Assembly: GCA_029981855.1 (NCBI GenBank)
Contig: JARRCS010000001.1
Location: 1-64,000 of the forward strand
Length of the DNA stretch: 64,000 bases
Source of the DNA: Halanaerobiales bacterium
GTDB lineage: Bacteria > Bacillota > Halanaerobiia > Halanaerobiales > DTU029
Reading direction: 5' to 3'
The position numbers and the translations under genes are program-made. The notes beneath the pieces are model-generated. The model ran no database searches, was not told the origin of the DNA, and saw nothing but the letters and a program-made list of their open reading frames with translations. Positions within the stretch are counted from its first letter, which is position 1; every line of letters begins with the position of its first letter. Below are positions 1 through 64,000 of this stretch, in pieces.

Positions 1-114
1 GGTGGCAATAGCGGAGGGGCAACACCTGTTCCCATTTCGAACACAGCAGTTAAGTCCTCCAGCGCCTATGGTACTGCAAGGGAGACCTTGTGGGAGAGTA
101 GGTCGCTGCCGAAA
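1..114 (+). rRNA. rrf: 5S ribosomal RNA (5' end at or just beyond window edge)
   Basis: The sequence has the bacterial 5S layout: a 5' strand GGTGGC pairing with GCTGCC near 105-110, the loop region CCCATTTCGAACAC, and the late helix with GGGAGAGTAGG. The first few bases (normally TCTG or similar) are probably outside the window. It is the tail of an rRNA operon, with tRNA-Asn 178 bases downstream on the same strand. No clear Rho-independent terminator lies between them, so co-transcription is likely. Confidence 0.95.
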
Positions 115-188
115 TTTATTTTATATATTTTAACAAGTGAATAAAAGGTATTTCTTGTTTCAAGTATAATATGAAATAAACATTTTCT

Positions 189-257
189 GAGCGAAGTTAA
201 GGTATTGAAGATGTCTAAAATTAAATAAAATATAATTGTTTCGAGCGAAGTTAAGGT
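189..257 (+). repeat. pair of 15-bp direct repeats in 5S-tRNA spacer
   Basis: GAGCGAAGTTAAGGT occurs at 189-203 and exactly again at 243-257, 54 bases apart. A shorter GAGCGAG follows near 267. The function is unknown. The second copy lies in the loop of the inverted repeat at 231-284. Confidence 0.6.
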
Positions 258-284
258 GTTACCATTGAGCGAGAAACAATTATA
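231..284 (+). repeat. 12-bp inverted repeat (hairpin) between 5S and tRNA-Asn
   Basis: TATAATTGTTTC at 231-242 is the exact reverse complement of GAAACAATTATA at 273-284. They enclose a 30-base loop that holds one of the direct repeats. It lies directly upstream of the tRNA, so in the transcript it could be an RNase III-type processing stem. That role is inferred. No T-tract follows, so it is not a terminator. Confidence 0.6.
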
Positions 285-291
285 AGAACAC

Positions 292-367
292 TCCCCGATA
301 GCTCAGTTGGTAGAGCAGATGGCTGTTAACCATCGAGTCGCAGGTTCGAGTCCTGCTCGGGGAGCCA
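292..367 (+). tRNA. tRNA-Asn (GTT)
   Basis: Cloverleaf read by eye: acceptor TCCCCGA (292-298) pairs with TCGGGGA (357-363). The D-stem is GCTC/GAGC, the anticodon stem GATGG/CCATC with loop CTGTTAA (anticodon GTT, 325-327), and the T-loop TTCGAGT. The CCA end is encoded (365-367). A T-tract follows immediately, which may help termination. Confidence 0.97.
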
Positions 368-380
368 TTTTTTTTATAAT

Positions 381-460
381 AACAAATTGGCCTTCGGCCA
401 TAATATTTAATTAATATAAATTTGTTGATGCTGGAAATAATGTTATCACATAACATAGTT
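381..460 (+). repeat. dispersed intergenic repeat, family 2, full copy
   Basis: The left part AACAAATTGGCCTTCGGCCATAATA forms a small GGCC-TTC-GGCC hairpin. The right part carries AAATTTGTTGATGC followed by ATGTTAT-CAC-ATAACAT. The same arrangement is found in reverse orientation at 45969-46045, and pieces occur at 887, 26491, 46079 and 48451. No coding capacity. Confidence 0.65.
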
Positions 461-478
461 TTTTAGACATTAAAATAT

Positions 479-507
479 TTGTAATATAATTGTCGATAAT
501 GTATAAT
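479..507 (+). promoter_or_regulatory. sigma-A-type promoter of the prenyltransferase remnant
   Basis: TTGTAA (479-484), a 17-base spacer, and TATAAT (502-507). It lies 33 bases upstream of a ribosome binding site (AAGGAG) and the ATG of the broken gene at 541. The promoter appears intact although its gene is not. Confidence 0.55.
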
Positions 508-540
508 ATTTAAGGAATTTTAAATAAAAGGAGATGCTAT

Positions 541-865
541 ATGAGCAGAAATAAAGTTTCCCGTTTATGGAATGGATTATGACAGTTAGCCGATTCTAAG
601 ATCTGGGTTGTTTCTACCGTTCCTATGTTTGTAGGAGCAGCTATGGCATATAACTTACATGGGGTCTTTAATTTATACTGGTTTATCTGGATCCTGCTGG
701 GTATGTATTTAAATGAGATCGGCAAAAATGCTATTAATGAAGTTTGTAGATTACAATTCAGGTGTCGATAGATTTATTAGCGGTAAAGAAAGAACTCCGG
801 TACAGACCTATCAATTAGTAGGTTTAACTATGGTTATTGCTACTATTCTTGATAGAATAGTTTAA
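541..865 (+). pseudogene. UbiA/MenA-like prenyltransferase remnant
   Basis: Starting at the ATG behind AAGGAG, the frame reads MSRNKVSRLW, meets a TGA at 580-582 where a Trp would fit, and continues through VSTVPMFVGAAMAY and EIGKNAINE. It then needs a frameshift near 742 to continue as DYNSGVDRF and on to a stop at 863-865. The pattern (ADSKIW, an early membrane helix, NE..DY.SG.DRF) resembles the N-terminal third of membrane prenyltransferases such as MenA, which attach a polyprenyl chain to a quinone precursor. A full-length family member is about 300 residues; only about 105 codons remain, so the C-terminal part is lost. A family-2 repeat piece begins 20 bases after the end. Family identity is moderately sure; loss of function is clear. 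Confidence 0.6.
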
Positions 866-886
866 AGGTCTTGAGCAGATGAAAAA

Positions 887-902
887 CCGAAGCCAATTTG
901 TT
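887..902 (-). repeat. family-2 repeat fragment
   Basis: CCGAAGCCAATTTGTT matches the reverse complement of the AACAAATTGGC end of the family-2 repeat. It sits at the truncation point of the prenyltransferase remnant and touches the stop codon of the convergent transporter gene. Confidence 0.5.
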
Positions 903-1650
903 ATTTATAAAACAGGTTTCCGACCATTAAAGCAACGGCAATGACAAGGACAGCTTTAATCCATTTTTCACCTTTATTTACGGCCAGGGCACTGCCCAAC
1001 CAGGCTCCGAACCCATTTCCTACTGCCAGGATTAAACCTAAAAGCCAGTTAACATTACCACTAAAGATAAAGACAGGCAAGGATGAAAGCATATAGATTA
1101 AAACGACAAAGACTTTAATACTGTTTATTTTAACCAAAGATAGACCGGTAATAAGGGTAAGGGTTGTGATAATGATTAAACCTACTCCAGCTTGAATAAA
1201 ACCGCCATATATCCCCACAAAGAAAAATGAGATAACAGCAATAATCTTTCGTTTTTGAAAGAGATTTTCTTCCACTTTAGAAAATCTTTTGGTTGGATTC
1301 CAGAGGATCAGGACTAACGTAATAATCATGAGCAAAGCCAGTATCCGGTTGAAAACCTGATCGGAAAGGGAGATAGCTATCCGGGCTCCAATAATAGAGC
1401 CGATTACGGCTGGAATTCCTAACATGAGACTCAGCCGGTGATTAAAATAACCCTTATTCTTAAAATTACTTACAGCTACAATATTCTGGAACAATAAAGC
1501 GATACGATTGGTTCCATTGGCAACTGCCGCAGGTAGACCTAAAAAAATAAGTACGGGCAGGGTGATAAGTGATCCACCCCCGGCAAGGGTATTGATAAAC
1601 CCACCGGCAGTTCCCGCTATTAAGATTAAGATAATTTGTAATAAGTCCAT
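901..1650 (-). CDS. TSUP (TauE/SafE) family membrane transporter
   Basis: Of 249 residues, nearly all are hydrophobic, with about eight predicted membrane helices. The N-terminal motif GTAGGFINTLAGGGSLITLP is the signature of the TSUP/DUF81 family. The second repeat half shows GIYGGFIQAGVGLI near residues 147-160. Family members move small anions or sulfur compounds (sulfite, taurine, sulfoacetate) across the inner membrane; the substrate here cannot be told. The start is the ATG at 1648-1650, preceded on the minus strand by AGAGAGGATG. The gene is convergent with the broken prenyltransferase gene and divergent from the chromate transporter pair, with no partner gene to hint at substrate. Length is normal for the family. 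Confidence 0.85.
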   Translation of the reverse strand: MDLLQIILILIAGTAGGFINTLAGGGSLITLPVLIFLGLPAAVANGTNRIALLFQNIVAVSNFKNKGYFNHRLSLMLGIPAVIGSIIGARIAISLSDQVFNRILALLMIITLVLILWNPTKRFSKVEENLFQKRKIIAVISFFFVGIYGGFIQAGVGLIIITTLTLITGLSLVKINSIKVFVVLIYMLSSLPVFIFSGNVNWLLGLILAVGNGFGAWLGSALAVNKGEKWIKAVLVIAVALMVGNLFYK

Positions 1651-1773
1651 TCGCTTTCATCCTCTCTGATTGTGATACCTTATCTAATATATCATGTAAA
1701 TAATATTACTTTCAATAAATATACATAATTTAAAGATTTAAAGTGGTTTCTTCTTGATTGATAAAATCTTTAT

Positions 1774-1801
1774 TTGATAAGGTTATTTTTTGTAGTATAT
1801 A
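1774..1801 (+). promoter_or_regulatory. candidate sigma-A promoter for the chromate transporter pair
   Basis: TTGATA (1774-1779), a 16-base spacer, and TATATA (1796-1801), about 57 bases upstream of the first CHR-domain gene. The region is AT-rich, so a chance match is possible. Confidence 0.4.
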
Positions 1802-1858
1802 TTAATAGTTGGATATGCAAAGTTTTTAAAGCAAGGCAACTGAGAGGAGTATTTTTTT

Positions 1859-2419
1859 ATGCAGAAAATCAGGCTAAGGGATTTATTTTTAATCTTTTTA
1901 AGAATAGGCGGTTTTACCTTTGGTGGCGGATATGCCATGTTACCGCTGATTGAAAAAGAACTGGTGGAGGAAAGAAAATGGCTTAGCGGTCAAGATTTTT
2001 TAGATATTATTGCGGTTATCCAGGGAATACCGGGGATAATTGCTATTAACTCATCGCTATTTATCGGATATAAGTTGAGGGGGATCCTGGGTGCTCTGTC
2101 ATGTGTTCTGGGTATCAGTCTGCCCCCAATTTTTATTATTACATTAATAGCCGAATTCTTACTTAATTTACAGCATAATGCTCTGATAGTATCGTTATTT
2201 ACCGGAATCAGGGCCTGTGTTGTTGTCATAATTTTCTGGGCTGGCTACAGGATGGGGAAAAAAGCGATTATCAGTTACAAGAGTCTCTTTTATACTGTCG
2301 GAATGGTCATCGGAATGATGGTATTTAAACTACATCCGATAATATTAATTGGATTGGCAGGAATTATTGGCATATTCACCAATACAGAATCAGAGGAGCT
2401 TAACCATGATCATAATTGA
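1859..2419 (+). CDS. chrA: chromate transporter, CHR-domain subunit 1
   Basis: 186 residues with a single CHR domain. The signature FLRIGGFTFGGGYAMLPLI lies near the N-terminus (residues 13-31) and is followed by QGIPGIIAINSSLFIGYK and four to six membrane helices. Single-domain CHR proteins occur as adjacent pairs that are thought to work together like the two halves of long ChrA proteins, exporting chromate or a related oxyanion. The start ATG at 1859 follows GAGAGGAG. The 3' end overlaps the next gene by 14 bases in another frame, so translational coupling is likely. The TPGAIAINNAT variant in the partner and QGIPGIIAINSS here show divergence between the two halves. Actual substrate is not known. 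Confidence 0.85.
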   Translation: MQKIRLRDLFLIFLRIGGFTFGGGYAMLPLIEKELVEERKWLSGQDFLDIIAVIQGIPGIIAINSSLFIGYKLRGILGALSCVLGISLPPIFIITLIAEFLLNLQHNALIVSLFTGIRACVVVIIFWAGYRMGKKAIISYKSLFYTVGMVIGMMVFKLHPIILIGLAGIIGIFTNTESEELNHDHN

Positions 2420-2927
2420 ACTCTTTATTACCTTTTTCAAAATCGGATTCTTTACCTTTGGCGGGGGCTATGCGATGTTACCGCTAATTCAGGAAGAGAT
2501 GCTTGCTCATGAATGGCTTACGATAGAGCAATTTCTTGATATTGTAGCCGTATCGCAGATGACCCCGGGGGCAATAGCCATTAATAATGCCACCTTCGTC
2601 GGGTATAAGATTGCCGGAATCTGGGGGATACTGGCTACAACTTTCGGGGTAATATCACCTTCATTAATAATCATTGCCATTGTGGCAACCTTAATGCATA
2701 AATTCAGTGACCACCCCTATGTCGAAGCCGCCTGGCAGGGTATCAGGCCGGCAGTGGTAGGATTAATTATGGTAGCGGTTATCTCTCTAGGGAGGGAAGC
2801 TATCAACGGAATAAATGGAGTAATAATTGGAGCTATTGCCTTATTTTTAATTGCTAAAGTTAAGTTACATCCCATTCTGGTTATTATTATTTCAGGAGCA
2901 CTGGGAGTCGTGGTTGGACTAGTTTAA
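2406..2927 (+). CDS. chrA: chromate transporter, CHR-domain subunit 2
   Basis: 173 residues, again a single CHR domain with FFTFGGGYAMLPLIQEE near the N-terminus and QMTPGAIAINNATFVGYK after it. The start is taken as ATG 2406, behind GAGGAGCTTAACC, because the CHR domain begins there. An upstream in-frame start at 2349 would only add residues overlapping the previous gene. It pairs with the preceding gene (14-base overlap), as is usual for the short-chain chromate transporters. No regulator of the ChrB or PadR type lies next to the pair. Confidence 0.85.
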   Translation: MIIIELFITFFKIGFFTFGGGYAMLPLIQEEMLAHEWLTIEQFLDIVAVSQMTPGAIAINNATFVGYKIAGIWGILATTFGVISPSLIIIAIVATLMHKFSDHPYVEAAWQGIRPAVVGLIMVAVISLGREAINGINGVIIGAIALFLIAKVKLHPILVIIISGALGVVVGLV

Positions 2928-2990
2928 CGATGAAAAGCATTTTTTCCATTTTAGTCTAATTTGTAACAAATATTTGCTGATTATACCATT

Positions 2991-3019
2991 TTGACAATTA
3001 GATTTTGTTGTTGTAATAT
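2991..3019 (+). promoter_or_regulatory. sigma-A-type promoter ahead of a degraded region
   Basis: TTGACA (2991-2996), a 17-base spacer, and TAATAT (3014-3019). The first coding trace downstream is the broken pRiA4b ORF-3-like gene. From 2928 to 3542 there is no intact gene. The stretch holds this promoter, the remnant at 3153-3347 and a terminator at 3423-3454. Confidence 0.5.
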
Positions 3020-3152
3020 AATAAATGTAAATAACTGCAATAAATTTATTCAACCTGTGGTGCGGCTTTCTTGGCAAGATAAAGCGTTATTTATGGATAG
3101 GCAAAGTAGGCCATGCAGTAAAGATATTAAGGGAAATAGAAGATAAACATAA

Positions 3153-3347
3153 TACCCCAGATGTATTAAGGGTAAAAGGAATGCTCCGCCTGAAGATTGT
3201 GGAGGGGTATGGGGTTATATGAGGCTTTTAGATATTATTAGAGATCCTGAAGACCCTGAGTATGAAGAAATGATGGAGTGGTTAGGTGAGGAATTTGATC
3301 CGGAGTATTTTGATTTAGAGATGATTAATAAATTAATGCAGAGTTAA
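3153..3347 (+). pseudogene. C-terminal remnant of a pRiA4b ORF-3-like protein
   Basis: From 3153 the frame reads YPRCIKGKRNAPPEDCGG, then GYMRLLDIIRDP, and ends KLMQS at the stop 3345-3347. A TAA lies directly before it and no start codon fits. The APPEDCGG-x-x-GY motif is typical of the plasmid pRiA4b ORF-3 family (PF07929), whose members are often near mobile elements. Only about 64 codons of a domain of about 170 residues remain. The upstream 90 bases have stops in every frame. No transposase or inverted repeat marks how it arrived. Family recognition is by motif only. Confidence 0.6.
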
Positions 3348-3422
3348 CATTCATAGGCTTTATCTTATTTTCAAATTTCCTGGCGTTATGAAGATGGTGA
3401 AATAGAACTGACCGAATTTAAT

Positions 3423-3454
3423 AAAAGCAGGAGAAATATCTTCTGCTTTTGTTT
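3423..3454 (+). terminator. Rho-independent terminator
   Basis: The stem AAAAGCAGGAGA / TCTTCTGCTTTT (one G-U pair) has the loop AATA and is followed by GTTTTAG. It closes the degraded region ahead of the two-component genes. Stem and loop closely resemble the terminator at 5303-5340. Confidence 0.7.
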
Positions 3455-3542
3455 TAGTAGATGTGTTGGTTTGGAAATTTATAGGTTTATAGTGAAGGTA
3501 TGAAATAATATCATTAATTATGTAAAAGAAAGGTGAAAAATA

Positions 3543-4175
3543 ATGATCAGGGTCTATCTGGTTGATGATCACCCCATTGTGCGTGAGGGTTTAAAAACAT
3601 TTCTTAGTACCCAGGCCAAAATAAAGATTGTGGGGGAAGCAGGTGATGGAGAAACAGCGTTGAAAGAAATAGAAAAAGAGGAACCTGATGTAGCTATTGT
3701 TGACCTCCATCTGCCCGGAATTGGAGGAGTTCAATTAACCCGGGAAATAAAAGAGGTTAGTTTTAATACCCAGGTAATTATCCTCTCCAGTTTCAGTGAG
3801 GATAGTGAGGTAATAGCTGCTATAGAGGCTGGGGCATTAAGCTATCTTATGAAAGATTCTCCCCCTCAAAAACTTATTGAAGCTATTATTGCAGCTCGGG
3901 AAGGAGAACCGGTTTTACACCCCAGGATTGCTAAAAAATTGATGAATAGAGTTAGTAGAAAAGAGCCTGTTATTGAGTCTTTAACTGTAAGAGAAGAAGA
4001 AGTGCTGGCTCAACTGGTTAAGGGACGTTCCAATAAAGAGATTGCTGATGAATTATTTATTTCTGAAAAGACAGTAAAGACCCATGTAAGTAATATTTTA
4101 CGCAAATTGGATGTAAAAGATCGGACTCAGGCAGTTATCAAGGCCATTAAACACAATCTAATTAATAACAGGTGA
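3543..4175 (+). CDS. NarL/LuxR-type response regulator
   Basis: 210 residues. The receiver domain (about 1-120) has acidic residues D8 and D9, the phospho-acceptor D54 in IVDLHLPG, S82/S83 and K104. The C-terminal LuxR helix-turn-helix (about 145-208) reads [12 protein letters not shown], then [19 protein letters not shown]. The gene is followed after 4 bases by its histidine kinase, so the two form an operon. By family it is a DNA-binding regulator switched by phosphorylation, closest in style to LiaR/VraR/DesR-type cell-envelope regulators, but the signal cannot be read from sequence. The ATG at 3543 follows AAAGGTGAA. Confidence 0.9.
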
Positions 4176-4179
4176 TAAT

Positions 4180-5229
4180 ATGCAAAAAGAATTTTTAAAA
4201 GAAATATTTAGTGATGCCAGGCAGGGTGCCTTAATAGGTATAGGTATATCATTAATATTTATGCTGGCCTATGTAGGGCTAACAGCCAATATCATGGTCT
4301 GGGTAGGGTATATAATCTTTGGAAGTATGGTAGGTTTTCTGATTTCATTGGCTAATGAAGTAATGGCCAGATTATTTGCTGCTATATTTCCTGGTTATGT
4401 TGATTATATTTTTTTCCAGATGATAGTAACTTACATTGTGAGTTTTATCACTTTTTATGGTATTACTATGTTATGCAATCTCCTTCCTTTTTTCCAGATA
4501 CCTGAAAATTACATTTTTTATGTCAGTATGGGGGTAGGTATTGCTTCAGTTATGGTCTCTCTCTTTTTTATTTCTATTCATGAAAAGGAAGAAAAGCTCC
4601 GTTTGGAAAAAGAGAATAAAGAGCTGGCATTAGTAGAAGAGAGAAATCGGATTGCTCGGGAGCTCCATGATTCGGTATCCCAGAATTTATTTGGGATCAA
4701 TCTTAATCTCAATACATTAAATTACCTGCTGGATCAGGACCTGGGGGAAGCCCGGCAGATTATCAACCAATTGCAGGAAATGGTCCAGGAGGTTCAGACA
4801 GAAATGAGGTTGATGATCTATGAATTGCGACCTCTTGTTCTAAAAGAAAAGGGCTTTTTTGAAGCTGTAGAGAGTCTAGTCAATCTATTCCAGGTTCGTT
4901 ATAATCTGGATATTAATTGCCAGGTTACGGGAGATGAAGGTAGTTTAGATAGTAAAGTCCAATTGGCTTTATATAGAGTACTACAGGAGTCATTAAATAA
5001 TGTTGTTAAACACGCTAAGGCAAACAGGGTCAAGGTGGTTATAAAAGTAAGGGATGGCAAGGTAGAGTTAATAGTTCAGGATAATGGAAGAGGATTTGAT
5101 TTAAAGGAGATAGACAGAGATGATCATTTTGGTATTAAAAGTATGAAAGAGCGCATTGAGCAGGTTAATGGCGAGTTTAATATTGATTCGACTGTAGGAA
5201 AAGGAACGAGTATAGAAGTAAAGATTTAG
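4180..5229 (+). CDS. sensor histidine kinase (HisKA_3 class)
   Basis: 349 residues. The N-terminal half (about 15-135) has four hydrophobic membrane segments, with no large extracellular domain. A short coiled stretch (about 134-155) leads into the dimerisation/phospho-acceptor helix RIARELHDSVSQNL, with H163 as the likely phosphorylated histidine. The ATPase domain has the N-box QESLNNVVKHA, the G1 box DNGRGFD and the G2 region GIKSMKER. This is the architecture of the partner kinases of NarL-type regulators. With so little outside the membrane, it probably senses the membrane or intramembrane events, like LiaS or DesK; that is an inference. It shares an operon with the regulator just upstream and ends at the strong terminator at 5303. 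Confidence 0.9.
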   Translation: MQKEFLKEIFSDARQGALIGIGISLIFMLAYVGLTANIMVWVGYIIFGSMVGFLISLANEVMARLFAAIFPGYVDYIFFQMIVTYIVSFITFYGITMLCNLLPFFQIPENYIFYVSMGVGIASVMVSLFFISIHEKEEKLRLEKENKELALVEERNRIARELHDSVSQNLFGINLNLNTLNYLLDQDLGEARQIINQLQEMVQEVQTEMRLMIYELRPLVLKEKGFFEAVESLVNLFQVRYNLDINCQVTGDEGSLDSKVQLALYRVLQESLNNVVKHAKANRVKVVIKVRDGKVELIVQDNGRGFDLKEIDRDDHFGIKSMKERIEQVNGEFNIDSTVGKGTSIEVKI

Positions 5230-5302
5230 GGATTAAATTATTGTTTTTACTACTTGAATATTTTATTTCCATAACAGGTGGATTATGGAAACGATCTACG
5301 CC

Positions 5303-5340
5303 AAAAGTAGGAGAAATATCTCCTACTTTTTTTCTTTTTT
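5303..5340 (+). terminator. strong Rho-independent terminator of the two-component operon
   Basis: A perfect 12-bp stem, AAAAGTAGGAGA / TCTCCTACTTTT, with loop AATA and a long T-tract. From 5230 to 5620 there is no gene. The stretch holds this terminator and a MITE-like repeat. Confidence 0.85.
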
Positions 5341-5436
5341 AAATGGAACTATTACTAGATGTGGAAATTATCTATTGCTTTTATAATGAGCTTAAAGAAT
5401 AAAAATGTTAAGTTCATACTATAGGAAATTCCTTTT

Positions 5437-5515
5437 TTAAACTGCAAATAGATGTTTCCGATTCAGTGGAAATTTTTTTGATGACTCTAAGGTTCATCTC
5501 CGTTAAAAATCAGGT
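5437..5515 (+). repeat. MITE-like repeat, family 1, copy with intact left end
   Basis: It begins AAACTGCAAATAGATGTTTCC, cut here as AACTGCAAATAGATGTT, followed by CCGATT. It runs through TAAGGTTCATC, an interior also seen in the copy at 42500. The right terminal inverted repeat is degraded. Confidence 0.6.
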
Positions 5516-5620
5516 AAACTTATCAAATGGGTCATCCTAACCCGAAGATGGAAAATATTGGATTAAAGAAGATGGGTGAACTTAATTCTTGAATGCAGAA
5601 CGAAAAGGGAGTGGATAGTT

Positions 5621-6343
5621 ATGGCTATTATTAGAGCAGAGGCCCTGGAGAAAGTTTACTTTACTCAGGCAGAAAAGATTGAGGCTTTAAAAGCAGTCAA
5701 TCTTGAGATTAATAAAGGTGATTTCATAGTTATTAATGGGCCTTCCGGAAGTGGGAAGACTACTTTACTTAATCTTCTATCAGGTATCGACAAACCAAGT
5801 GGAGGGGAGTTATATTTTGACGGTTTTCCCCTGGGAGAGTTTACAGATAGTGAACGGACAGTAATCAGAAGAGATAAAATTGGCCTTGTTTTTCAGTCTT
5901 TTGAGTTAATTCCTGTGCTAACAGCCCGGGAGAATGTGGAATATCCATTGTTATTACAAAAGATAAAACGGGTAGAGCGCCGAGAAAGGGTTGATGAGAT
6001 TTTAGCCAGGGTTGGTCTGGCAGAGATGGCTGATCGATTTCCTGCTCAATTGTCCGGCGGGCAGAAACAGAGGGTTGCTATCGCCAGGGCCCTGGTTACC
6101 CGACCCGAGGTGGTCCTGGCTGATGAGCCGACCGGGAATCTTGATTCTGAGATAGGACAGAAGATTATTAAGCTTATGCTAAGATTAAATCAAGAATATA
6201 GTGTTGCCTTTGTTATTGTTACCCATGATCTTTCTATTAACAAATACGCCAAAAAACTAATCCAGATTAAAGATGGGATATTGAGTTTGAGGGAGGTGAA
6301 TAGCCATGTTGAAGATAGCCTGGCGAAATGTCTTGAGAAATAA
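5621..6343 (+). CDS. ABC transporter ATP-binding protein (MacB/LolD type)
   Basis: 240 residues from the ATG at 5621, which is set by GGGAGTGG nine bases upstream; a GTG at 5576 would add a leader with no family counterpart. The nucleotide-binding domain is complete: Walker A GPSGSGKT (near residue 41), Q-loop, signature LSGGQKQR, Walker B VVLADEP, and the switch histidine in VTHDLS. It belongs to the group that drives FtsX-type permeases in lipoprotein release, peptide export or macrolide efflux. Its 3' end overlaps the start of the permease gene by 38 bases. That permease is broken, so this ATPase is now an orphan unless another permease serves it. Confidence 0.88.
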
Positions 6344-7275
6344 GCGACGCTCTCTTTTGAGTCTACTAATTATAGTTATTGGTGTTACCGTGTTATTTCT
6401 GGTAAAGGGATATATTATCTCTACTTATGCTGGTTTAAAGATGATGTCTGTGGCTCAATATGGTAATCTTCAAATTGCTAAAGAGGGTTACTGGGATAAT
6501 CGGGATAATCAACGACACCTCTTGACAGAAAGTGAGATTGCTGAGATTAAGGGAATCCTGGCTGAAAATGAGGATATAATAGATTGATTATACTACCGAA
6601 CTCAGTATCTCCGGTATTCTGGGCACAGAGAAGGGGAGTACTATCGTTTCCGGGATTGGAGTGGAACCAGGCAGTAGTCAGAGACAGAATATTATAATCT
6701 AGAATGGCACAAACCTTTTTGCCGGGGATAAAAGCCGGATTCTTTTAGGTGAAGGGATTATGAAAAAGCTTAATTTAAAGGTGGATGAATGGGTCTCAAT
6801 TATGGCTACCACAATTGATGGTGCTTATAATGCCGGCAGTTTACAGGTGACCGGTTCATTTTCAATGGGTAATGCTGATGCTGATAATTTCTATATTATG
6901 TTACCCATCAGTTTTGCTCAGAACCTGTTAAACACTGATGGAGTAGATAAATTTATTGTTAATCTTAAAGATACTGAGATGACCACAGCAACAGTTAACT
7001 GGCTTAAAAACAGGTTCGATGAGATGGGGCTGAGAGTAGAAATTAAGAGCTGGTCAGACCTGGCGGCTTATTATCACCAGGTCAGGGGATTGTATGAGAT
7101 TATCTTTTTCTTTTTGTCAACTGTGATCTTTATCCTGGTTTTTTTAAGTATATTGGGGATTATGTCTATGACTTTTTTGAAAGAATGGAGGAGATCGGTA
7201 CTATCAGGGCCATAGGTACCAAACGACATCAGGTATTTTTGTTGTTAATTCAGGAAGGCCTGATTATGGAGAGAT
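6306..7275 (+). pseudogene. FtsX/MacB-type ABC permease, multiply broken
   Basis: The frame opens normally ([20 protein letters not shown], a first membrane helix and a MacB-like periplasmic start) but stops at 6585. Reading resumes in another frame as LPTELSISGILGTEKGS, meets a TAG near 6699, and then stays open from 6760 to 7215 (LGEGIMKKLNLKVDEW and the second membrane helix). It slips again at a run of six T near 7171-7176; adding one T restores ERMEEIGTIRAIGTKRHQ. After EGLIMER it stops at about 7275. The last two membrane helices, expected in a permease of about 400 residues, are absent. So there are at least two frameshifts, one nonsense codon and a 3' deletion. Sequencing error could explain a single slip but not all of these. 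Confidence 0.75.
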
Positions 7276-7276
7276 A

Positions 7277-7420
7277 AGGGTTATCGATTTATCATATGTT
7301 GGGAATGATGATGTAGTACCTTCTATTGAACTCAGGAATTATGCTGGTCCGGACAACAGTCAAATTGCTCAGAATCCCCGGGATTGGGTTATTAATTTAA
7401 AGATTACGGTAAAAATATAA
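7277..7420 (+). pseudogene. 3' tail of an unrecognised gene fused to the permease remnant
   Basis: Right after the permease remnant, a frame without a start reads RVIDLSYVGNDDVV, then GPDNSQIAQNPRDW, and ends INLKITVKI at the TAA 7418-7420. The alternating hydrophobic end looks like a terminal beta-strand, as in an outer-membrane or surface protein. I do not recognise the family. The direct junction suggests a deletion that joined the middle of the permease gene to the end of a downstream gene. Confidence 0.4.
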
Positions 7421-7445
7421 TGATAATTTGAAGGGGAGATTAACT

Positions 7446-7469
7446 ATGAAAAAAGGCATGATAATATAA
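7446..7469 (+). pseudogene. gene start left without a body (7 codons)
   Basis: GAAGGGGAGATTAACT is a good ribosome binding site for the ATG at 7446, but the frame is only MKKGMII before a stop. It is followed at once by a terminator. It looks like the first codons of a signal-peptide protein whose body was deleted. A leader peptide is the alternative, but no gene follows closely. Confidence 0.35.
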
Positions 7470-7470
7470 C

Positions 7471-7509
7471 ACCACTACCGGTTTCAGATGGTAGTGGTTG
7501 AGTATTTTT
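7471..7509 (+). terminator. Rho-independent terminator
   Basis: ACCACTACC (7471-7479) pairs with GGTAGTGGT (7490-7498), followed by TGAGTATTTTT. It ends the decayed ABC exporter region. From 7510 to 7785 I see no gene or recognisable element. Confidence 0.7.
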
Positions 7510-7785
7510 ATGAGTCTCGAAGAAAGGGGCATGTAAGCCCGATTTTATTACCGGAGGGGACGAAAATATAAGAATCCAGAAAAATGCTGCAAAAATTGAT
7601 TTTATAAATTAATTAATATAATATATAATAGTAGATGGTAGATGGATTCAGTCTGTTAAAAAGATATCTGGCAGTTGAAAATATATTTATCATCAGCATG
7701 AAGGTCAGAATGACAGTTTTACGCATAATGAACTTACTAAAAGGAAAGAGACTTTAAACTAACTGGAAATGGATGGTGAATAGAT

Positions 7786-8661
7786 TTGATGATAGAGTTT
7801 GAACCCATCGGACAGATCCGGAACAATTATACCGATAATGCCCCTGATCAGCCCCTTGAGAGTGACCGGGGCCATTATCTGGAAATAAATCAGGAGTTTG
7901 AACCTGCTCTGGCCCATTTAGAGGAATTTAGCTATATCTATGTATTATTTTATTTAAATCAAATTAAAAAAAGTTCGGAACTTAAATTGACATTACCCAG
8001 GGAGAAGAATAGGGAGATCGGTCTTTTTGCCACCAGGACACCGGAAAGACCTAATCCCATCGGCCTCAGTATTGTTAAACTGCTCAAAGTCAAGAAAAAC
8101 CGCCTGTACATCAGCGGTATCGATGCCCTGGATGGAACACCGGTTCTGGATATAAAACCCTATATCAGGGAACTTGATCTCAAGGAGGATGCCAATAACG
8201 GCTGGCTTGAGGAGGAAGAATTACCGCAAAATTCGGTATATCTCTATACCGATGGTGCCTGCTCGGGCAATCCGGGCCCGGGGGGATATGCGGCAGTAAT
8301 CGTCAGGGGAAATAACGAACTGGAGATTACGGGTTATGAGCCCGAGACTACCAATAACCGAATGGAATTACTGGCAGTAATTGAGGGATTAAAGGAGATT
8401 GACAAGCATTCGCATGTTAAGCTGGTCTCCGATTCCAACTATGTACTCCAGGGTTTAAATACCTGGCTTAAAGGATGGAAGAGGAAGGGATGGAAGACCT
8501 CTAATAACAGACCGGTAAAAAATAAGGACCTCTGGCAGGAACTGGACCGGCTTATCCAGGATTATCAGATAGAGTTTATTAAAATTAAGGGGCACTCTGG
8601 ACACGAATATAATGAGAGGGTTGATACCCTGGCCAGGGAACAGATTGAAATACATCAATAA
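7786..8661 (+). CDS. TrmO-like tRNA methyltransferase fused to ribonuclease HI
   Basis: 291 residues in two domains. Residues 1-140 match the TrmO/TsaA (UPF0066) family: EPIGQIRNNY at the start, FATRTPERPNPIGLS (81-95) and DALDGTPVLDIKPY (113-126). TrmO uses S-adenosylmethionine to N6-methylate t6A37 in tRNAs for Thr. Residues 150-290 are a full RNase HI with YTDGACSGNPG (D156), NNRMELLA (E194), VSDSNYV (D216), GHSGHEYNE and D280, so the catalytic acidic set is complete. RNase HI cuts the RNA strand of RNA-DNA hybrids. A short acidic linker (about 141-148) joins the domains with no stop or frameshift. Each domain is known separately; the fusion is unusual. The start is a TTG/ATG pair at 7786/7789 with a modest GGATGGTG upstream. 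The purine nucleoside phosphorylase gene follows after 23 bases. Confidence 0.88.
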   Translation: MMIEFEPIGQIRNNYTDNAPDQPLESDRGHYLEINQEFEPALAHLEEFSYIYVLFYLNQIKKSSELKLTLPREKNREIGLFATRTPERPNPIGLSIVKLLKVKKNRLYISGIDALDGTPVLDIKPYIRELDLKEDANNGWLEEEELPQNSVYLYTDGACSGNPGPGGYAAVIVRGNNELEITGYEPETTNNRMELLAVIEGLKEIDKHSHVKLVSDSNYVLQGLNTWLKGWKRKGWKTSNNRPVKNKDLWQELDRLIQDYQIEFIKIKGHSGHEYNERVDTLAREQIEIHQ

Positions 8662-8684
8662 TTTATGGAGGAAGGATGATAGCA

Positions 8685-9421
8685 TGTTAGCATGGAGAGA
8701 AAAAAGAAGAGAGGCAGCAGCATATATTAAAGAAGAATATGCCCAAAGACCGGAAATAGGTTTGATCCTGGGGTCGGGTTTGGGTGACTATTGTGAAGAG
8801 ATCGAGGATCCGGTAGTTATTCCCTATAAGCGGATTCCTAATTTCCCTACTTCTACCATAGAGGGGCATGCTGGGGAATTAGTTCTGGGGAAAAGATATG
8901 GTAAGCAGGTCGTGGCCATGAACGGCAGGGTTCACTTCTACGAGGGTTATTCTATGAAGGAGGTTGTTTTCCCCGTCTGGGTTATGAAGGAACTGCACAT
9001 AAATTTTATGGGTACAAACCCCCTGATCGGACCAAATGATGATGAACTGGGTCCCCGCTTTCCCGCAATGACCGAGGCCCACCCCGGGGATCTGGTTAAA
9101 CTTGCCGAAGAGGCGGGAGAAAGGGCGGGACTCCATCTGATGAAGGGGGTCTATATTGCTATTTCCGGACCCGTTTATGAGAGTACCGCCATGAGTAAGT
9201 TTCAGCGGCTGATCGGGGCTGATGCGGTGGGAATGTCAACGGTGCCGGAGATTATAGCCAGTACCCATGCTGGGATTAAAAACCTGGCTATTTCCTGTAT
9301 TACAGATATTGTAAAGGATAACCCGGATGAAGCCCTGACCCATGAAGAGGTAATGGCTGTAGCTAAGGCTGTTAAACCTCGTTTTAAGAGACTAATGGAT
9401 GAGATCCTAAAAGAGATATAA
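8685..9421 (+). CDS. punA: purine nucleoside phosphorylase with internal deletion
   Basis: 245 residues from the ATG at 8685 (GGAGGAAGG upstream). It clearly belongs to the trimeric PNP family: GLILGSGLGDY, TIEGHAGELVLG, GRVHFYEGYS, NPLIGPN and GADAVGMSTVPE. The family normally has about 270 residues. Between VMKEL (100-104) and HINFMGTNPL (105 on), about 28 residues are missing compared with, for example, B. subtilis PunA. These include the NAAGG phosphate/ribose-binding loop. The gap is in frame (84 bases; junction near 8996). The base-recognition position that is Asn in guanine/hypoxanthine enzymes appears as Asp in CITDIVKD, as in enzymes that accept 6-aminopurines. Probably inactive or altered. 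No frameshift, so it may still be translated. Confidence 0.8.
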
Positions 9422-9464
9422 ATAGTAAAAGATGATTAAAAAGTGATTAAAAGATGATATAAAC

Positions 9465-9866
9465 TTAGGTCTGATTCTTTTTTTGACAATCCGGGCACAG
9501 ACCGTAAAATTCGGTACGGTGGCCAAAAGCCATAAAGGGGGTGTTTTCATTTACCTTCATATTTAATTCCCGGTTCAGGGGTATATCTATATCAAAAACC
9601 CGGTCACATCTCTCGCACCTAAAGTGGTAATGGTTTTCCGGGTTGCCGTCAAAACGGCTGTAAGTACTGCCGAAATCCAGAACCATTATTTCCCCCATCT
9701 CGGCTAAAACATTTAGATTGCGGTAGATGGTACCCAGACTAATATTGGGGATTTCCTTTTTTACCCTTTCATAGATCCAGTCAGCTGTTGGATGGGTATC
9801 GGTGTTTCTTAGGACTCTGAGAATAGTCTTTCTCTGTTTGGTCATTCTGGTTTTAGATTTATTCAT
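9465..9866 (-). CDS. perR: Fur-family repressor, PerR-like
   Basis: 133 residues. A winged-helix DNA-binding half (about 1-80, KQRKTILRVL, TADWIYERVK, SLGTIYRNLNVL) is followed by a dimerisation/metal half with HYHFRCERCDRVF and CPDCQKK, the two CxxC pairs of the structural zinc site. PerR-type proteins are Fe/Mn-dependent repressors of peroxide defence genes and are inactivated by metal-catalysed histidine oxidation. PerR rather than Fur is suggested by size, the lack of a His-rich tail and the AT-rich operator found upstream; Fur or Zur cannot be excluded. The start ATG at 9864-9866 has TTGGAGGATTAAAA upstream on the minus strand. It is divergent from trpS and convergent with the PNP gene. 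Confidence 0.85.
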   Translation of the reverse strand: MNKSKTRMTKQRKTILRVLRNTDTHPTADWIYERVKKEIPNISLGTIYRNLNVLAEMGEIMVLDFGSTYSRFDGNPENHYHFRCERCDRVFDIDIPLNRELNMKVNENTPFMAFGHRTEFYGLCPDCQKKNQT

Positions 9867-9882
9867 TTTTAATCCTCCAATT

Positions 9883-9901
9883 ATTAATAATCATTATTAA
9901 T
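9883..9901 (-). promoter_or_regulatory. PerR/Fur-box-like palindrome (autoregulatory operator)
   Basis: ATTAATAAT-C-ATTATTAAT is a perfect 19-bp palindrome 16 bases upstream of the perR start codon. Its 7-1-7 core TAATAAT-C-ATTATTA resembles the PerR box TTATAAT-N-ATTATAA. Autorepression is the expected use. The area is AT-rich, but a perfect palindrome of this length at this place is unlikely to be chance. Confidence 0.7.
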
Positions 9902-9943
9902 ATTATATTATCAAAATCTACGGTTACAGTCAAGCAGGCCAGC

Positions 9944-9972
9944 TTGACTGGTCAACAAATATTTGATATCAT
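9944..9972 (+). promoter_or_regulatory. sigma-A promoter of trpS
   Basis: TTGACT (9944-9949), a 17-base spacer, and TATCAT (9967-9972), leaving a leader of about 130 bases before trpS. I see no T-box motif (GGTGGTACCGCGG-type) in that leader. Confidence 0.6.
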
Positions 9973-10110
9973 TAATTATAATTTGTAGATATAACATCCC
10001 TTTTGATGGGTCAGGAAAAATATCAATATAATTAGCATAGCAAAGATGATTAAGATGATTAACTAATCTCATTTAGATAAATTCAGATAAAATAGAGAGA
10101 GGTGATTACA

Positions 10111-11121
10111 ATGGATGACAAGAAGCAGAAAAGGATTTTAACAGGAGATAGACCAACCGGCAAACTGCATCTTGGTCATTATGTCGGTAGTCTAAAAAAT
10201 AGAGTTAAGCTACAGCATGAATATGATACCTTTTTAATCATTGCTGATGTACAGGCTTTGACAACCAATTTTGAAAATCCGGAGAAATTATCGGAGGATG
10301 TTAGAGAGGTAGCTAAGGATTATCTAGCAGTTGGCATTGATCCGGAGATTGCCACAATTTTTGTTCAATCTATGGTTCCTGAGATTGCTGAGTTAACGGT
10401 CTTTTATTCCATGATAGTTACCGTAAATCAACTGCAGCATAATCCCACCATTAAGTCGGAAGCCGCCCAGTACGGTTACAGTGATCTGACCTACGGATTC
10501 TTAGGTTACCCTGTAAGCCAGGCAGCAGATATCACCTTCTGCAAGGCAGATCTGGTGCCGGTCGGTGGAGACCAGCTGCCCCATGTTGAGCAGACTAGAA
10601 GAATCGTCCGGAAGTTCAACCAATTATATGCCCCCGTATTTCCGGAACCGGAGGCCCTGATCGGTGATTTTCCCCGTCTGGTCGGTTTAGATGGTAAAAA
10701 TAAGATGAGTAAGAGTTTGGGTAATGCCATCTTCCTGGCGGATTCAGCAGATGAAGTTGCCCAAAAGATTAATCAGGCAGTAACCGACCCTGCCCGTATC
10801 AGAAAGGATGACCCGGGTCATCCCGAGGTCTGTACCGTTTTTGAATATCATAAGGCCTTTAATGAAGAAGAGGTTCCGGAGATTGAGGAAGCCTGCAGGG
10901 CCGGTACAATTGGCTGTGTAGCCTGCAAAAAGAACTTGGCTAATAAGATAAATGCCTTACTCGACCCTATACGCGAGAGACGTGCCCGCTATGAGGAAAA
11001 TCCTGCTTTAATTGATGAAATATTGCTGGCAGGTACTAAAAAAGCTAGAGAGATCGGCAAAGAGACCCTGGAAGAGGTAAGAGAGGCCATGCATTTGAAT
11101 TATTTTGAGAAGATTACCTGA
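10111..11121 (+). CDS. trpS: tryptophanyl-tRNA synthetase
   Basis: 336 residues. A class Ic synthetase that joins Trp to tRNA-Trp. The TGDRPTGKLHLGHYVGSL block near the N-terminus holds the HIGH-like motif (HLGH), and GKNKMSKSLGN (about residue 194 on) is the KMSKS loop. The ATG at 10111 is preferred over the GTG at 10102 because AGAGAGGTG lies nine bases before it and the family starts just ahead of RILTGDRPTG. Length is typical. The gene is monocistronic, with a piece of a family-1 repeat right after its stop. Confidence 0.95.
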   Translation: MDDKKQKRILTGDRPTGKLHLGHYVGSLKNRVKLQHEYDTFLIIADVQALTTNFENPEKLSEDVREVAKDYLAVGIDPEIATIFVQSMVPEIAELTVFYSMIVTVNQLQHNPTIKSEAAQYGYSDLTYGFLGYPVSQAADITFCKADLVPVGGDQLPHVEQTRRIVRKFNQLYAPVFPEPEALIGDFPRLVGLDGKNKMSKSLGNAIFLADSADEVAQKINQAVTDPARIRKDDPGHPEVCTVFEYHKAFNEEEVPEIEEACRAGTIGCVACKKNLANKINALLDPIRERRARYEENPALIDEILLAGTKKAREIGKETLEEVREAMHLNYFEKIT

Positions 11122-11125
11122 TGAC

Positions 11126-11156
11126 CATCTATTTGCAGTTATTGCTAAACGATAGT
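11126..11156 (+). repeat. family-1 repeat, right-end fragment
   Basis: CATCTATTTGCAGTT starts five bases after the trpS stop codon and continues ATTGCTAAACGATAGT. A matching piece (TTTGCAGTTATTGCCGAAAC) lies just after the uraA stop at 47356. Confidence 0.5.
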
Positions 11157-11245
11157 GAGATATTAATTTAATTTTTTTCTAAGAATAATCTTTAATATCT
11201 TCCCGTAAATATTATTGGAAGAGTATTAGAGAAAGGGGTATCTTG

Positions 11246-12292
11246 GTGAGTAAACTACGTGTAGGTCTTTTATTCGGTGGCCGTTCTGAGGAGCATGAGG
11301 TCTCCATCATGTCTGCCAGGTCGGTTTTTACCGCGGCAGATCCGGAAAAATATGAAATTATCCCGGTAGCCATCAGTAAAGAAGGATACTGGCTGGATTC
11401 CGGGCAATCCAGGGAGATCCTGCTGGATGAAACCGTGACCGCAGTTCAAAAAGGTAAAGAGGGTAGTATTCCAACCAGTGTCATCCCCTTCCTGAAGGAG
11501 AGGCTGGACCTCGTTTTTCCGGTTTTACACGGCCCCTACGGTGAAGACGGGAAGATTCAGGGATTATTTGAGATTCTGGATATCCCCTATGTCGGGGCAG
11601 GAGTAATGAGTTCTGCCATTGGTATGGATAAGGCAATCATGAAGGAACTCTTTTCATATTGGGGTCTTCCCCAGGCAAAATATAAGGTTTTTTATGCCTC
11701 TAAAATGACCGGTGATCTGACGGCCTTAAAGAGGGAGATTGAGAGTGGGATTGGCTGGCCCTGTTTTATAAAGCCCGCCAATCTGGGCTCGAGTATTGGC
11801 ATCAATAAGGTGCACTATCCGGGAGAACTTGAGCAGGCTATCAAAGAGGGATTTAAACACGACCGTAAAATAATTATTGAGGAGTTCATCAAGGGCCGGG
11901 AGATTGAGTGTTCGGTACTGGGAAATGAAAAGCCGGTTGTTTCCCTACCCGGTGAGATCAGGCCAAAACATGAATTTTATGATTATGAGGCTAAATATAT
12001 AGATGAGTCTACAGAATTAGTTATCCCGGCACCGCTGGATGATGAGCTGGTTGAAGAGGTCAAGGAACTGGCCGTTAGTGCCTTTCGGGCTATTGATGCT
12101 AGAGGTTTTGCCCGGGTTGATTTCTTCCTTAGGGATCTGGATAATAAACTGATACTAAACGAGATTAATACCATTCCCGGATTTACCCGTTACAGCATGT
12201 ATCCTAAATTATGGGAGGTTTCAGGAATAAGTTATCGCGAGCTAATAGACAGATTGATTGACCTGGCTCTGGAATGGCAATCAGAGCAATAG
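11246..12292 (+). CDS. ddl: D-alanine--D-alanine ligase
   Basis: 348 residues. An ATP-grasp enzyme that makes the D-Ala-D-Ala dipeptide used by MurF. Seen: the N-terminal LLFGGRSEEHEVSIMSA, VLHGPYGEDG (substrate-binding Ser/Glu region), KPANLGSSIGI (ATP-binding loop), RVDFFLRD and the C-terminal NEINTIPGFT with metal- and nucleotide-binding residues. A TTG-GTG pair opens the frame; GTG 11246 gives the better spacing from AAAGGGG. It lies just ahead of the mraZ cluster and feeds the same pathway but is separated by terminators, so it is its own unit. Confidence 0.95.
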   Translation: MSKLRVGLLFGGRSEEHEVSIMSARSVFTAADPEKYEIIPVAISKEGYWLDSGQSREILLDETVTAVQKGKEGSIPTSVIPFLKERLDLVFPVLHGPYGEDGKIQGLFEILDIPYVGAGVMSSAIGMDKAIMKELFSYWGLPQAKYKVFYASKMTGDLTALKREIESGIGWPCFIKPANLGSSIGINKVHYPGELEQAIKEGFKHDRKIIIEEFIKGREIECSVLGNEKPVVSLPGEIRPKHEFYDYEAKYIDESTELVIPAPLDDELVEEVKELAVSAFRAIDARGFARVDFFLRDLDNKLILNEINTIPGFTRYSMYPKLWEVSGISYRELIDRLIDLALEWQSEQ

Positions 12293-12312
12293 ATTGTAAG
12301 GAGAAAAAATAA

Positions 12313-12350
12313 GGACTTACTCCTCCGGGAGGTAAGTCCCTCTTTCTTTT
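12313..12350. terminator. bidirectional Rho-independent terminator
   Basis: GGACTTAC-CTCC-type stem with GGTAAGTCC. T-rich runs follow on both strands (TCTTTCTTTT on plus; TTATTTTTT on minus), so it can end both ddl and the convergent small gene at 12351-12485. Confidence 0.85.
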
Positions 12351-12485
12351 TTAGGATTTTTTTCTGCGGAAAATATTTAACCATCTTAAAAAGGACGGGA
12401 GTTTAAGGCCGCCACCGATTGATTTTGTATATTCAGTACTTTTATCTTTATTCTTGGTCCAGGCGAAGAAAAAGTTAACCTTCAT
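12351..12485 (-). CDS. unrecognised 44-residue basic protein
   Basis: I do not recognise this protein. The ATG at 12483-12485 is preceded on the minus strand by AAAGGGGGGAAAATTCTAAA, a very strong ribosome binding site. A sigma-A-like promoter sits 34 bases upstream of the start, and a terminator follows directly. The product begins MKVNFFFAWTKNKDK, is Lys/Arg-rich, has a Gly-Gly-Gly in the middle, and ends LNIFRRKKS. It has no clear signal peptide or long membrane helix, but the aromatic start and amphipathic basic tail could bind membrane. Complete expression signals argue that it is real. It lies convergent to ddl and divergent from the division cluster. Confidence 0.6.
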   Translation of the reverse strand: MKVNFFFAWTKNKDKSTEYTKSIGGGLKLPSFLRWLNIFRRKKS

Positions 12486-12518
12486 TTTAGAATTTTCCCC
12501 CCTTTGACTTTCAACATT

Positions 12519-12548
12519 ATTATATGCATTAAAGTTGAAAAAAGTTAA
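12519..12548 (-). promoter_or_regulatory. sigma-A promoter of the 44-residue gene
   Basis: Read on the minus strand: TTAACT (12548-12543), an 18-base spacer, and TATAAT (12524-12519), followed by the GGGGGG ribosome binding site. Confidence 0.6.
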
Positions 12549-12560
12549 AGATTTTTGAGT

Positions 12561-12600
12561 ATAGGCCATTTTTTTAGCCCGAATGGCCTATTTTTTTTTC
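12561..12600 (+). terminator. Rho-independent terminator shielding the mra cluster
   Basis: ATAGGCCATT (12561-12570) pairs with AATGGCCTAT (12582-12591), followed by nine T. On the plus strand it has no gene of its own upstream (ddl already ends at 12313-12350). It therefore either insulates the mra operon or acts as an attenuator in a leader. Confidence 0.8.
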
Positions 12601-12636
12601 AAAAAAGAAGGATTTTTTGAATTTGTAAAGAATATA

Positions 12637-12673
12637 AGTGGTAGATAGTGGTGAATAGTGGGTATAAAGTGGT
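12637..12673 (+). promoter_or_regulatory. four phased GTGG repeats: probable MraZ operator
   Basis: GTGG occurs at 12638, 12648, 12658 and 12669 (steps of 10, 10 and 11 bases), each within AGTGGK. The last copy runs into the ribosome binding site of mraZ. In other bacteria MraZ is known to bind short TGGG/GTGG-type direct repeats one helical turn apart just upstream of its own gene. By analogy these are its autoregulatory boxes. Confidence 0.75.
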
Positions 12674-12688
12674 GGGGAGGTGTGCCAC

Positions 12689-13120
12689 ATGTTTATGGGA
12701 GAGTATCAACATAATATGGATAGTAAGGGAAGGGTGATTATCCCTGCTAAGTTTCGGGAAGATTTAGGTGATAAATTTGTGGCCACCCGTGGTTTAGATA
12801 ATTGCCTTTTTGTATATCCTATGCATGAATGGTCGATTTTAGAAAAGAAATTAACCTCCCTACCGATAACAAGTAAAAATGCCAGAACCTTTGTCAGGTT
12901 TTTCTTTTCAGGTGCTACCGAATGTGAGCTGGACAAGCAGGGGCGGGTCTCCATCCCGGCAAATTTGAGGGAATATGGCCAGCTGCAGAAGGAGATAGTT
13001 ATTATCGGTCTGGCTAATAGAATAGAATTATGGGCTAAAGAGAGATGGGATAATTTCCTCGATTCTGCTGAAGACTCCTATGAAGAGATTGCTGCAGCCA
13101 TGGAGAAACTGGGGATATAG
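12689..13120 (+). CDS. mraZ: transcriptional regulator MraZ
   Basis: 143 residues, the usual family length. Two AbrB/SpoVT-like half-domains: [19 protein letters not shown] at the start and [20 protein letters not shown] in the second half. MraZ forms ring-shaped oligomers, binds direct repeats ahead of its own operon, and counters RsmH. The start is set at ATG 12689 by GGGGAGG eight bases upstream; a GTG at 12680 lies inside that site. First gene of the division and cell wall cluster. Confidence 0.93.
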
Positions 13121-13131
13121 GAGTGTAACCA

Positions 13132-14064
13132 ATGGATACCGAACATAGGCCGGTTTTACTGGAAGAAACAATTAACTATTTGAATTGCCAAAAGGGCGGG
13201 ATTTATCTTGACGGCACCCTGGGTAGGGGTGGCCATACCGAGGCAATTTTACGAAAGATAGATGACAGGGGAACGGTAATCGGTATTGACCGGGATATGG
13301 CCGCCATTAAGGCGGTAAAAAAGCGGTTAGGCGGTTATAAGAGTCTCAAACTGGTTCACGGGAATTTTATTGAGATTCCGGTTATCCTGGCCGGTTTAAA
13401 AATAGATAGAGTTGATGGGATGGTTTTTGACCTGGGTGTCTCATCTCCCCAGTTTGATAATCCTGAACGCGGCTTTAGCTATCGCTATGATGCTCCCCTG
13501 GATATGAGGATGAACCGGGAGCAGTCTTTAACCGCCCGGGAAATAGTTAATCAGTACTCCAGGGAGGAATTAACCAGGATTATTAAAGAATACGGCGAAG
13601 AGAAGTGGGCCTCCCGGATTGCCCAGTTTATCGTTGACTTCCGCCAGAAACAACCGATTGAGACAACCTTTGATCTGGTTGAGGTAATTAAGGCGGCTAT
13701 ACCTGCCGGTGCCAGAAGGATGGGCGGCCATCCCGCCCGCCGGACCTTTCAGGCCTTAAGAATTGCCACCAATGATGAATTAAACCAGCTGGAGGAGTTA
13801 ATTACCAAGGCGGTTCCCCTTTTAAAACCGGGGGGGAGGATCTGTATTATCAGTTTTCACTCCCTGGAGGACAGGATTGTCAAGAGTAGTTTCCGAGAAC
13901 TGGCTAAGGATTGTGTCTGTCCCCCGGATTTTCCTGTCTGTGTCTGTGACCACAGGGCTTTAATTAAGATTATCACCCGCAGACCCGTTCAGCCTACTAA
14001 AGAAGAGATTGAAACCAATCCCAGGGCCAGGAGCGCCAAACTCAGGGTAGCTGAGAAGTTCTAA
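13132..14064 (+). CDS. rsmH: 16S rRNA C1402 N4-methyltransferase RsmH
   Basis: 310 residues. The S-adenosylmethionine site is seen as YLDGTLGRGGHTEAIL near the N-terminus. Other family blocks are VFDLGVSSPQFD, GFSYRYDAPLDMRMN and ISFHSLEDRIVK near the C-terminus, with a Cys-rich stretch (CVCPPDFPVCVC) before the final ARSAKLRVAEK. It methylates N4 of C1402 in the ribosomal P site. Second gene of the mra operon, 12 bases after mraZ. Confidence 0.95.
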   Translation: MDTEHRPVLLEETINYLNCQKGGIYLDGTLGRGGHTEAILRKIDDRGTVIGIDRDMAAIKAVKKRLGGYKSLKLVHGNFIEIPVILAGLKIDRVDGMVFDLGVSSPQFDNPERGFSYRYDAPLDMRMNREQSLTAREIVNQYSREELTRIIKEYGEEKWASRIAQFIVDFRQKQPIETTFDLVEVIKAAIPAGARRMGGHPARRTFQALRIATNDELNQLEELITKAVPLLKPGGRICIISFHSLEDRIVKSSFRELAKDCVCPPDFPVCVCDHRALIKIITRRPVQPTKEEIETNPRARSAKLRVAEKF

Positions 14065-14085
14065 AGTGAAAGGTGGGTGAATAAA

Positions 14086-14544
14086 TTGATACAAAATGAT
14101 TATAGTTACGGTTATAGTAGCCTAAAAAAGCAGATTAGTACAGAAAAGAGAAGGAAGAGAGCAAATATCAAGCTTATGTTAAACTTTATCCTGACCCTTG
14201 TCCTCATTGGTTTAATTGTAATAGCATATATAGGTCAGTCATTATATATTACCCATCTTAACTACCAGCTACTAGAGTTAAAAAAGGACTTAAATCAGCT
14301 TAAAGAAGATAACCATCATTTAAATATCCAGTTAGCCCAAAAGAGGTCTCTTGCCAGAATCGAGGAGATTGCCCGTACTAAGTTACATATGATTGAACCG
14401 GAGAAAGTTGAAATAGTTGTCTTAAATGATCGAGAAAAAGAGCCTGAAACTCCTCTCAAAAATAAAGATAAAGTCTTTTTTGCTAAGGTAATAGATGATC
14501 TGCTGGAGAGAATAGGTACAGTCAAGGCCGGTGAATTGAATTAG
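14086..14544 (+). CDS. ftsL: cell division protein FtsL
   Basis: About 152 residues: a basic cytoplasmic start (KKQISTEKRRKRANIK), one membrane helix (about 28-52), then a Leu-rich coiled coil (LNYQLLELKKDLNQLKEDN) and a short tail. That is the FtsL/DivIC layout. It bridges FtsQ and the septal penicillin-binding protein in the divisome. TTG 14086 is chosen because GGTGG ends at 14076, nine bases before it, while the GTG at 14077 would leave no spacing. Identity rests on topology and position, since FtsL diverges strongly. Confidence 0.85.
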   Translation: MIQNDYSYGYSSLKKQISTEKRRKRANIKLMLNFILTLVLIGLIVIAYIGQSLYITHLNYQLLELKKDLNQLKEDNHHLNIQLAQKRSLARIEEIARTKLHMIEPEKVEIVVLNDREKEPETPLKNKDKVFFAKVIDDLLERIGTVKAGELN

Positions 14545-14560
14545 TTTTGGGAGGGCAAAG

Positions 14561-16648
14561 ATGGCAAATGCACCTCAGCTGCAGGTAAAAAAGAGAATCA
14601 TCTGTTTATTTGTCCTGATATTTGTAGTTATAGTTCTGTTAGCCTTCAGGCTTGTCTGGATACAGGTAGTTAATAGTGATGAGTACCAGTCAAAGGCTCT
14701 GGATCAGAGGTTGCGCCAGTTAAAGGTTGAGCCTAAAAGGGGAATAATCTATGACCGGAAGGGAAGGGAACTGGCCCTCAGTGCCAGCAGTGAGACTGTT
14801 GTGGCCATACCAATGGAGATTAATAATCCCGAGCTGACTGCCAGAAAACTTGCCCATGTCTTAGATATGGATTATGATTATATTTATAAAAGAATTACCC
14901 GTAAGGCCAGTGCCGTCTATGTTAAACGGAAACTCGATCAAGAGATTGCGGAGAGGGTTCGCGAACTTGATTTAAAGGGAATTACTTTTACTGAAGAGAG
15001 TAAGAGATTCTACCCGAAAGGGAATCTGGCCAGCCATGTTCTCGGTTTTGCCGGAATTGATAGTCAGGGACTGGATGGAATCGAATTATCTTATGATAAA
15101 TACCTGCGCGGTACACCGGGGAAGATCAGGGCCGAGAGGGATGCAGCCGGCAGTTCAATCCCCGAGGGTGTCCAGGAATACCTTCCCCCCGAAAACGGCT
15201 ATAATATCTACCTAACCATTGATGAGGTTATCCAGTATATTGCCGAGAGGGAGCTGGAAAGGGCCCTACAGGAGTACAATATTTCAGGCGGGACCGTTAT
15301 TGTCATGGACCCCAGGACAGGCGGAATCCTGGCTATGGCCAACCGGCCTGATTATGACCCCAATAATTTTGCAGATTACCCGCAAAAATACTGGCGTAAT
15401 AGTGCTATTTCAGATAGTTTTGAACCGGGATCTACCTTTAAAATAATTACAACAGCTGCCGCCCTGGAAGAGGGTGTGGTAAATGAAAACGATGTCTTTG
15501 TTGACCCGGGTTATATTATTGTCAACGGTGAGAGAATAAGCTGCTGGAAGGCCGGCGGGCACGGGCGCCAGACCTTTGCCGAAGTTGTCCAGAATTCCTG
15601 TAACCCGGGATTTGTTCAGGTGGGAATGAGGCTCGGTAAGGAGGCCTTTTATAATTATATTACTGCCTTTGCTTTTGGTGATAAAACGGGTATAAAGTTA
15701 CCCGGAGAGGCAAAAGGCCTCTTATCTGACTATGATAAGATCGGACCGGTTGAACTGGCAACCATCTCCTTCGGTCATGGAATTACGGTCACCCCAATCC
15801 AGCTAACCACCGCTGTTGCTGCAGTGGCCAATGATGGTATGCTTTTAAGACCCAGGCTGGTAAAGGAGATCAGGAGCCCTGAAGGTGAACTAATCGAGGA
15901 GGTTAAACCATTCCCTGTAAGACAGGTAATATCAAAAGAAACAGCCCGGAGGACGCTTAAATTGCTGGAAAGGGTAGTTTCAGATGGTACGGGAGTAAAT
16001 GCCCAGATTGAGGGTTACCGGATCGGAGGTAAGACAGGTACGGCCAAGCATTACGGTGCCCAGATTTATGATTCTTCCTTTATTGGAGTAGTCCCGGTCA
16101 ATGACCCCCGCCTGGTTATTTCGGTAGTATTATATGATGTAACGGGGTTTCCCTATTACGGGAGCCAGACCGCTGCACCTATCTTTCGTAATATTGCCCT
16201 GGATGTTTTAAGATATCTGGATATCCCCCCCCAGCTACCGGAAGCAGAAGATAAGATGTCTCAATTGACAGAGGTGGTTGTCCCTGACCTGAAGGAAATG
16301 GATATATTTGCGGCAGAGGATATCTTGAGAAAAAGCGGATTAGATGTTAAACTAGTAGGTATGGAGAGTAAGGTTATCGACCAGGTACCCCTTCCCGGGG
16401 CGAAGGTACTTAAGGGTACGACGGTACTTTTATTTACTGAAGAAGCTAACCAGCTGGAAAAGAAGTTCTATGTTGCTGTTCCCGACCTCACCGGTCTTAC
16501 CAGGGAGGAAGCGGAAGATCTACTGGCTGAACTGGGACTAATCTTAGTTCCTGAGGGAGAGGGCAAGATTGTGGAACAGGAAATTGAACCGGGAAGTAGG
16601 GTGCCGGGCGGAAGTAAAATTACGGTCAGATTAAAAGATGATGGGTAA
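14561..16648 (+). CDS. spoVD: PASTA-domain penicillin-binding protein (SpoVD/PBP2B type transpeptidase)
   Basis: 695 residues. One membrane anchor (about 14-34), a dimerisation domain (50-210), then the transpeptidase: active-site S291 in GSTFK, the SCN motif at S346 (QNSCNP) and KTGT at K491. Two PASTA repeats follow: VPDLKEMDIFAAEDIL (from about 573) and VPDLTGLTREEAEDLL (from about 643). It cross-links septal peptidoglycan with FtsW; PASTA repeats bind uncross-linked wall. B. subtilis has separate PbpB (vegetative) and SpoVD (spore) genes here. This cluster has only one, so it may serve both roles or be the division enzyme; the name is provisional. Confidence 0.92.
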   Translation: MANAPQLQVKKRIICLFVLIFVVIVLLAFRLVWIQVVNSDEYQSKALDQRLRQLKVEPKRGIIYDRKGRELALSASSETVVAIPMEINNPELTARKLAHVLDMDYDYIYKRITRKASAVYVKRKLDQEIAERVRELDLKGITFTEESKRFYPKGNLASHVLGFAGIDSQGLDGIELSYDKYLRGTPGKIRAERDAAGSSIPEGVQEYLPPENGYNIYLTIDEVIQYIAERELERALQEYNISGGTVIVMDPRTGGILAMANRPDYDPNNFADYPQKYWRNSAISDSFEPGSTFKIITTAAALEEGVVNENDVFVDPGYIIVNGERISCWKAGGHGRQTFAEVVQNSCNPGFVQVGMRLGKEAFYNYITAFAFGDKTGIKLPGEAKGLLSDYDKIGPVELATISFGHGITVTPIQLTTAVAAVANDGMLLRPRLVKEIRSPEGELIEEVKPFPVRQVISKETARRTLKLLERVVSDGTGVNAQIEGYRIGGKTGTAKHYGAQIYDSSFIGVVPVNDPRLVISVVLYDVTGFPYYGSQTAAPIFRNIALDVLRYLDIPPQLPEAEDKMSQLTEVVVPDLKEMDIFAAEDILRKSGLDVKLVGMESKVIDQVPLPGAKVLKGTTVLLFTEEANQLEKKFYVAVPDLTGLTREEAEDLLAELGLILVPEGEGKIVEQEIEPGSRVPGGSKITVRLKDDG

Positions 16649-16689
16649 ATTTTCCGGTTTTTGGATAAAATAACTATGGGGGTAAGGGT

Positions 16690-18168
16690 ATGGAGTTAGG
16701 AAAATTAATTACTGATATTCAACCTGTAGAGATTATGGGGAGGCTGGATATAGAGATCGAGAATATTGTTTATGATTCCCGCCAGGTTAAGGAAGGGAGT
16801 CTCTTTATCTGTATTGAGGGTTTTAAAAGAGACGGCCATGATTTTATTGATAAAGCGGTACAGAATGGTGCAAAGGCCATTTTGATTGAAAAGGAGCTCG
16901 ATAATTACCTGCCGGATATTACATTTATTAGGGTTGAGGATAGCAGGGAGGCTATGAGTTATCTGGCAGCAACTTTTTATAACTACCCGCTTAAGAAGCT
17001 AAATTTAATCGGTGTTACCGGAACGAACGGTAAAACCACAACTACCTATCTGATTAAAGCCATCCTGGAAAGGGCGGGGATTAAAACTGGATTGATCGGT
17101 ACTATCAACAATATTATTGCTGAAAAGACCCTACCGGCCACCAGGACTACACCGGAATCACTGGATCTCTATCAGATCTTTACCAGCATGGTGGAGGCCG
17201 GGATTACCCATGTAGTGATGGAGGTTTCCTCCCATGCCCTGGATTTAAAAAGAGTGATGGGTATGGACTTTCTCATCAGTGTCTTTACCAATATCACCCA
17301 GGATCATCTTGATTACCATAAATCAATTGATGAGTATCTCAGGGCCAAAAGCCGGCTTTTTAAGCAACTTAGAAAGGACGGCTTTGCTATAATCAATATT
17401 GATGATGTCCATAGTGAGAGTATAATCAAGGCTGCCCGGGGTAATCTCTTTACCTATGCTGTAGAGAAAGAGGGGGACCTGCAGGCGGTTGATGTTGAGC
17501 TATCCCCCCGGGGGGCTTCCTTTACAGTGAAGGGGGAGCGGGAGTTCGGGATTAATTTAAAATTAACCGGATTATTTAATGTCTATAATGCTCTGGCCGC
17601 CATCTCCTGTGGGGTTGTCTTGGGACTCAACGACCGGGAAATAAAGGAAGGTTTAGAGGGGGTTGAGGGAGTGGCTGGTCGTTTTGAACTGATCGATGAA
17701 GGCCAGGATTTTGCAGTTGTTGTAGATTATGCTCATACACCTGACGGTATGGAGAATGTACTGAAGACTGCCCTGGAATTTGCCCAGGGTAATATTATCG
17801 TAGTTTTCGGCTGCGGTGGTGACCGGGACAGGGGGAAACGCCCCCTGATGGGTCAGATTGCGGCCAGATATGGCGATTTATCCGTTTTAACCTCGGATAA
17901 CCCCCGTTCAGAAGATCCCCTGGCCATAATCATGGACATTGAAGCGGGCATTCAGGATCTGGATATAAATGCTCCCTATGAGGTGAAACCGGACCGGAGA
18001 GAGGCTATCAATTACGCCATTAACCGGGCCGGGAAGGGTGATATGGTTATTATCTTCGGTAAGGGGCATGAAACCTATCAGATTTTTAAGGATAAAACTA
18101 TTTCCTTCGATGACCGGGAGGTAGCCCGAGAGGCATTAAAGAGCCGGATCAAGGGTGAGCGGAAATGA
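16690..18168 (+). CDS. murE: UDP-MurNAc-tripeptide ligase MurE (meso-DAP type)
   Basis: 492 residues with the three Mur-ligase domains. The ATP loop is GVTGTNGKTTTTYL (from about residue 111). TTPESLDLYQIF and EVSSHALDLKRV are substrate/metal blocks. SDNPRSEDP near residue 405 contains the DNPR motif, which marks enzymes adding meso-diaminopimelate rather than lysine (known from the family). It therefore predicts DAP-type peptidoglycan. Its last four bases overlap the murF start (ATGA), so they are coupled. Confidence 0.96.
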   Translation: MELGKLITDIQPVEIMGRLDIEIENIVYDSRQVKEGSLFICIEGFKRDGHDFIDKAVQNGAKAILIEKELDNYLPDITFIRVEDSREAMSYLAATFYNYPLKKLNLIGVTGTNGKTTTTYLIKAILERAGIKTGLIGTINNIIAEKTLPATRTTPESLDLYQIFTSMVEAGITHVVMEVSSHALDLKRVMGMDFLISVFTNITQDHLDYHKSIDEYLRAKSRLFKQLRKDGFAIINIDDVHSESIIKAARGNLFTYAVEKEGDLQAVDVELSPRGASFTVKGEREFGINLKLTGLFNVYNALAAISCGVVLGLNDREIKEGLEGVEGVAGRFELIDEGQDFAVVVDYAHTPDGMENVLKTALEFAQGNIIVVFGCGGDRDRGKRPLMGQIAARYGDLSVLTSDNPRSEDPLAIIMDIEAGIQDLDINAPYEVKPDRREAINYAINRAGKGDMVIIFGKGHETYQIFKDKTISFDDREVAREALKSRIKGERK

Positions 18169-19559
18169 AGCCAATGAATCTTATTGAAATAGAAAAGGCG
18201 GTAAGTGGAAGCCTTGTCCAGGGTGAGCCCCGGGCCAGGGTCAGCGGTGTTTCCATTGACAGCAGAACCGTCAAAGAGGGAGAACTCTTTATTGCCATCA
18301 TTGGCGAGAGATTTGACGGACATAGTTTTATAACCGAAGCCGTTAAAAAAGGGGCCCGGGCTTTAATTGTTGACAGGGAAATCGAGACGAAATCCGGTGT
18401 TGGTATTATCAGGGTTAATGATACAACCGTAGCCTTACAGGATCTGGCCCGTTATTACCGGCATAAATTTGCGGAGCTGAAGGTAATTGCCATTACCGGT
18501 AGTGCCGGCAAGACCACGACCAAGGATATGATCTCTACCCTGCTGGGAAGGAAGTTCAAGATTAGAAAGACTCCCGGTAATTTGAATAACTACTACGGGC
18601 TCCCCCTCACCCTGTTAGGTCTGGAGGGGGATGAAGATATCGCCGTTCTGGAGATGGGGATGAGCCGGCTGGGTGAGATCAGACTGTTAGCCGGTATTGC
18701 CGGACCAGAAATAGGGGTTATTACCAATGTAGGACCTACTCATTTAGAGACCCTGGGTACGATAGAGAATGTGGCCAGGGGTAAGAGCGAGTTGATTGAG
18801 GCCCTGCCGGAAGAGGGGACTGCCATTCTCAACTATGACGATCCCCTTGTCCGGCAGATGAAGGACTCTTTTCAGGGGGAAAAGGTAATCTATTACGGTT
18901 TGACTGCAGGTGCCGACCTTTATGCTAACAGTATCTCAATATCAGGTGAAGAGGGAGCAATTTCCTTTGATCTAACTTACTGGGAGGAGCGGTTGGAGAA
19001 GCTTACCTTAAATAAACCCGGCAGGCATAATCTCTATAATGCCCTGGCGGCAATTGCTGTAGCCAGAGAGTTCGGTGTTGACTGGCCGGAGATCAGAGAG
19101 GGTCTTAAAAGTATTGCACTTTCTTCCTTGAGGTGGGATGTAACAAGGCTTGAGAACGGCACCATTATTATCAATGATACCTATAATGCCAACCCTCTTT
19201 CCATGAGGGCGGCAATCGATGCCACCTTGGAGATTGCTGAAGGAAGGATAATCACAGTCCTGGGTGCCATGTTAGAACTGGGAGCGGAAAAGGAAAATGC
19301 CCATCTGGAGCTGGGCAGGTACCTCCGGAAGCAGGGGGTTAACCTCCTGATAACCGTTGGTGAGGAAGGCAAGCTTATCGCCAGGGGTGCCCTCAAGGAG
19401 GGTATGCCACCGGAAGAGGTATATAATCTGGAAGATAATCAGGCAGCAGGTAGATTATTACTGGAATTAATCAGACCAGGTGATACCGTTTTAATCAAAG
19501 GCTCCAGAGGAGTCAAGATGGAGGAGATTGTTGAGCTGGTCTTAAAACAGGGGGATTAG
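18165..19559 (+). CDS. murF: UDP-MurNAc-tripeptide:D-Ala-D-Ala ligase MurF
   Basis: 464 residues. Motifs: the N-terminal SRTVKEGELFIAI, the ATP loop AITGSAGKTTTKDM, EMGMSRLGEI, NDTYNANPLSMRAAID and the C-terminal VLIKGSRGVKMEEIV. It adds the D-Ala-D-Ala made by Ddl to the nucleotide tripeptide. The ATG overlaps the murE stop by four bases. Confidence 0.96.
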   Translation: MKPMNLIEIEKAVSGSLVQGEPRARVSGVSIDSRTVKEGELFIAIIGERFDGHSFITEAVKKGARALIVDREIETKSGVGIIRVNDTTVALQDLARYYRHKFAELKVIAITGSAGKTTTKDMISTLLGRKFKIRKTPGNLNNYYGLPLTLLGLEGDEDIAVLEMGMSRLGEIRLLAGIAGPEIGVITNVGPTHLETLGTIENVARGKSELIEALPEEGTAILNYDDPLVRQMKDSFQGEKVIYYGLTAGADLYANSISISGEEGAISFDLTYWEERLEKLTLNKPGRHNLYNALAAIAVAREFGVDWPEIREGLKSIALSSLRWDVTRLENGTIIINDTYNANPLSMRAAIDATLEIAEGRIITVLGAMLELGAEKENAHLELGRYLRKQGVNLLITVGEEGKLIARGALKEGMPPEEVYNLEDNQAAGRLLLELIRPGDTVLIKGSRGVKMEEIVELVLKQGD

Positions 19560-19563
19560 TTTA

Positions 19564-20523
19564 ATGGAATATTTTCTAGCTATCGGCCTACCCTTTTTAA
19601 TCTTAATGATCTTTGGGCCGGGATTGATTAAGGTCTTAAAATTATTAAATTTTGGTCAGCAGATCAGGGGTGAGGGCCCTAAGTCCCATCTGGGAAAAGA
19701 GGGGATTCCTACAATGGGCGGTATCCTGATTATTCTGGCCATCCTGATCACCTCTATTTTTATCCTGGATTTAAATACCTATATTATCTGGGCGGTAATC
19801 ATAACTTGCGGAATGGGGTTGATCGGGTTTTTGGATGATATAATCAAGATCAGGACCAGAAGGTCTCTCGGTTTAAGGGCCAGAGAGAAGTTTCTTGGTC
19901 AGGTTATTTTCGGACTACTATTAGCCTTTTATGTTTATCGATTTACCGATCTGGGTACCGGGGTAGTTATTCCCATTACGGGAGAGGTCTATGAACTGGG
20001 ATTTTGGTTACTACCCTTTGTGGTGGTAACTGTTGTGGGAACAGCAAATGCGGTTAATTTGACAGATGGTTTAGATGGACTGGCATCAGGAGTGACAATT
20101 ATAGTTGCCACTACCCTGGCCCTTCTGGCCTCGGCTCTGGGATATAGGGAGTTAACCCTCTTTGGTTTGATTGTCAGCGGGGCCTGTCTTGGTTTTATCT
20201 GGTATAATACCCATCCGGCCCAGGTTTTTATGGGGGATGTAGGTTCACTGGCCCTGGGCGGGGCCATCGCCACCATGGCTGTCCTTTCCCGGACGGAGTT
20301 ATTCCTGCTGATTATCGGTGGAATTTTTGTCATTGAGACTCTATCTGTGATGATTCAGGTAACTTATTTTAAATTTACCGGTGGCAAAAGGGTCTTCAGA
20401 ATGACCCCGATTCATCACCATTATGAACTGGGGGGACTGGCTGAAGCCAAGGTGGTTACCCGTTTTCTAATCATGAGTCTGATCTTTGCTCTGCTTGGCC
20501 TGGCCAGTTTTTATGTGATTTAA
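19564..20523 (+). CDS. mraY: phospho-MurNAc-pentapeptide translocase MraY
   Basis: 319 residues with ten membrane helices. Signature loops: PTMGGILII, GFLDDIIKIRTRRSLGL (catalytic Asp pair), NAVNLTDGLDGLASG, GDVGSLALGG and the His-rich MTPIHHHYEL. It transfers phospho-MurNAc-pentapeptide to undecaprenyl phosphate, making lipid I. A 143-base gap to murD follows, AT-rich, with a weak inverted repeat (ACTGAAAA..TTTTTCAGT) but no clear promoter or terminator. Confidence 0.97.
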   Translation: MEYFLAIGLPFLILMIFGPGLIKVLKLLNFGQQIRGEGPKSHLGKEGIPTMGGILIILAILITSIFILDLNTYIIWAVIITCGMGLIGFLDDIIKIRTRRSLGLRAREKFLGQVIFGLLLAFYVYRFTDLGTGVVIPITGEVYELGFWLLPFVVVTVVGTANAVNLTDGLDGLASGVTIIVATTLALLASALGYRELTLFGLIVSGACLGFIWYNTHPAQVFMGDVGSLALGGAIATMAVLSRTELFLLIIGGIFVIETLSVMIQVTYFKFTGGKRVFRMTPIHHHYELGGLAEAKVVTRFLIMSLIFALLGLASFYVI

Positions 20524-20666
20524 AAATACTGAAAATAAGATGTTTCGTTAAGACTCTTTTACAAGAAATCTCATATATTACTCAAAATCTTTTTTCAGTA
20601 AATCATCAAAGCTGGGGATTTTTGCTAATATAAATTGAGGTTATAGAAAAAAGGAGCAATTAAAGG

Positions 20667-22043
20667 ATGTTGGAGATAAAGGATAAAAAGGTGGCCGTAA
20701 TCGGTTTAAGTAAGAGGACTGGGGTGGCAACTGCCAGAATGCTGGTTCAACACGGAGCAAGGGTTGTTGTCTCCGACGTCAAGGGGTCCGGAGAACTTAA
20801 AGAGGAGATGGCAATGCTGGAGGGAACCGGGGTTGAGTATGAATTAGAGGGTCATGGAGAAAAATCTCTGAAGAGTGACCTGATTGTAGTCAGCCCGGGT
20901 GTACCTCTGGATATTCCTTTTTTCAGGGAGGCAGCTAAAAGAGGGATTCCGGTTATCAGTGAGATTGAACTGGCCTTCCAGTTTACTGAGGCCAAGATAA
21001 TTGCCATTACCGGAACAAATGGTAAGACAACTACCACTGGCCTGCTGGGGGATATCTTAAAGAAGGCTAAGCCCGGCAGGGTTAGGGTGGCAGGGAATAT
21101 CGGCATTCCTTTAATTCAGGAAGCTGTTGGTTTAGGGAGTGATTACTGGCTGGTTACCGAGGTTAGCTCTTTCCAGCTGGAGACTATCAGGGAATTTCGT
21201 CCTGTGATCAGCCTGTACCTTAATTTTAGCCCTGACCATCTTGACAGGCATAAGACTGTTAAAAACTACTGGGAAGCTAAGAGAAGGCTCTTTATAAACC
21301 AGCAGGCAGAGGATGCCGCTATTATCAATATTGATGATCCTGAGGTGGTAAGGGCTGCAGAAGGTTGTAAGGCCGAAATCTTTGCTGTCAGCCTGGAAAG
21401 GGAAGTAAAAAAGGGGGTATTCTTCAGTGATAATGCTCTATTTATCAGGACCGATGATTATCAGGGACCGGTGATCAACCTGGCGGAAATACCCTTGAAG
21501 GGGAGACATAACCAGCAGAATGTCGCCTTTGCCATTCTGGCTGCCCACCTTGCCGGTGCGGATAAAAGCTCTATCAGGGAAGGGATAAGAAATTTTGTTC
21601 CCGACAGGCATCGTTTGGAGGAGATTTTTCGTGATGAAGATGGTACATTTTTTGTTGATGACTCTAAAGCCACCAACCCGGATGCGGCTATCAAGGCCCT
21701 TTATTCTTTTACAAAACCGGTCGTTCTAATTGCTGGTGGTCAGGACAGGAAGGCCGATTTTTCGGCCCTGGCCCGGGTTATTAAGGAGCGGGTAAGGATC
21801 CTTATCTTACTAGGTGAGACCAGATATAAAATCAGGGAAGAAGTATTAAAGGCCGGATTTAATAATATAAATATACATGTAGTAGATAATATGAGGGAGG
21901 CAGTGGAGACAGCTTTTAAGAATAAACAACCGGGTGATTGCCTCCTGTTATCACCGGGCTGCCCCAGCTGGGATATGTATTCCAGTTATAAGGAGAGGGG
22001 TAATGATTTTAAAAAAGAAGTTGCGTTGCTGAGGGGGAATTAG
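20667..22043 (+). CDS. murD: UDP-MurNAc-L-alanine:D-glutamate ligase MurD
   Basis: 458 residues. An N-terminal Rossmann-like uracil-binding domain, the ATP loop AITGTNGKTTTTG, EVSSFQLETI, NFSPDHLDRH, FVDDSKATNPDAA, and the C-terminal LSPGCPSWDMYSSYKERG, diagnostic for MurD. It adds D-Glu to UDP-MurNAc-Ala. The ATG at 20667 follows AAAAAGGAG. FtsW starts two bases after the stop. Confidence 0.96.
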   Translation: MLEIKDKKVAVIGLSKRTGVATARMLVQHGARVVVSDVKGSGELKEEMAMLEGTGVEYELEGHGEKSLKSDLIVVSPGVPLDIPFFREAAKRGIPVISEIELAFQFTEAKIIAITGTNGKTTTTGLLGDILKKAKPGRVRVAGNIGIPLIQEAVGLGSDYWLVTEVSSFQLETIREFRPVISLYLNFSPDHLDRHKTVKNYWEAKRRLFINQQAEDAAIINIDDPEVVRAAEGCKAEIFAVSLEREVKKGVFFSDNALFIRTDDYQGPVINLAEIPLKGRHNQQNVAFAILAAHLAGADKSSIREGIRNFVPDRHRLEEIFRDEDGTFFVDDSKATNPDAAIKALYSFTKPVVLIAGGQDRKADFSALARVIKERVRILILLGETRYKIREEVLKAGFNNINIHVVDNMREAVETAFKNKQPGDCLLLSPGCPSWDMYSSYKERGNDFKKEVALLRGN

Positions 22044-22044
22044 C

Positions 22045-23142
22045 TTGGAAGAAAAACAGGCCCCGGATTATATTATCCTTTTTGTTGTTATTACTTTAAT
22101 GACCATCGGGCTAATAATGATCTTAAGCGCTAGTTCAATCAGGGCTCAGACCCTTTATGATGATAGTTACTATCTCTTTAAACATCAACTGGTCTGGTCT
22201 TTATTCGGTATTGCCGGACTAACTATATTTATGAATATTGACTATCATATCTATCAGAGGTATGCTAGATTGATAATGTTGCTGACGGTGCTTGGCTTGA
22301 TGCTGGTACTTATTCCGGGGATCGGTCATATTGCAGGTGGCTCCAGAAGATGGATTGGTATTGGTTCTCTCCAGGTTCAACCCTCAGAACTAGCAAAGTT
22401 AGGAGTTGTTATTTACCTATCTTACTACTTTTCCAGAAAAAAAGATAAGATCAACTCCTTTTTTAACGGTGTCTTACCACCGGTTATTATCCTGGGACTT
22501 GTTTTCGGTTTAATCCTGATGGAGCCTGACCTGGGAACAGGGGTAACTATTGCCGGTACCATTTTTGTTATGCTTTTTGCTGCAGGAGCGAGGATCTCCC
22601 ATCTTACTGCTCTGGTGTTTTCCGGTATCCCGTTGCTCTTCTATTTTATTATGAGTGAGGATTACAGAAGGGAGAGACTATTTTCCTTTCTGGACCCCTG
22701 GGCTGACCCGCTTGATACCGGATATCATATAATTCAGTCCCTGCTGGCCCTCGGGTCCGGCGGTATCTTCGGTGTTGGCCTAGGTAATAGCAAGCAGAAA
22801 TTCCTTTATTTACCCGAGCCCGGTACAGATTTTATCTTTGCCGTGCTGGGAGAGGAATTAGGTCTGATCGGGACTATTACCGTACTGGGATTGTTCTTCC
22901 TCTTTGCCTGGCGGGGATTGAAGATAGCTTCCTTAGTTCCGGATATGTTTGGTTCGATGCTGGCTGTCGGCATAACGATTATGGTTATTCTCCAGGCAAT
23001 AGTTAACATCGGGGTGGTTACTGCCTCTATGCCGATAACCGGGATAACACTACCCTTTATCAGCTACGGTGGAACCTCTCTGACTATAATGTTATCAGGG
23101 GTTGGTATTCTCCTGAATATTTCCCGTCAGGTAATGGATTGA
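22045..23142 (+). CDS. ftsW: SEDS peptidoglycan polymerase FtsW
   Basis: 365 residues, ten membrane helices. Family blocks: ILSASSIRA in helix 1, IAGGSRRWIGIGSLQVQPSE (exactly 20 residues), MEPDLGTGV, GYHIIQSLLALGSGG, DFIFAVLGEELG and the C-terminal LPFISYGGTSL. It polymerises lipid II at the septum together with the PASTA penicillin-binding protein upstream. TTG start behind GAGGGGG. Confidence 0.96.
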   Translation: MEEKQAPDYIILFVVITLMTIGLIMILSASSIRAQTLYDDSYYLFKHQLVWSLFGIAGLTIFMNIDYHIYQRYARLIMLLTVLGLMLVLIPGIGHIAGGSRRWIGIGSLQVQPSELAKLGVVIYLSYYFSRKKDKINSFFNGVLPPVIILGLVFGLILMEPDLGTGVTIAGTIFVMLFAAGARISHLTALVFSGIPLLFYFIMSEDYRRERLFSFLDPWADPLDTGYHIIQSLLALGSGGIFGVGLGNSKQKFLYLPEPGTDFIFAVLGEELGLIGTITVLGLFFLFAWRGLKIASLVPDMFGSMLAVGITIMVILQAIVNIGVVTASMPITGITLPFISYGGTSLTIMLSGVGILLNISRQVMD

Positions 23143-23152
23143 GGTGAGGTAT

Positions 23153-24259
23153 TTGAAAGCAATAATTACCGGTGGTGGAACAGGCGGCCATATTTATCCT
23201 GCCCTTGCAGTGGCCAGGGCTTTAGCCGCTAAGGGATGGGAGATTCTTTATATTGGTTCCCAGGGTGGTTTAGAAGGAAGACTGGTTCCGGCAGAGGGTT
23301 TATCTTATAAGGCCGTTGATGTATCACCCTTGCCCCGGAAAATATCCCTGCGGCTCTTGAGTTCATTATTAAAAACCACCAAAGGGTTTTTCCAGGCAAG
23401 ATCCCTAATTAAGGACTTTCAACCCGACATCGTTCTCGGAACAGGGGGATTTGTTGCCGGGCCGGTAGTACTTGCTGCCAGCTTATTAAAGATACCAACG
23501 GTTATCCACGAACAGAATGTCTATCCGGGCCTGACCAATAGATTATTATCTTACCGGGTAGATAGGATAGCCCTTAATTTTGCTGATGCCGGGAGGTATT
23601 TTTCCGGCAGGGTTAGAGAAAAGTTAAGGGTAACCGGTAACCCGATTAGAGAGATAATTTTGCAGACAACCCGCGAGCAAGGGCTTAAGGCTTTAAATCT
23701 CGAGGATAACAAAACAACCCTGCTAGTTTTCGGAGGTAGTCAGGGCTCGGCGAGTATTAATAATGCTATGGTCGAGGTCCTTAAATACTTTAAGGACTCC
23801 TCCCGGCTCCAGGCCATTCATATAACCGGTGAAGCTAATTATCAGGATTTTTTAAAAAGGTGCAGAGAACAAGGAATAGATCTGGCTAAAGAAGTAAATT
23901 ATAAAATTATACCATATCTTGCAGATATGCATTTTGCTTACGCGGTGGCCGACCTAATTGTCAGCCGGGCAGGGGCCACGGGGATTGCCGAGATAACGGC
24001 CAAGGGTATTCCGGCAATTCTGGCACCCTATCCCTATGCGGCCGGTAACCATCAGGAATATAATGCCCGTAATCTGGCGGAACACGGGGCGGCAGTAGTA
24101 ATTGAGGACAGAAAATTATCGGGGAGGCTATTGATTGAAACTTTAGAAGAATTGCTTAATGATGATGAAAGGCTAGAGGAGATGAAGAAAAATAGCCTGA
24201 AGCTCGGCCAGCCTGAGGCTAGGGAAAAGCTTGTTAGTTTGATTGAAGAGTTAATTTAA
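23153..24259 (+). CDS. murG: UDP-GlcNAc:lipid I transferase MurG
   Basis: 368 residues. The N-terminal loop ITGGGTGGHIYPALAVA starts right after the initiator. TGGFVAGPVVLAA, HEQNVYPGLTNR, VFGGSQGSASIN and SRAGATGIAEI (donor site) are all present. It adds GlcNAc to lipid I on the inner membrane face, giving lipid II. TTG 23153 is preferred to GTG 23144 because GAGGTG lies six bases ahead and the family begins a few residues before the glycine-rich loop. Confidence 0.95.
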   Translation: MKAIITGGGTGGHIYPALAVARALAAKGWEILYIGSQGGLEGRLVPAEGLSYKAVDVSPLPRKISLRLLSSLLKTTKGFFQARSLIKDFQPDIVLGTGGFVAGPVVLAASLLKIPTVIHEQNVYPGLTNRLLSYRVDRIALNFADAGRYFSGRVREKLRVTGNPIREIILQTTREQGLKALNLEDNKTTLLVFGGSQGSASINNAMVEVLKYFKDSSRLQAIHITGEANYQDFLKRCREQGIDLAKEVNYKIIPYLADMHFAYAVADLIVSRAGATGIAEITAKGIPAILAPYPYAAGNHQEYNARNLAEHGAAVVIEDRKLSGRLLIETLEELLNDDERLEEMKKNSLKLGQPEAREKLVSLIEELI

Positions 24260-24264
24260 TACTA

Positions 24265-24312
24265 AAGGAATTTCCTTTTTGAACTACCAATTGATGTTTC
24301 CGATTGCCGGGC
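24265..24312 (+). repeat. family-1 repeat, degraded left end
   Basis: GAACTACCAATTGATGTTTCC followed by GATTGC (written here in two parts: GAACTACCAATTGATG, TTTCCGATTGC) is a diverged copy of the AACTGCAAATAGATG-TTTCCGATTGC end. It lies in the 108-base gap between murG and murC, preceded by a small GGAATTTCC palindrome. Confidence 0.45.
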
Positions 24313-24367
24313 ACAAAAATTCATTAAGCAGCATATATTAAGTTATGGTAGTAAAGGGGGGATAAGA

Positions 24368-25744
24368 TTGCAGAAAAAACATATCCATTTGATTGGAATC
24401 GGTGGAATATCTATGAGCGGTATTGCAGAAATATTGTTAAAACACGGTTACCGGGTGAGCGGTTCGGACCTGAAGGACTCTCATCTGCTTGAACGGCTCC
24501 GGGCAAAAGGGGCGGAGATAAGTATAGGCCATGCCGCCGATAATGTTCAGGGGGCTGACCTGGTAGTTGTCTCTAATGCTATTCCTGATAAAAACCCGGA
24601 ACTTCGTTATGCCAGAGAGAGGGATATTCCCGTTTTAAAACGGGCTGAAATGATAGCAAGATTCATGAAGAATAAAAAGGGTATTGCCATTTCAGGTACC
24701 CATGGTAAAACCACTACTACTTCCATGATAGCTACTATCCTGAAAAAGGGTGGTCTTGACCCTACCATTTTGGTAGGCGGTGAGTTAGATATTATCGGGG
24801 GAAATGCCTATTTCGGTAAGGGGGAGTACCTCATTACCGAAGCAGATGAGAGTGATGGTTCATTTCTCTATTATAATCCCCGGATAGTAGTGGTTACAAA
24901 TATCGAACTCGATCACCATGATTATTATGATTCAACAGATAAGCTATTAAATACCTTCAAAAGATTTATTAAAAATATCCCTGAGGATGGCAGGGCTATC
25001 CTTAATGCAGAAGATAATACTTTAATCAACCTGGTAAATAAAGATGACCCCAGGGTTTTTACATATGGATTAAATAAAGGAAGCTTAAGGGCGACTAAAA
25101 TAAAGCTCCTCCCCTTTGGCAGTTATTATACTCTACTCTATAATAACCGTGAATTGGGAGAGGTCAATTTACAGGTTCCGGGCAAGCATAATATTTCCAA
25201 TTCACTGGCAGCGATTGCTGTTGCTATGTTTGCCGGTTTGAGTTATACTAATATTAAAGAGGCTTTAGAGGAATATACCGGAGCACACAGGCGCTTTGAA
25301 AAGAAGGGATTAATCGGTAATATTCTGATAGTTGATGATTATGCCCATCATCCTACCGAGATCAAAGCGACTTTGAAAGCTGCCCGGAATACGGGTTATG
25401 AGAGGCTAATAACTGTCTTTCAACCCCACCGGTTTACCAGGACCAAGTTCCTTTTAAAGGAATTCAGCGAATCCTTTGATCTGGTAGATCACCTGATTAT
25501 CACAGATATATATGGTGCGGGCGAAAACCCCATACCCGGGGTGAAGGCAGAAAAACTGGCCAGGATGATCGCCAGGAAAGATAGAATTAAAGTTGATTTT
25601 ATAGCAGAGCTGGAAGATATTGTTACATATCTGGAGAAGATAATTAAACCTAAAGATCTGGTGCTAACTCTGGGAGCAGGAGATGTTTATAGAGTTGGAG
25701 AATTACTATTTGAAAGGATGAAAAAACACAGGGAGATGGCCTGA
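24368..25744 (+). CDS. murC: UDP-MurNAc:L-alanine ligase MurC
   Basis: 458 residues. The N-terminal HLIGIGGISMSGIAEIL, the ATP loop ISGTHGKTTTTSM, TEADESDGSFL, NIELDHHDYYD, VDDYAHHPTEI and FQPHRFTRTK are all MurC blocks. It adds L-Ala to UDP-MurNAc, the first peptide step. TTG start behind AAAGGGGGGATAAGA. Many clusters have murB next; here ftsQ follows directly, so UDP-GlcNAc-enolpyruvate reductase must be encoded elsewhere. Confidence 0.96.
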   Translation: MQKKHIHLIGIGGISMSGIAEILLKHGYRVSGSDLKDSHLLERLRAKGAEISIGHAADNVQGADLVVVSNAIPDKNPELRYARERDIPVLKRAEMIARFMKNKKGIAISGTHGKTTTTSMIATILKKGGLDPTILVGGELDIIGGNAYFGKGEYLITEADESDGSFLYYNPRIVVVTNIELDHHDYYDSTDKLLNTFKRFIKNIPEDGRAILNAEDNTLINLVNKDDPRVFTYGLNKGSLRATKIKLLPFGSYYTLLYNNRELGEVNLQVPGKHNISNSLAAIAVAMFAGLSYTNIKEALEEYTGAHRRFEKKGLIGNILIVDDYAHHPTEIKATLKAARNTGYERLITVFQPHRFTRTKFLLKEFSESFDLVDHLIITDIYGAGENPIPGVKAEKLARMIARKDRIKVDFIAELEDIVTYLEKIIKPKDLVLTLGAGDVYRVGELLFERMKKHREMA

Positions 25745-25765
25745 CCGGGGGGAATTATACTGCAA

Positions 25766-26470
25766 ATGTCACAGGATAAACTTTTAGTCTACATAATAGC
25801 TTTTATCAGTCTTTTAGCCATCATATCTTTTCTCTCCTCACCCTATTTTCAGGTCCGTAATATATCGTATCAGGGCCTGGAAGCCTTAAAGAAGTCCGAA
25901 CTGGAAGAGATTCTTAAACCTTATTACCGTAGGAATATTTTGTTAATTGATAAATCAGAGGTTGGGGCCAGATTATTAAAATTAAGCTATATTAAAGAAG
26001 TTACCGTTATTAAAAATCTTCCCGATAAATTGGAAATAGTTATTGAAGAGAGAGTTCCCCTGGCCAAGATCAATAATAATGGTAAATATCTCGTATTTTC
26101 TGAGAAGGGTTATATATTAGAGAAAGGTTCTTTAAAAACAAGAAGCAGGGTACCGGAGATTCTCGGAACCGGATATTCTTTGTCCAATAACAGGGTTTTA
26201 TTTTCTCCCCTGCTGGAAGAGATTGTACAAGCCCTTAAGGAGATAAATAGAGAAACACGGGAGATGATAGCCTGTATTCAGGCGGGTAATGGAGAGATTA
26301 ATTTAGGACTGTATTCCCAGGTTCCTATCTATTTGGGATCTAGTAAAGACCTAGTAAAAAAATTCAGGATCCTGCAATCGGTGTTAACCAAGGTCAGGAA
26401 GGAAGATCTTAAGGTGGAGTATATTGACCTTTCAATCCTTCAGAAGCCGGTTATAAAGCTTGTAAAGTAG
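25766..26470 (+). CDS. ftsQ: cell division protein FtsQ/DivIB
   Basis: 234 residues: a short cytoplasmic start, one membrane helix (about 6-26), a POTRA domain (about 28-100: FQVRNISYQGLEALKKSEL, VTVIKNLPDKLEIVIEER) and the FtsQ beta domain. It scaffolds FtsL and the septal synthase. The GGGGGG ribosome binding site is 13 bases from ATG 25766, rather far. A CTG two codons upstream gives better spacing and could be the true start. Confidence 0.88.
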   Translation: MSQDKLLVYIIAFISLLAIISFLSSPYFQVRNISYQGLEALKKSELEEILKPYYRRNILLIDKSEVGARLLKLSYIKEVTVIKNLPDKLEIVIEERVPLAKINNNGKYLVFSEKGYILEKGSLKTRSRVPEILGTGYSLSNNRVLFSPLLEEIVQALKEINRETREMIACIQAGNGEINLGLYSQVPIYLGSSKDLVKKFRILQSVLTKVRKEDLKVEYIDLSILQKPVIKLVK

Positions 26471-26490
26471 CTGTGTAAAGGTTTCAGTGC

Positions 26491-26545
26491 TGCCGGAATT
26501 TAATTTATGTTATTCAAAATAACATAAATTCCTTGGCATTGAAAA
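26491..26545 (+). repeat. family-2 hairpin copy with perfect 13-bp stem
   Basis: AATTTATGTTATT (26502-26514) and AATAACATAAATT (26518-26530) form a perfect 13-bp stem with a 3-base loop. CCGGAATT precedes it and TTGGCATTG follows, as in the family-2 copy at 45969. It lies between ftsQ and ftsA without a T-tract. Confidence 0.55.
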
Positions 26546-26611
26546 AAGGAATTTAGGTATTAATGTTGAATTAAGTCTTTAAAGTTATTCTTCGGGGAGG
26601 AGGTAAAATTT

Positions 26612-27880
26612 GTGAATGGTCGCAGGGTAATAACCGGAATAGATATAGGTACGACAAAGATTTGCGCTATTATAGCAGAGATAACTCCGGAGAACAGCGC
26701 AGAGATTATCGGGATTGGTCTCTCCCCTTCACATGGTTTAAGAAAAGGGATTGTAGTAGATATTGATAAAACAAGTAAAGCAATCAGGGAAGCTTGTGAA
26801 AAGGCCGAAAGAATGGCAGGAGTAAAGATTAATTCTGCTTATGTAGGTATTGCCGGTTCACATATATCATCTTTAAATAGCCATGGTGTTGTTGCTGTTA
26901 CAGGGGAAGAAAAAGAGATTAAAGAGAGTGATATCCAGCGGGTAATGGAAGCTGCCAAGATAATTCCCCTTTCAGCAGAAGAAGAGATCATCCATGTTCT
27001 GGCCCGGGAGTTTATTGTAGATGGTTGTACCGGGATTAAAGATCCTTTAGGAATGTCAGGAGTCAGGTTGGAGGTAGAAACCCATATAGTAACCGGTTCC
27101 AGCACGTCAATTCAGAATCTGGTCAAGAGTGTTTTAAGGGCAGGACTGGATGTTGATGATATTGTTCTTGAACCTCTTGCCTCCAGCGAGTCGGTTTTGA
27201 CTGAAGATGAAAAGGAACTGGGAATTGCTCTGGTTGATATGGGGGGCGGAACTACAGATATAATCGTTTTTCAGGATGGCAGTATTGCCTATACATCTGT
27301 TTTGCCGGTAGGGGGAAACCATGTTAGCAATGATATAGCGGTTGGTTTAAGAACCCCTATCAGGGAGGCAGAAAAGATCAAGATTGAAAGCGGTTGTGCC
27401 ATTGCCGGTCTGGTAGATGAAAATGAATATATTGATGTGGTCTCTGCCAGCGGAAAGAAAAAGGAAAAGGTTCCGCGAAAGATCCTCTGTGAGGTGATAG
27501 AGCCCAGAATGCAGGAAATCTTCAACCTGGTTAAAAAAGAACTTGATCAGGTGGGCCCCCGGGATCTTACTCCTGCAGGCATCGTTTTGACCGGCGGAGC
27601 GTCCCTATTAGCCGGTGCTGATGAGCTGGCGTCCCGGGTAATTGCCTTACCCGTGCGACTGGGTGAGCCTGAACATATTACCGGGTTAACCGGTGTTATT
27701 GATAACCCTGTCTATATTCAGAAAGGGGATAATGTACCAAAGGCAATTTTTTCAACCGCCGTTGGTCTGGTGGAGTACGGAATCAAATACCATAAAAGAG
27801 AGGTTAAATCTAATCAGGGTAATGAACTGGTCAGTGACTTTTTTTCTAAACTTAAAAACTGGTTAAGTGACTTTTTTTGA
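26612..27880 (+). CDS. ftsA: cell division protein FtsA
   Basis: 422 residues, actin fold. The phosphate loops ITGIDIGTTKICAII and LVDMGGGTTDIIVF and the adenosine loop VLTGGASLLAGADEL are clear. The inserted 1C domain lies around 85-160. The C-terminus (FFSKLKNWLSDFF) is an amphipathic helix of the kind that tethers FtsA to the membrane. It anchors and regulates the FtsZ ring. GTG start behind GGGGAGGAGG. Confidence 0.95.
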   Translation: MNGRRVITGIDIGTTKICAIIAEITPENSAEIIGIGLSPSHGLRKGIVVDIDKTSKAIREACEKAERMAGVKINSAYVGIAGSHISSLNSHGVVAVTGEEKEIKESDIQRVMEAAKIIPLSAEEEIIHVLAREFIVDGCTGIKDPLGMSGVRLEVETHIVTGSSTSIQNLVKSVLRAGLDVDDIVLEPLASSESVLTEDEKELGIALVDMGGGTTDIIVFQDGSIAYTSVLPVGGNHVSNDIAVGLRTPIREAEKIKIESGCAIAGLVDENEYIDVVSASGKKKEKVPRKILCEVIEPRMQEIFNLVKKELDQVGPRDLTPAGIVLTGGASLLAGADELASRVIALPVRLGEPEHITGLTGVIDNPVYIQKGDNVPKAIFSTAVGLVEYGIKYHKREVKSNQGNELVSDFFSKLKNWLSDFF

Positions 27881-27916
27881 TATACATATTACTTGTTTTC
27901 AGGGGGAGGTAAAAAA

Positions 27917-28990
27917 TTGTTTGATATCGGTACTGAAATTGAACAATTTGCAAATATCAAGGTTGTAGGTGTTGGCGGCGGTGGAAGTAATGCCGTTAAT
28001 AGAATGATTGAAGAAGGGTTAGATGGTGTTGAATTTATAGCCATTAATACCGATGCCCAGGCATTATTATCCTCAAAAGCCGGCATGACCATCAGAATCG
28101 GCGAAAAGATTACCCGCGGTCTTGGTGCAGGTTCTAACCCCGCTATCGGAGAAGAGGCTGCAGAAGAGAGCCGGGAAGAGATAGCTAAGGCTCTTGAGGG
28201 GGCTGATATGGTATTTATTACCGCCGGTATGGGTGGAGGTACCGGAACGGGTGCGACCCCGATTGTGGCAGAAATTGCCAAAAACCTTGGTGCCTTAACT
28301 GTTGGTGTTGTCACTAAACCCTTTACGGTTGAAGGCCGTAAAAGGATGGAAAAGGCCGAAAAGGGAATTGAAAATCTCAAGGCCAAGGTTGATACCTTAA
28401 TTATTATTCCCAATGACCGCTTACTTCAGGTTGCAGAGAAGCAGACTAGCCTTGTAGAGGCCTTTAAATTAGCTGATGATGTTCTGAGGCAGGGAGTACA
28501 GGGGATATCTGATTTAATAACCATCACCGGAATTATAAATCTGGATTTTGCTGATGTAAAAACTATTATGACTGATGCTGGTTCAGCCTTAATGGGCATT
28601 GGTCGGGCAAAGGGCGAAAACCGGGCTACTGAAGCGGCAAAACTGGCTATTGCCTCGCCCCTACTAGAGGCTTCTATTGAAGGTGCTAAAGGGGTATTAT
28701 TAAATATTACCGGAGGTATGAACCTGGGTATCCATGAAGCAAATGAAGCTGCCAGAGTTATTCAGGAAGTTGCTGATCCTGATGCTAATATTATTCTGGG
28801 GGCGGTTATTGATGAGTCCTTTGATGAGGAGGTACAGGTTACCGTAATTGCCACCGGGTTTGATGCAAAAGTAGCTGTAGAAGAGAAGACCGAAGAGAAA
28901 GAAGCGAATTTTGAGGATGATTTTAATATCGAAGGCTTTTCAGGAGAAGACTTAGACATACCAGCCTTTTTAAGGAGACAGAGAGGCTAG
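27917..28990 (+). CDS. ftsZ: cell division protein FtsZ
   Basis: 357 residues from TTG 27917, set by AGGGGGAGG; an upstream start at 27893 would include the ribosome binding site. Tubulin-like GTPase: [15 protein letters not shown], the signature [16 protein letters not shown], and the T7-loop region [12 protein letters not shown] short acidic linker leads to the conserved C-terminal peptide [13 protein letters not shown], which binds FtsA and other partners. Last gene of the cluster; a terminator follows. Confidence 0.97.
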
Positions 28991-29005
28991 CTAAAGAAAA
29001 TATTG

Positions 29006-29034
29006 CTCGATACCCAAAGGGTGTCGAGTTTTTT
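29006..29034 (+). terminator. Rho-independent terminator after ftsZ
   Basis: CTCGATACCC (29006-29015) pairs with GGGTGTCGAG (29019-29028; one G-U pair), loop AAA, then six T. It ends the mra-fts cluster. Confidence 0.9.
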
Positions 29035-29084
29035 AACACCTCTTACTGGAAATTAAAGGAAAATACATTAAAAAAACCCTTTTT

Positions 29085-29243
29085 TAAACTGCGAATAGAT
29101 GTTGAAGATATGTTTAGCGACGCATTCGATGCGCTAGGCAGCAATCTTAATGTAATCTAATGGGAATGCCATGTGGTAAAACCATCTATGTGGAACTAAA
29201 AAGAAGATTTCTGCAATCGAAAACATCTATTTGCAGTTCTTTA
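29085..29243 (-). repeat. MITE-like repeat, family 1, full copy
   Basis: Both terminal inverted repeats are present: AAACTGCGAATAGATGTT (29087-29104) and AACATCTATTTGCAGTT (29222-29238). The interior CGACGCATTCGATGCG near 29119 is the reverse complement of the interior of the copies at 32526 and 42500, so this copy lies inverted to them. It is about 155 bases with no real coding capacity. It fills most of the gap from 28991 to 29310 together with the terminator. Confidence 0.7.
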
Positions 29244-29310
29244 AAAAATCAGGAATATTTTCTTCTTTCTTTACATATATATCTTATAAGGCTGATTGTG
29301 GGGGTAGAAG

Positions 29311-30210
29311 ATGATCATCTATGCCGATATCACTTTTCTTAACAATTTCCTCATGACCCTGGCAATTATCTGGGCCGTAGGTCATCTCCTGGAATATAAT
29401 TACCTCTGGTGGAGGTTAATTTTATCAGCCTTACTTGGTACAATCTATACCTTTATTGTTTTGTTTTTGCAGTTTTACATTTTTTCAGGTTTTCTTAAAA
29501 TATTACTCCAGATTACCTTAAATATTTTTACAGCACTATTAATGATTAGAGTTGCCTTTATAAAAATTAACAGAAAGGAGTTCTGGAAGGGAGTCGCCTA
29601 TTTATATCTAATTAGCTTTATAACTATCGGCACAATCCTTTCTATCTTCTATATTTATGGAGGTACACCCTTTAAGACAGGGGGCGAGTGGCTATTTATT
29701 TTTCTGGGGCTCTTTGTATTAATAATAATTGGCAAGTACGGCTGGAGGTTATTGCAAAATTACGTAACCCCGGATCAATTCTATCTGCCGGTGAAGATTA
29801 TCTTTAATAACAGGGAGGTTGAATTAACAGGTTTAATCGACACGGGTAATAGCTTAACAGATCCCTTAACAAAGGTACCGGTAATTGTGGTTTACTTACA
29901 AGATATAGCCCCGCTTTTTACTAAAGAACTTCAGGAACAATTATTGGCGATAAAGAGAGAGGACCTTGAGTTGCTCAATATTTTTAATAATTTTGGGTTG
30001 GGAAGTAGAGTAAGAATTTTGCCTTTTTCCGGTTTAGGACAAGAGCACGGTATTCTGGTGGGTTTCAGGCCGGATATGGTTATAATTAATTATAAGGATA
30101 AGATAATTAAGACTAGTAGAATTATCATGGCTTTGAATAAGCATAAACTTGATGAAAAGGGTGAATATCAAATCTTAGTTCACCCGCAGACAATTAAACT
30201 ACAGGTGTAG
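29311..30210 (+). CDS. spoIIGA: pro-sigma-E processing protease SpoIIGA
   Basis: 299 residues. The N-terminal half has five membrane helices (about 8-148). The C-terminal half is a cytoplasmic aspartic-protease-like domain with [13 protein letters not shown] near residue 178; the Asp is the catalytic candidate. In sporulating Bacillota this membrane protein sits in the septum on the mother-cell side, is triggered by secreted SpoIIR, and cleaves pro-sigma-E. SigE follows 16 bases downstream, the universal arrangement. ATG 29311 behind GTGGGGGTAGAAG. Confidence 0.93.
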
Positions 30211-30226
30211 GAAGGAGTGGGAACCA

Positions 30227-30964
30227 TTGATTATGGGATTATATTTTTTCTTAAAGTTTAAGGTTCAGCTGCTCTGGATCAGGCTGCTGCAAAGGCTCGG
30301 TTTATACCTGTCGCCCGTTTATTACCTCGGCAGTAGTGAGACCCTACCACCTCCATTGGAAGAGGAGGAGGAGTATTACCTGCTGGAAAGACTGGGAGAA
30401 GGAGATGAAGATGTCAAGCAGCTCTTAATTGAACATAACTTACGTCTGGTAGTATATATTGCCAGGAAGTTTAATAATACCGGAATTGATATAGAGGATT
30501 TAGTGTCGATCGGTACAATCGGGTTAATTAAGGCAGTAAGGACCTTTGATGTCAATAAAAATATTAAGCTGGCAACCTATGCCTCAAGGTGTATTGAGAA
30601 CGAAATCTTAATGCACCTCCGGAAGAATAATAAAAAACGCTCGGAGATTTCTTTCGATGATCCCTTGAATATAGACTGGGATGGAAACGAATTAAAGCTT
30701 TCTGATATAATGGGAACCGATGGTGATATAATCTACAAGAATATAGAGGAAGAGGTTAACCGCCAGTTATTAAAAGATGCCATGAATACCCTGACAAAGA
30801 GGGAGAGAAAGATACTGATCTTGAGATTCGGTTTGTTAACTTCAGGCAGGACCAAAACCCAGAAGGATGTGGCTGATCTTCTGGGTATTTCCCAGTCATA
30901 TATTTCACGGCTGGAAAAGAGGATAATTAAAAAACTCAAGAGAGAGGTTGCTAAGATGATTTGA
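30227..30964 (+). CDS. sigE: RNA polymerase sporulation sigma factor SigE (pro-form)
   Basis: 245 residues. The N-terminal pro-sequence (about 1-30, amphipathic/hydrophobic: [13 protein letters not shown]) is followed by the cleavage region [13 protein letters not shown]. Sigma-70 region 2 ([41 protein letters not shown]) and region 4 (TLTKREKIL-type, here [34 protein letters not shown]) are complete. The mother-cell sigma factor, inactive until SpoIIGA removes the pro-sequence. TTG start with GGAAGGAG upstream; an ATG two codons later is an alternative. Confidence 0.96.
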
Positions 30965-30987
30965 GGGGTAAAATCCCCTCTTTTTTT
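30963..30987 (+). terminator. Rho-independent terminator after sigE
   Basis: GAGGGG-TAAAAT-CCCCTC followed by seven T, overlapping the sigE stop codon. It separates the spoIIGA-sigE unit from sigG. Confidence 0.85.
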
Positions 30988-31016
30988 ATGCCCTCCGTTT
31001 TTTCCTTATATTACAT

Positions 31017-31045
31017 GTATAAATAAAATTTGGCTGGCAATAATG
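31017..31045 (+). promoter_or_regulatory. sigma-F/sigma-G-type promoter ahead of sigG
   Basis: GTATA (31017-31021) fits the -35 consensus GYATR. GGCAATAATG (31036-31045) fits every position of the -10 consensus GGNNANAHTR. The spacer is 14 bases, one or two shorter than usual. In B. subtilis sigG is first transcribed by sigma-F, so both place and type are right. Confidence 0.6.
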
Positions 31046-31082
31046 TAAATAGAATAATTTCCATTTAGTGGGGGGATTGAGA

Positions 31083-31865
31083 TTGGGAAATAAGGTAGAG
31101 ATTAGTGGAGTAAATACCTCAGAGTTACCGGTTCTATCAAATAAAGAGATGAGAAAACTGTTTAAAGAAATGCAGAACGGTAATGAAGAGGCTAGAAATA
31201 AGATAGTAAATGGAAATTTAAGACTGGTATTAAGTGTTATCCAGCGCTTTAACAATAGAGGGGAGAATGTTGATGATCTCTTTCAGGTAGGTTGTATAGG
31301 TTTGATGAAGGCAATCGATAATTTTGATTTAAGCCAGAATGTCAGGTTCTCTACCTATGCAGTCCCGATGATAATTGGTGAGATTAGACGGTATCTTAGA
31401 GATAATAACCCCATCAGGGTTAGCCGTTCTCTGCGAGATACAGCCTATAAAGCCTTACAAATAAAAGAGACTCTGAAAAATAAAAAGTCAAAGGAGCCCT
31501 CCATTGCCGAAATATCAAAGGAACTGGGAATCCCCAGATCAGAAATCATCTATGCCCTGGATGCTATACAGGATCCAATCTCCCTTTTTGAGCCGATTTA
31601 TCATGATGGGGGCGACCCTATTTTTGTTATGGATCAGATCAGTGATCAGAAGTCAGAGGATGAAAGCTGGTTGGAAGGTATAGCCGTCAGAGAGGCCTTG
31701 AGAAGATTGAATCACCGTGAAAAACTAATCCTTTCCTACAGGTTTTATGAGGGCAAGACCCAGATGGAGGTTGCCGATGAGATCGGCATTTCCCAGGCTC
31801 AGGTCTCCAGATTAGAAAAAGCTGCTTTACAACGTCTTAAGAGACATGTTAAGGAGGAGAGATAG
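31083..31865 (+). CDS. sigG: RNA polymerase sporulation sigma factor SigG
   Basis: 260 residues from TTG 31083, behind GGGGGGATTGAGA. The start GNKVEISGVNTSELPVLSN matches SigG. Region 2 is LRLVLSVIQRFNNRGENVDD with QVGCIGLMKAIDNFD, and region 4 ends EIGISQAQVSRLEK. The late forespore sigma factor. No pro-sequence; its activity is normally held back until engulfment. The stop codon abuts the spoIIR start, so both are one operon. Confidence 0.96.
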   Translation: MGNKVEISGVNTSELPVLSNKEMRKLFKEMQNGNEEARNKIVNGNLRLVLSVIQRFNNRGENVDDLFQVGCIGLMKAIDNFDLSQNVRFSTYAVPMIIGEIRRYLRDNNPIRVSRSLRDTAYKALQIKETLKNKKSKEPSIAEISKELGIPRSEIIYALDAIQDPISLFEPIYHDGGDPIFVMDQISDQKSEDESWLEGIAVREALRRLNHREKLILSYRFYEGKTQMEVADEIGISQAQVSRLEKAALQRLKRHVKEER

Positions 31866-32543
31866 ATGAAAAAGCTCAAAGTATTTCTTGGTTTAATTAT
31901 TCTCTCTATTATTTTATCCAGTTTGAATGCAAATAGTGCTATTGTTTTAAATAAAGCTGATGAATTAATCAACGCTTATAATAATAATAATTTAGTTAGG
32001 TTACATGTTGTAGCTAATAGCAATTCCCCCAAAGATCAATATCTTAAAAGGAAGGTCAGGGATGAGGTGGTTAGCTATATGGCCCATTATCCTGATAAAA
32101 ATGTCCTGCTCTCTGAACCAGAAAGGATTAAAGAACATATAGCAGGATTTTTAAAGAAAGAGGGAGTGGATTATCCGGTGGAGGTTAGTATCGGCAACTA
32201 CTATTTCCCAAAAAGGACCTATGACGACCTTACCCTCCCAGCCGGGGAGTACCGGGCCCTTAAAATAATATTAGGTAAGGGTCAGGGGGCGAACTGGTGG
32301 TGTGTTTTACTCCCACCTCTCTGTATTGAAAAAAATCCCTCGGAAAAGCAGAAGGTTGAGTTTAGGTTCAAGTTAGCTGACATACTGGGATATAAGAGTA
32401 AAATTGCCTTCAGCTATAAGTTATTTCCTGTTTTTCAGGAGGAGAGAGAAAAAAATAGTCTCAATCACCTGGCTTTTGAACTAAATCAGGAATTAAGTCA
32501 AGACGCTGAAAAGGGAATGGTTTATAGGGAAAACTACAAATAG
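31866..32543 (+). CDS. spoIIR: stage II sporulation protein R (SpoIIR)
   Basis: 225 residues. An N-terminal membrane/signal segment (about 4-22), LVRLHVVANSNSPKDQYLK, and the hallmark ANWWCVLLPPLCIE in the C-terminal half. SpoIIR is made in the forespore under sigma-F, exported into the space between the membranes, and switches on SpoIIGA. Here it starts on the base after the sigG stop, so a sigma-F promoter before sigG would also drive it. That gives a simple layout in which the signal gene, its target protease and both sigma factors lie within 3.3 kb. Confidence 0.93.
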   Translation: MKKLKVFLGLIILSIILSSLNANSAIVLNKADELINAYNNNNLVRLHVVANSNSPKDQYLKRKVRDEVVSYMAHYPDKNVLLSEPERIKEHIAGFLKKEGVDYPVEVSIGNYYFPKRTYDDLTLPAGEYRALKIILGKGQGANWWCVLLPPLCIEKNPSEKQKVEFRFKLADILGYKSKIAFSYKLFPVFQEEREKNSLNHLAFELNQELSQDAEKGMVYRENYK

Positions 32544-32650
32544 ATGTTTCCGATTGCAGAAACCTTCTTTTTTACTTGTGCAAGGATGGTTACTACACTA
32601 GAGCATCGAGGCCGTCGCTAAACATCTCTCCAACATCTATTTGTAGCAAT
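32526..32650 (+). repeat. MITE-like repeat, family 1, full copy
   Basis: The left end AACTACAAATAGATGTTTCC continues GATTGCAGAAAC. The interior GCATCGAGGCCGTCGC comes near 32603, and the right end is CCAACATCTATTTGTAG. It begins inside the last codons of spoIIR: the ACTACAAATAG at the spoIIR end supplies its final residues and stop codon. Confidence 0.65.
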
Positions 32651-32715
32651 TATTTTTAGGAATATTTTGCTGATATCCAAGAACATGACCTATTAGGTAT
32701 TGATAAATTGGACCG

Positions 32716-32745
32716 AAACGGGGATTGGAAACAATCCCCGTTTTT
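32716..32745 (+). terminator. Rho-independent terminator
   Basis: AAACGGGGATTG (32716-32727) pairs with CAATCCCCGTTT (32732-32743), then TT. It ends the sigG-spoIIR unit. Confidence 0.85.
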
Positions 32746-32803
32746 CACTTATTTAGGGCCTCCTACATATAATATGGAAGGTAAGGATAAAGGGGGTTAT
32801 AGC

Positions 32804-33055
32804 GTGTTGAAGAATTCTGAACTTAAAATAAAGGATGTTATTGACATCAACAGAGGGAAGAAATTAGGTTTTATCGATGATGTAGATATTGAACTTGATG
32901 AGGGAAGGATAAAGGCTTTTATCATTCCGGCTCATAATAATAGATTGCTCAGGTTTTTTTCCAAGAAACAGGATATCGTTATCGGCTGGGATGAGATTAA
33001 AAAGATTGGTGAAGATGTTATTCTGGTTGATCTAAAAGGCAATTTGCAAGTTTAA
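32804..33055 (+). CDS. YlmC/YmxH family PRC-barrel protein
   Basis: 83 residues. The pattern LKIKDVIDINRGKKLGFIDD, IELDEGRIKAFIIPA and DIVIGWDEIKKIGEDVILVDL is the small PRC-barrel (YlmC/YmxH) family, found in sporulating Bacillota. Several members are expressed in sporulation, but their molecular role is unclear. GTG 32804 is chosen over a start at 32708, because AAAGGGGG lies just before it and the upstream stretch contains the terminator of the previous operon. Confidence 0.8.
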   Translation: MLKNSELKIKDVIDINRGKKLGFIDDVDIELDEGRIKAFIIPAHNNRLLRFFSKKQDIVIGWDEIKKIGEDVILVDLKGNLQV

Positions 33056-33079
33056 AATTTTTCTAATCTATGATATACT
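33051..33079 (+). promoter_or_regulatory. candidate sigma-A promoter for nrdR
   Basis: TTTAAA (33051-33056), a 17-base spacer, and TATACT (33074-33079), 32 bases before the nrdR start. The -10 is good and the -35 modest. The -35 overlaps the end of the YlmC gene. Confidence 0.45.
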
Positions 33080-33111
33080 ATTGACAGAAATAGATTGAGG
33101 GGGTTCTCATA

Positions 33112-33567
33112 ATGAAGTGTCCCTATTGCCACCATCTGGAAAGCAAAGTGGTTGATTCGCGCTATACCGAAGGACATACCTGTATCCGGCGGCGCAGAGA
33201 GTGCCTGGACTGTGGTGAACGCTTTACAACCTATGAACGGATTGAGGATATACCACTGATGGTGGTTAAGAAGGACGGAAAGAGGGAGTTTTTTGATCGC
33301 AATAAACTGATGACAGGGTTACTGAAGGCCTGTGAGAAGCGCCCAATTTCTCAGGAAAAGCTGGACCGCTTTGTTGCAGATATTGAAAAGGAATTAAGGA
33401 ATAAGATGAAACAGGAAGTAAGTAGTTCCGAGATTGGCGAGCTGGTTATGCAAGGGTTAAAAGAGATAGATGAAGTTGCTTATGTCAGGTTTGCTTCGGT
33501 CTACCGGCAATTTAAGGATGTAAATAAATTTAAACAGGAGCTGGACCGTCTACTTAAGGAGGATTAG
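33112..33567 (+). CDS. nrdR: ribonucleotide reductase repressor NrdR
   Basis: 151 residues. The N-terminal zinc ribbon has C3-x2-C6 and C31-x2-C34 with the [17 protein letters not shown] block. An ATP-cone domain follows (about 47-137: [20 protein letters not shown]). NrdR senses ATP/dATP and represses nrd genes. Usual length. No nrd genes and no obvious NrdR box lie nearby; it is placed in the sporulation/ylm neighbourhood, as in many Bacillota. GAGGGGG ribosome binding site. Confidence 0.96.
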
Positions 33568-33570
33568 TTT

Positions 33571-34380
33571 GTGTTTGTTTGGAGGGAAGATGGGAAGGGT
33601 TTAAAGTATTTTGAGATAGAGGAGTTTGTTTCTTTTGGCATAAAGGCTCTCTTTACCTCCCGGTTGGGTGGTGTTAGTAAGGGTGATTATACCGGCCTTA
33701 ATCTTGGTCTTCATACCGGGGACAACCCTGAGAGTGTGTTAACGAATAGGAGATTAATAGCCGAGGCTGCCGGCTTTGATTATCGGGATTTTGTGGCCGG
33801 AGAACAGGTCCACGGTTGTGACCTCTACCTGGTTGATGAGGCTGATAAAGGAAGGGGTGCCCTGGCATATAATGATAGTATTCCCGGTATTGATGGTTTA
33901 ATTACTGCTGCCAGGGGGGTTCCCTTAATCTCCTTTTATGCTGATTGTGTACCCCTCTTTGTTATGGAGCCAAGTAAAGGGGTTGTGGCCCTTGCTCATG
34001 CCGGCTGGAAAGGGACTGTAAAGAAAATTGCCCAAAAGACCATTATCAGAATGAAAGAGATATATGGTGTGAGAACGAAGGATTGCTGGGCTGCTATTGG
34101 TCCATCCATTTCCAGGGATCATTATGAGGTTGATCAACCGGTTATTGATCATTTTAAGATGGCTTTTAGTTACTGGAGGGAACTGGTAGTAGATAGGGGA
34201 AAGGGGTATTACCTGCTTGACCTTAAACTAGCCAACATGCTACTCTTTAAAGAGGCCGGACTACCAGAGGAGCAGATTATTGTCAGCGAGTTCTGTACCT
34301 TTAAAGATCAGCAGTATTTTTATTCCTATAGAAGGGAAATGGGGAAAACAGGGAGAATGGCCAGTATTATCTGTAGGTGA
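33571..34380 (+). CDS. pgeF: PgeF/YfiH (laccase-domain) family protein
   Basis: 269 residues. Conserved metal ligands: the His in GEQVHGCDLY, the Cys in FYADCVPLF and the His in ALAHAGWKGTV. The family (YlmD in B. subtilis, YfiH/PgeF in E. coli, LACC1 in animals) has been linked to purine nucleoside phosphorolysis or deamination and to keeping wrong residues out of peptidoglycan precursors. GTG start three bases after the nrdR stop. Next to ylmE and other ylm genes, as is common. Confidence 0.92.
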   Translation: MFVWREDGKGLKYFEIEEFVSFGIKALFTSRLGGVSKGDYTGLNLGLHTGDNPESVLTNRRLIAEAAGFDYRDFVAGEQVHGCDLYLVDEADKGRGALAYNDSIPGIDGLITAARGVPLISFYADCVPLFVMEPSKGVVALAHAGWKGTVKKIAQKTIIRMKEIYGVRTKDCWAAIGPSISRDHYEVDQPVIDHFKMAFSYWRELVVDRGKGYYLLDLKLANMLLFKEAGLPEEQIIVSEFCTFKDQQYFYSYRREMGKTGRMASIICR

Positions 34381-34389
34381 TCCTAATCT

Positions 34390-35328
34390 ATGAAAAGGAA
34401 TCATTATTATCTGGGTCAGAAAAACTATAAAAGAAGGACAAAAGGTGAGAAAAATCTAATTTATTTATTGCTCTTTATCTTTATCATTATTCTGCTATTT
34501 TCAATCGGTTTTTTTCTTTTAAACCGGCAGCACGGTTCGGTTGTCCTGGCACGGTACGGACAGATTGTTGATGGATTTCAGACCAGGGGGCTCCTGGTTA
34601 GGGAAGAAAGGGTTTACTATTCCCCCCACTCCGGAAAAATTATTTTAAAACAGGGAGAGGGGGATAGGGTGAGCTATGGTCAAAAGGTACTCCAGATAGG
34701 AGATTTAGTTCTACATAATCACCAACCGGGAATAATCAGTTACGCCACAGATGGTCTGGAGGAGAGATTGACACCCGGGATACTAAAAAAGCTGTCGATT
34801 AGAGATTTTAACCATATTAAGCGAGATTACCGGCAGCTTGTTAATGGCGATTACCTGAAGGAAGGACAACCCGCCTTCCGGATTATTAATAATAATTATT
34901 TATATATAGTTATTAAGACAGATGCCAGTGAAGTGCAGCGTTACAGGATTAATGAGGTTGTTTTTCTTAAACCGTTGAAGTTGAATAAGGGGTTAATTGA
35001 TGGTAGAATAGCCTATAAAGTGATCAATGGAAAAGAGGGGCTTTTGATCGTTAAGCTTAATCCTTTTATCAGTGAATGGTTAAATCAACGCTGGGTTGAG
35101 ATTATTTTTATCAAAAATATCTATCGGGGAGTAGTTATCCCCAGAGAGGCGGTTTTTACAAAACCGGAAGGTGAAGGGGTTTTACTCTATAATCACGATG
35201 GGAGTTATGTTTTTCAAAAAGTGAAGGTTCTGGAAGGAAATGAGGATAAAGTAATTGTTGAAGGCTTAGAGATCGGAGAAAGTTTGATTGAAAATCCTGC
35301 TGTGGTAGATTTTGGAAGAGGGGTGTAA
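34390..35328 (+). CDS. HlyD-like single-pass membrane protein in the ylm cluster
   Basis: 312 residues. A basic start (KRNHYYLGQKNYKRRTKGEK), one membrane helix (about 20-40), then a beta-rich extracytoplasmic part. The latter contains a lipoyl/biotinyl-like region (VYYSPHSGKIILKQGEGDRVSYGQKVLQIG, cited here in parts: HSGKIILKQGEGDRV and GQKVLQIG), a middle domain, and a C-terminal beta segment (VIPREAVFTKPEGEGVLLY). It resembles membrane-fusion (HlyD-type) adaptor proteins, but there is no ABC or RND partner next to it. Related genes sit between pgeF and ylmE in other Clostridia-like genomes, suggesting an envelope or division role. The function is unknown. Confidence 0.7.
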   Translation: MKRNHYYLGQKNYKRRTKGEKNLIYLLLFIFIIILLFSIGFFLLNRQHGSVVLARYGQIVDGFQTRGLLVREERVYYSPHSGKIILKQGEGDRVSYGQKVLQIGDLVLHNHQPGIISYATDGLEERLTPGILKKLSIRDFNHIKRDYRQLVNGDYLKEGQPAFRIINNNYLYIVIKTDASEVQRYRINEVVFLKPLKLNKGLIDGRIAYKVINGKEGLLIVKLNPFISEWLNQRWVEIIFIKNIYRGVVIPREAVFTKPEGEGVLLYNHDGSYVFQKVKVLEGNEDKVIVEGLEIGESLIENPAVVDFGRGV

Positions 35329-35333
35329 TTAAT

Positions 35334-36026
35334 TTGCTGGAAGTAGACTTAAAGGAACGGTTGGTTAATATTAGAGAGAGAATTAAGGCTGCTGCCGGCC
35401 GGGCAGGCAGAGAGGCTTCAGAGATAAAGCTGATAGCTGTAAGCAAAAATCATTCTATAGATAAGATTCTGGCCCTGAAAAAACTGGGGATTAATTTCTT
35501 TGGCGAGAGCCGTGTCCAGGAATTAAGGGAAAAAAATGAAAGATTAACCGGTATTACCTGGCATTTTATCGGACATCTCCAGCGGAATAAAGTCAAGTAC
35601 TTAATGAGGATGGAGAACTGTCAGCTGATTCATTCTCTTGATAGCTGGCGTCTGGCCCGGGAGATTAATAAGTGGGCCCGCAAAAACAAACGGGTAATGC
35701 CGGTTTTATTAGAGGTGAATGTCTCCGGTGATGAGAATAAGTTTGGCCTAAAACCGGAAGATACCCTGGCCTTTGTTGAGGAAGCTCAGAGCTTAAAATT
35801 CGTTGACCTACAGGGTTTGATGACCATCGCACCCTATGTTAAAGACCCGGAAGAGGTCAGGCCCTGTTTCCGGCAACTGGTAGAGTTAAGGGAGGAAATT
35901 GCTGCTAAAGGATACCAGCTCAAGGAATTATCCATGGGAATGACCAATGATTTTGAGGTAGCGATCGAAGAGGGTGCTACCATGGTAAGAATCGGTACAG
36001 GGCTGTTTGGTAAGAGGGATGAATAG
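35334..36026 (+). CDS. ylmE: PLP homeostasis protein YggS/YlmE (PLPBP)
   Basis: 230 residues. AVSKNHSIDKILALKKLGI carries the Lys that binds pyridoxal phosphate. FGESRVQEL, WHFIGHLQRNK and the phosphate-binding end LSMGMTNDFEVAIEEG are clear. It buffers pyridoxal 5'-phosphate rather than acting as an enzyme. Here the N-terminal family member usually has H(I)GNLQ; this one reads HFIGHLQRNK. TTG start; the promoter is likely shared with upstream genes. Confidence 0.93.
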   Translation: MLEVDLKERLVNIRERIKAAAGRAGREASEIKLIAVSKNHSIDKILALKKLGINFFGESRVQELREKNERLTGITWHFIGHLQRNKVKYLMRMENCQLIHSLDSWRLAREINKWARKNKRVMPVLLEVNVSGDENKFGLKPEDTLAFVEEAQSLKFVDLQGLMTIAPYVKDPEEVRPCFRQLVELREEIAAKGYQLKELSMGMTNDFEVAIEEGATMVRIGTGLFGKRDE

Positions 36027-36038
36027 GGGGTGGTATAG

Positions 36039-36335
36039 ATGTATATGTTAATCTTTCTGGTGAGAACGCTTTTTACCCTTCTCAACTGGTTAATTATTAT
36101 CAGAGTGATTATCTCCTGGGTCAGGCCAAATGTTTATGACCCTAACTTAAGAAAAATACTTAGGTTTATATACAATGTGACCGAACCTATACTGGGTCCC
36201 ATCCGCAGGCTTTTACCTCAGGGCAATTTAGGGATAGATTTCTCACCGCTTGTCGCTTTAATTATCTTAAGTATCTTACGGAGCTTTATTCTTAATCTAT
36301 TATACAGTTTGACTTTTGGTTTTAGGGGGTTCTAA
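36039..36335 (+). CDS. ylmG: YggT/YlmG family membrane protein
   Basis: 98 residues with two membrane helices (about 2-22 and 65-95). The motifs IRVIISWVRPN and EPILGPIRRLLP are the YggT signature. Family members affect septum position and DNA or protein distribution in division; their biochemistry is open. Between ylmE and ylmH, the standard order. Confidence 0.92.
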   Translation: MYMLIFLVRTLFTLLNWLIIIRVIISWVRPNVYDPNLRKILRFIYNVTEPILGPIRRLLPQGNLGIDFSPLVALIILSILRSFILNLLYSLTFGFRGF

Positions 36336-36354
36336 AAAGGAGTGGTTTAGCTTC

Positions 36355-37143
36355 ATGTTAGATAGAGAAAAACTTACTTCCCATTTGCACAGGGAAGAGG
36401 ATCAGATATTAGGCGGGCATATTCTGGACAAGGTTGAAATTGTTATTAAGAGAAAGAGCAATGAATCGACCAATTTCCTAAATCCCTATGAAAGAGAGAT
36501 TGCTACCGGTATTATTAAACAGATATATGATGTTAATTTCCTTGTTGATGGAGGTTATGAGGGGGCTGAGAGGAAGAGGATTACAATCTTTCCCGAGTAC
36601 CTCTTCCCGGATCATGTTAAATCACCTGTCTGTATCCTGAAGATAGAAGGTAATTTTAAATTTCAGCCTGTTAGCCACCGCGATTTTCTGGGAGCAATTA
36701 TGGCATTAGGAATTAAAAGGGAGATGATTGGTGACCTGCTGGTGTCGGATGACTTTGCCCAGGTGGTGGTGGCAGATGAGTTAAAGGATTTTATTCTCTT
36801 AAAATTAAACAAGGTGCATCAGGTACCTGTAGAAATATGCGAGATTACCCCGGATGAACTTGTTCTTCCTCCGGAAAATACTAAAGAGATTAAAACTACC
36901 GTAGCCTCAATGCGGTTGGATGCTGTTGCCAGTGCAGGTTTTGGTGATTCCAGAAGTAAGATAGCCCGCGATATCAAGAATGAAAAGGTTAAACTGAACT
37001 GGAAGGTAGCGGTAAACCCTGCTCAGAAGGTAGAGGTAGATGACTTAATCTCGATTAAGGGGAGGGGCAGGATTAAGGTTTGCCAAAAGGAGGGCTTATC
37101 CCATCGGGGTAGAATAAAACTGATTTTAAAAAAATTTGTTTAG
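36355..37143 (+). CDS. ylmH: S4-domain RNA-binding protein YlmH
   Basis: 262 residues. The N-terminal part is specific to YlmH (FLNPYEREIATGI, VDGGYEGAERKRI, HRDFLGAIMALGIKREMIGD). The C-terminal S4 domain begins about 181 (RLDAVASAGFGDSRSKIARDI). S4 domains bind structured RNA; YlmH has been tied to ribosome rescue and division. ATG 36355 behind AAGGAGTGG is preferred to a start at 36316 inside ylmG. Confidence 0.92.
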   Translation: MLDREKLTSHLHREEDQILGGHILDKVEIVIKRKSNESTNFLNPYEREIATGIIKQIYDVNFLVDGGYEGAERKRITIFPEYLFPDHVKSPVCILKIEGNFKFQPVSHRDFLGAIMALGIKREMIGDLLVSDDFAQVVVADELKDFILLKLNKVHQVPVEICEITPDELVLPPENTKEIKTTVASMRLDAVASAGFGDSRSKIARDIKNEKVKLNWKVAVNPAQKVEVDDLISIKGRGRIKVCQKEGLSHRGRIKLILKKFV

Positions 37144-37158
37144 GAAAGAGGGGTTATT

Positions 37159-37662
37159 ATGAAGCTATCACCGTTAGATATTTATAATAAAGAGTTTAAA
37201 AAGGCTACCTTTGGTTATAATGTTAATCAGGTAGATGAATTTTTAGAGGAGGTAGGGCTAGCCTTTGAAAGGCTTCTCAAGGAGGTTAATGCCCTGCAGG
37301 ATGAGAATGAGAGGATGAAAGAACGCCTGGCCACTTATGAGGAGATGGAAGAAAAATTCGAAAGGATGCTGGCTGCCGTTCAGAAGACTGCCAGAGAACA
37401 GACAGAACAGGCCAGAAAAGAGGCGGAGGTTATTATCCAGAAAGCTGAAATTAAGGCAGAACAGATAATGAAAGAGACCAAGAGGAAATTGCAGGAGGAG
37501 TATAGGGTGCTTAAGGAACTGAAGGGAAATAAGGACCTGTTTAAAATCAGGTTTAGAACCCTGCTGGAGAGCCATCTTAAGATGTTAGAGGAGGATGAGG
37601 AGCTGGATATAAAAACGGCAGAGGAGGATATTGCCGCCGGCAAATTTGACCTTGACGAATAG
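37159..37662 (+). CDS. divIVA: cell division site protein DivIVA
   Basis: 167 residues. The lipid-binding N-terminus has KLSPLDIYNKEFKKATFGYN and VDEFL, followed by a long heptad coiled coil (about 25-140), rich in Glu, Lys and Arg, and an acidic tail. DivIVA binds curved membrane at poles and septa and recruits partners, including sporulation proteins. The sigma-A promoter for ileS overlaps its last codons. Confidence 0.93.
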   Translation: MKLSPLDIYNKEFKKATFGYNVNQVDEFLEEVGLAFERLLKEVNALQDENERMKERLATYEEMEEKFERMLAAVQKTAREQTEQARKEAEVIIQKAEIKAEQIMKETKRKLQEEYRVLKELKGNKDLFKIRFRTLLESHLKMLEEDEELDIKTAEEDIAAGKFDLDE

Positions 37663-37680
37663 GCATTTTTCCATTATAAT
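37652..37680 (+). promoter_or_regulatory. sigma-A promoter of the ileS T-box leader
   Basis: TTGACG (37652-37657), a 17-base spacer, and TATAAT (37675-37680). It is a near-consensus promoter set in the last codons of divIVA, about 90 bases before the first T-box helix. Confidence 0.7.
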
Positions 37681-37769
37681 GAAGAATAAATTCACTGTAG
37701 TATTTTTGCACTTGAAAATTATTATAATTTGCTATGAAAATTGTATAAAATACCTTTTGCTAAAAACAA

Positions 37770-37990
37770 GGAATGAGAGAGTAGCATATAATTAAAACTA
37801 CAGCGAACTGGGTATGGTGAGAGCCAGGTATTTAATTATATGTGAAGATCACTCAGGAGTTGACAGGCCGAAAGAGAGTAAGTCTGTCCGCTTATCAGCG
37901 TTAATGATTTGAGATGATACTAAAAATAGTATCAATTAGGGTGGTACCGCGGTCCTTTTCGCCCCTTGGCGTTAAGGGCTTTTTCTTTTG
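37770..37990 (+). promoter_or_regulatory. T-box riboswitch, isoleucine (AUC specifier)
   Basis: The highly conserved T-box GGGTGGTACCGCGG is at 37939-37952. Upstream, stem I features include GCGAACTGGG near 37803 and GAGAGCCAGG; the specifier region GTGAAGATCACTC carries ATC at 37848-37850, matching Ile. A terminator (GCCCCTT..AAGGGC then TTTTTCTTTT) follows at 37961-37988. Uncharged tRNA-Ile binding would stabilise the antiterminator and let transcription proceed into ileS. From 37663 to 38223 there is no gene, only this leader and a small repeat. Confidence 0.93.
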
Positions 37991-38033
37991 GTTTGATGTT
38001 AAAGTAATGCTCATTACGGTTCGCAAATTTTAA

Positions 38034-38087
38034 AAAACTGCAAATAGATATTTCCAATCATCTTTCCAACATCTATTTGCAGTTCGA
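38034..38087 (+). repeat. family-1 repeat, minimal palindromic copy
   Basis: AACTGCAAATAGATATT (38036-38052) and AACATCTATTTGCAGTT (38069-38085) with only 16 bases between them: the two terminal inverted repeats nearly back to back. It lies between the T-box terminator and ileS, so it is part of the ileS mRNA leader and could fold into a stable hairpin. Confidence 0.7.
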
Positions 38088-38223
38088 AAAGAAAATTTCT
38101 CTAGTATCAAGCTATACTCTTTTATAACTAAAAATAAAGAAAGGTGGTGAAAGACCTGGTTGTTTTCTAAACAGGAAATCCTGTTGCATGAATTTATATA
38201 GATTTTAAAAACCAGGTATTAAA

Positions 38224-41013
38224 ATGGGTTATAAGGAAACAATTAATCTACCTAAAACCGAGTTCCCCATGAGAGCGAATTTAAGTGAGAGGGAACCGGA
38301 GATTGAAGCTTACTGGGAGAAGGAGAAGATCTATGAAAAAGCTATCGAAAACCGGAAGGGTAATCCGCCCTTTATTCTTCATGATGGCCCTCCCTATGCC
38401 AATGGTGATATCCATATAGGTCATGCCTTGAACAAGATCCTGAAGGATATCGTAACTAGATATAAGACGTTAAAGGGTTTTTACTCTCCTTATGTTCCTG
38501 GATGGGACACTCACGGTCTACCGATTGAACACAAGGTAACCAGGGAGTTGGGAGATAAGGTAAAGGAGTTATCGATTGCGGAATTGAGAAAAAGGTGTAC
38601 CGATTATGCCCTGAAGTATGTGGAGAGACAGAAGGAACAGTTTAAGCGTCTCGGGGTCTGGGGTGAATGGGATAACCCCTATCTAACCCTTAACCCCGAA
38701 TACGAGGTTAAACAGATTGAGGTCTTCGGGGCTATGGCCAAAAAGGGGCTTTTTTACAAAGGAAAGAAACCGGTCCACTGGTGCCCGAACTGTGAGACGG
38801 CTCTGGCTGAAGCCGAAGTAGAATATGATGAAAAGAGATCACCTTCCATCTATGTAAAGTTTCCCTTGAAAGAGGAGGTTGAAGTAGGCGGGGTTCGTCT
38901 TTCACCGGAAGATAGTTTTGTGGTTATCTGGACAACAACACCCTGGACCATACCTTCTAACCTGGCCATTACCCTTCACCCCGATTTTGATTATGTAGTT
39001 GTCAGGGCCGGGGAGGAGAAACTGGTAATGGCTGAAGAGCTGGTTGACAGGGTGATGGAAAAGACAGGAATTAAGGAGTATGAAGTGATCAGCCAGCCCT
39101 TTAAGGGTAGTGCGTTGGAGAGAAAGAAATGCCGCCATCCTCTGGAGCACAGGGATTCATTGCTTATTCTGGGTGAACACGTCACCCTGGATCAGGGTAC
39201 AGGCTGTGTTCATACCGCTCCCGGACACGGTCATGATGACTATCTAGTGGGGATGGAGTATGGCCTTGATGTCTATGCTCCTATGGATAACCACGGGGTC
39301 TTTACAGAGGAAGCGGGCCGTTTTGCCGGAATGCATTATGATGATGTTAATAAGGAGGTTACCAAACTCCTGAAGGAGAAAGGTCTTTTAATGGATTTAA
39401 GCTTTTTCTCCCATCAATACCCCCACTGCTGGCGGTGTGATGGTCCCCTGGTCTTTAGAGCAACCGACCAGTGGTTTGCCTCGATAGATGCCATCAAGAA
39501 AGAAGCCCTGGCCGCTATTCACAGTGTTGACTGGTATCCTAAATGGGGTGAGGAACGGATGGCCAATATGATTGCCGAACGTTCCGACTGGTGTATCTCC
39601 CGGCAGAAGAAGTGGGGTGTTCCAATTCCGGTTTTCTATTGTAAGGGCTGTGGTGAGATTATCATCAATGATGATACCCTGAAGGCTGTTAAAGAGCTCT
39701 TTGCCAGGGAAGGCTCCGGGTCCTGGTATAACTATACTACTGAGGAGATTCTACCTGAGGGTTATACCTGCCCTAAATGTGGTGGAAGTGAATTTACCAA
39801 AGAAGAGGATATCATGGATGTCTGGTTTGATTCCGGCTCCAGCCACAGATCCGTTCTTACAACCAGGGATAATCTATCCTGGCCTGCGCAGCTATATCTG
39901 GAGGGTACGGACCAGTACCGCGGCTGGTTTAATTCCTCCCTCCTAACTTCAGTGGCAACCGAGGGCAGGGCCCCCTATGAAGCGGTTGTAACCAACGGGT
40001 TTGTAGTTGATGATAAGGGTAATAAGATGTCTAAATCTGTAGGTAATGTAGTCTCCCCCCAGGAGGTAATCAAACAGTATGGGGCCGATATCTTGAGATT
40101 ATGGGTTGCTTCCTCTGATTTTAAGGATGATGTCAGGGTATCTGAAAGCATCCTGAAACAGAACTCTGAGGTGTACCGCCGGATCCGTAATACCTTCAGA
40201 TTTATGCTGGGGAATACCGCTGATTTTAATGTCAAGAAAGATTATGTTGAATATACCGGAAGGCGGGAGATTGATAGGTGGATTATCATCTGTCTGCAGG
40301 AACTGATTAAAAAGGTTACCAGGGCTTATGATAACTATGAATATCACCGGGTCTATCATGATATTCATAACTTCTGTACTATTGAGATGAGCTCCCTCTA
40401 TGTAGATATCATCAAGGACCGTCTCTATACCGACGGAACCGATTCTTTAAGCCGGAGGGCTGCCCAGAGTACCCTCTATGATATTTTAGTCACCCTGGTT
40501 AAATTGATAGCACCTGTGCTGGCCCATACAGCAGAGGAGGTCTGGCAGTATATTCCGGAAGAGGATAAAGAGGTTGAAAGCGTCTTCCTGACAGATTGGC
40601 CGGAGGTCAGGGCCGGATACTATGATGAGGAGTTAATGAACCGCTGGGATAAATTACTGGCTATCCGGAAGGATGTCGCTAAGGCTCTGGAGCTGGCCAG
40701 GGCCGATAAAAAGATCGGTAATTCCCTCGATGCTAGAGTAAAACTAATAGCCGCTGATGAAGAACAGCAGAGATTCCTTGAGGAGAATGAAGAAAAACTG
40801 GCGGATCTATTTATTGTCTCCCAGGTGGAACTGGTGACAGATGCGGATGAAACTGAGGAGGTTCATCAGGGTGTAGAGACAGGTGTTAAGGTAGTGGTTA
40901 CTAATGCCCTCGGTAAGAAGTGTGACCGCTGCTGGAAGTATAGTGAGAGTGTCGGCAGTGATGAGGAGCACCCGGACCTCTGTGAACGCTGTCTGGAGGT
41001 AGTTAAAGGGTAG
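38224..41013 (+). CDS. ileS: isoleucyl-tRNA synthetase
   Basis: 929 residues, class Ia. The HIGH motif is in [17 protein letters not shown] (about 56-72). The CP1 editing domain follows (TTPWTIPSN and [17 protein letters not shown] near 320). The KMSKS loop is in [13 protein letters not shown] (about 600). The C-terminal zinc finger is [15 protein letters not shown]. This is the bacterial (type 1, mupirocin-sensitive-like) layout, judged by the C-terminal Cys4 finger; that is inference. Regulated by the T-box upstream. The ribosome binding site is weak (AGGTATTAAA). An inverted repeat ACCTGGTT..AACCAGGT spans 38155-38218 just before the start. Confidence 0.97.
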
Positions 41014-41031
41014 AGGTGGATGGCAGATGAG

Positions 41032-42381
41032 TTAAAACATCCTTATTCTGGCCCACTCCATGGCTGCAAAGCGTTGGTAGATTACGAGGGCGAAAACAAG
41101 GAAAGAGGTTATCTCAGCATACCAGACTCCGGTTACCCCGAAATTAAAGAAAATAACAAAGAGGTAGGTTAAGGGAATAAACATCAGCCATAGCCTTAAG
41201 GCGGTAATAAACATAATTCCCCTTGTGTCACCAGCTCCCCGTAAAGCCCCGCCCATAATTATCATAAAGGCAAGGAGCGGCTGATTTAAGCCAGCAATCT
41301 TCATGGTAAAGATTGATTTTGTGATGAGTTCTGCCTCTTTAGTAAATATTTTTAATAACGGTACTGGAAGAAGGATAAAAATAGAGCCGGCTATTATACC
41401 CCAAACAATTCCCATTCCAGCGGCAGTTTTACCTGTAAGTAGTGATTTCTCCGGATTATCTTCTCCCAGATGCTTACCAACCAGGGTAGCGGTAGCGATA
41501 GATACCCCGATGGCAGGCATAAAGGAGGTTGATTCAATATTAATCAGGATTCTGAAGGCTGCCTCCGAGGTAGTATCCAGTAAAGAGATAATGATTCCAT
41601 TGGCGAAAAAGGCCAGCTGCATGAAAAGCTGTTCAAGGGCAGCGGCATAACTGAATCTCCACAACGGTTTCAGGATATAAGCGGAGATTCTTAGGTTAAC
41701 AAGATATAATTTTACCTTTTTCTTGCCATTTAAAAGAATATATAGAAAGAGTAAAGCAGCTATTCCCCGGGCAAAGGTGGTTGAAATGGCAGCACCGGCA
41801 ATTCCCAGTTCGGGAAAGAAACCATACCCGGTCATCAGGACATAATTGCCGATGATATTTAAAAAATTGGCCGTTCCCGTTATATACATCGGTGTTCTGG
41901 TATCACCCGCACCGCGGAGGCCGGCCGCCACTGCAAAGGAGATAAACATAAAGAGCTGGCTTAAAGAGACATACTTGAGGTAAGTTGTACCCATCTCTAA
42001 CACTATCTCCGAAATATCGAAGATATGTAGTATATTTTTAGCATAAAAAAAGGATACTAAAGAGATAATAATTCCCATAAGAAAGTTTAGGGTTAGGTTC
42101 TGACCGATTATCTTATTTAGCCTCTGGTAGTTTTTTTCGCCGTAACTCCTGGCTACCATAGCAGTAGCTCCGGCATTGAAGGAGGAGAAGATAAAAATCA
42201 GGGTGAAGATAATCTGGTTGGCGAAACCAACAGCAGCCAGTCCTTCCTTTCCAATAATCCGGCTGATCATCAGGGTATCGGCTATTCCTACCAGCGTATT
42301 TAAGGCCATCTCCATGATAGCCGGTAAGGCGAGAATGAAGATATCCCTGATCATATCTTTCCGTTCTCTGAAGTTTAGCAT
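41032..42381 (-). CDS. MATE family multidrug/cation exporter
   Basis: 449 residues with twelve membrane helices in two homologous halves (RDIFILALPAIMEMALNTLVG, cited as RDIFILALPAIMEMALN; second half from about 230). AGLRGAGDTRTP in the first half and GGALRGAGDTRG in the second are the MATE repeat signatures. MATE proteins export organic cations with Na+ or H+. The start is taken as the ATG at 42379-42381, with AAAGGAGGGCGGAG before it, rather than ten codons upstream. It is on the opposite strand from its neighbours and convergent with ileS. Confidence 0.9.
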   Translation of the reverse strand: MLNFRERKDMIRDIFILALPAIMEMALNTLVGIADTLMISRIIGKEGLAAVGFANQIIFTLIFIFSSFNAGATAMVARSYGEKNYQRLNKIIGQNLTLNFLMGIIISLVSFFYAKNILHIFDISEIVLEMGTTYLKYVSLSQLFMFISFAVAAGLRGAGDTRTPMYITGTANFLNIIGNYVLMTGYGFFPELGIAGAAISTTFARGIAALLFLYILLNGKKKVKLYLVNLRISAYILKPLWRFSYAAALEQLFMQLAFFANGIIISLLDTTSEAAFRILINIESTSFMPAIGVSIATATLVGKHLGEDNPEKSLLTGKTAAGMGIVWGIIAGSIFILLPVPLLKIFTKEAELITKSIFTMKIAGLNQPLLAFMIIMGGALRGAGDTRGIMFITALRLWLMFIPLTYLFVIFFNFGVTGVWYAEITSFLVFALVIYQRFAAMEWARIRMF

Positions 42382-42499
42382 CTCCGCCCTCCTTTCTAGG
42401 GTTGATTTCACTTTATCATATCACAAAATTCTCTTTCCCGTAACCCCCTATTTGTTTAAATTTCATGCCTCACTATTATCCTTCTTTTAAATTACGCAA

Positions 42500-42596
42500 T
42501 GATGGTTTAGACACTAGCACATCGAGTGCGTCGCAGGAAATTTTTTGATTTGTTTAAGGTTCATCAGATCTCTCCAATATTTATTTGCAGTTTGTT
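42500..42596 (+). repeat. MITE-like repeat, family 1, left end truncated
   Basis: The interior CACTAGCACATCGAGTGCGTCGC matches the copies at 32526 and 29085 (quoted in part: GCACATCGAGTGCGTCGC). The right end is CCAATATTTATTTGCAGTT. The left terminal repeat is missing. Confidence 0.6.
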
Positions 42597-42675
42597 AAAA
42601 GAATTTGTGATAACTATTCTTAGAATAAAGAAATTACTCAAATGGGATAATAAATAGAGTCAGGTAGGTGGTATA

Positions 42676-42960
42676 ATGATTGTAGATGATAAAGAAGAGA
42701 TTATGGAAAAACTGGATGAATTGTCTGAAAGAATTCAGAGCATCAATATTGCTGAATATATTGAACTGGTACGTTCACCCCGGAAAATGTTATTTATTAA
42801 TTTTATTTCAGGCCTGGCCAGGGGGCTGGGAGTGGCTATTGGTGCAACAGTTCTCGGAGCAATCTTTTTAATTATATTGTTCAGGCTGGCCCAGACGAAT
42901 ATACCCCTGATCGCAGAGTTTGTTGCCAAGATTATCAAGATTGTAGAGACATATTTATAA
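42676..42960 (+). CDS. DUF5665 family small membrane protein
   Basis: 94 residues. A charged N-terminal helix (IMEKLDELSERIQ), the block IAEYIELVRSPRKMLFINF, then one membrane helix (about 48-70, GLGVAIGATVLGAIFLIILF) and an amphipathic end. It matches the DUF5665 pattern, common in spore-forming Bacillota near ileS/lspA. The function is unknown. Short tail-anchored or single-pass topology is likely. GGTGGTATA precedes the ATG. Confidence 0.8.
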   Translation: MIVDDKEEIMEKLDELSERIQSINIAEYIELVRSPRKMLFINFISGLARGLGVAIGATVLGAIFLIILFRLAQTNIPLIAEFVAKIIKIVETYL

Positions 42961-42985
42961 TTGAAAGGGGGATTTATCTTTTAAT

Positions 42986-43675
42986 ATGAATCAGGATAAG
43001 TTAAAGCATTACCAGCAGCTTTTAATGGACGAAAAGCGGAGATTGGAGTACGAATTAAAGAGATTGACCGATGAAGAACACCTGAGAATTAAGGAATCAA
43101 CCGGTGAGTTATCCAGTTATGATAATCATCCGGCAGATGAGGGATCACATACATTTGAAAGGGAGGTAGACCTGGGGATTAAAGATAACACACTTACCCT
43201 GTTAAACCAGGTTAATGATGCCTTAACTAAGATGGAGTCGGGAAGGTACGGCATCTGTCAGCGGTGTGGGGAGGAGATCAATGATTCCCGTCTGGAGGTG
43301 GTCCCCGCTACCAGTTTTTGTGAGAGATGTAAGGAGATAGAGGAGGAGTTGGAAGGGACTAGGGAAAGACCACTGGCAGAAGATTCCTTTTATCCGCCCT
43401 TCAGGGGTTTTAATGATGGATCCGGTAAGATTGGATACGATGCTGAGGATGCCTGGCAGGATGTGGCCCAGTACGGAACCTCTAATACACCTCAAGATCT
43501 TCCGGAGATGCTGACTGAAACCCGTTCCAGCAAAGAGGCCTATGTGGATGCCACCGAGACGGTCGGTTCTGTGGGAATCGAAGACTCATTTATTAATGAT
43601 AAGGTAGATAGCCTTAAAGAGGGTGAAGATAAGGAGACAACCTTTACCGGCAGAAAGGGCTCTGACCGGAGATAA
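42986..43675 (+). CDS. yteA: YteA-like DksA/TraR zinc-finger protein
   Basis: 229 residues. A coiled-coil N-terminus (LKHYQQLLMDEKRRLEYELK) with the DNHPADEGSHTFEREVDLG block is followed by a C4 zinc finger, CQRCGEEIN..CERCKEIE. The layout is that of DksA/TraR proteins, which reach into the secondary channel of RNA polymerase. The YteA subfamily is restricted to Bacillota and has been noted in sporulation gene sets; its function is unproven. The C-terminal third is acidic and less conserved. Between DUF5665 and lspA, as in related genomes. Confidence 0.88.
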   Translation: MNQDKLKHYQQLLMDEKRRLEYELKRLTDEEHLRIKESTGELSSYDNHPADEGSHTFEREVDLGIKDNTLTLLNQVNDALTKMESGRYGICQRCGEEINDSRLEVVPATSFCERCKEIEEELEGTRERPLAEDSFYPPFRGFNDGSGKIGYDAEDAWQDVAQYGTSNTPQDLPEMLTETRSSKEAYVDATETVGSVGIEDSFINDKVDSLKEGEDKETTFTGRKGSDRR

Positions 43676-43685
43676 GCTCAGAATA

Positions 43686-43714
43686 TTGTTATATGCGGGA
43701 TGGTATGTTAAAAT
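43686..43714 (+). promoter_or_regulatory. sigma-A promoter of lspA
   Basis: TTGTTA (43686-43691), a 17-base spacer, and TAAAAT (43709-43714), 19 bases before the lspA start codon. Confidence 0.5.
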
Positions 43715-43732
43715 GGTATAGGGGATGAATTC

Positions 43733-44170
43733 ATGTTATATTTAATAACAGGGATAATTCTGGTGCTCGACCAGTGGATAAAGTTGCTCATCAGGAATAG
43801 TTTTCAGGTGAATCAATCACTACCTGTAATCAAGAATATATTTCATCTTACCTATATCCGGAATACAGGTGCCAGTTTCGGTATTCTGGCAGGTTACAGG
43901 TATTTATTTATTATGATATCATTAGTAGTTATAGGGGGGTTACTGGTGTACAGGTACCGGCTGAACGCTAGATCCCCCTTTCTGGATACTTCTGTAGGTC
44001 TGATAATTGGGGGGGCTACAGGTAATATTGCCGACCGGTTAAGACTGGGTTATGTGGTGGATTATCTGGACTTCCGGATCTGGCCGGTCTTTAATCTTGC
44101 TGATTCTGCTGTGGTTATCGGTGTCGGATTATTGATTCTGTATATCTGGAAGGTAGAAGATATTAGTTAG
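43733..44170 (+). CDS. lspA: lipoprotein signal peptidase
   Basis: 145 residues with four membrane helices. Conserved blocks: DQWIKLLIRN, YIRNTGASFGIL, GGATGNIADRLRLGYVVDYLD and FNLADSAVVIGV; the two catalytic Asp are in NIADR and NLADS. It removes signal peptides from lipidated prolipoproteins in the membrane. The lnt gene at 54.5 kb would then N-acylate the same products. Confidence 0.96.
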   Translation: MLYLITGIILVLDQWIKLLIRNSFQVNQSLPVIKNIFHLTYIRNTGASFGILAGYRYLFIMISLVVIGGLLVYRYRLNARSPFLDTSVGLIIGGATGNIADRLRLGYVVDYLDFRIWPVFNLADSAVVIGVGLLILYIWKVEDIS

Positions 44171-44185
44171 TCCAGGGTGATTATA

Positions 44186-45103
44186 ATGGATAAAAGGGTT
44201 TATAAGGTTAAGGCGGAGGTTGCCGGGAAAAGGCTTGATAAATACCTATCAGAAATGGACAAAGAGCTATCCCGTTCCTTTCTGCAGAAGTTAATTAATG
44301 AGGAGAAGGTACTTGTCAACGGGGGTGTTACGAAAAGTAGCTACAGGATTAGGGAGGGTGACCGGATTAGCCTGCTTATTCCCGAGCCGAGGGAGCCGGA
44401 TATAGAACCTGTGGAGATAGAACTGGATATACTCTATGAGGATGATGATATTATTGTAGTTAATAAGCCTGCCGGACTGGTTGTACATCCTGCACCGGGT
44501 AACCGGGATAATACCCTGGTCAATGCCCTGCTTGCTTATACCGACCGGCTTTCCGGAATTAACGGGGTAAAAAGGCCGGGGATAATCCATAGATTAGATA
44601 AAGATACCTCCGGTGCCCTGGTAGTAGCGAAAAATGACCGGAGCCATCAAGAGCTTGTAAAACAGTTTAAAGAGCGGAAGACCAAAAAGATCTATCATAC
44701 GATAGTTAAGGGGAAGTTACCTTATGAGAAGGGCAAGATCGATGCCCCTATTGGCCGCAACCCTAAGCAGAGAAAGAAAATGGCTGTAACAGAGAAAAAT
44801 AGCAAGAAGGCCGTTACATATTTTAAGGTTCTGGAATACTTCAAGGACTATACCTATCTAGAGGTAAAACTGGAAACAGGGCGCACCCACCAGATCAGGG
44901 TCCATTTTTCCTATTTGGGCCACCCGGTAGTTGGTGATGAGAAATACAGCCGGAAGAAAAATGAGCCAGGGGTAAAAAGACAGCTATTACATGCATATAA
45001 ACTGGGGCTTTTCCATCCACTTAGCGGTGAATGGATGGAGTTTATAGCACCCCTTCCGGATGATTTTCAGAAAACCCTGGATTATCTACGGAAAAAGGCC
45101 TGA
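44186..45103 (+). CDS. rluD: RluD/YlyB-type 23S rRNA pseudouridine synthase
   Basis: 305 residues. An N-terminal S4 domain (KRLDKYLSEMDKELSRSFLQ) is followed by the catalytic domain with PGIIHRLDKDTSGALVVAKN (catalytic Asp in HRLDKDT) and LETGRTHQIRVHFSYLGHP. Its standard place is lspA-(this gene)-pyrR, the ylyB locus. The exact rRNA targets are inferred from the family. ATG 44186 is chosen over GTG 44177 because AGGGTG lies six bases before it. Confidence 0.93.
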   Translation: MDKRVYKVKAEVAGKRLDKYLSEMDKELSRSFLQKLINEEKVLVNGGVTKSSYRIREGDRISLLIPEPREPDIEPVEIELDILYEDDDIIVVNKPAGLVVHPAPGNRDNTLVNALLAYTDRLSGINGVKRPGIIHRLDKDTSGALVVAKNDRSHQELVKQFKERKTKKIYHTIVKGKLPYEKGKIDAPIGRNPKQRKKMAVTEKNSKKAVTYFKVLEYFKDYTYLEVKLETGRTHQIRVHFSYLGHPVVGDEKYSRKKNEPGVKRQLLHAYKLGLFHPLSGEWMEFIAPLPDDFQKTLDYLRKKA

Positions 45104-45145
45104 TTTATTATATTTTTTAAGCGGCAAGATGTGATGAAAAAAAGC

Positions 45146-45175
45146 TTGACAATTATGGCGGTTTTCTGATATAGT
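45146..45175 (+). promoter_or_regulatory. sigma-A promoter of the pyr genes
   Basis: TTGACA (45146-45151), an 18-base spacer, and TATAGT (45170-45175), just upstream of the first PyrR leader. Confidence 0.75.
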
Positions 45176-45189
45176 TTAATATAAATAAA

Positions 45190-45290
45190 GGGTTCTTTTA
45201 AATTAGTCCTGTGAGGCTAATAAGGAAGACGGAGTTTAATGTAAAATCCCTTTCTTGCCCGCAGGCGAGAAGGGGTTTTTTCTTCCAGAA
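45190..45290 (+). promoter_or_regulatory. PyrR attenuator 1 (before pyrR)
   Basis: The PyrR-binding loop AGTCCTGTGAGGCT is at 45205-45218, matching the known AGNCCNGNGAGGYU element. A terminator hairpin CCCTTTCTTGCC..GGCGAGAAGGGG with T-tract lies at 45248-45281. With UMP bound, PyrR holds the loop and the terminator forms; without it, an antiterminator forms. Confidence 0.93.
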
Positions 45291-45299
45291 GAACCTTGA

Positions 45300-45872
<573 letters not shown>

Positions 45873-45875
45873 CCC

Positions 45876-45956
45876 TTGAAATTAGTCCAGTGAGGCTGAT
45901 AAGGGTGGAAGTTAAACCTGCCTTCTTATCAGCAAACTGGTGAGAAGGTTTTTTTG
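45876..45956 (+). promoter_or_regulatory. PyrR attenuator 2 (between pyrR and uraA)
   Basis: The loop AGTCCAGTGAGGCT at 45884-45897 is followed by a terminator CCTTCTTATCA..TGGTGAGAAGG with seven T (45921-45955). CTGATAAG (45896-45903) can pair with CTTATCAG (45925-45932), giving the alternative antiterminator fold, so the switch is visible in the sequence. Confidence 0.93.
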
Positions 45957-45968
45957 ATGCATAGGATT

Positions 45969-46045
45969 TTATGTTATTGCGGATAACATAAATTCCGGCA
46001 TCAACAAATTTACCTTGTAAAATATTATGGCGAAGCCAATTTGTT
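45969..46045 (-). repeat. dispersed intergenic repeat, family 2, full copy
   Basis: On the minus strand it reads AACAAATTGGCTTCGCCATAATA, then AAATTTGTTGATGCCGG, then the ATGTTAT..ATAACAT hairpin (parts quoted). The order is the same as in the copy at 381-460, in opposite orientation. Confidence 0.65.
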
Positions 46046-46078
46046 TTGTTGTTTGTATCTGTAAGGTAAATTGTGATT

Positions 46079-46100
46079 AAATTGGCCTTCGACCATAATC
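46079..46100 (+). repeat. family-2 repeat fragment
   Basis: AAATTGGCCTTCGACCATAAT, one end of the family-2 repeat facing the copy at 45969-46045. The two together form a larger inverted arrangement just upstream of uraA. Confidence 0.5.
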
Positions 46101-46134
46101 GTCATTAAACAAAAAAAGAAAGGGGTTTAACAAG

Positions 46135-47352
46135 ATGAATATAAAGAGATTATTTTTAGGTTTAGAGCTTTTTGCTATCTGTTTCGGGGCAACAGTTCTG
46201 GTTCCTCTGCTAACTAACATACCCACATCAGTAGTTCTCTTTACTGCTGGGGTAGCAACATTAATTATGCATTATTTCTGCAAAGGCAAATACGGTGCTC
46301 CAATCATCTTCCTGGGTTCTAGTTTTGCGTATATTGCACCGATATTATACGTACAAAAGACCTGGGATATGGGATCGGTCTTCTTTGCTCTCGGAGTTGC
46401 CGGCTTGATGAAGGTGATCTTTTCCAGGATAATTAAGTATTTTGGTAGTGAATTGATTGCCAAGAAGTTATTCCCACCGGTTATCTTTGGGACAATGATT
46501 ACCTTAATCGGTTTAACCCTTGTTAATACTGGTCTGGATATGGCCAGCAGCAACTGGACTCTTGCCCTAATCACCCTGGCTGTAGCGGGAATCCTGATGG
46601 TATTTACTAAGGGAATACCCAATCTCTTTTCGGTACTGATCGCTGTTGGTGTCGGTTATATTGCCGCTTTATTCATGGGCGAGGTTACCTTTAATACCCT
46701 GCCGGTATTACGCTGGCCGGAATTTAGCATACCCCGCGTAAACTGGGCGGCAGCCCTATATATGATACCTTTTGCCCTGGCTCCGACCATGGAACACTTT
46801 GGTGATATTTTTGCCATCAGTGAAGCAACAGGGAATCAATATTATAAATCACCGGGGATCCACCGGACAATGCTAATTGACGGTATCGGTACCATGCTCT
46901 CCTTCTTTGGCTCGGTGCCCAATACCACCTATTCCGAAGGTGTTTCGGCTGTCAATATTTTAAAAATCAAGGATGATAAGGTGGCCAGAAATGCGGGTAT
47001 CTGGGCTCTGATCTTCAGTTTTATCGGACTCTTAAGTGCCTTCCTGCAGTCAATTCCCACAGCGGTTATCGGGGGAGTAATGGTTATTCTCTTCGGTAGT
47101 ATTGCCACCATCGGTTTAAAGAGTTTTGTCCGGGAAAAGGTTGATTTCGGAAAGTCAAGAAATATTCTGATAGCTGCCCTAATGTTTGTTTTCGGATTAG
47201 GGGATGTATCTCTCTGGAGGTTTGAAGGTGTAGGTCTGGCTGCCTTAATAGGTCTCTCCCTACAGATAATCTTCTTAATCTATGACTCGGTTGTTGAGGA
47301 AAAAAAGGTTAATAGTGAGATTAAAACTGATGTCTATCTGGAGAAGGCTTAA
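46135..47352 (+). CDS. uraA: uracil/xanthine permease (NCS2 family)
   Basis: 405 residues with about 14 membrane helices. Family blocks: FGATVLVPLLTNIPTSVVLF near the N-terminus, AFALAPTMEHFGDIFAISEATG-type (here FALAPTMEHFGDIFAIS, with the substrate-site Glu), GIGTMLSFFGSVPNTTYSE and IPTAVIGGVMVILFG. PyrR control of the leader points to uracil as the substrate (PyrP role). It imports uracil with protons. ATG behind AAAGGGG. Confidence 0.94.
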   Translation: MNIKRLFLGLELFAICFGATVLVPLLTNIPTSVVLFTAGVATLIMHYFCKGKYGAPIIFLGSSFAYIAPILYVQKTWDMGSVFFALGVAGLMKVIFSRIIKYFGSELIAKKLFPPVIFGTMITLIGLTLVNTGLDMASSNWTLALITLAVAGILMVFTKGIPNLFSVLIAVGVGYIAALFMGEVTFNTLPVLRWPEFSIPRVNWAAALYMIPFALAPTMEHFGDIFAISEATGNQYYKSPGIHRTMLIDGIGTMLSFFGSVPNTTYSEGVSAVNILKIKDDKVARNAGIWALIFSFIGLLSAFLQSIPTAVIGGVMVILFGSIATIGLKSFVREKVDFGKSRNILIAALMFVFGLGDVSLWRFEGVGLAALIGLSLQIIFLIYDSVVEEKKVNSEIKTDVYLEKA

Positions 47353-47355
47353 ATA

Positions 47356-47384
47356 AGTTTGCAGTTATTGCCGAAACGGTAGTT
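47356..47384 (+). repeat. family-1 repeat, right-end fragment
   Basis: GTTTGCAGTTATTGCCGAAAC just after the uraA stop (quoted as GTTTGCAGTTATTGCC) matches the piece after trpS at 11130, including bases beyond the terminal repeat. Confidence 0.4.
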
Positions 47385-47421
47385 AAGCATTAATTTAATA
47401 CCTCAAAAAGTAATCGTAAAA

Positions 47422-47453
47422 CTCCCCGGTTCTGCCGGGGTTTTGCTTTTTTT
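47422..47453 (+). terminator. Rho-independent terminator after uraA
   Basis: CTCCCCGG-TTCTG-CCGGGG followed by TTTTGCTTTTTTT. Confidence 0.9.
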
Positions 47454-47457
47454 ACAG

Positions 47458-47473
47458 GGTTTCACGTGGAACA
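47458..47473 (-). other. parS: parS-like chromosome partition site
   Basis: On the minus strand the 16 bases read TGTTCCACGTGAAACC. The B. subtilis parS consensus is TGTTNCACGTGAAACA, so 15 of 16 positions match, including the full palindromic core GTT-CACGTG-AAC. It lies between the uraA terminator and the next gene. ParB (Spo0J) loads here and spreads; parS sites cluster around the replication origin. Chance of such a match in 64 kb is well below one percent by simple base counting. Confidence 0.8.
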
Positions 47474-47619
47474 AAATGGTAATTCATACATAAACAGGAA
47501 ATTTGTTTTCTATTTTAAACGTAATAAGATGTTATAGTGATAATATTTTGACCGTTTTTAAAGATTTTGCTTGTGCTCTGGTAAGAAAAGATGGTATACT
47601 TGAAAGGGTGATATTTAAG

Positions 47620-48348
47620 ATGAATATCTTTGCCATCGGTGATCTTCACCTCTCCTTTAATAAAAAAGTTATACCGGGCCAGTGGGATCTGGTAGAAGTA
47701 TATAAACCGATGAGTCTTTTTGGGGAAAAATGGGAAAAACACTACCAAAAGATATATGAAAACTGGTTGGAGATAGTCTCTGAGGATGATCTTATTCTAC
47801 TTCCCGGAGATATTTCCTGGGCAAGCGATTTTGTTGAGGCTGAGCATGATTTTAATTTTATTGCCGGGTTACCCGGAAAAAAGGTTTTGATCAGGGGGAA
47901 TCATGATTACTGGTGGCAGGCTATTTCAAGACTGCGCTCACAGGTACCGGAAAATTGCTATTTGATTCAGAATGATAGTCTAAATCTGCAGGGTGTATCC
48001 GTTGCCGGCACCCGCGGCTGGACGGTTCCCAATAGTTTTCAATTTACCGAACACGATGAAAAGATCTACCGCCGGGAACTAGTCAGGCTTGAGCTTTCTC
48101 TCAAGAGCATTAAAATGCGGGGAGAAAAGCTGATAGTAATGTTACATTATATGCCTGTTAATGAAGACCATGAGAAGAATGAAATTATTGAGCTCTTACA
48201 GGACTTTCAGGTAGATATTTGTATTTACGGGCATCTTCACGGGGAAGAGGCCCATAAAACAAGGCTTACAGGGGAAAAATGGGGTATTAATTTTCAGCTT
48301 GTCAGTTCTGATTTTCTTAATTTTAAGCCTATGAAAATTCTGGACTGA
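47620..48348 (+). CDS. calcineurin-like metallophosphoesterase
   Basis: 242 residues from ATG 47620 behind GAAAGGGTG; a start at 47503 would add a 39-residue leader running through the promoter area. Metal-binding motifs occur in order: FAIGDLHLS, LLPGDISWA, IRGNHDYWW, MLHYMPV and IYGHLHGEE, the complete calcineurin fold. Substrate unknown; related cytosolic proteins act on nucleotides or phosphoproteins. Single gene with no linked partner. A TATACT box near 47596 may be its -10. Confidence 0.85.
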   Translation: MNIFAIGDLHLSFNKKVIPGQWDLVEVYKPMSLFGEKWEKHYQKIYENWLEIVSEDDLILLPGDISWASDFVEAEHDFNFIAGLPGKKVLIRGNHDYWWQAISRLRSQVPENCYLIQNDSLNLQGVSVAGTRGWTVPNSFQFTEHDEKIYRRELVRLELSLKSIKMRGEKLIVMLHYMPVNEDHEKNEIIELLQDFQVDICIYGHLHGEEAHKTRLTGEKWGINFQLVSSDFLNFKPMKILD

Positions 48349-48450
48349 AGTTGGTAAAATTTTTCCCCAATAAAAATTCTTAAAATTGAAGGAATTTGCT
48401 TTAGTTTCTAGAATATAAAATACTAATAAGTAATTTAATACTATATTAAT

Positions 48451-48473
48451 TATTATGGCGAAGCCAATTTGTT
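48451..48473 (-). repeat. family-2 repeat fragment
   Basis: TATTATGGCGAAGCCAATTTGTT is the reverse complement of the AACAAATTGGC..CCATAATA end (quoted in part: GGCGAAGCCAATTTGTT). It lies in the gap between the phosphoesterase and the EF-G-like gene. Confidence 0.55.
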
Positions 48474-48592
48474 CATTGGTATAATTACTAGAATATATTA
48501 GTAAAAACTGGTGATGATACAATAATGTAAGGAAATAACTTTTAATTTAATTTTATTCAAAATGAACTAATTAGAAGGGTTGGTGTTAAAAA

Positions 48593-50653
48593 ATGAGTGT
48601 TACTCAAACAAACAAAATTAGAAATTTATGCTTGATCTCCCATGGTGGGGCAGGAAAAACTACCCTCACAGAAATGACTTTAGCCAATGCTGGAGTAATT
48701 AAGAATGTTGGAACAGTTGAAAAAGGTAATACCCATTCGGATTTTATGCCCGAAGAGAAAGCCCGTCAATTTTCCATCAGTAACTCCTATTTCAATTTTC
48801 CCTGGGGGGGCCATACTATAAACTTAATCGATACCCCCGGTTATGCCGATTTCAGAGGTGAAGTTGCCAGTGCCTTGAGAATGGTTGAGGGTGCGGTGCT
48901 TCTCATTGATGGAACCGCCGGTATTGAGGTAAATACCGGTTATGTGTGGGAAATGGCTGAGGAGAATGAACTTCCCCGTTTCATTTTTATTAATAAAATG
49001 GATAAAGAAGGAGCCAATTTTACCAGGGTTTACGAGGAAATAAAGAATACCTTTGATGGCAGTTTTATGCCCTTAACTATACCTTATGGTGAGGGAGAAG
49101 GTTACAAAGGCTTTGTTGATCTGTTGACAGAAAAGTGTTATTTATCAGGAGACGGTGAAGAGGAAGTGGAGATTCCTCAAGATATCCAGGATACTGTTGA
49201 AGAGATGCGTACGGAACTTCTGGAATCTGTGGTCGAGCTCGATGAAGAACTTATGGAAAAATACTTTGCCGATGAAGAGATTACAGATCAGGAGTTAGTT
49301 AACGGTCTGATCGAGGGGGTAGCTGCCGGAGAGATAATCCCGGTTTTAGCCGGCTCGGCCATTAATAATTCTGGCCTGAAAACCCTTTTTGATTATCTGG
49401 TTAAATTAGTTCCCTCTCCTGAGGCCAAGGGTGTTATTAAAGGCACCTGGGAAGGAGAAGAGGTTGAGGTTGAGGTTTCGGTAGATGGACCCTTTGTCGG
49501 TTTGGTCGGAAAAACTATGGTCGACCCCTATATCGGAAAATTATCGATTTTTAAGGTTCTCACCGGTCGTCTGCCCAAGGATAGCGAGGTCTATATTCCC
49601 AGACTCGATACTACTATCAAGCTGAGTAAACTTTACAAGTTAAATGGTGCAGACCAGGATGCTGTTGAGGAATTAGTTGCCGGTGATATAGGTGCTGTAG
49701 CTAAATTAGATGAATTAGAGACATCAGATACAATTACTGAAGGGGTTAAAATTAAACTGAAACCTATTAACTTCCCGATACCAATGCTGACCCAGGCAGC
49801 TATGCCTGCCAGTGAGGGTGATGATGAGAAGATGTCGACTTCCTTAAGCCGGATCAGTCTGGAAGATCCGACCTTTAAGGTTGAATATAATAAGGAGACT
49901 AAGGAACTGCTAATAACCGGTATGGGAACGGTTCATCTTGATGTTATCAAGGATATCTGTAAACGCAAATTCGCTGTTGATTTTATTACCACTACTCCCA
50001 AGGTTGCCTATAAGGAAACGATCCAAACCAAGGTTGAGGTAGAAGAGAAATATAAAAAACAATCCGGTGGCCGGGGACAGTACGGTCATGTTTTCTTAAG
50101 GATTGAACCATTACCCCGGGGTAAGGGGTTTGAATTCGATGAAGAGATCTTCGGTGGGGCCATACCCAGCCAGTATATCCCTGCTGTAGAAAAGGGTATC
50201 ATAGATGCCAAAAAGGAGGGTGTATTAGCCGGTTATCCGGTTGTAGATTTCAAGGTTACCGTTTACGATGGTTCCTACCACCCTGTCGATTCATCGGAGA
50301 TGGCCTTTAAGATTGCCGCATCTAAAGGCTTTAAGAAGGGAATGGAACAGGCAAAACCTGTCCTCCTGGAACCGATTATGGATATTTCGGTTACTGTACC
50401 CGAGGAATATATGGGAGATATCATGGGGGACCTAAACTCCAGGAGAGGTAAGATACTCGGGATGGAATCTGATAATGGCAATCAGATTATTAAGGCTCAG
50501 GTTCCGCAGGCTGAGTTATTTACCTATGCTACCGATCTGAAATCGATTACCGGTGGCCATGGGAAGTTCACCATGGAACTGGCTTACTATGATAAAGTTC
50601 CGGCCAGGATTGAGGAAGAGATTATTAGCAATAGAAAGAGTGAGTCTGCATAA
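48593..50653 (+). CDS. elongation factor G-like GTPase (FusA2 type)
   Basis: 686 residues with the EF-G domain order. G1 is SHGGAGKTTL, G3 is LIDTPGYADF, and G4 is INKMD. G2 lies around residues 40-62 (VEKGNTHSDFMPEE). Domains II-V follow, with GRGQYGHVFL at the domain IV entry. The G1 loop HGGAGKTT, in place of the AHIDAGKTT of canonical EF-G, and the lack of linked rpsL/rpsG/tuf mark it as the EF-G paralogue seen in many Bacillota, not the main translocase. Its role is unsettled. It stands alone with its own terminator. Confidence 0.9.
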   Translation: MSVTQTNKIRNLCLISHGGAGKTTLTEMTLANAGVIKNVGTVEKGNTHSDFMPEEKARQFSISNSYFNFPWGGHTINLIDTPGYADFRGEVASALRMVEGAVLLIDGTAGIEVNTGYVWEMAEENELPRFIFINKMDKEGANFTRVYEEIKNTFDGSFMPLTIPYGEGEGYKGFVDLLTEKCYLSGDGEEEVEIPQDIQDTVEEMRTELLESVVELDEELMEKYFADEEITDQELVNGLIEGVAAGEIIPVLAGSAINNSGLKTLFDYLVKLVPSPEAKGVIKGTWEGEEVEVEVSVDGPFVGLVGKTMVDPYIGKLSIFKVLTGRLPKDSEVYIPRLDTTIKLSKLYKLNGADQDAVEELVAGDIGAVAKLDELETSDTITEGVKIKLKPINFPIPMLTQAAMPASEGDDEKMSTSLSRISLEDPTFKVEYNKETKELLITGMGTVHLDVIKDICKRKFAVDFITTTPKVAYKETIQTKVEVEEKYKKQSGGRGQYGHVFLRIEPLPRGKGFEFDEEIFGGAIPSQYIPAVEKGIIDAKKEGVLAGYPVVDFKVTVYDGSYHPVDSSEMAFKIAASKGFKKGMEQAKPVLLEPIMDISVTVPEEYMGDIMGDLNSRRGKILGMESDNGNQIIKAQVPQAELFTYATDLKSITGGHGKFTMELAYYDKVPARIEEEIISNRKSESA

Positions 50654-50681
50654 AAGATCATCAAGGGTTAATAAGGGAAAG

Positions 50682-50716
50682 AATACCCTCTTAGCCTCGC
50701 TAAGGGGGTATTTTCT
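50682..50716 (+). terminator. Rho-independent terminator after the EF-G-like gene
   Basis: AATACCCTCTTAGC (50682-50695) pairs with GCTAAGGGGGTATT (50699-50712), loop CTC, then TT. Confidence 0.85.
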
Positions 50717-50811
50717 GCCAATAAAGTTTTTGCAATTTAGGTAATAATGTGATATAATATTAATGACTTTCTCTAACATTTCTATCGGAGATTGTCCACA
50801 AAAATCTTGTG

Positions 50812-50905
50812 TATAATTCCACCATTAATGATTACATTAAGGGGCTAAGTGCCTCTCAAATTACTAGAAAATTATGGTAAAAATACATAATTATGGTTAA
50901 AAAAT
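50812..50905 (+). promoter_or_regulatory. upstream region of the opine dehydrogenase cassette: -10 element and twin AATTATGG boxes
   Basis: TGTGTATAAT (TATAAT at 50812-50817) is a good extended -10 with a poor -35. Downstream, AATTATGGTAAAAA (from 50870) and AATTATGGTTAAAAA (from 50889) are direct repeats 19 bases apart, about two helical turns. They are candidates for a regulator site. A long leader of about 130 bases precedes the gene. AGGAGGTG precedes the ATG. Confidence 0.4.
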
Positions 50906-50949
50906 AGGGGGGATTTTGCAAAGTAAAAATTTTACAGGAGGTGTTTTAA

Positions 50950-52125
50950 ATGATCAAATTTGCTGTTTTAGGAGCAGGCAACGGCGGACAGGCGATGGCT
51001 GCTTATCTGGCTTTAAAGGGTTATGAGGTAAACTTATATAATAAAAGTCAATCGCGGATTGAAGCCGTAAAAAAGGAGGGTGGTATCCATTTAAGTGGTG
51101 TTTTTGCAGGCTTTGGCAGAATGAATAAGGTAACTACGGATATTGAAGAAGCCATTGAGGATGTAGAGATAATAATGGTAGTAACCCCAGCGGTTGCCCA
51201 TAAATATCTGGCAAGAGAACTGAGCCCGTATTTACAGGACGGACAGATAATTATTTTAAATCCCGGTAGAACCGGTGGGGCTCTTGAATTCTACAATGTT
51301 TTACAGGCTAATCACTGTCGGGCTGATGTTATTATCTCCGAGACCCAGACCTTTATCTTTGCCAGCAGGGTAATCGGTGAGGCCCAGGCCAAAATCTTCG
51401 GGGCTAAGAAAAAGGTTGCCATTGCTGCCTTTCCCAGTAATAGAACCAGAGAGGTTGTTGATAGGCTTTTCCCGGCCTTTCCTCAGTTTACACCGGTTGA
51501 GAATGTTTTAAAGACCAGTCTTGATAATATCGGTGCTGTCTTTCATCCCGCTCCTACATTATTGAACATGGCCTGGATTGAATCAACCGGTGGAGATTTT
51601 ACCTATTATCAGCAGGGAATTAGCCCGGCTGTGGCCAGGGTTTTGGAGAAGATTGATCAAGAACGGATAGAGGTGGCCTCCAGACTGGGAGTTGAGCCGA
51701 CCAGTGCCTGTGACTGGTTGAGAATGTCCTATGGTGCCAGGGGAAAGAATCTTTACGAATTATTGCAGAATAATTATCAGTACCATGGTATAGGTGCACC
51801 GGATAAGGTTAACCACCGCTATATCTTTGAGGATGTGCCGATGAGCATGGTACCGATTGCTTCTCTGGGAAGGATGTTTGAGGTCAAGACTCCAACTATT
51901 GAGATGATAATCAATCTGGCCAATATAGTTTTTCAAACTGACTTCTGGCAGAGTGGCAGGACGGTGGAATCACTTGGTCTGGCCGGATTAAGCAGCAGAC
52001 AGATTATTAATCTGGTTAATAATGGTAGTATTGACGGGGCGGAGATTTTACCCCGCATCTATAGTAAATTTGATAATCTTATCTATGAAAAATTTATAGG
52101 AGGATATCAGAAAGAGGTTGAGTAA
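50950..52125 (+). CDS. NAD(P)-dependent opine dehydrogenase-like protein
   Basis: 391 residues. The N-terminal Rossmann domain has FAVLGAGNGGQAMAAYLA (G8-x-G10-x-x-G13) and a second block IIMVVTPAVAHKYLA. The C-terminal domain is octopine/nopaline dehydrogenase-like (PF02317), with N-x4-H-P in LDNIGAVFHPAPTLLN; the His is the likely catalytic base. Enzymes of this family reductively join an amino acid and a 2-oxo acid, or the reverse. Substrate not known here. It begins a tight three-gene cassette: the B12 gene starts two bases after the stop. Strong ribosome binding site ACAGGAGGTG. Confidence 0.82.
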   Translation: MIKFAVLGAGNGGQAMAAYLALKGYEVNLYNKSQSRIEAVKKEGGIHLSGVFAGFGRMNKVTTDIEEAIEDVEIIMVVTPAVAHKYLARELSPYLQDGQIIILNPGRTGGALEFYNVLQANHCRADVIISETQTFIFASRVIGEAQAKIFGAKKKVAIAAFPSNRTREVVDRLFPAFPQFTPVENVLKTSLDNIGAVFHPAPTLLNMAWIESTGGDFTYYQQGISPAVARVLEKIDQERIEVASRLGVEPTSACDWLRMSYGARGKNLYELLQNNYQYHGIGAPDKVNHRYIFEDVPMSMVPIASLGRMFEVKTPTIEMIINLANIVFQTDFWQSGRTVESLGLAGLSSRQIINLVNNGSIDGAEILPRIYSKFDNLIYEKFIGGYQKEVE

Positions 52126-52127
52126 GG

Positions 52128-53777
52128 ATGAGTAAACTAATTATCGGCGCTTCTATCGGTAATTGTGTCCATGTGGCAGGGGTTTTGAATTTTTTACGCC
52201 TGGCTGAGGAACACGGATATAAAACAAAATTTTTAGGCCCGGCAGTCTCGATTAATTATCTTCTTGATGCGGTTCAGGAAGCAAATCCGGAGATGGTGGC
52301 AGTAGGTTACCGCTTAACTCCGGAGACCGGGTATAATATTTTGAAACGCTTGCAAGAGGGTGTTGAAGAGAGGGGCTTAACTAATCATAAATATGTTTTT
52401 GGTGGCACCCTACCTGTAGCTAAAAAAGCTCAAAAGGTAGGGCTTTTTGATGCTGTTTTTAGCGGTGAAGAAGAAATAGAGGAGATTATTGCCTTTCTTG
52501 AAGGAAGGGAAAGTGAACGGGAGAGTATGAATTACGGGAATACCCTTCTAGAGAGACTTAAGTTAAAGAAACCCTTTCCTCTAATCAGGCATCATTTTGG
52601 TCTGCCTACTGTTGAAGATACCGTTCAAGGTATCAAGGAGATTGCCGAGAGCAGGGTGCTTGATATTATCTCTTTAGGACCCGACCAGAATGCTCAGGAG
52701 TCCTTCTTCAGGCCCGAAGAGATGGACGAGGACGAGAAGGGGGCAGGCGGGGTACCTATCCGGACTGAGGAGGATTTAAGGAGCCTTTACCGGGCAACCA
52801 GGAGGGGTAATTACCCGCTGATGAGGTCTTACAGCGGTACCAGGGATGTCTTTAAGATGGCGGAGCTGTTATTGAAAACCATCAATAATGCCTGGTCAGC
52901 AATTCCCCTGTCATGGTATAATAAACTTGATGGCAGGGGGCCGAGGGGATTACTGGAATCCATCAGAGAGAACCAACAGCTAATGAAATGGCATGGTGAG
53001 AGGGGTATTCCTGTTGAGGTTAATGAGTCCCATCACTGGAGTCTAAGGGATGCTCATGATACTATTGCGGTAGTTATGGCCTTTCTGGCTGCTTATAACG
53101 CGAAAAAGATGGGGGTTAAGACCTATATTGCCCAGTATATGTTCAATACCCCTAATGCTACCAGTGCTTCGATGGATTTAGCCAAGATGCTGGCTAAAAA
53201 AGAGCTTATCGATGGACTTCAGTCTGAGGACTTCCAGATATTAACTCAGGTCAGGGCAGGTTTGACCAGCTTCCCGCCTGATCTGGATAAGGCTAAAGGG
53301 CAGCTGGCCTATGCTACCTTTCTGGGTATGGCCTTAAAACCGGATATTGTGCATGTTGTGGGTTATTCGGAGGCCGACCATGCGGCCGAGAGCCCGGATG
53401 TTATCGAGAGCTGTAAGATTGCCCGCCAGGTAATCAATAATAGCCTTTACGGTTACCCTGATTTCGGTGCTGACGAAAATATCCGGCGGCGCAAAGAGGA
53501 GCTGCTGGTAGAGGCAGAGTTTCTGCTCGGGGCAATCAAACAGGTAGCCTCTCAGGGGGTAAAAGACCCCTGGAGTAATGCGGAAACTTTAGCCAGGGCA
53601 ATTAGGATTGGTTTGATCGATGCTCCGCACCTGAAGGGTAATCCTGTCGGTGCCGGCAGATTAACCACAAAGATTGTTAACGGTGCCTGTTATGCTTATG
53701 ATTACAGGAAGGATAAGATTCTCACTGAAAAGGAAAGACTTGCTCTCCTCAAGGAGGAGGTTGAATTTGGCAGATAA
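52128..53777 (+). CDS. cobalamin-binding, glutamate mutase-like protein
   Basis: 549 residues. Residues 1-125 look like a B12-binding Rossmann domain: SIGNCVHVAG places H15 where the cobalt-ligating His of DxHxxG lies, but Cys (C13) stands in place of Asp. The usual SxL is YRL (61-63), and FGG (91-93) fits the later GG. The rest (about 160-540) resembles the TIM-barrel subunit of glutamate mutase (WSAIPLSWYNKLDGRG; VNESHHWSLRDAHDT; GVKTYIAQYMFN). The order (B12 domain first, barrel second) and the loss of two canonical residues set it apart from known mutases. It may be an adenosylcobalamin carbon-skeleton mutase or an aminomutase, with an unknown substrate. It is coupled to the opine dehydrogenase-like gene and overlaps the regulator gene. 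Confidence 0.7.
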   Translation: MSKLIIGASIGNCVHVAGVLNFLRLAEEHGYKTKFLGPAVSINYLLDAVQEANPEMVAVGYRLTPETGYNILKRLQEGVEERGLTNHKYVFGGTLPVAKKAQKVGLFDAVFSGEEEIEEIIAFLEGRESERESMNYGNTLLERLKLKKPFPLIRHHFGLPTVEDTVQGIKEIAESRVLDIISLGPDQNAQESFFRPEEMDEDEKGAGGVPIRTEEDLRSLYRATRRGNYPLMRSYSGTRDVFKMAELLLKTINNAWSAIPLSWYNKLDGRGPRGLLESIRENQQLMKWHGERGIPVEVNESHHWSLRDAHDTIAVVMAFLAAYNAKKMGVKTYIAQYMFNTPNATSASMDLAKMLAKKELIDGLQSEDFQILTQVRAGLTSFPPDLDKAKGQLAYATFLGMALKPDIVHVVGYSEADHAAESPDVIESCKIARQVINNSLYGYPDFGADENIRRRKEELLVEAEFLLGAIKQVASQGVKDPWSNAETLARAIRIGLIDAPHLKGNPVGAGRLTTKIVNGACYAYDYRKDKILTEKERLALLKEEVEFGR

Positions 53778-54447
53778 AAAGAGAGTGGATTTTCTTAAAA
53801 ACTTTATCCTTTTCTCCGAGATGAGTGAGGAGGAACTGACTAAAATAGTTGAGTTACTAGAAAGTAAAACCTACCCCGATGGTGCAACCATCTTCTTTGA
53901 AGGAGATGAGGGGGACAGGGTCTACTTTGTTAAAGAGGGGAAGGTCAAGGCTTTTAAATGTACGCCTGAGGGTGATGAACAGATATTAGAGATTATCCAG
54001 CCTGGTGATGTTTTCGGGGAGGTCGTGCTTTTTGGCATAGACAGGTACCCTGCAACTACTATAGCCCTGGGAGAGGTTAAGGTCGATATCCTTTCCAGAG
54101 ATAGGTTCCGTAACTATTTTAACAGTAATCCTCAGATTGCCTGGGGGATGTTAAAGGTAATGGCCAGAAAGCTCTTCAGGTCCCAGCACAGGATAGGTAA
54201 TCTCGGACTCAGGGATACCAGGGGACGGGTTGCTACCCTGATAATAGACATGCTGCATGATTTCGGTGATTCTGAAAGTGAGTTTATCCTGGAATTTAAC
54301 CGCCAGGAGATGGCAAATTTTATCGGTACATCAAGGGAGACGGTCAGCCGAACCTTGAGCGAGTTCCGGAATGAAGGTTTAATTGAGATTGAAGGTAATA
54401 AGATTTTTATCAAGGATCTTAAGGGACTTAAGGAAGTTGGGGGTTAG
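53767..54447 (+). CDS. Crp/Fnr family transcription regulator
   Basis: 226 residues from TTG 53767 (AAGGAGGAGG upstream), overlapping the B12 gene end by 11 bases. The N-terminal cyclic-nucleotide-binding-type beta barrel (about 15-125, YPDGATIFFEGDEGDRVYFV) is followed by a Crp-type helix-turn-helix (about 165-215: NRQEMANFIGTSRETVSRTL). No Cys cluster for an Fnr iron-sulfur centre is visible. Its overlap makes it a likely controller of the two metabolic genes before it, which is an inference. lnt starts a few bases after it. Confidence 0.9.
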   Translation: MADKKRVDFLKNFILFSEMSEEELTKIVELLESKTYPDGATIFFEGDEGDRVYFVKEGKVKAFKCTPEGDEQILEIIQPGDVFGEVVLFGIDRYPATTIALGEVKVDILSRDRFRNYFNSNPQIAWGMLKVMARKLFRSQHRIGNLGLRDTRGRVATLIIDMLHDFGDSESEFILEFNRQEMANFIGTSRETVSRTLSEFRNEGLIEIEGNKIFIKDLKGLKEVGG

Positions 54448-54453
54448 TATTTG

Positions 54454-56004
54454 ATGCCGGGTAAGAGATTAGGAATAAAAGAGAAAGCCCCGGAATATCT
54501 TTTAATTATTCTCTCCGGGGTTTTAATTAACTTGCCTTTAAGCTATCCACAATTTTATTATACTGGCTGGATAGCCTTATTACCTTTTTTAATGTCTTGT
54601 AAATTATCCACAGATAAGTCTGTTAATTCGTCGGGTGATGCTGTTTCCCCTTTTGAGGGGTTTAAGAAGGGCTGGCTGCTTGGAATTGTTATCTTTATGA
54701 TGGTTTCTTTCTGGTTATACTTCCCGCTGGTAAATTTCAGCGGTCTACCCTGGATTATCTCTATCTTCCTGCTGGCTATGCTCTTTTTGGTAGCCGGTCT
54801 TTTCTACGGGCTCTGGGCCTGGTTATTTCTTCTTCCCGGCAGGAAGAAGGGTTTTAGCTCCCTCTGGCTGGCAATCAGCTGGACCGGTATTGAGTATCTG
54901 CGTTACAGGTTGCTACCGGACCTCCCCTTTGCCTTTGCCGGTTATACCCAGGTAGATTTTCTTCAACTGCTCCAGCTGGCCGATATAGGTGGTGTATTTT
55001 TCTTAAGTTTTATTGTAATTTTGTTTAATGGTTATCTTTTTAAGTTATTCCGGCAGCGCAGGCTGAGACATCTTATTCCCTTTGGATTAATTCTCATTAT
55101 AATTTTTACTTTTGGCAGTCTTAAATTAAATTACTATCAGGATAAGGAGTATAAATATCTAAGGACAGGTATCGTTCAGACCAGTATTTCAGCCTCAGAG
55201 AAATGGAAGGTAGCCAATATCGAACCAATTTTAAATCTGCTGTTGAAAAAAAGTAGCCAGTTTAAAGAGGCGGACCTGATCGTCTGGCCGGAGTCCTCCC
55301 TTACCTTTGATCTGATTAGAAATGAATATTACAGAAAAAAGTTTATCGAAGGGTTAGCGGGAATAAAAGCATATATCCAGGCCGGGAGTCTGGCCATTAT
55401 TGATGATGAATATCAAAGATATAACAGCAGCTTCTTGATTGCGCCCGGAGGTAGGATTAAAGGAAGGTATAACAAACTCAGGCTGGTTCCCTTCGGCGAA
55501 TATCTTCCCTTTGCTGAAGTGATTAAATCCTTTTCAGGATACAGTATGAATTCCAGTAATCCCGGTCAGGAGGTTGTAATATTTACAATACCATCTGCCA
55601 GGTGGAAGACGGCAATCTGTTCAGAAATACTCTACCCGGAGCTGGTCCAAAGGAAGGTTGAACAGGCTGATTTTATCGTTAACCAGTCTAATGAGGCCTG
55701 GTATCTTCACGGTAATCTGCAGGAGCAGATGTGGATTGCCGCTGTATTCAGGGCTGTTGAGAACCGCCGTTCGATTGTCAAGGCCGGTAATTTTGCCTTT
55801 AGTGGGCTAATTTCCCCATCCGGAAGGGCCATTATTAAAAATGCCCCCGGTCAGGGAGGACTGATTTCGGGCTCGGTTAACTTCAACAGGGAGGAGACTT
55901 TTTACCAGCAGTGGGGTGATTTTGCAGGTTACCTATCTCTTGGAATAATATTATTGTTACTACTGATCAAGCTTATTATGAAATTAAGAGTCAGGGCCCG
56001 GTAA
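54454..56004 (+). CDS. lnt: apolipoprotein N-acyltransferase
   Basis: 516 residues. About seven N-terminal membrane helices (to about 225) are followed by a nitrilase-like periplasmic domain. The catalytic triad is in place: Glu in IVWPESSLTF, Lys in GRYNKLRLVPFGEYLPF, and Cys in KTAICSEILYPE, with NQSNEAWY after it. It adds the third acyl chain to lipoproteins. Lnt is normal in diderms and rare in classical monoderm Bacillota, so it supports an outer membrane. A TTG-ATG pair opens the frame. Confidence 0.92.
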   Translation: MPGKRLGIKEKAPEYLLIILSGVLINLPLSYPQFYYTGWIALLPFLMSCKLSTDKSVNSSGDAVSPFEGFKKGWLLGIVIFMMVSFWLYFPLVNFSGLPWIISIFLLAMLFLVAGLFYGLWAWLFLLPGRKKGFSSLWLAISWTGIEYLRYRLLPDLPFAFAGYTQVDFLQLLQLADIGGVFFLSFIVILFNGYLFKLFRQRRLRHLIPFGLILIIIFTFGSLKLNYYQDKEYKYLRTGIVQTSISASEKWKVANIEPILNLLLKKSSQFKEADLIVWPESSLTFDLIRNEYYRKKFIEGLAGIKAYIQAGSLAIIDDEYQRYNSSFLIAPGGRIKGRYNKLRLVPFGEYLPFAEVIKSFSGYSMNSSNPGQEVVIFTIPSARWKTAICSEILYPELVQRKVEQADFIVNQSNEAWYLHGNLQEQMWIAAVFRAVENRRSIVKAGNFAFSGLISPSGRAIIKNAPGQGGLISGSVNFNREETFYQQWGDFAGYLSLGIILLLLLIKLIMKLRVRAR

Positions 56005-56019
56005 GCGGGTTCTTTTTTT
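55994..56019 (+). terminator. Rho-independent terminator at the lnt stop
   Basis: GGGCCCG-GTAAG-CGGGTTC (with G-U pairs) then seven T, overlapping the lnt stop codon. Confidence 0.65.
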
Positions 56020-56086
56020 ATTCACAAAATCTACTTTCCCTGCATAAGATATCCTTGAGTTTTCGCCTTAAGGAGGGGAGCAGAAG

Positions 56087-57928
56087 ATGTGTGGGATTGC
56101 AGGCTGGGTAGACTGGGAGAAAAATTTAATCAATGAAAGAGATATTCTCGAAGAGATGAAAGAGAGTTTGAACCACCGGGGACCGGATGAAGGAGGGGAA
56201 TGGTATTCTAAAAAGGCCGGGCTTGTACACAGGCGGTTGATTGTCATCGACCCCGCAGGTGGAAAACAGCCCATGATCAGGGAATACGGGGAAAACAGAT
56301 ATGTAATGGTCTACAACGGAGAGCTGTATAATACCGGGGAACTGCGAAGGGAATTAGCCCTGAAGGGTTATACCTTCCGGGGGCATTCTGATACTGAGGT
56401 TTTACTTATCTCTTACATAGAGTGGGGTGAGGAGTGTGTAAACTATCTAAATGGTATCTTTGCTTTTGCCGTCTGGGATGAAAAGGGAGAGAAGCTATTT
56501 CTGACCAGAGACCGGATCGGGGTCAAGCCACTTTTTTATGCCCGGTCTACTTCAGGTCTAATCTTTGCCTCTGAATTAAAATCGCTTCTCCTGCACCCGG
56601 AAATAGAGGCCAGGATCGATACTGAAGGTCTGGCTGAATTACTGGTAATAGGGCCGGGCAGGACACCGGGTCACGGGATTTTTACCGGGGTGAAGGAGCT
56701 AAAGCCGGGTTATTGTTTAACTTACACTCAGGAAGGGCTGAAAGAAAAACAGTACTGGTGGCTGGTAAGCAAGCCCCATGAGGATAGTCTGGAAGAGACG
56801 GTTGAGAAACTGAGAGAACTATTTGTCGATACGGTCAAAAGGCAGCTGGTCTCAGACATGCCTATCTGTACACTTTTATCAGGTGGGCTGGACTCCAGTG
56901 CCATCAGTGCCGTTGCCAGTCAGGCTTTGCAGGAGGAGGGATACGGGAAACTTCATACCTATTCGGTTGATTATCAAGGAAATGATAAGTATTTTGAGGC
57001 CAACAGCTTTCAACCTGATGCTGACAGCAACTGGGTAGATTATGTATCCCGGCATATTGATTCTGAACACCATTATGTTATAATTGATAATCAGCAGCTA
57101 GTAGACGGGTTAAGGGAGGCTGTCTATGCCAGGGATCACCCGGGGATGGCAGATATTGATGTTTCCCTCTATCTCTTCTCCAGGGAGATTAAAAAGAATT
57201 TCGTCGTGGCTGTTTCGGGTGAGTGTGCCGACGAGATCTTTGGGGGTTATCCCTGGTATTACCAGGAAGATATCTCTGAAATCAATACCTTTCCCTGGTC
57301 AAGGAGGTTGGGGGAGAGGATAAAGCTGCTTTCACCTGAGCTGATTAAAAGGATTAAACCTGAAGAGTATATGGCAGAGAGATACCGGGAAGCACTGGAT
57401 GAGGTACCCTTATTACCGGGAGAGGGCCGGAAGGAAGCCAGGATTAGGGAGCTCTTCTATCTCAACCTAACCCGCTGGATGCCTACCCTTCTCGACCGTA
57501 AGGACAGAATGAGTATGTATACCGGTCTGGAGGTGAGGGTGCCCTTCTGCGATCACAGGCTGGTTGAGTATGTCTGGAATATTCCTTGGGAGATGAAGAA
57601 TTACGGCGGTAGAAGGAAGGGGATTCTCCGGAAGGCCCTAAAAGGAATTTTGCCCGATGATGTCAGAAACCGGCCGAAGAACCCCTATCCCAAAACCTTC
57701 AACCCGGCTTACTTTAAGGCTACCAGAGAGTGGTTACTGGATATCCTGAACAACCCTCGATCACCCTTACTTGAACTAATCAACCGGGATATTGTTCTCG
57801 CATTGACCGAATTGGAGGAGGACTTTGATCTCCCCTGGTTTGGCCAGTTAATGAGGCTTCCACAGCTCTTTGCCTATTTGATCCAGGTAAATGTCTGGTT
57901 AGATGATTATAGTGTCAAGATCTGCTAA
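56087..57928 (+). CDS. asnB: asparagine synthase (glutamine-hydrolysing)
   Basis: 613 residues. The class II glutaminase domain starts at Cys2 (MCGIAGWVDW), with NHRGPDEGG and YNGELYNTGELR. The synthetase domain has the PP-loop LLSGGLDSSAISAV (about 265-278) and SGECADEIFGGYPWY. It makes Asn from Asp, Gln and ATP. Full length; ATG behind AAGGAGGGGAG. The 3' end overlaps the convergent rqcH gene by 14 bases. Confidence 0.95.
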   Translation: MCGIAGWVDWEKNLINERDILEEMKESLNHRGPDEGGEWYSKKAGLVHRRLIVIDPAGGKQPMIREYGENRYVMVYNGELYNTGELRRELALKGYTFRGHSDTEVLLISYIEWGEECVNYLNGIFAFAVWDEKGEKLFLTRDRIGVKPLFYARSTSGLIFASELKSLLLHPEIEARIDTEGLAELLVIGPGRTPGHGIFTGVKELKPGYCLTYTQEGLKEKQYWWLVSKPHEDSLEETVEKLRELFVDTVKRQLVSDMPICTLLSGGLDSSAISAVASQALQEEGYGKLHTYSVDYQGNDKYFEANSFQPDADSNWVDYVSRHIDSEHHYVIIDNQQLVDGLREAVYARDHPGMADIDVSLYLFSREIKKNFVVAVSGECADEIFGGYPWYYQEDISEINTFPWSRRLGERIKLLSPELIKRIKPEEYMAERYREALDEVPLLPGEGRKEARIRELFYLNLTRWMPTLLDRKDRMSMYTGLEVRVPFCDHRLVEYVWNIPWEMKNYGGRRKGILRKALKGILPDDVRNRPKNPYPKTFNPAYFKATREWLLDILNNPRSPLLELINRDIVLALTELEEDFDLPWFGQLMRLPQLFAYLIQVNVWLDDYSVKIC

Positions 57929-59669
57929 TTTTTTTTACCAGTTCTCTATCCGGATTAACATAGATGGTCTGGTAGTTCTCATAATAGACCAGACCGGGTT
58001 TGGCCCCCTTCGGCTTTCTGACGTTTTTTACTTCGGTATAATCGATGGGGACGTTTTCTGACATTCGGCCCTTACTGTAATAGGCTGCCAGGGAGGCCGC
58101 TTCCTTGATTGTTTTTTCCGGGATCTCTTCACCGGTATGATTACGGATTATTACATGGGAGCCCGCCTCCTCTTTGATATGCAGCCAGAGGTCGTTTTTG
58201 CTGGCAATCTTTTTGGTCAGATAGTCGTTCTGTCTGTTGTTTCTGCCTACTAAAATATCATAACCCTCTGATGATTTGAAATGATGAGGGGGTAAGGGCT
58301 GATCCTGGTTCTTTTTTCTCCTGCCCCGCTGTTTTTCTTTGATATAGCCTTCATCCTTTAATTCTTCCCTGATCTCCTTTAATTCCCCTTTGTTTTCGGC
58401 CTGTTCGATATTTAAAGAGACCTGTTCCAGATACTTTTCCTCATGCCGCAGTCTGCCCAGCTGTTTTTTTAGATGTTTAATACTTCTTTTAGCCTTATGA
58501 TATTTTTTAAAGTATCTCTGAGCATTCTCGGCCGGGGTTAGTTTAGGGTCAAGGGAGATGGTAACGGTTTTTTGTTCCGGATCATAGTAGTTAATCACCT
58601 CTATCTCTTCAGCCCTTTTATTAATCCGATAAATATTAGCTTTAACCAATTCCCCGAGTTTTTGATACCTTTCCGCATTCTGACCTTCCTTAAGTTTTTC
58701 TTTAAATTCGGTCTGTTTTTTCCTGTTTTTGCTTAAGTATGTCCTGACTACACCGAGTAGGGTCGCTTTCATCTGTTTAAGCTGGTCTTTTTTTAATTTA
58801 TGCTCATAGAAGTAATCCAGCAGCTCTCCGGTATCATTAAAGACGAGCTCTCTGATAGTATCCTTTTTATGTTTAAGCGGGAAGGCCGAGATATAGATGA
58901 TATTTTCCTTTTCATCAAGGCCAACTGCCGGTTTGAAATCATTATTTTTAACCCGGCTGAAAAAGCTGTTAAAGCTCAGCCAGATCCTTTCTCTTTCTTT
59001 ACTGCTGAAATCTGCATAGGGCTGCTCCGGGTCCAGACCTGCCTGGTGGATTATCTCCCTTGCCATATCCGGTCCGATTCCCCTAAAATGACACATAACG
59101 GCTTTAAAACTGTACTTCCCAAAATTAACCGGAATTATTTGCTCGAAATTATCCCGGGTGGTTAACAGTGGGTTCAGTTTATCCTGTTTTGGGGGGTACT
59201 TATACCTGATTCCGGGATAAAGCTGTCTTTCCTGGCTAATCTCAGCGGTAATTCTCTTAATAGCGTCGAGAATAACACCCTTTTCATCTACTAGAATAAC
59301 ATTACTGTATTTTCCCATTATCTCAACAATTAAATTGTAGGTATTATTACGGAGTTTAATCTGGAAATTAAGTATCCGTTCAAAATCAGGTTGAGTTATC
59401 TTAGTAATAATCCCCCTCAGCAAATATTTCCGCAGTAACATGCAGAAGTCCGGTGGTTTAACCGGGTTTTCAAAGCCCATTTTGGTAATATGAAGACGGG
59501 CCCACTGGGGATGGGCCGAGACCAATAGTTTGATATTTTCTCCGGACTGGCGCAAGGTAAAGGTTAATGATTGTTCTTCCGGTTGATAAATTTTATCTAA
59601 TCTTGCCCCGATTAGTTTTTTTTCCAGGTCGCTTTTAATCGCGGCTAACATAATACCATCTATCGACAT
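57915..59669 (-). CDS. rqcH: RqcH/NFACT ribosome quality control protein (Rqc2 homologue)
   Basis: 584 residues. NFACT-N (1-200, MSIDGIMLAAIKSDLEKKLI), helix-hairpin-helix, a long coiled coil (about 290-440) and the C-terminal NFACT-R domain (HHFKSSEGYDILVGRNNRQND; NDLWLHIKEEAGSHVIIRN, quoted as ASKNDLWLHIKE and GSHVIIRN). Formerly called fibronectin-binding protein. It binds split 50S subunits with stalled peptidyl-tRNA and adds C-terminal Ala tails. The conserved acidic-Arg pair of the N-terminal domain appears as Glu-Arg (DFERIL). GGGAGTG precedes the ATG. Confidence 0.93.
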   Translation of the reverse strand: MSIDGIMLAAIKSDLEKKLIGARLDKIYQPEEQSLTFTLRQSGENIKLLVSAHPQWARLHITKMGFENPVKPPDFCMLLRKYLLRGIITKITQPDFERILNFQIKLRNNTYNLIVEIMGKYSNVILVDEKGVILDAIKRITAEISQERQLYPGIRYKYPPKQDKLNPLLTTRDNFEQIIPVNFGKYSFKAVMCHFRGIGPDMAREIIHQAGLDPEQPYADFSSKERERIWLSFNSFFSRVKNNDFKPAVGLDEKENIIYISAFPLKHKKDTIRELVFNDTGELLDYFYEHKLKKDQLKQMKATLLGVVRTYLSKNRKKQTEFKEKLKEGQNAERYQKLGELVKANIYRINKRAEEIEVINYYDPEQKTVTISLDPKLTPAENAQRYFKKYHKAKRSIKHLKKQLGRLRHEEKYLEQVSLNIEQAENKGELKEIREELKDEGYIKEKQRGRRKKNQDQPLPPHHFKSSEGYDILVGRNNRQNDYLTKKIASKNDLWLHIKEEAGSHVIIRNHTGEEIPEKTIKEAASLAAYYSKGRMSENVPIDYTEVKNVRKPKGAKPGLVYYENYQTIYVNPDRELVKKISRS

Positions 59670-59796
59670 AAGATCACTCCCTATCTAATGATAGTATATA
59701 ATAAATACTGGATCTAATCTAGTCTTATATACATCTTTGTTCTTTTTCCCCACCTAACTGAATAAAAATTAATATGAACTCTACAGGAATATAGGG

Positions 59797-62478
59797 GTGG
59801 TTAAACTGAAGGAGTTTTATCTGTTATCAACAGAGGAAATAATAGATTCTTTTGCAACCTCAAGCGAAAGGGGTTTAGCCAACAGGGAGATTAGAAGGAG
59901 ACTGCTTGAATACGGAAAAAATCGCATAATAGAGACCAATCAGAAGGGGATCTTGAGTATCTTTTTCGACCAGTTTCGGGATTTTATGATCATGGTCTTG
60001 ATGGTGGCAACCCTTTTATCCTTTCTAATGGGTGAGGTTGCAGATGGCATAACTATCTTTGCGATTATTATCTTAAACGGAATTATGGGTTTTATCCAGG
60101 AGTACAGGGCAGAAAAGTCACTGGCAGCCTTAAAAAAACTGGCTGCTCCAAAGGCCAAGGTGATTCGAGATGGCAAGATAGAGAAAATTGCTGCCGACGA
60201 ACTGGTTCCGGGTGATTTATTATTACTTGAGGCCGGTGATAGAATACCGGCTGATGCCAGGATAATTTCTGCCAGGGGATTACAGGTAGATGAATCTCTC
60301 TTGACCGGTGAATCTTTACCGGTAAATAAATCAGAAAAAAGGTTGTATGCAAAGAACCTTGAACCTACCAGCCAGTCAAATATGCTTTTTATGGGGACGA
60401 CAATAACCGGAGGAAGAGCCAAGGCAGTTATTGTCACTACTGGTATGGATACAGAGATGGGCAAGATTGCGGAACTTCTAGACCATGATGAGAGGGTTTT
60501 AACTCCCTTACAGAAGAGGTTAAAGCATCTGGGCAAATGGTTAGTAACCGTCAGTATTTTAATTACTCTGTTCATTGTCATAATCGGTATTTTAAAGGGA
60601 CAATCAATCTATCAGATGTTCCTGGCAGGGGTCAGCCTGGCAGTGGCGGCAATTCCGGAAGGACTACCTGCTATTGTGACCCTGGCTTTAGCTCTTGGGG
60701 TTCAGAAGATGATTAAAAATAATGCTATAGTTAGGCGCCTACAGGCGGTAGAAACCCTCGGTTGTGCAACAGTTATCTGTTCTGATAAAACCGGTACCCT
60801 TACCCAGAATCAGATGACCCTGAGTAAATTTTATGCCAACCACAGAATTAATAAATTTGAAGCGGAGACAAAGCTTAAGGGGATCGAAAAGATGCTTAAA
60901 ATCGGGGCTATCTGTAATAGTGTTCAGCTTAAAGAAGAGGAGAAGGAAGGGCCTTTAAGTAGGGTTAAAAGATTTTTTGTGGGAAATAAAATCCCTGAAT
61001 TAATGGGAGACCCCACCGAGATAGCCCTGGTAAAGGCTATATATAATTATGATTTTACCCTCTCAAAGCTAAGGGAAGAATACCAGGTTGTTGCTGAAGC
61101 GGAATTTGATTCTAAACGGAAACGGATGTCGGTTGTAGTTGAAAAGCCTGATAAAAGTAAAGAGTTATGGATTAAGGGTGCTCCAGAGGTAATTATTGAG
61201 AAGTGTAAGTATATTGAGATAAATGGCCAGCCTCAGGAGCTAACCCCGGAGATTAAGGAAGAGGTTCTCAAGGCCAATGAGAGTATGGCCGGGGAAGCCT
61301 TAAGGGTTTTGGCCTTAGGTTACCGTTCCTTCAGAGAGAGGATTAAACTTAAAAAGGTAAGTGGTTATGAAAATAATTTAACCCTGGTTGCCCTGGTTGG
61401 TCTAATAGATCCTCCCAGGCCCGAGGCCTACCAGGCTGTAAAAAGCTGTAACCGTGCAGGGATTAAGCCCATAATGATTACAGGTGATCATAAGGTTACG
61501 GCCCGGGTGATTGCTGAAGACCTTGGAATTATATCCAGAAGGGGCAGGGTAATTACCGGTGCTGAGTTAAAAGGGATTGATGATACCAGGTTACGGGAAC
61601 TGATCAGGGGTGTCCAGGTATTTGCCAGAATTTCCCCTGAAGATAAGCTTAGGATAGTCAGGGCCTTAAAGGAAAATGGAGAGATTGTGGCCATGACCGG
61701 AGATGGGGTTAATGATGCCCCGGCGGTAAAGGAGGCCGATATCGGTGTAGCGATGGGGAAGAAGGGAACCGATGTTACGAAGGAGGTCTCTTCCTTAATC
61801 CTGGCTGATGATAATTTTGCGACAATTGTTAAGGCTATTGAAGAGGGGAGAAAGATCTATAATAACATCCGTAAATTCATTCGCTATCTATTATCCTGTA
61901 ATACCGGTGAACTATTGGCTATCTTTATGGGAATTACTATGGGCCTACCGCTACCACTAGTACCTATTCAGATCTTATGGGTAAATCTGGTAACAGACGG
62001 TCTGCCTGCCCTGGCCCTCGGTTTAGATGAAGATAATGATGATGTAATGGCTAAGCCCCCCCGTGAGCCTTCTGAAAGTATTTTTGCCCACGGGATGGTC
62101 AGTAAAATTGTAAGCCAAGGTGTTTTAATCGGGATCAGTACCATGGTGGCTTTCTTACTGGCGATTTTTCGCCTGGAGACGGATATTAATACCGCAAGAA
62201 CCATGGCCTTTTCAACCCTGGTATTTTCCCAGCTCTTTTTCGTCTTTAGCTGCCGGTCTGAGGAGCACTTTTTCTGGCAGTTATCCCCCTTTACAAATCC
62301 TTATCTGATTGGGGCGGTCTTTATCTCTGCCTTAATGCAGTTTGCAGTCATCTATCTACCAATTTTCAGTGGTTTCTTCCAGACCTCGGTGCTGAATACT
62401 GAACAATGGGTGATTGTATTTATTTTATCTACCTGGTCAATAATAGTACTGGACTTTGCTCGTTATTTTTCTAAATAG
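59797..62478 (+). CDS. P-type Ca2+-transporting ATPase (SERCA/PMCA-like)
   Basis: 893 residues. An N-terminal cation ATPase domain, actuator with [12 protein letters not shown], the TM4 ion-site motif [14 protein letters not shown], the phosphorylation site [12 protein letters not shown], the nucleotide-binding block WIKGAPEVI, the hinge [19 protein letters not shown], and ten membrane helices including [15 protein letters not shown] in TM6. The IPEGLPA and NLVTDGLPA patterns fit Ca2+ (P2A) pumps. It exports Ca2+ from the cytoplasm. GTG start; a CTG three codons on has a better-spaced GGGGTGG. Single gene, no terminator seen before remA. Confidence 0.92.
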
Positions 62479-62479
62479 C

Positions 62480-62508
62480 TTGTCAAATCAAGCTCACTGT
62501 GATATTAT
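62480..62508 (+). promoter_or_regulatory. sigma-A promoter of the remA-gmk-rpoZ-coaBC genes
   Basis: TTGTCA (62480-62485), a 17-base spacer, and TATTAT (62503-62508), starting right at the ATPase stop codon. Confidence 0.6.
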
Positions 62509-62581
62509 AAATGAAGAAATTTATAGAAATACACTACTAAAGAGAGTATCCAGCCAGTTATTAAGGATAGGAGGATTTTTG

Positions 62582-62827
62582 ATGGGTGTTAGTCTAATAA
62601 ATATTGGTTTTGGAAATATTGTAGCTGGAAACAGGGTAATAGCTGTTGTCAGCCCTGAATCGGCCCCGATAAAGAGGATTATTCAGGAGGCCCGGGAAAG
62701 GGGAATGCTGATTGACGCTACCTATGGAAGAAGGACCAGGGCGGTTATTATAACCGATAGTGATCATGTTATCCTATCTGCAATTCAGCCCGAAACAGTA
62801 TCACACCGCTTAACTGATGAGGACTAG
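62582..62827 (+). CDS. remA: RemA/YlzA family DNA-binding regulator
   Basis: 81 residues from ATG 62582, set by GGATAGGAGG; an upstream frame opening at 62456 overlaps the ATPase gene and the promoter. The whole DUF370 pattern is present: [52 protein letters not shown]. In B. subtilis RemA binds DNA and activates matrix and osmoprotection genes. In many Bacillota it sits, as here, just before gmk. Confidence 0.93.
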
Positions 62828-62850
62828 AGTTTGGAAAGGGGGAGGGGTTG

Positions 62851-63420
62851 GTGAAGAAAGAGGGGAAACTATTCGTGCTTTCAGGTCCATCCGGTGTAGG
62901 CAAGGGTACTATACTGGCTAGATTGCTGGCAGATTTTGATCAGGTAGAGTACTCCGTTTCAGCGACTACCCGCAAACCCCGCCAGGGAGAGATCGATGGT
63001 CGGGATTACTTCTTTCTCTCGGAAGAGGAATTTTTCCGGATGGTAGAAAAGGATCAGTTTATTGAATGGGCTAAAGTACACAATAATTACTACGGCACTC
63101 CCCGAAAGTATGTTGATGAAACCCTTAAAGCGGGGAAGGATATTATTCTGGAGATAGATATTCAGGGCGCCAAACAGGTTAAGGAAGATTACCCTGAGGC
63201 AGTTTTTATCTTTCTGGCCCCCCCATCTTTAGAGGAACTGGAAAACCGTCTTGAGCGGCGCGGTTCTGAAGATGAGAAGAATAAGGAGATACGTTTAAGA
63301 AATGCCAAAGGAGAGATGAGAGAGATAGTAAACTATGACTATAAAATAGTTAATGAAGAGATCGATGAAACGGTTGAGAAACTAAAGGCCATTATTATTG
63401 CTGAAAAATGTAGAATTTGA
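62851..63420 (+). CDS. gmk: guanylate kinase
   Basis: 189 residues. P-loop LSGPSGVGKGTI near the N-terminus, TTRKPRQGEIDGRDYFFLS (GMP binding), EIDIQGAKQVKE and RLERRGSEDE follow. It phosphorylates GMP to GDP with ATP. A TTG-GTG pair opens the frame; GTG 62851 has better spacing from AAAGGGGGAGG. Confidence 0.96.
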   Translation: MKKEGKLFVLSGPSGVGKGTILARLLADFDQVEYSVSATTRKPRQGEIDGRDYFFLSEEEFFRMVEKDQFIEWAKVHNNYYGTPRKYVDETLKAGKDIILEIDIQGAKQVKEDYPEAVFIFLAPPSLEELENRLERRGSEDEKNKEIRLRNAKGEMREIVNYDYKIVNEEIDETVEKLKAIIIAEKCRI

Positions 63421-63435
63421 GGGGGATGATCAGGG

Positions 63436-63651
63436 ATGATTACTTATCCATCTTTGGATGATCTCATGGAAAAGGTTGATAGTCCTTATACTCTAGTTAT
63501 TTTAGCAGCCCGGCGGGCAAGACAGCTTAATATGGGGGCTAAAGAATTACTGGATGAGTATAAATCAATGAAACCGGTTTCTATGAGCCTGGAAGAGGTA
63601 GCTGCCGGCAAGATAAAGTACCGCAAAAATTATGTCAAGGGTATTAAATAG
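63436..63651 (+). CDS. rpoZ: RNA polymerase omega subunit
   Basis: 71 residues. TYPSLDDLMEKVDSPYTLVI, AARRARQLNMG and a C-terminal KPVSMSLEEVAAGKI are the omega pattern. It helps assemble and stabilise RNA polymerase. Between gmk and coaBC, as is usual in Bacillota. Confidence 0.95.
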   Translation: MITYPSLDDLMEKVDSPYTLVILAARRARQLNMGAKELLDEYKSMKPVSMSLEEVAAGKIKYRKNYVKGIK

Positions 63652-63667
63652 ATATGGGATGGTTAGC

Positions 63668-64000
63668 GTGAGAAAGAATATTTTGCTCGGTATTACAGGT
63701 GGTATTGCGGCCTACAAAATGGTGGAGGTGGCCAGCAGGCTGACAAAACTAGGCCATTCTGTTCATGTTGTTATGACTGAAGGGGGCACCAGATTTGTTA
63801 CCCCTTTAACCTTTCAGAGCATTACTCATAACTCTGTAGAAACCGACCTCTTTACCCCACCGGAACACTATAATGTTAAACATATCTCTCTGGCTGATGC
63901 AGCGGATGTCTGTCTGATAGCCCCTGCTACGGCCAATTTTATTGGTAAAATCGCCGGGGGGATAGCAGATGATCTCCTTTCGACAATTGTGATGGCAACA
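63668..64000 (+). CDS. coaBC: phosphopantothenoylcysteine decarboxylase/synthetase CoaBC, 5' part
   Basis: 111 codons are visible and the frame runs off the window. The flavoprotein (CoaC) domain starts NILLGITGGIAAYKMVEV, with VVMTEGGTRFVTPLTF, NVKHISLADAADVCLIAPAT and ANFIGKIAGGIADDL, a textbook Dfp start. The active-site His is in VKHISLA. It makes phosphopantetheine for coenzyme A. GTG 63668 behind GGATGG. Confidence 0.93.
   Translation, partial: MRKNILLGITGGIAAYKMVEVASRLTKLGHSVHVVMTEGGTRFVTPLTFQSITHNSVETDLFTPPEHYNVKHISLADAADVCLIAPATANFIGKIAGGIADDLLSTIVMAT

Follow-up and report, generated by a model that had tools for sequence, protein, structure and literature searches.

An opine dehydrogenase and a B12 mutase-like enzyme encoded as a conserved gene pair: a candidate route to a compatible solute

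The window (the whole stretch of 64,000 nucleotides analyzed here, from a Halanaerobiales bacterium) carries three closely packed genes; the products of the first two are called ODH and MUT below. The relevant features are as follows:
50730..50758, + strand: promoter-like site, TTGCAA-17-TATAAT with an extended -10 (consensus match only)
50759..50949, + strand: operon leader of ~190 nt, without an Rfam family
50950..52125, + strand: ODH gene (391 aa; PF02317, 169 bits; 1bg6 CENDH, 290 bits)
52128..53777, + strand: MUT gene, encoding a single-chain B12 mutase-like enzyme (549 aa), after a 2-base gap behind ODH
52128..52508, + strand: B12-binding Rossmann domain of MUT, residues 1-127 (Pfam; 4jgi, Z 17.0)
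52170-52172, + strand: codon of the MUT cobalt ligand His15 (invariance in relatives)
52530..53747, + strand: glutamate mutase E-type TIM barrel of MUT, residues 135-540 (structure comparison with 1cb7_B)
53767..54447, + strand: Crp/Fnr-type regulator gene with a TTG start and an 11-base overlap with MUT (Pfam cNMP and HTH_Crp)
56087..57928, + strand: AsnB-type asparagine synthase (sequence MCGIAG...), two genes downstream

An earlier, sequence-only reading had described three open reading frames with this gap and overlap behind one leader, and the ORF coordinates agree with it.

ODH contains an NAD domain, matched by Rossmann families in Pfam, together with an Octopine_DH domain. It is homologous over its full length to N-(1-D-carboxyethyl)-L-norvaline dehydrogenase (CENDH, 1bg6) and octopine dehydrogenase, and its residues H199, R290 and D295, which align with the His, Arg and Asp of the 1bg6 active site, are invariant among 21 relatives. 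Judged by sequence, ODH is an enzyme of the opine/octopine dehydrogenase family, as the first reading had it. Unlike those enzymes, it is encoded almost constantly next to a mutase gene.

Pfam detects the B12-binding domain of MUT (PF02310, 43 bits, residues 5-118; cut-off 32), while the match to the MutE family is weak (PF06368, 25.1 bits, residues 237-501) and just misses the cut-off of 26.6, which some MUT relatives slightly exceed. The barrel was detected neither by a single-sequence PDB search nor by a profile, as only the B12 domain was matched, and its recognition required structure comparison. In the AlphaFold model (pLDDT 92.8), the barrel superimposes on GlmE (1cb7_B) with Z 32.0 and rmsd 3.1 over 374 residues, and the best Foldseek matches are glutamate mutase, followed by ornithine and lysine aminomutases. 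The proposal that a B12-binding-like domain and a glutamate mutase-like barrel lie on one chain is thus borne out, since the predicted structure of the 549-residue protein holds both a B12 fold and a TIM barrel.

MUT shares with glutamate mutase (GlmE/MutE plus GlmS/MutS) the barrel family and a B12 Rossmann domain with a cobalt-ligand His; however, it is a single chain with the B12 domain at its N-terminus, has an ODH partner, and belongs to a genome in which canonical MutE is a separate gene. D-ornithine 4,5-aminomutase OraE and lysine 5,6-aminomutase have a related barrel (Z 27-30) and a related B12 domain, but in OraE the latter sits at the opposite end of the chain. Association with MutL, a protein that accompanies AdoCbl mutases, is common to MUT and glutamate mutase: MutL domains are fused to MUT in two lineages (loci L238 and L239; 270 and 292 bits). 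The window's genome also encodes MutE, MutL and OraE, and AdoCbl mutases are therefore in use there. Altogether, the models suggest that MUT is a single-chain AdoCbl-type mutase with an N-terminal B12 domain and a glutamate mutase barrel.

The DxHxxG signature is incomplete in MUT. His15 and the Gly are retained in all 49 aligned relatives, while position 13 (the Asp) is Cys in 46 of them, in agreement with the earlier description of a conserved H15 and a Cys in place of Asp; this Cys also sets MUT apart from glutamate mutase. The additional claim that Tyr replaces the Ser of SxL had to be abandoned: alignment to other B12 proteins places the Ser at residue 60 (Gly in the window, Ser in 33/49) and not at Tyr61, and where Leu is usual, MUT has an invariant Arg62. 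The prevalent Cys, together with the fact that the N-terminal domain scores best against methyltransferase-type corrinoid proteins in sequence searches, might point to a role for MUT as corrinoid methyl carrier or B12 sensor rather than as radical mutase. We regard this as extremely improbable because the barrel is of the mutase type (Z 32), MutL fusions exist, and Asp is kept in three of the 49 members as well as in L186 and L187, which are long divergent MUT proteins.

Active-site residues offer clues to the substrate. In an HMM alignment that is uncertain (single-target E 7e-4), the arginine claw of glutamate mutase proper (R66, R100 and R149) is not found intact in MUT: R66 corresponds to His156, and R100 to R195, a variable position that is Arg in just 25/49. 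By the same alignment, R149 falls in the R233/Y235 region, where an Arg and a Tyr are invariant, and the Y177 position is an invariant Tyr. As the Arg that reads the side-chain carboxylate of glutamate is not conserved, the sequence suggests that MUT probably rearranges an amino acid other than glutamate. A PLP-dependent aminomutase of the OraE/KamE type was also considered and is not supported: the PLP lysine found 11 residues after the cobalt His in OraE, including the genome's own, is Ala26 in MUT, and none of the 49 members has Lys there.

When the neighborhood was inspected in 120 loci from many phyla, ODH adjoined MUT on the same strand in 114, far above chance expectation, and conserved pairing of the first two genes was thereby confirmed. 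Divergence of the two proteins matches as well (Mantel r 0.77, 0/2000 permutations, a value not corrected for species phylogeny). MUT is present in 65 of 103 Thermotogota genomes and in 75 of 195 sampled genomes of the Asgard phylum. The Crp/Fnr gene, in turn, adjoins the pair in Halanaerobiales and otherwise in a single class-level relative; it is a local Halanaerobiales addition outside the conserved core, and was rejected as a core member. Hence, the notion of a three-gene cassette under its own regulator is not supported; in other lineages, the recurrent regulator is a c-di-AMP riboswitch.

The pair has been noticed before. In a 2009 study, Hore_09740-Hore_09750 of Halothermothrix orenii appears as a putative operon of unknown role, with the same pair listed in Thermoanaerobacter, Petrotoga, Roseiflexus, Symbiobacterium and Thermosipho (PMC2626281). 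Because of that account, the earlier label "undescribed" was only partly right, although no characterized orthologous pair was found. The distribution detected here is far wider, and the passage on the operon makes no link to glutamate mutase, c-di-AMP, ligases or an osmotic function (PMC2626281).

The c-di-AMP riboswitch (RF00379) lies directly upstream of the operon in 32 of 80 genome-contig loci, with no further strong match within the 1.27 Mb scanned. Leaders bearing it are found in many Bacillota relatives, in the same place as the leader of the window, and a terminator-like hairpin often lies between riboswitch and first gene. RF00379 has no match in the window at 50600-51000; none was found in the window's genome, nor in the scanned Halanaerobiales or Thermotogota loci, so the osmotic link is an extrapolation in these cases. 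In three Halanaerobiales genomes whose sites were inspected, c-di-AMP riboswitches precede genes annotated by eye as predicted K+ (Trk-type) transporters or permeases. B12, lysine and T-box riboswitches were sought as substrate clues, and in the loci scanned none immediately preceded the pair.

A precedent is the N-epsilon-acetyl-beta-lysine route, which differs in having no opine dehydrogenase and in its enzyme, a radical-SAM/PLP aminomutase rather than an AdoCbl enzyme. In Dehalobacter, the gene of an enzyme for the amino-acid precursor of this osmolyte is governed by a c-di-AMP (plus Na+) riboswitch; cell-wall genes are likewise under c-di-AMP riboswitches (PMC9337991). Our searches of the literature on ydaO and opines found no paper linking the riboswitch to the pair.

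Partner genes within 2.5 kb of the pair were counted in the 120 loci. A Ddl-like ATP-grasp ligase occurs in 26, translationally overlapping with the operon in Thermotogota, and an AsnB-type gene in 12; most loci have no linked ligase, and ligase pairing is not universal. AsnB adjoins the pair in Thermoanaerobacter and in Chloroflexota; the AsnB gene of the window is a possible but unproved partner. Genes of the LGT, V-ATPase-like, HI0933-like, FolC and HGD-D types lie near the pair in one clade only and were judged incidental.

The Ddl-like partner, whose scores against Ddl models reach 200 bits but stay under the cut-offs, and the service of c-di-AMP riboswitches to cell-wall genes both count against an osmolyte. 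They admit another explanation, also compatible with the ornithine-racemase-like gene inside the operon of L096 and L110 (422 bits; cut-off 480): the ligase might build a precursor made by the pair into the stem peptide of peptidoglycan or into a free D-dipeptide. This seems decidedly unlikely, as MUT occurs in Asgard archaea, a group without murein, the window's genome has a separate canonical Ddl (11243-12292), and AsnB replaces the Ddl-like ligase in Chloroflexota.

The same racemase-like gene is consistent with a B12 analogue of the pyrrolysine toolkit, in which mutase, ATP-grasp ligase and dehydrogenase would act as PylB, PylC and PylD and convert lysine or D-ornithine into a pyrroline- or proline-like solute. 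The three reaction types are identical, the glycyl migration of glutamate mutase resembles PylB chemistry, and the residue reading the side-chain carboxylate of glutamate is not conserved in MUT. This analogy is, however, very improbable: the ATP-grasp gene belongs to the Ddl family with no PylC model among its matches, ODH is an opine dehydrogenase, and a linked ligase is missing at most loci.

A further explanation, in the direction of the sequence-only reading, is catabolic: MUT would rearrange an amino acid for breakdown and ODH would oxidize the product, as in methylaspartate or ornithine fermentation. The nearest structural relatives of MUT are indeed fermentation enzymes, the family is found in anaerobes, some of which use amino acids, Aminicenantes have TldD/TldE peptidase-like genes behind the pair, and L096 and L110 carry the racemase-like gene. 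Fermentation is nonetheless unlikely, since c-di-AMP control and ATP-consuming ligases suit biosynthesis, and the frequency of the MUT family in Thermotogota also weighs against it. An amino-acid rearrangement/redox route is still plausible, but the evidence favors osmotically controlled biosynthesis over general amino-acid metabolism.

We therefore lean, with modest confidence, towards the view that the pair provides the core enzymes of an osmotically controlled route to an amino-acid-derived compatible solute. Because a riboswitch for c-di-AMP, an osmotic signal, controls the pair in many relatives, the product is probably a salt- or heat-protective compound; we know of no solute of such type from these organisms. 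In the route envisaged, MUT would bind adenosylcobalamin base-off/His-on through His15, and the 5'-deoxyadenosyl radical in the barrel would drive a rearrangement of the carbon skeleton in which the glycyl half migrates within a 2-amino acid. With NAD(P)H, ODH would reduce an imine and so either link an amino acid to a 2-oxo acid or form a ring. A Ddl-like ATP-grasp enzyme or AsnB, serving as amide ligase in many lineages, would next neutralize or extend the product. In Bacillota, the riboswitch is expected to turn the operon off at high c-di-AMP, in keeping with osmotic balance; in Halanaerobiales, the order to which the window belongs, a Crp/Fnr gene has joined the operon.

More tentatively, and with slightly less than even confidence, we propose a new class of compatible solute whose synthesis, under c-di-AMP control, combines an AdoCbl carbon-skeleton mutase with an opine-type dehydrogenase and an amide ligase, and which thermophilic and halophilic anaerobes share with Asgard archaea. 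A pair listed as unknown since 2009 thus gains a testable role. If the proposal is true, MUT would represent a new subfamily of AdoCbl mutases, one that catalyzes a new reaction, and it would also be, to our knowledge, the first B12 radical mutase given a part in osmoadaptation. B12 radical chemistry would thereby enter osmoadaptation, the c-di-AMP regulon would be extended, and an undiscovered solute would be predicted in Thermoanaerobacter, Thermotogota, Halanaerobiales and Asgard archaea, where it could be sought by NMR or mass spectrometry.

The sequence-only reading had described a three-gene cassette, and its three open reading frames proved correctly placed in the window (listed here after a site upstream of them):

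50730-50758, promoter-like site upstream of ODH
50950-52125, ODH, an opine/octopine dehydrogenase-family gene
52128-53777, MUT, a gene for a single-chain B12 mutase-like protein of 549 residues, 2 bases after ODH
53767 (TTG start) to 54447, Crp/Fnr-type regulator gene, overlapping MUT by 11 bases and preceded by a Shine-Dalgarno-like AGGAGG

The ODH-MUT pair probably has its own transcript, as the EF-G-like gene that precedes it ends at 50653 in a terminator-like hairpin and is followed by the promoter-like site. Elsewhere the window has a T-box leader and a binding site for PyrR (37760-37969 and 45191-45283).

When relatives were examined, adjacency of ODH and MUT was found to be conserved: the genes adjoin on the same strand in 114 of 120 loci, lie within 4 kb in 4, and sit at contig ends in 2. 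The regulator, which had been counted as part of the cassette, adjoins the pair in Halanaerobiales and genome G039 only. Gene order is mostly ODH-MUT and sometimes MUT-ODH; hence, the link has been re-made. Divergence of the two proteins is correlated (r 0.77), a value partly expected from species phylogeny alone. MUT relatives are encoded in 246 candidate stretches of GTDB contigs, from hosts that include Bacillota, Halanaerobiaeota, Aminicenantes, Armatimonadota, Gemmatimonadota, Chloroflexota, Thermotogota and Lokiarchaeota. Carriage in sampled genomes was 65/103 in Thermotogota, 75/195 in the Asgard phylum, 16/301 in Chloroflexota and 2/199 in the phylum of the Neomarinimicrobiota locus.

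Family searches assigned MUT residues 5-118 to a B12-binding domain, with a weak match to MutE. An AlphaFold model built from an alignment of 49 relatives (pLDDT 92.8, pTM 0.85) was ranked by Foldseek closest to glutamate mutase E, followed by ornithine and lysine aminomutases. VIA-align matched residues 135-540 to 1cb7_B (Z 32.0, 374 residues) and residues 1-127 to B12-binding proteins (Z 17). The predicted structure thus agrees with the B12 domain and glutamate mutase-like barrel read earlier from sequence. MUT carries both on one chain, whereas glutamate mutase uses two, and its B12 domain comes first, while that of OraE is last. In two Halanaerobiales MAGs (L013:811-3003 and L014), MUT harbors two long low-complexity Gln/Glu/Asn-rich insertions, one between B12 domain and barrel and one within the barrel.

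The cobalt ligand His15 is invariant among the 49 relatives. The Asp position of DxHxxG is Cys in 46 and Asp in 3, a count biased towards Cys because the set was retrieved partly by a pattern including it; the Cys is therefore common, not universal. Two divergent 634-residue Thermotogota mutases with an enlarged B12 domain (L186:5925-7826, L187:3643-5541) retain DxHxxG and are still adjoined by ODH and an ATP-grasp ligase. The Ser-to-Tyr change previously proposed in SxL was a register slip: in the alignment, Ser corresponds to residue 60, which is Gly in the window and Ser in 33/49, and Leu corresponds to invariant Arg62. A PLP aminomutase of the OraE type is unlikely, since MUT lacks the Lys at +11 from the cobalt His that is present in the same genome's own OraE.

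Glutamate mutase binds the glycyl half through R66, R149 and E171 and the acrylate half through R100 and Y177 (PMC9545868). A profile alignment, of low confidence in parts (single-target E 7e-4), pairs R66 with invariant His156, Y177 with invariant Tyr264, R149 with the region of invariant Arg233/Tyr235, and R100 with residue 195, Arg in just 25/49; E171 lands in a gap. We infer that the pocket keeps part of its amino-acid half but lacks the side-chain carboxylate contact, which makes glutamate an unlikely substrate.

MutL, a chaperone-like protein, is found alongside glutamate mutase and further AdoCbl mutases. Natural MUT-MutL fusions occur in one Chloroflexota and one Asgard-phylum genome (L238:4233-8024 and L239:1-3651). 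A rival view is that MUT is a non-mutase corrinoid protein; the fusion is the best sequence evidence that it is a radical AdoCbl enzyme.

ODH contains PF02317 and a Rossmann domain, matches CENDH (1bg6) along its length (290 bits), and has His199, Arg290 and Asp295 conserved without exception across 21 relatives. A Ddl-like ATP-grasp ligase lies within 2.5 kb of the pair in 26/120 loci, and in Thermotogota an overlap of a few bases between its gene and the pair is typical. Canonical Ddl is separate (window 11243-12292). The window's genome has two further Ddl-like ATP-grasp genes unlinked to the pair (G000:C36:19139-20002, G000:C17:97462-98295), one of which could be the missing ligase. AsnB-type amidotransferases adjoin or neighbor the pair in 12/120 loci (Thermoanaerobacter, Chloroflexota and a few others); their glutaminase Cys is kept in most and lost in L039 and L182/L183. 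In one Thermotogota genome, a tandem duplication covers an AsnB/ODH/MUT block and two neighboring genes of unknown family (L182:1274-17600). An ornithine-racemase-like gene (422 bits against a cut-off of 480) joins the pair in L096 and L110.

Rfam detected the c-di-AMP riboswitch RF00379 just 5' of the operon in Thermoanaerobacter, Caldanaerobacter, Tepidanaerobacter, Thermosediminibacter, Tissierella and others. A covariance model made from 14 of these matches gave 32 strong matches in 1.27 Mb of loci, all located 5' of whichever gene opens the operon (ODH or the ligase), and no other match above 20 bits. Distances to that gene were 13-367 nt, with start codons set by longest ORF, and many of these loci, L039 clearly, show a terminator-like hairpin ahead of the start codon. 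In L063, the c-di-AMP riboswitch is replaced by a fluoride riboswitch (6688-6749; RF01734, 50 bits), about 140 nt upstream of ODH-MUT. All 21 genomes in the sample of relatives, including that of the window, encode a diadenylate cyclase. Among 13 Halanaerobiales genomes, 8 contain the c-di-AMP riboswitch RNA, none was found near the pair, and downstream genes at the three sites read resemble K+ or amino-acid transporters. An osmotic role for the window's pair rests on homology, as the riboswitch is absent from the window.

Genes under c-di-AMP riboswitches serve osmotic and cell-wall functions, and in one case the controlled enzyme supplies the precursor of an amino-acid osmolyte (PMC9337991). 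A cell-wall role is a rival, weakened by the presence of the pair in Asgard archaea; catabolic fermentation and a pyrrolysine-like toolkit are others. For an AdoCbl mutase, an opine-type reductase and an amide ligase combined under c-di-AMP control, the best explanation is synthesis of an amino-acid-derived compatible solute. The Halothermothrix orenii pair, Hore_09740/09750, is on record as an uncharacterized operon found in thermophilic anaerobes (PMC2626281), in a passage that mentions neither mutase assignment, riboswitch, ligase partners nor MutL fusion; our literature search found no paper joining these four. We rate MUT as an unassigned AdoCbl mutase subfamily whose pathway context is new.
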